Shown here: one piece after another, positions 1 through 7,288 of the stretch
How positions within the stretch are numbered: the first letter of the stretch is position 1
How the letters are laid out: every line of letters starts with the position of its first letter
Source of the DNA: an archaeon
GTDB taxonomy: Archaea > Micrarchaeota > Micrarchaeia > Norongarragalinales > SBBD01
Reading direction: 5' to 3'
Assembly (NCBI GenBank): GCA_005239845.1
Contig: SBBD01000045.1
Location: forward strand, 1-7,288
Length of the DNA: 7,288 nucleotides
Position numbers and translations under genes: made by a program
Notes under the pieces: model-generated
What the model was told of the DNA's origin: nothing
The model's database searches: none
The model's input: only the letters and a program-made list of their open reading frames with translations

Positions 1-110
1 GGTGCCTCAAATCCAGCCTCGTCAGATGGTCCTTCCTGTAACAATGAGAATGTTGGCATAAAACGATGGAGAATGCAAGTTGGAATGTTTACTTTACAGA
101 ACGAAGAGGG

Positions 111-118
111 TTTTAAAT
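111..118 (+). promoter_or_regulatory. TATA box of asd
   Basis: The element TTTTAAAT has its centre about 34 bases before the asd ATG at 149. Other genes here have a TATA-like element at a similar distance. Archaeal transcription normally starts about 25-27 bases after the TATA centre, so the inferred start is near 140, leaving a leader of only a few bases. Inference from spacing and composition. Confidence 0.5.
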
Positions 119-137
119 CCCGCAATAATACGGATAA

Positions 138-143
138 GAGGTG
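138..143 (+). promoter_or_regulatory. Shine-Dalgarno sequence of asd
   Basis: GAGGTG ends five bases before ATG 149 and matches the anti-SD end of 16S rRNA. It decides the start: the upstream in-frame ATG at 80 would add 23 residues with no family resemblance, while the glycine-rich NADP-binding motif begins a few residues after ATG 149. If transcription starts near 140, as the TATA box suggests, this site sits at the very 5' end of the mRNA. Confidence 0.6.
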
Positions 144-148
144 TGACA

Positions 149-1306
149 ATGGAAAAAATTCCAGTGGCGATTCTTGGAGCGACAGGCGAGGTCGGCCAGA
201 ATTTCGTGACAAACCTCCAGAACCATCCGTGGTTCGAGATCGCGGCGCTCTACGCTTCGGAGAGGTCGGCGGGAAAGAGCTATGCGGGCGCCATCGATTA
301 CGGCAGAGAAACATCCAGATGGTTCTGCCACGAGAAGCCCCACAAGAAAATCCTTGAAATAAAAGTCAAAAACTTGAACAACGTTGATGTGGGCGAGTGT
401 GGTCTGTTCTTCTCTGCCCTGCCTTCTGAAATCGCGCTCGAGACCGAGGGAAGGGTCGCGAAGGAAAAGCCAGTCGTCAGCACCGCTTCATCGTACCGCT
501 ATTTCGATGACAGTTTTACGTACCTGCCTGGCGTGAACGAGCCCCACACGAAGATGATCGAAGTCCAGCGCAAGAGCCGCGGCTGGAAAGGATATGTCGT
601 ACCGCAACCCAACTGCACGACGATTGGACTGGCGATGTCCCTGAAGCCGATTTACGATGAATTCGGCCTGAAGAGCGTCACGATGGCATCGATGCAGGCC
701 GTCTCGGGCGCAGGTTACGCCGCGATTGCGGAATGGTTGAAGCAGAGAAAGTCGGAGGGAGGGAATCTGCCCTGTGATTTGCACAATTTCGTCCCGAAGA
801 CTTTCGAAGGCAACGTCATCCCATACATCAAAGACGAGGAGTCGAAGGTCAAGAAGGAGACCGTCAAGCTTTTGGGGAAATTCTCCGGCGGGAAAATCGA
901 GCCGGCAAAGTTCAAGGTCGCTTGCAAATGCAACAGGGTCCCTGTGATACACGGCCACACGGAGTCCGTCTTCATCGAGACCGTGGAGAAGTGCTCGGTG
1001 GACGACTTGAAGAAAGCCTGGAGAAGCTACAGGAGCGAGCCGCAGAAGCTCGACCTGCCCCTTGCCCCGAAGCACCCGATAGTGGTGATGGACGAGGCGG
1101 ACAGGCCGCAGCCGAGGTTCGACTCTTACGTCGAGAAGGGGATGGCCGCAATAATCGGCGGGGTGGAAGCGAACATCTTCGAGAACGGCTTCCAGTACAC
1201 GGTGCTTTCGCACAACGTCGAGCTAGGCGCGGCGAGGGGAGCTGTCCTGGCGGCGGAGTTTCTCCACAAGACCGGACTGATTAACCCAGCAATCGTCACC
1301 CAATGA
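149..1306 (+). CDS. asd: Aspartate-semialdehyde dehydrogenase, archaeal/fungal type
   Basis: This cytoplasmic enzyme reduces 4-aspartyl phosphate to aspartate 4-semialdehyde with NADPH, the second step of the aspartate pathway to threonine, methionine and lysine. The 385-residue product has the N-terminal nucleotide-binding motif GATGEVG (10-16). The catalytic cysteine is C156 in QPNCTT. SGAGY (186-190) and NVIPYI (222-227) are typical family blocks. The block CNRVPVIHGHTE (261-272) holds the conserved histidine, H268 or H270. Length slightly exceeds the roughly 340-360 usual for archaeal members. Family similarity seems to end near GLI (376-378). The last seven residues (NPAIVTQ) are encoded by DNA that, in another frame, reads as the start of the adjacent propeller remnant, so the original 3' end may have been replaced. 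ATG 149 is chosen for its Shine-Dalgarno sequence. No other aspartate-pathway gene is in the window. Identification is confident from motifs. Confidence 0.95.
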   Translation: MEKIPVAILGATGEVGQNFVTNLQNHPWFEIAALYASERSAGKSYAGAIDYGRETSRWFCHEKPHKKILEIKVKNLNNVDVGECGLFFSALPSEIALETEGRVAKEKPVVSTASSYRYFDDSFTYLPGVNEPHTKMIEVQRKSRGWKGYVVPQPNCTTIGLAMSLKPIYDEFGLKSVTMASMQAVSGAGYAAIAEWLKQRKSEGGNLPCDLHNFVPKTFEGNVIPYIKDEESKVKKETVKLLGKFSGGKIEPAKFKVACKCNRVPVIHGHTESVFIETVEKCSVDDLKKAWRSYRSEPQKLDLPLAPKHPIVVMDEADRPQPRFDSYVEKGMAAIIGGVEANIFENGFQYTVLSHNVELGAARGAVLAAEFLHKTGLINPAIVTQ

Positions 1307-1609
1307 AGTTTGGACGATTGACAGCGACGGCGCGAACAAACAGAGATATGCGGCACCTGGGACACGTACAACCTGATTTTCCAGCGGCCTTGGAACAGCA
1401 ACAACAAAATACTTTTCATGAGGATGACGATACCGCAGAGCCCCCCTGATGTCTGGGTGATGGGCTCCGACGGCTCCGGCGCCACGGTCGTTCTTGACTC
1501 CGACCAGTACACTTACGGAAACCCTGTTTGGAACAATGCCGGCAACAAGATCGCCCTGATCAAAAGCGAGGAGCTTTCACAGAACGTGTTCACTTTGTTT
1601 TACCCTTAA
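1281..1609 (+). pseudogene. Decayed 3' remnant of a TolB/PD40-like beta-propeller gene
   Basis: Two propeller blades are recognisable but lie in two frames. From 1281, immediately after a TGA at 1278-1280 in that frame, the first frame encodes SPNEVWTIDSDGANKQRYA. Near 1350-1358 the similarity moves to another frame, reading GTWDTYNLIFQRPWNSNN and then DVWVMGSDGSGATVV and GNPVWNNAGNKIAL, to a stop at 1607-1609. VWxxDSDG and PxWxxxGxKIA are the PD40/TolB repeat signature, seen twice. One lost base near 1350-1353 would explain the shift. No plausible start codon, signal peptide or upstream blades exist, so this is a 5'-truncated, frameshifted C-terminal piece. Its first codons overlap the asd 3' end, which suggests a recombination joint. 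It accounts for the 343 bases between asd and the next gene. A fresh start at ATG 1418 could make a 63-residue peptide, but nothing suggests it is used. Confidence 0.72.
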
Positions 1610-1611
1610 CG

Positions 1612-1619
1612 TTTTTAAT
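1612..1619 (+). promoter_or_regulatory. TATA box of the propeller gene at 1650
   Basis: TTTTTAAT has its centre about 34 bases before ATG 1650, the same spacing as for asd. A second AT-rich stretch (TTTATTTA, 1631-1638) is too close to the ATG to be the TATA box of this start. It follows the stop of the remnant at 1609 at once, so this gene probably has its own transcript. Confidence 0.5.
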
Positions 1620-1649
1620 TAGCAGTCTGATTTATTTACAGGTCATGGA

Positions 1650-2534
1650 ATGAAAAACAGCGGCTTGTCTTCAACAGTCGTCGTGGTCCTGGTGACAATT
1701 GTTCTGGTGGCCGGCGCCGGCGCATATTTTTTGGTTCCCCGACCGAAAGGTTCCACCACGGGAGAAAACCAATCGCAGGGGCCACTCCAGAATTCTCCCT
1801 ATTATCACCGCGTTTACTCAGCCACATCGTCCGACGGCGTAAACTGGGTCGTTGACAACACCTTGCTTTTCGACCACGCATCCGTTCCAGGGGCCGTCTA
1901 TTTCGAGAACAAGCTCTACGTTTATTTCGTCAACGCAACTGACTGGCAGAACGAGAAGTTGAGCGTGGCGATAAGCCAGGACCGAGGCGCCACTTTCACT
2001 GTTCATGACGTCCAGATAACAGGCTCCAACAGCCCATACCCCGTTGACCCGAACCCGATAATCGACAACGGCAAAATCCGACTCACTTACTTCGGCAACT
2101 TCATGCAGAGCGAAACCGGCAAGATGGTCACCGCAACTTCTTCGGACGGGGTCAACTTCACGGAGGACAGAGTACTAATAACTGGTAACTTCACGGACCC
2201 AGACTTGTTTTATGATGATGTTCGCGGGGAGTGGGTCCTGTTCCTTAGCCCGACGATGACGAAAGCAACGGCCCCCTCAATCTCATCCACGTTCACCACG
2301 GATACTGGGTTCAGCTGGAACGGCAGCGTCTCGTCGACCCACAAAATCGGAAGCAAATATTACACTTACTACATCAGCGATGGTAAAATTTCTGTGGCGG
2401 AGTATTCAAACGGTACCCTCACAAGCGTCGCCACAAACATCCTGAACTACCAGGGGTTGAACGCCGACCCGTCCGTCGCGATTTTCGGCGAGAACGACTA
2501 CAAGATGTTCTTCAAGACGCAGGTGAATCAGTGA
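1650..2534 (+). CDS. Membrane-anchored extracellular protein with GH43/sialidase-like beta-propeller
   Basis: The 294-residue protein starts with a short polar stretch and one hydrophobic helix (about 9-30), an uncleaved anchor or signal peptide. A Gly/Ser/Gln-rich linker (about 32-50) follows. Residues about 50-291 look like a five-bladed propeller. The unit S-S-D-G-V-N-W/F recurs at 60-66 and 164-170, and SQDRGATF (109-116) resembles an Asp-box. Asp-Pro blocks VDPNP (132-136), TDPDLF (182-187) and ADPSV (272-276) are like those of GH43/GH32/GH130 arabinanase-type propellers. Many NxS/T sites fit an N-glycosylated exported archaeal protein. Catalytic acidic residues cannot be assigned, so it may be an enzyme on glycans or only a binding protein. 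ATG 1650 is preferred over ATG 1645, which is out of frame; a weak AGGT lies at 1639-1642. It converges on the gene at 2626-4173. Certain as a gene, moderate as to fold, unknown substrate. Confidence 0.88.
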   Translation: MKNSGLSSTVVVVLVTIVLVAGAGAYFLVPRPKGSTTGENQSQGPLQNSPYYHRVYSATSSDGVNWVVDNTLLFDHASVPGAVYFENKLYVYFVNATDWQNEKLSVAISQDRGATFTVHDVQITGSNSPYPVDPNPIIDNGKIRLTYFGNFMQSETGKMVTATSSDGVNFTEDRVLITGNFTDPDLFYDDVRGEWVLFLSPTMTKATAPSISSTFTTDTGFSWNGSVSSTHKIGSKYYTYYISDGKISVAEYSNGTLTSVATNILNYQGLNADPSVAIFGENDYKMFFKTQVNQ

Positions 2535-2547
2535 ACCCTGCCAGAGG

Positions 2548-2560
2548 TTTTTGCGTTTTT
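2548..2560 (+). terminator. Poly-T terminator after the 1650-2534 gene
   Basis: Two runs of five T separated by GCG lie 14-26 bases past the stop codon, with no clear hairpin. Archaeal RNA polymerase commonly terminates at such T tracts. The 91-base gap to the convergent gene holds nothing else recognisable, and no T tract serving the opposite strand was found. Confidence 0.5.
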
Positions 2561-2625
2561 ATTCTCACCTGAAGTTGGTTCAAACGTTATTGTAAACGAA
2601 TGTTATCTTCAAGAATTTTTCAGAG

Positions 2626-4173
2626 TTAGGCCTTTTTTCCACGCACAAGCACCAAAGCAGTCACCGCGACGCCCGCAATTGCCAGGATTATCACGTAGAC
2701 GATTAAATCCGAAGAAGGCGCCTGGGGTGTCGTCGGGGTGCCAGTTGCGTACATGCTCACGCTTGATGAAGTTTCCCCGCTAAGGCTTACGTATTTCGTC
2801 CCGTGGTAAACGTTGTCCGAGCTAGCGATGTACAAAAGTTTTCCCGCGAAATTTTCACTCGAAGTCAGAATTCCCTGGGAGTCGGTCGTACCAAGAAGCG
2901 TGTTTTCTTTCCCGTCTTCCGTACCCCAGTATATCGTGGTGCTGGAAAGAGGAGAGCCGTCCGATTTCAGGAACGTGAAAGTGAAAGCGACCTGGTTTTC
3001 TGCAGTGCCAGCGTTTTCGCCCGTCGAAACTGCCACGTTGAAAAGGTTCACTTGGTTTGCAACTCCGCCGGAGACGATATACGATCCGTTGTCAGAAATC
3101 GCCACCGAGTAAACTCCGCTCGACGTGTGTTTCCAAAGCGGGGCGCTGCTGCTTCGCGAGAAAAGGAAAGTGCCGGTTGTCCCTGCCGCGATGTAAGATC
3201 CATCGGAAGAGATCGCCACCGACTCGACCCAGTTGCCAGTGTTGTAGTTCCACGTTGGAGTGCTGGATGAATTTGAAAATAGATAAACGCGGTTGCTCCA
3301 GCTGCCAGCCGCGATGTAATCGCCCGCCGATGAGACTGCCACAGAGGTCACTGAATCACCGACAGTATAACTCCACGAGGGGGTGGCGCTCGCGCTTGTG
3401 AATAGATAGACCTTGCCGTCCGTTGTCGGGACATCGTCGTAGTCGCCAGCCGCGATGTATCCGCCGTTTGCGGAGATCGCCGCCGAGTTCATTGTGCCAA
3501 CGTTTCCCGCATCGTATGTCCAGGACGGCGTGCTCGAACCGCGAGAGAAAAAGAGAACGTTGTCCGCCGAAGCCGCCGAGATGTAATTCCCATCCGAAGA
3601 AATCTTCACCGAGTTCACCAGGCCTTCACTCCCATCCACGCCCTTGTCAGTCGTGTGCGTCCAGAGCGGCGTGCTTGAAGTCCGGGAGAAGACGGAAATT
3701 TTTGAGTACGAGTAGTAGTACGCGTTCGTGTCCCAGCTCCCCGCGACGATGTAACTCCCGTCTGAGGAAATGCTGACAGATACAACTTTTTCGCCGGCGT
3801 CATATGTCAAGAATGGTGTGCTGGACGACCGCGAGAAAAGGTAGACGTTGCCGTCATAGCTCCCCGCGACCAGGTAATTCCCATCGGGCGATATGGCAAC
3901 AGACCTGACCCATCCTCCCGTCGTGTAGCTCCAGACTGGCGTGCTCGATGCGCTGGAGAAAAGGTATACCTTGCCGTCATCGCTTCCAGCCGCGATGTAG
4001 CTGCCGTCGGAAGATATCGAGACGGAACGGATGTCGTCCCCTGCGGCGTAGCTCCAGAGAGGCGATTGGGCCGTCTGCGCAGCAATCGGACTGGCGGCAA
4101 AAGCCAGAGACAGGAAATGCGCGAACAACAGAGCAATTGTCATGCTCAGCAACCTGTTTTTTCTCGAACTCAT
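2626..4173 (-). CDS. Secreted eight-bladed beta-propeller surface protein with C-terminal membrane anchor
   Basis: The 515-residue product begins with a signal peptide: basic MSSRKNR, hydrophobic core about 11-27, likely cleavage after an Ala near 27-32. Residues about 38-382 hold eight repeats of 38-50 residues, each with a W-x-Y/H strand, VxSVxIS-x-DG-x-YIxAGS and VYLFSxxSSTP. This is a WD40/PQQ-like propeller whose repeats share strong sequence identity. Residues about 388-478 resemble an Ig-like or transthyretin-like beta domain, followed by a TP-rich linker (479-488) and a membrane helix (490-510) ending RGKKA. The protein should face outward, anchored at its C-terminus. Two in-frame TTG codons lie upstream, but ATG 4173 is chosen because the TATA box is 32 bases before it; no clear Shine-Dalgarno is seen. 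Ligand is unknown; adhesion or polymer binding is a guess. The tRNA upstream is on the same strand. Confidence 0.93.
   Translation of the reverse strand: MSSRKNRLLSMTIALLFAHFLSLAFAASPIAAQTAQSPLWSYAAGDDIRSVSISSDGSYIAAGSDDGKVYLFSSASSTPVWSYTTGGWVRSVAISPDGNYLVAGSYDGNVYLFSRSSSTPFLTYDAGEKVVSVSISSDGSYIVAGSWDTNAYYYSYSKISVFSRTSSTPLWTHTTDKGVDGSEGLVNSVKISSDGNYISAASADNVLFFSRGSSTPSWTYDAGNVGTMNSAAISANGGYIAAGDYDDVPTTDGKVYLFTSASATPSWSYTVGDSVTSVAVSSAGDYIAAGSWSNRVYLFSNSSSTPTWNYNTGNWVESVAISSDGSYIAAGTTGTFLFSRSSSAPLWKHTSSGVYSVAISDNGSYIVSGGVANQVNLFNVAVSTGENAGTAENQVAFTFTFLKSDGSPLSSTTIYWGTEDGKENTLLGTTDSQGILTSSENFAGKLLYIASSDNVYHGTKYVSLSGETSSSVSMYATGTPTTPQAPSSDLIVYVIILAIAGVAVTALVLVRGKKA
3028..4062 (-). repeat. Eight tandem propeller-blade repeats inside the 2626-4173 gene
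   Basis: Blades by residue: 38-79, 80-120, 121-168, 169-216, 217-266, 267-306, 307-344 and 345-382. Blades 3, 4 and 5 carry extra loops. The strand-B block (SVxISxDGxYIxAGS) stays recognisable even in the DNA: on the + strand GCCGCGATGTA begins several units, near 3185, 3310, 3451 and 3990. This points to fairly recent duplication of blades. Confidence 0.8.
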
Positions 4174-4201
4174 CGTCAACAATGAAATTTTGGCAACGCC
4201 A

Positions 4202-4209
4202 AATAAATA
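4202..4209 (-). promoter_or_regulatory. TATA box of the eight-bladed propeller gene
   Basis: On the minus strand this reads TATTTATT within AAAAGTATTTATTTGG. Its centre is about 32 bases before ATG 4173, and purines (AAAAG) occupy the BRE position. The inferred transcription start near 4180 leaves a very short leader. The element lies between the tRNA 3' end and the gene, so the gene need not be co-transcribed with the tRNA. Confidence 0.6.
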
Positions 4210-4263
4210 CTTTTGCTAACTGTCGGCATTTGAGATTTATTGGAATTGGTAGCGGGGGGTGGA

Positions 4264-4291
4264 GTTTCCGAAAGCGGCGGAGCCGTCTTCT
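4264..4291 (-). other. tRNA intron 2, T loop (position 59/60)
   Basis: The intron is 28 nt. It forms an internal hairpin: 4290-4282 pairs with 4278-4270, eight of nine positions pairing, including one G-U, with loop UCC. Outside it, UUC (4297-4295) pairs with GAA (4268-4266), flanked by 3-nt bulges AGA (4293-4291) and ACU (4265-4263). Cutting after the second base of each bulge removes exactly 28 nt and leaves the 7-nt T loop TTCAAGT. The central helix has an A-G mismatch at one end, so this is a relaxed bulge-helix-bulge. Confidence 0.75.
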
Positions 4292-4338
4292 CTTGAACCA
4301 CCGGCCTCCGGGTTATGAGCCCGGCGGGCACTCCATGC

Positions 4339-4366
4339 TTCGGGGCAATCAGTTTTTCCGATTGCT
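4339..4366 (-). other. tRNA intron 1, D loop
   Basis: The insert is an 8-bp hairpin, GCAATCGG (4365-4358) with CTGATTGC (4352-4345), loop AAAAA. Below it GGG (4371-4369) pairs with CCC (4344-4342), with a 3-nt bulge CAA (4368-4366) on one side and AAG (4340-4338) on the other. Cutting after the second bulge base removes 28 nt. Because AAGC occurs at both ends (4367-4364 and 4340-4337), a 27-nt excision is also possible; the choice changes the mature D loop by one A. Confidence 0.72.
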
Positions 4367-4404
4367 TGCCCTACCCCGCTACGTAGAAACCGTCGAACCC
4401 CACT

Positions 4405-4411
4405 GATAAAT
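4405..4411 (-). promoter_or_regulatory. TATA-like box of the initiator tRNA gene
   Basis: On the minus strand this reads ATTTATC. Its centre is about 27 bases before the first tRNA base (4380), which puts the transcription start at or just before the mature 5' end. It sits directly after the stop codon (4417-4415) of the membrane-protein gene, so the tRNA has its own promoter in a gap of only 34 bases. Confidence 0.55.
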
Positions 4412-4414
4412 GGT

Positions 4415-4987
4415 TTACGTTTTCGGGAGTTTAGTCGTCTGGGGTTTTTCAGAGGGAACCATCACCTTGCGCAACGTTCCGCCCAGAACCGCACCCGCCG
4501 CAACTATCCCGACAATCACGAAGGCCGAGAAGAAGAAACTCGTCAGAATATTTTGCAGGAGCGATTCCGCAGTGAAGTTCGTTCCAGTCGCGGCCGAGGC
4601 CGCCGTCAGGATGTCGGACAGTTTGCTGGTTAAAATTCCGTGGATTATTCTGTTTGTCGTCCCGTTTATCGCCGCGGTTATCGCCAGGAACGATCCGGGG
4701 ACAAAAAGCCCCGCGATCAAAATCGACCCGCTCAAACATCCCGCGCGGAATCTCCACCAGTAGTGGACCCCCCCGCCGAGGAAATAACCGACAAGGATCC
4801 CGCCGAGCAGGTATGCGAAGATTCCCCCGCCAAGGAAAAAGCTCCCGAGGAAGGCGAAGAAGAAGCCGTAAAGGACCGGCCTGAGGTATGTCCTGCGGTC
4901 CATTTTCCTGCTCAGGAGGAAAATCAGCAGGCTAAGGAGAACGCAACCGAACGCCACGTAAACCAGCCTGAACGTGAATTCGTCCAT
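4415..4987 (-). CDS. Small glycine-rich polytopic membrane protein of unknown function
   Basis: The 190-residue protein has about five hydrophobic segments (roughly 6-26, 36-53, 55-73, 83-105 and 148-170), a basic cytoplasmic-type loop SRKMDRR (26-32), GGG motifs at 53-55 and 71-73, and a Lys/Pro tail. The stretch 62-92 (LGGILVGYFLGGG, then RAGCLSGSIL) resembles the GG-x-GY-x-GG and R-x-G-x-x-G pattern of archaeal DUF5518-like proteins; this is a recollection of pattern and not a search result. The loop at about 106-145 is polar with alternating Ile/Leu and may be an external amphipathic helix. The frame is open up to 5110, but the extra N-terminus would cross the divergent promoter region and lacks membrane character, so ATG 4987 is chosen. 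The function cannot be named. It is divergent from the oxidoreductase and could share regulation with it. Confidence 0.8.
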   Translation of the reverse strand: MDEFTFRLVYVAFGCVLLSLLIFLLSRKMDRRTYLRPVLYGFFFAFLGSFFLGGGIFAYLLGGILVGYFLGGGVHYWWRFRAGCLSGSILIAGLFVPGSFLAITAAINGTTNRIIHGILTSKLSDILTAASAATGTNFTAESLLQNILTSFFFSAFVIVGIVAAGAVLGGTLRKVMVPSEKPQTTKLPKT

Positions 4988-5023
4988 CGCATCAACCACT
5001 CGCTTGAGATTGGTGGGTGCTCG

Positions 5024-5031
5024 TTTAAAAA
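5024..5031 (-). promoter_or_regulatory. TATA box of the membrane-protein gene
   Basis: On the minus strand this reads TTTTTAAA. Its centre is about 40 bases before ATG 4987, giving an inferred leader of about 14 bases. The 14-bp palindrome at 5033-5046 lies next to it on the upstream side, covering the BRE position, so a bound protein there would be expected to block TFB. Confidence 0.5.
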
Positions 5032-5032
5032 T

Positions 5033-5046
5033 GTCGCACGTGCGAC
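5033..5046. promoter_or_regulatory. Perfect 14-bp palindrome, candidate operator between divergent genes
   Basis: GTCGCACGTGCGAC equals its own reverse complement over all 14 bases. It lies between the TATA boxes of two divergent genes, one base upstream of the minus-strand box and about 24 bases upstream of the plus-strand box (5071-5076). That position fits a dimeric regulator repressing the membrane-protein gene and possibly activating the oxidoreductase. A perfect 14-bp palindrome is expected about 0.006 times in 117 random bases. No second copy was noticed in the window. Confidence 0.5.
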
Positions 5047-5070
5047 GGAAATCCGGGCAAATCAAAAAAC

Positions 5071-5076
5071 TTATAA
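5071..5076 (+). promoter_or_regulatory. TATA box of the aldehyde oxidoreductase gene
   Basis: TTATAA is preceded by AAATCAAAAAAC, an A-rich BRE-like stretch. Its centre is 31-32 bases before ATG 5105, giving an inferred start near 5098-5100. The GAAGG at 5096-5100 would then be at or just before the 5' end of the transcript and may not serve as a Shine-Dalgarno sequence. Confidence 0.6.
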
Positions 5077-5104
5077 CGTTGGGTGCGAAGACCACGAAGG
5101 TTAG

Positions 5105-7042
5105 ATGCACGGTTGGGCTGGCAATGTGTTGCGGGTTGATCTCAACCGAGAAAAGGTGGTCAAGCAGCCGTTAGACCCACAGGTCGCGCGCGATTTCATA
5201 GGCGGCCGAGGTTTGAATTCAAAGGTTCTTTTCGACGAGGTGAAGCCCGGGATAGACCCGCTAGGTCCGGAAAACGTCTACTGCATGTCTTCGGGCCCGC
5301 TCACCGGGACGGCAATCAGCCTTTCGAGCAGAATCCAGGTCAGCACGATTTCCCCGCTCAGCTACATCCTCGGCGACGGGAACTCCGGTGGCGACTTTCC
5401 AGCGCTGCTCAGGCGCGCGGGTTACGATCAAATAGTGATAACTGGCCGGGCGGGCAAGCCGAAGTATCTCTGGATTGATAACGACAAGGTCGAACTGAGG
5501 GGCGCCTCCGACGTTTGGGGCAGGAACAACTACGAGACTGTTGACATGCTCCAGGAGGACCTCGGCAATGACGTCAGGGTCGCCTCGATCGGGCAGGCCG
5601 GCGAGAACCTCGTCAGGTTCGCTTGCACGGTTTTTGACCGCCACTTCACGGCATCGAGGGGCAGCGGCGCCGTCCTCGGGTCGAAGAACCTCAAGGCGAT
5701 CGCGGTCAGGGGCACGGGAAAGATCGAGCCGGCGAAACCGGACGAGTACATGCAGCTTGTGCGCGAGGACACCCAGTTCTTCCTCACGGACAGGACCCAG
5801 CGAGAGATCCACAAGTACGGGACGCACCTCGGCGTGGTTAACTGGTATCCAGGCTACAGGTACTTCAAGAAGCTCCTCAGCAGGGAGGAAATCCCGTTCG
5901 AGCTCACGCCGGAAGGTTTCAAGAAGGACGAGATCGGGCGCTACGGGTGCTTCGGCTGCGTCGTCGCTTGCAGGGACGTCTTCAAGATACCGGAGGGGCC
6001 ATACAAGGGCGAGGTGGGGAAGGCGCTCGAGTACGAGACGATTTTCTGCACTGGAATAAACTGCGGGATAATGAAGCAGACGCCGATCAGGGTAATCAAC
6101 AACCTCTCGGACAAGTACGGGATGGACACGATCCCGCTCGGGAACGTCATCGCATTCGCGAAGGAGCTCTACAGCCGCGGAATAATCACAAAGGCGGACA
6201 CTGACGGACTTTCGCTGGATTGGGAGGAAGTGGACGACCAGATCGAGCTCATCCACAGGATTGCCATGAGGGAGGGTGTCGGGAACAAGATGGCCGAGGG
6301 GATGTACAGCTACGCAAAGATCGTCGGGAAGAACGCGATGGATTATTGTTATCACGTGAAGGGGCTGAGCCGCGGGCCGGCCCTGTATCCTGTCGGCATT
6401 TTCACTCTCGCTCACGCGACATCGACGCGCGGCGCCGACCACCTAAGGGGAAGGAGCTGGGCGTTCGGGGAGAACGACCCCGATATATTCCCGAATTGGG
6501 TGAAGACAGGGCTTATGCCGAGGGATGCCGTGCCAGCGCTCGTGCTGTCAGAGAACGCGTGCACGCTGCCCGACACAATCGGGCGCTGCAAGGGGAGCGT
6601 CAACAACTGGCCAAGCGCCGTCCCGCTGTGTTTCAAGTATCCCGTCTGGGGCGGCATAGCGAAGCTCTTGACCGCGTTGACCGGCGTCGATTACTCGGAG
6701 GCAAGTGTCGTGGAGGCGATGGAGAGGATCTACTCCATCGAGAGGGCGCTTCTTATCAGGCAAGGCATCACGCGCAGGCAGGACAGGCTCGTGCTTCCGG
6801 CAGACCAGTTGGGGACGCCGGAGGAGAAGCAGGCGCAGGAGGAGCACGCGCGCATGCTCACGGACTACTACAAGGCGAGGGGCTGGGAGCCGGAGAACGG
6901 GGTGCCGACTCGCGCCACTCTCGAGAAGTACGGGCTGAAGTACGTGGCGGACGAGCTTGCGTCGCACGGGCCGTACAAAGAGTGGGACGGGCCGCCTCTC
7001 TGGGCGCTTGACAAGTATCCGCACGGCGGCAAGCGGGCGTAA
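5105..7042 (+). CDS. aor: Aldehyde:ferredoxin oxidoreductase, tungsten bis-pyranopterin family
   Basis: The 645-residue enzyme belongs to the AOR family, which oxidises aldehydes to carboxylic acids and passes electrons to ferredoxin in the cytoplasm. Pterin-contacting residues R76, N93 and G95 fall at the same numbers as in Pyrococcus furiosus AOR, as recalled. The [4Fe-4S] ligands are CFGCVVAC (C282, C285, C289) and C495 in DTIGRC, where D490 matches a pterin-binding Asp. EYET (309-312) and H446 in RGADH correspond to the active-site Glu and His. SKNLKAI (about 193-199) is also a family block. Length exceeds the roughly 600-620 usual because of a charged C-terminal tail (about 560-645) rich in Glu, Lys and Trp. 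No ferredoxin, pterin-synthesis or partner-subunit gene is adjacent, so the subtype (AOR, FOR, GAPOR or WOR) and substrate remain open. ATG 5105 gives the standard N-terminus (GxxLRVDL). GC-rich codons throughout. Confidence 0.96.
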   Translation: MHGWAGNVLRVDLNREKVVKQPLDPQVARDFIGGRGLNSKVLFDEVKPGIDPLGPENVYCMSSGPLTGTAISLSSRIQVSTISPLSYILGDGNSGGDFPALLRRAGYDQIVITGRAGKPKYLWIDNDKVELRGASDVWGRNNYETVDMLQEDLGNDVRVASIGQAGENLVRFACTVFDRHFTASRGSGAVLGSKNLKAIAVRGTGKIEPAKPDEYMQLVREDTQFFLTDRTQREIHKYGTHLGVVNWYPGYRYFKKLLSREEIPFELTPEGFKKDEIGRYGCFGCVVACRDVFKIPEGPYKGEVGKALEYETIFCTGINCGIMKQTPIRVINNLSDKYGMDTIPLGNVIAFAKELYSRGIITKADTDGLSLDWEEVDDQIELIHRIAMREGVGNKMAEGMYSYAKIVGKNAMDYCYHVKGLSRGPALYPVGIFTLAHATSTRGADHLRGRSWAFGENDPDIFPNWVKTGLMPRDAVPALVLSENACTLPDTIGRCKGSVNNWPSAVPLCFKYPVWGGIAKLLTALTGVDYSEASVVEAMERIYSIERALLIRQGITRRQDRLVLPADQLGTPEEKQAQEEHARMLTDYYKARGWEPENGVPTRATLEKYGLKYVADELASHGPYKEWDGPPLWALDKYPHGGKRA

Positions 7043-7057
7043 TTTTGCGTTGGTCAT

Positions 7058-7083
7058 AAAAAATCCCGCCCGAATCGGGTTTT
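7058..7083. terminator. Bidirectional terminator after the oxidoreductase gene
   Basis: Six A (7058-7063), a hairpin CCCGAATCGGG (7069-7079) and four T (7080-7083) form a near-symmetrical unit. Read on + it is a stem followed by T4; read on - the same stem is followed, after five bases, by T6. It sits 16 bases after the oxidoreductase stop and lies where the minus-strand gene from the right edge would end its transcript, so it may serve both. Confidence 0.5.
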
Positions 7084-7089
7084 ACGCTA

Positions 7090-7154
7090 GGGCGCAGAGC
7101 GGGGTTCCGCGACTGACGTAGGGTACGGTTTGCGCGCCCGACGGTTCCCTCCGT
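7090..7154. other. GC-rich intergenic stretch able to fold into a three-way junction
   Basis: GGGCGC (7090-7095) pairs with GCGCCC (7134-7139). Inside are two perfect small hairpins, GCGG-GGTT-CCGC (7099-7110) and CGTA-GGG-TACG (7117-7127). A further hairpin ACGG-TTCCCT-CCGT (7141-7154) follows. No tRNA, C/D-box or other known RNA pattern fits. It may be a small structured RNA, a 3' UTR of either neighbour, or chance folding of GC-rich DNA. Strand is undetermined. Confidence 0.25.
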
Positions 7155-7189
7155 GGCTCGGCAATCAGCAGGGACGGCCCCGCACTTTG

Positions 7190-7288
7190 TCAGAAGTCCC
7201 TTGCCAGGTGAAACAGCTCCGTCAGCCCTTCCCAGCCGGGCTTGAGGCCGAGCCGTCCAAGGATTCTTTTCATCCTGCCCTTCCGGAA
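7190..7288 (-). CDS. 3' end of an unidentified gene, partial at the window edge
   Basis: On the minus strand a frame is open from the window edge to TGA at 7192-7190 and encodes 32 residues. It includes GRMKRILGRLGLKPGWEGL and ends LARDF. The basic start and regular Leu/Ile spacing look like a real C-terminal helix, and a T6-type terminator for this strand lies downstream at 7058-7083. The first ATG in view (codon 6) would give a peptide of only 27 residues, so this is more likely the tail of a longer protein than a small gene. No family is recognised. Confidence 0.45.
   Translation of the reverse strand, partial: FRKGRMKRILGRLGLKPGWEGLTELFHLARDF

Follow-up and report, generated by a model that had tools for sequence, protein, structure and literature searches.

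The initiator tRNA-Met gene of Hadarchaea is, on balance, probably the most intron-broken tRNA gene known, with up to six BHB introns that can together exceed the exons in length, each of which is cut by an M. jannaschii-like EndA encoded by a single gene and with no specificity loop, and with introns that come, go and slide so fast that sister lineages share no splice site. The stretch of DNA analysed here (7,288 nt; hereafter the window), which is the entire contig C107 of bin G000, very probably contains one member of this series, a Hadarchaeum-lineage initiator tRNA-Met gene in which two 28-nt inserts, at tRNA positions 14/15 and 59/60, are BHB introns predicted to be spliced by EndA. These two introns are a modest case within the lineage: alone, the window gene is another example of a known intron kind, and together with its relatives it is new by intron number and by the enzyme expected to act on it. 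If true, the lineage-wide reading would break the reported association of many non-canonical introns with an endonuclease that has two subunits or carries the loop. Almost all protein synthesis begins with initiator tRNA; a gene that would require two to six correct excisions for each molecule therefore tests the cost of introns, and a natural series of zero to six introns, in which the same gene shows gains and losses as well as what looks like a slide, makes intron turnover testable. Because one short EndA without the Crenarchaea-specific loop was found, the lineage also allows the proposed connection of endonuclease type with intron freedom to be tested cleanly.

The precursor gene, with its encoded CCA, spans 134 nt at positions 4247-4380, as seen in the sequence and from ARAGORN on the spliced form; these coordinates agree exactly with the original prediction, to which the minus strand is added here, as none had been named. 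Exon 1 (4367-4380, minus strand throughout) corresponds to tRNA positions 1-14 and is followed by predicted intron 1 in the D loop at 14/15 (4339-4366, 28 nt). Exon 2 (4292-4338) covers positions 15-59, with the anticodon CAT at 4315-4317, and predicted intron 2 lies in the T loop at 59/60 (4264-4291, 28 nt). Exon 3 (4247-4263) supplies positions 60-73 and the CCA (4247-4249). All four stems, the anticodon CAT, A1-U72, the three G-C pairs closing the anticodon loop and the encoded CCA are present as had been described, and the roughly 28 extra nucleotides attributed to each of the D and T loops measure exactly 28 and 28 nt. The anticodon arm is uninterrupted, in line with the earlier statement that its loop has no canonical intron. 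The spliced form that had been put at 75 nt has that predicted length without CCA and is 78 nt long with it. In this form 21 of 21 stem pairs are formed, and both A1-U72 and GGG/CCC are in place.

The gene escapes tools that have no model of such introns: ARAGORN and Rfam scans of the raw window returned no tRNA, and ARAGORN called tRNA-Met(cat) only after both inserts had been removed. The lowest-energy fold of the spliced form (-39.5 kcal/mol) is not the cloverleaf (-36.0 kcal/mol), and that of the unspliced precursor is likewise not a cloverleaf; we take these folds as a limit of the energy model, yet they were counted against the intron reading. A TTTAT at 4406-4410 on the minus strand, 26-30 nt upstream of position 1, could be a TATA-box core, and the motif 'catttatc' is found again upstream of the initiator gene in several relatives.

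Both inserts fit the relaxed form of the BHB motif, in which the central helix has three of four pairs and is flanked by two 3-nt bulges; the parser seeks 3-nt bulges only and rewards pairs, so the bulge length is assumed. At 14/15, A9-G12 faces CCCG of the insert, giving three pairs and one mismatch of A9 with G above an 8-bp inner helix, with an outer exon helix of 0 bp. At 59/60, U54-A57 faces GGAA, again with three pairs and one mismatch, above a 4-bp inner helix, and the T stem provides an outer helix of 5 bp. When the exons were kept and the insert alone was shuffled with its dinucleotides preserved (20,000 trials), the 14/15 fit was equalled in 0 trials and the 59/60 fit in 75 when both central and inner helix had to be at least as good, or in 173 by helix sum. 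For the D-loop intron, cuts at CA^A and GA^A would instead give a 27-nt intron and an 11-nt D loop; the 28-nt reading was chosen because it leaves a 10-nt D loop, as in uninterrupted relatives, and symmetric 3-nt bulges, and the exact bonds cut there are probably those of that reading. Self-splicing as a group I or II intron was rejected, since the inserts are only 28 nt long against a catalytic core of hundreds of nucleotides; the window has no Rfam match.

Cutting by the tRNA-splicing endonuclease EndA is the likely mechanism for the window inserts. Each insert would fold as its own hairpin, and the 4-bp central helix, between two 3-nt bulges, would arise from pairing of the intron's 3′ end with the 5′ exon strand, which is A9-G12 at the D-arm site and U54-A57 at the T-loop site. 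EndA would cut between the second and third nucleotides of each bulge, and a tRNA ligase would then join the exons. That the gene is transcribed, cut and joined, and that mature initiator tRNA arises solely in this way, is what we infer from its structure.

The gene placing the contig is that for aspartate-semialdehyde dehydrogenase (Asd, 149-1306, plus strand), which shares 91% identity with its counterpart in Candidatus Hadarchaeum sp. DR5_53_9 (G060) and 71-74% with four other Hadarchaeum/Hadesarchaea records. Asd matches within the order of bin G000 reach at most 47%, and none was found in the two searched genomes of the bin's own family. In the Asd tree the window joins DR5_53_9 with support 100/100. 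The order Asd, middle ORFs, tRNA, upstream ORF is the same in the separately deposited DR5_53_9 contig, where a homologue of the ORF upstream of the window tRNA (4415-4993, minus strand, without a family match) again lies upstream of the tRNA, with 76.8% DNA identity over 82 nt. Other contigs of bin G000 point the opposite way: RpsB has identities of 78 and 73% with the same two own-family genomes and of 46-49% with four Hadarchaea, and SufB is present in both own-family genomes and in none of four Hadarchaea. From the Asd identities and tree, the shared gene order and the contrary RpsB and SufB results, we judge on sequence comparison that the contig is misbinned, a Hadarchaeal gene inside the bin of a different archaeal lineage. 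The window also encodes a WD40/beta-propeller-like protein (2626-4182, minus strand) with hydrophobic stretches near both ends, as seen by eye, whose DNA aligns with the sister's counterpart only in parts, and an aldehyde ferredoxin oxidoreductase (AFOR_N + AFOR_C; 5105-7042, plus strand).

Initiator genes were collected from 22 genomes around H. yellowstonense (G062) by pattern searches and fetched stretches, making 23 genes with that of the window (L032, L033, L034 and L036 are those of G060-G063, L032 being that of the sister DR5_53_9). Of 40 candidate loci, 20 were parsed, the other 20 being chance matches, one duplicate, or tRNA genes from genomes more distant from G062; the final parse held 30 entries, of which 23 were parsed and seven (L236-L242) yielded nothing. 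Two pairs of genes from different genomes are identical (L159/L161 and L234/L235), and the initiator gene was not found in several genomes near G062 (e.g. G072, G073, G076, G080, G086). Among the further genomes left out, initiators are mostly intact, with L141 carrying an insert in the anticodon loop.

Predicted introns number zero in three of the 22 genomes (G063, G070, G082), one in three, two in one (G066), three in six, four in five, five in three (G061, G062, G065) and six in one (G064). At least four are thus predicted in nine of the 22, although two of these nine, G078 and G079, have identical genes. The six in G064 lie at 4/5, 15/16, 30/31, 37/38, 45/46 and 59/60 and make up 157 of the gene's 232 nt. 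Across the lineage the sites are 4/5, 10/11, 14/15, 15/16, 20a/21, 30/31, 37/38, 45/46 and 59/60, with two 37/38 introns parsed as 38/39, one nucleotide apart and with the same product. Introns at 59/60 occur in 13 of the 23 genes and introns at 14/15 in five, and G066 (L158) has the window's two sites and none besides. Two introns in one initiator gene had been called uncommon; for this lineage that does not hold, two being a low-to-middle count in a range of 0-6 among the 22 relatives.

All 23 spliced forms, that of the window included, match the Hadarchaeal initiator profile with 0 mismatches and every stem paired, a result partly built in, since these genes were in view when the profile was drawn up; the T-stem pairs, which the profile leaves free, are still formed in 23 of 23. 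The three uninterrupted genes give the mature form directly. A1-U72 and the three G-C pairs at 29-31/39-41 are found in every gene, and ARAGORN calls tRNA-Met(cat) for all 23 spliced forms as against four of the 23 unspliced.

Three or four central pairs are present in 66 of 66 introns, a geometry that the parser seeks, and all 66 were therefore set against shuffled inserts (1,000 shuffles, with free choice among equivalent boundaries). In this control 45 of the 57 distinct introns beat 95% of their shuffles, including every distinct intron at 4/5, 10/11, 15/16, 20a/21, 30/31, 45/46 and 59/60 (11 of 11 at this last site) and four of five at 14/15. The 12 that fail comprise 11 at the anticodon site (37/38 or 38/39) and that of L164 at 14/15 (0.17); in G064, five of the six introns pass and the one at 37/38 fails (0.066). 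The fold being weak at the anticodon site, the evidence there is mainly position and mature product.

Paired changes within the hairpins point in the same direction. At 59/60 all 11 distinct sequences form the first four inner pairs, and pairs 1, 2 and 3 show changes on both sides; at 14/15 pairs 1, 3 and 4 are formed in five of five, all with both-side changes, while pairs 2, 5 and 6 are formed in four, three and four of the five. At 30/31, five inner and four central pairs are present in 8/8. The inner helices are kept by paired changes, in small sets of 5 (14/15) and 11 (59/60) distinct sequences. Taken with the BHB fit against shuffles, the relatives with introns at the same sites and the relatives with none, these changes bear out the earlier claim of two non-canonical archaeal introns in the initiator tRNA; that all initiation may depend on their removal, as was also proposed, is a conjecture.

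Turnover of the introns appears to be rapid. The window's sites (14/15, 59/60) and those of its sister G060 (10/11, 30/31, 37/38, 45/46) have none in common. The window's 14/15 intron nevertheless resembles 10/11 introns, with z 4.7 against that of G060 and, for eight of ten genes, no more than 2 in 500 shuffles equalling the likeness, and is unlike most introns at other sites; the exceptions (z 2.5 to 3.6) occur at 45/46 in L167 and L172, at 59/60 in L160, L166 and L169, and at 20a/21 in L234 and L235. The 14/15 and 10/11 forms differ in which side of the intron a GGCA lies on, and the acceptor G-run (5-7) and the D-stem G-run (10-12) are alternative partners for the C-run at the intron's 3′ end. 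These features suggest that one D-arm intron slid by 4 nt; base composition could explain part of the likeness.

Several further observations concern the surroundings of the gene. Upstream of 10/11- and 4/5-type genes, part of the tRNA 5′ end is repeated as GGTAGCGGG or a similar sequence, which can form a hairpin and often continues into GCTACC; the copy is carried by L154, L156, L159-L161, L164-L168, L172, L234 and L235 and absent from the window and from three of the other four 14/15-type genes. This AGCGGGG copy was considered as a further acceptor intron and was instead read as leader and left uncounted. In the sister DR5_53_9, an ORF just downstream of the initiator gene and convergent with it (L032:9703-10413, plus strand) is weakly similar to the I-DmoI homing endonuclease (E 2e-4), with a LAGLIDADG_3 match (E 0.0012) below its cut-off; at the corresponding place the window has no ORF. 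Judged by this similarity, the ORF's product might move introns or convert the gene. Rfam tRNA counts are 45 and 47 in G063 and G070, whose initiator is uninterrupted, and 39, 28, 33 and 28 in G060, G061, G062 and G064; perhaps the whole tRNA set is intron-rich in the latter, or these MAGs are less complete.

It is very unlikely that the window gene is a pseudogene, a decaying copy in a cell served by an intact second initiator gene. Such a gene could lie elsewhere in the genome of the window organism; bin G000, 70% complete, contains no other initiator anticodon arm, a result given little weight because the contig is misbinned and the bin belongs to a different lineage. The stems of the window gene, however, are all intact, its CCA is encoded, both inserts fit the BHB motif, and the gene is interrupted in 19 of the 22 parsed relatives. 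With the spliced sequence as query, matches were obtained in 26 of 33 genomes, and among the 19 interrupted-gene relatives the 18 searched (all but G081; the MAGs are incomplete) showed no further full-length copy: in 17 of these 18 every match fell at the known locus (those of G083 and G084 span an intron), and G064 gave none over threshold. Slightly less credible still is the idea that the inserts are retained, so that the mature RNA has enlarged D and T loops. Each does fold as a hairpin able to sit on the tRNA surface, but the T and D loops would be split, the sites vary among relatives, some lying in acceptor and anticodon stems, where a retained insert would disrupt the tRNA, and three relatives have no inserts.

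An artefact, with the inserts or the gene created by chimeric metagenome assembly, might be suspected because the window is a short whole contig in the wrong bin; the same gene order in a separately deposited Hadarchaeum contig and the recurrence of same-site introns in other genomes make this extremely improbable. The remaining explanation, a split or permuted tRNA with pieces joined in trans, draws on 59/60 being the junction site of the permuted Thermofilum pendens initiator tRNA, as given in the available part of PMC3218864. Here a single strand carries all parts in their normal order, over 134 nt, and the idea, contradicted by this gene order, has a negligible chance of being correct. Two BHB introns removed by splicing remain the preferred reading of the window gene.

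The enzyme expected to remove them was sought as PF01974, which matched in 27 of the 33 genomes around G062, the sister G060 included; it occurs once in 25, twice in G090, and as two pieces in one frame in G093. Among the intron-bearing genomes, no match was found in G065 (five introns) and G077 (three introns), both incomplete. A search for a second subunit at a loose cut-off in seven genomes gave one match over the cut-off in each; three weak extra matches in two genomes (E 0.16-0.30) look like noise, and a very divergent second subunit may exist. For the 179-aa EndA of H. yellowstonense, the best solved match is the two-domain 5x89, and the best single-domain match is 1a79, the M. jannaschii enzyme; the alignment with 1a79 has two gaps of one residue each near residues 34-37 and none further on. 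The H. yellowstonense protein has no counterpart of the 9-residue insertion with the KPR motif in the A. pernix structures 3p1z and 3ajv.

The M. jannaschii EndA is described as homotetrameric in the available part of PMC8707768. K44, P45 and R46 of A. pernix EndA are reported as key residues of the Crenarchaea-specific loop, and such loops have been tied to diverse introns (both in excerpts of PMC12397907). Going by the sequences compared, Hadarchaea would be an exception to this link. Two reports, each available in part, soften the exception: cutting of a minimal BHB at 65 °C is described for the M. jannaschii enzyme (PMC8707768), and both canonical and non-canonical intron positions are also reported in three thermophilic euryarchaeal methanogens (PMC3218864).

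The accessible portions of earlier work place the maximum number of introns per archaeal tRNA at three (PMC4033280, PMC3218864), and that of the tRNAscan-SE 2.0 paper speaks of two or three per gene (PMC8450103). In the open-licence literature, among the matches listed, neither Hadarchaeal tRNA introns nor more than three introns per archaeal tRNA appear in any title or abstract start. The sites themselves have precedents, as 14/15 and 59/60 are known elsewhere as splice or junction sites (PMC3218864, in part). The lineage of bin G000 has its own initiator introns, at 59/60, 9/10 and in the variable region (L117, L118, L121, L024, L026); these five parsed genes, picked for looking interrupted, have one intron each, unlike the Hadarchaeal multiples. 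The Atabeyarchaeia and Freyarchaeia (Asgard), a different lineage, resemble Hadarchaea in that introns are often non-canonical; more than half of their tRNA genes are multi-intron, with 228 introns in three genomes (PMC11291895, from the text available).

Other initiator tRNAs also depend on BHB splicing. That of Nanoarchaeum equitans is encoded by two separate genes joined at 37/38, unlike the single gene of the window, and that of Thermofilum pendens shares 59/60 with the window as its junction but has permuted parts and a further splice site at 37/38, whereas the window gene keeps the normal order and an intact anticodon arm (both in the excerpted PMC3218864). There is also a likeness to the multi-intron tRNA genes of the Thermoproteales (Pyrobaculum, Thermofilum), which, as here, have several non-canonical BHB introns per gene. 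Their maximum, within what is available of PMC4033280 and PMC3218864, is three, in contrast to up to six predicted in the Hadarchaeal initiator, and their endonuclease, as described in the former, has two subunits and an extra loop, where in Hadarchaea one short EndA gene was found.
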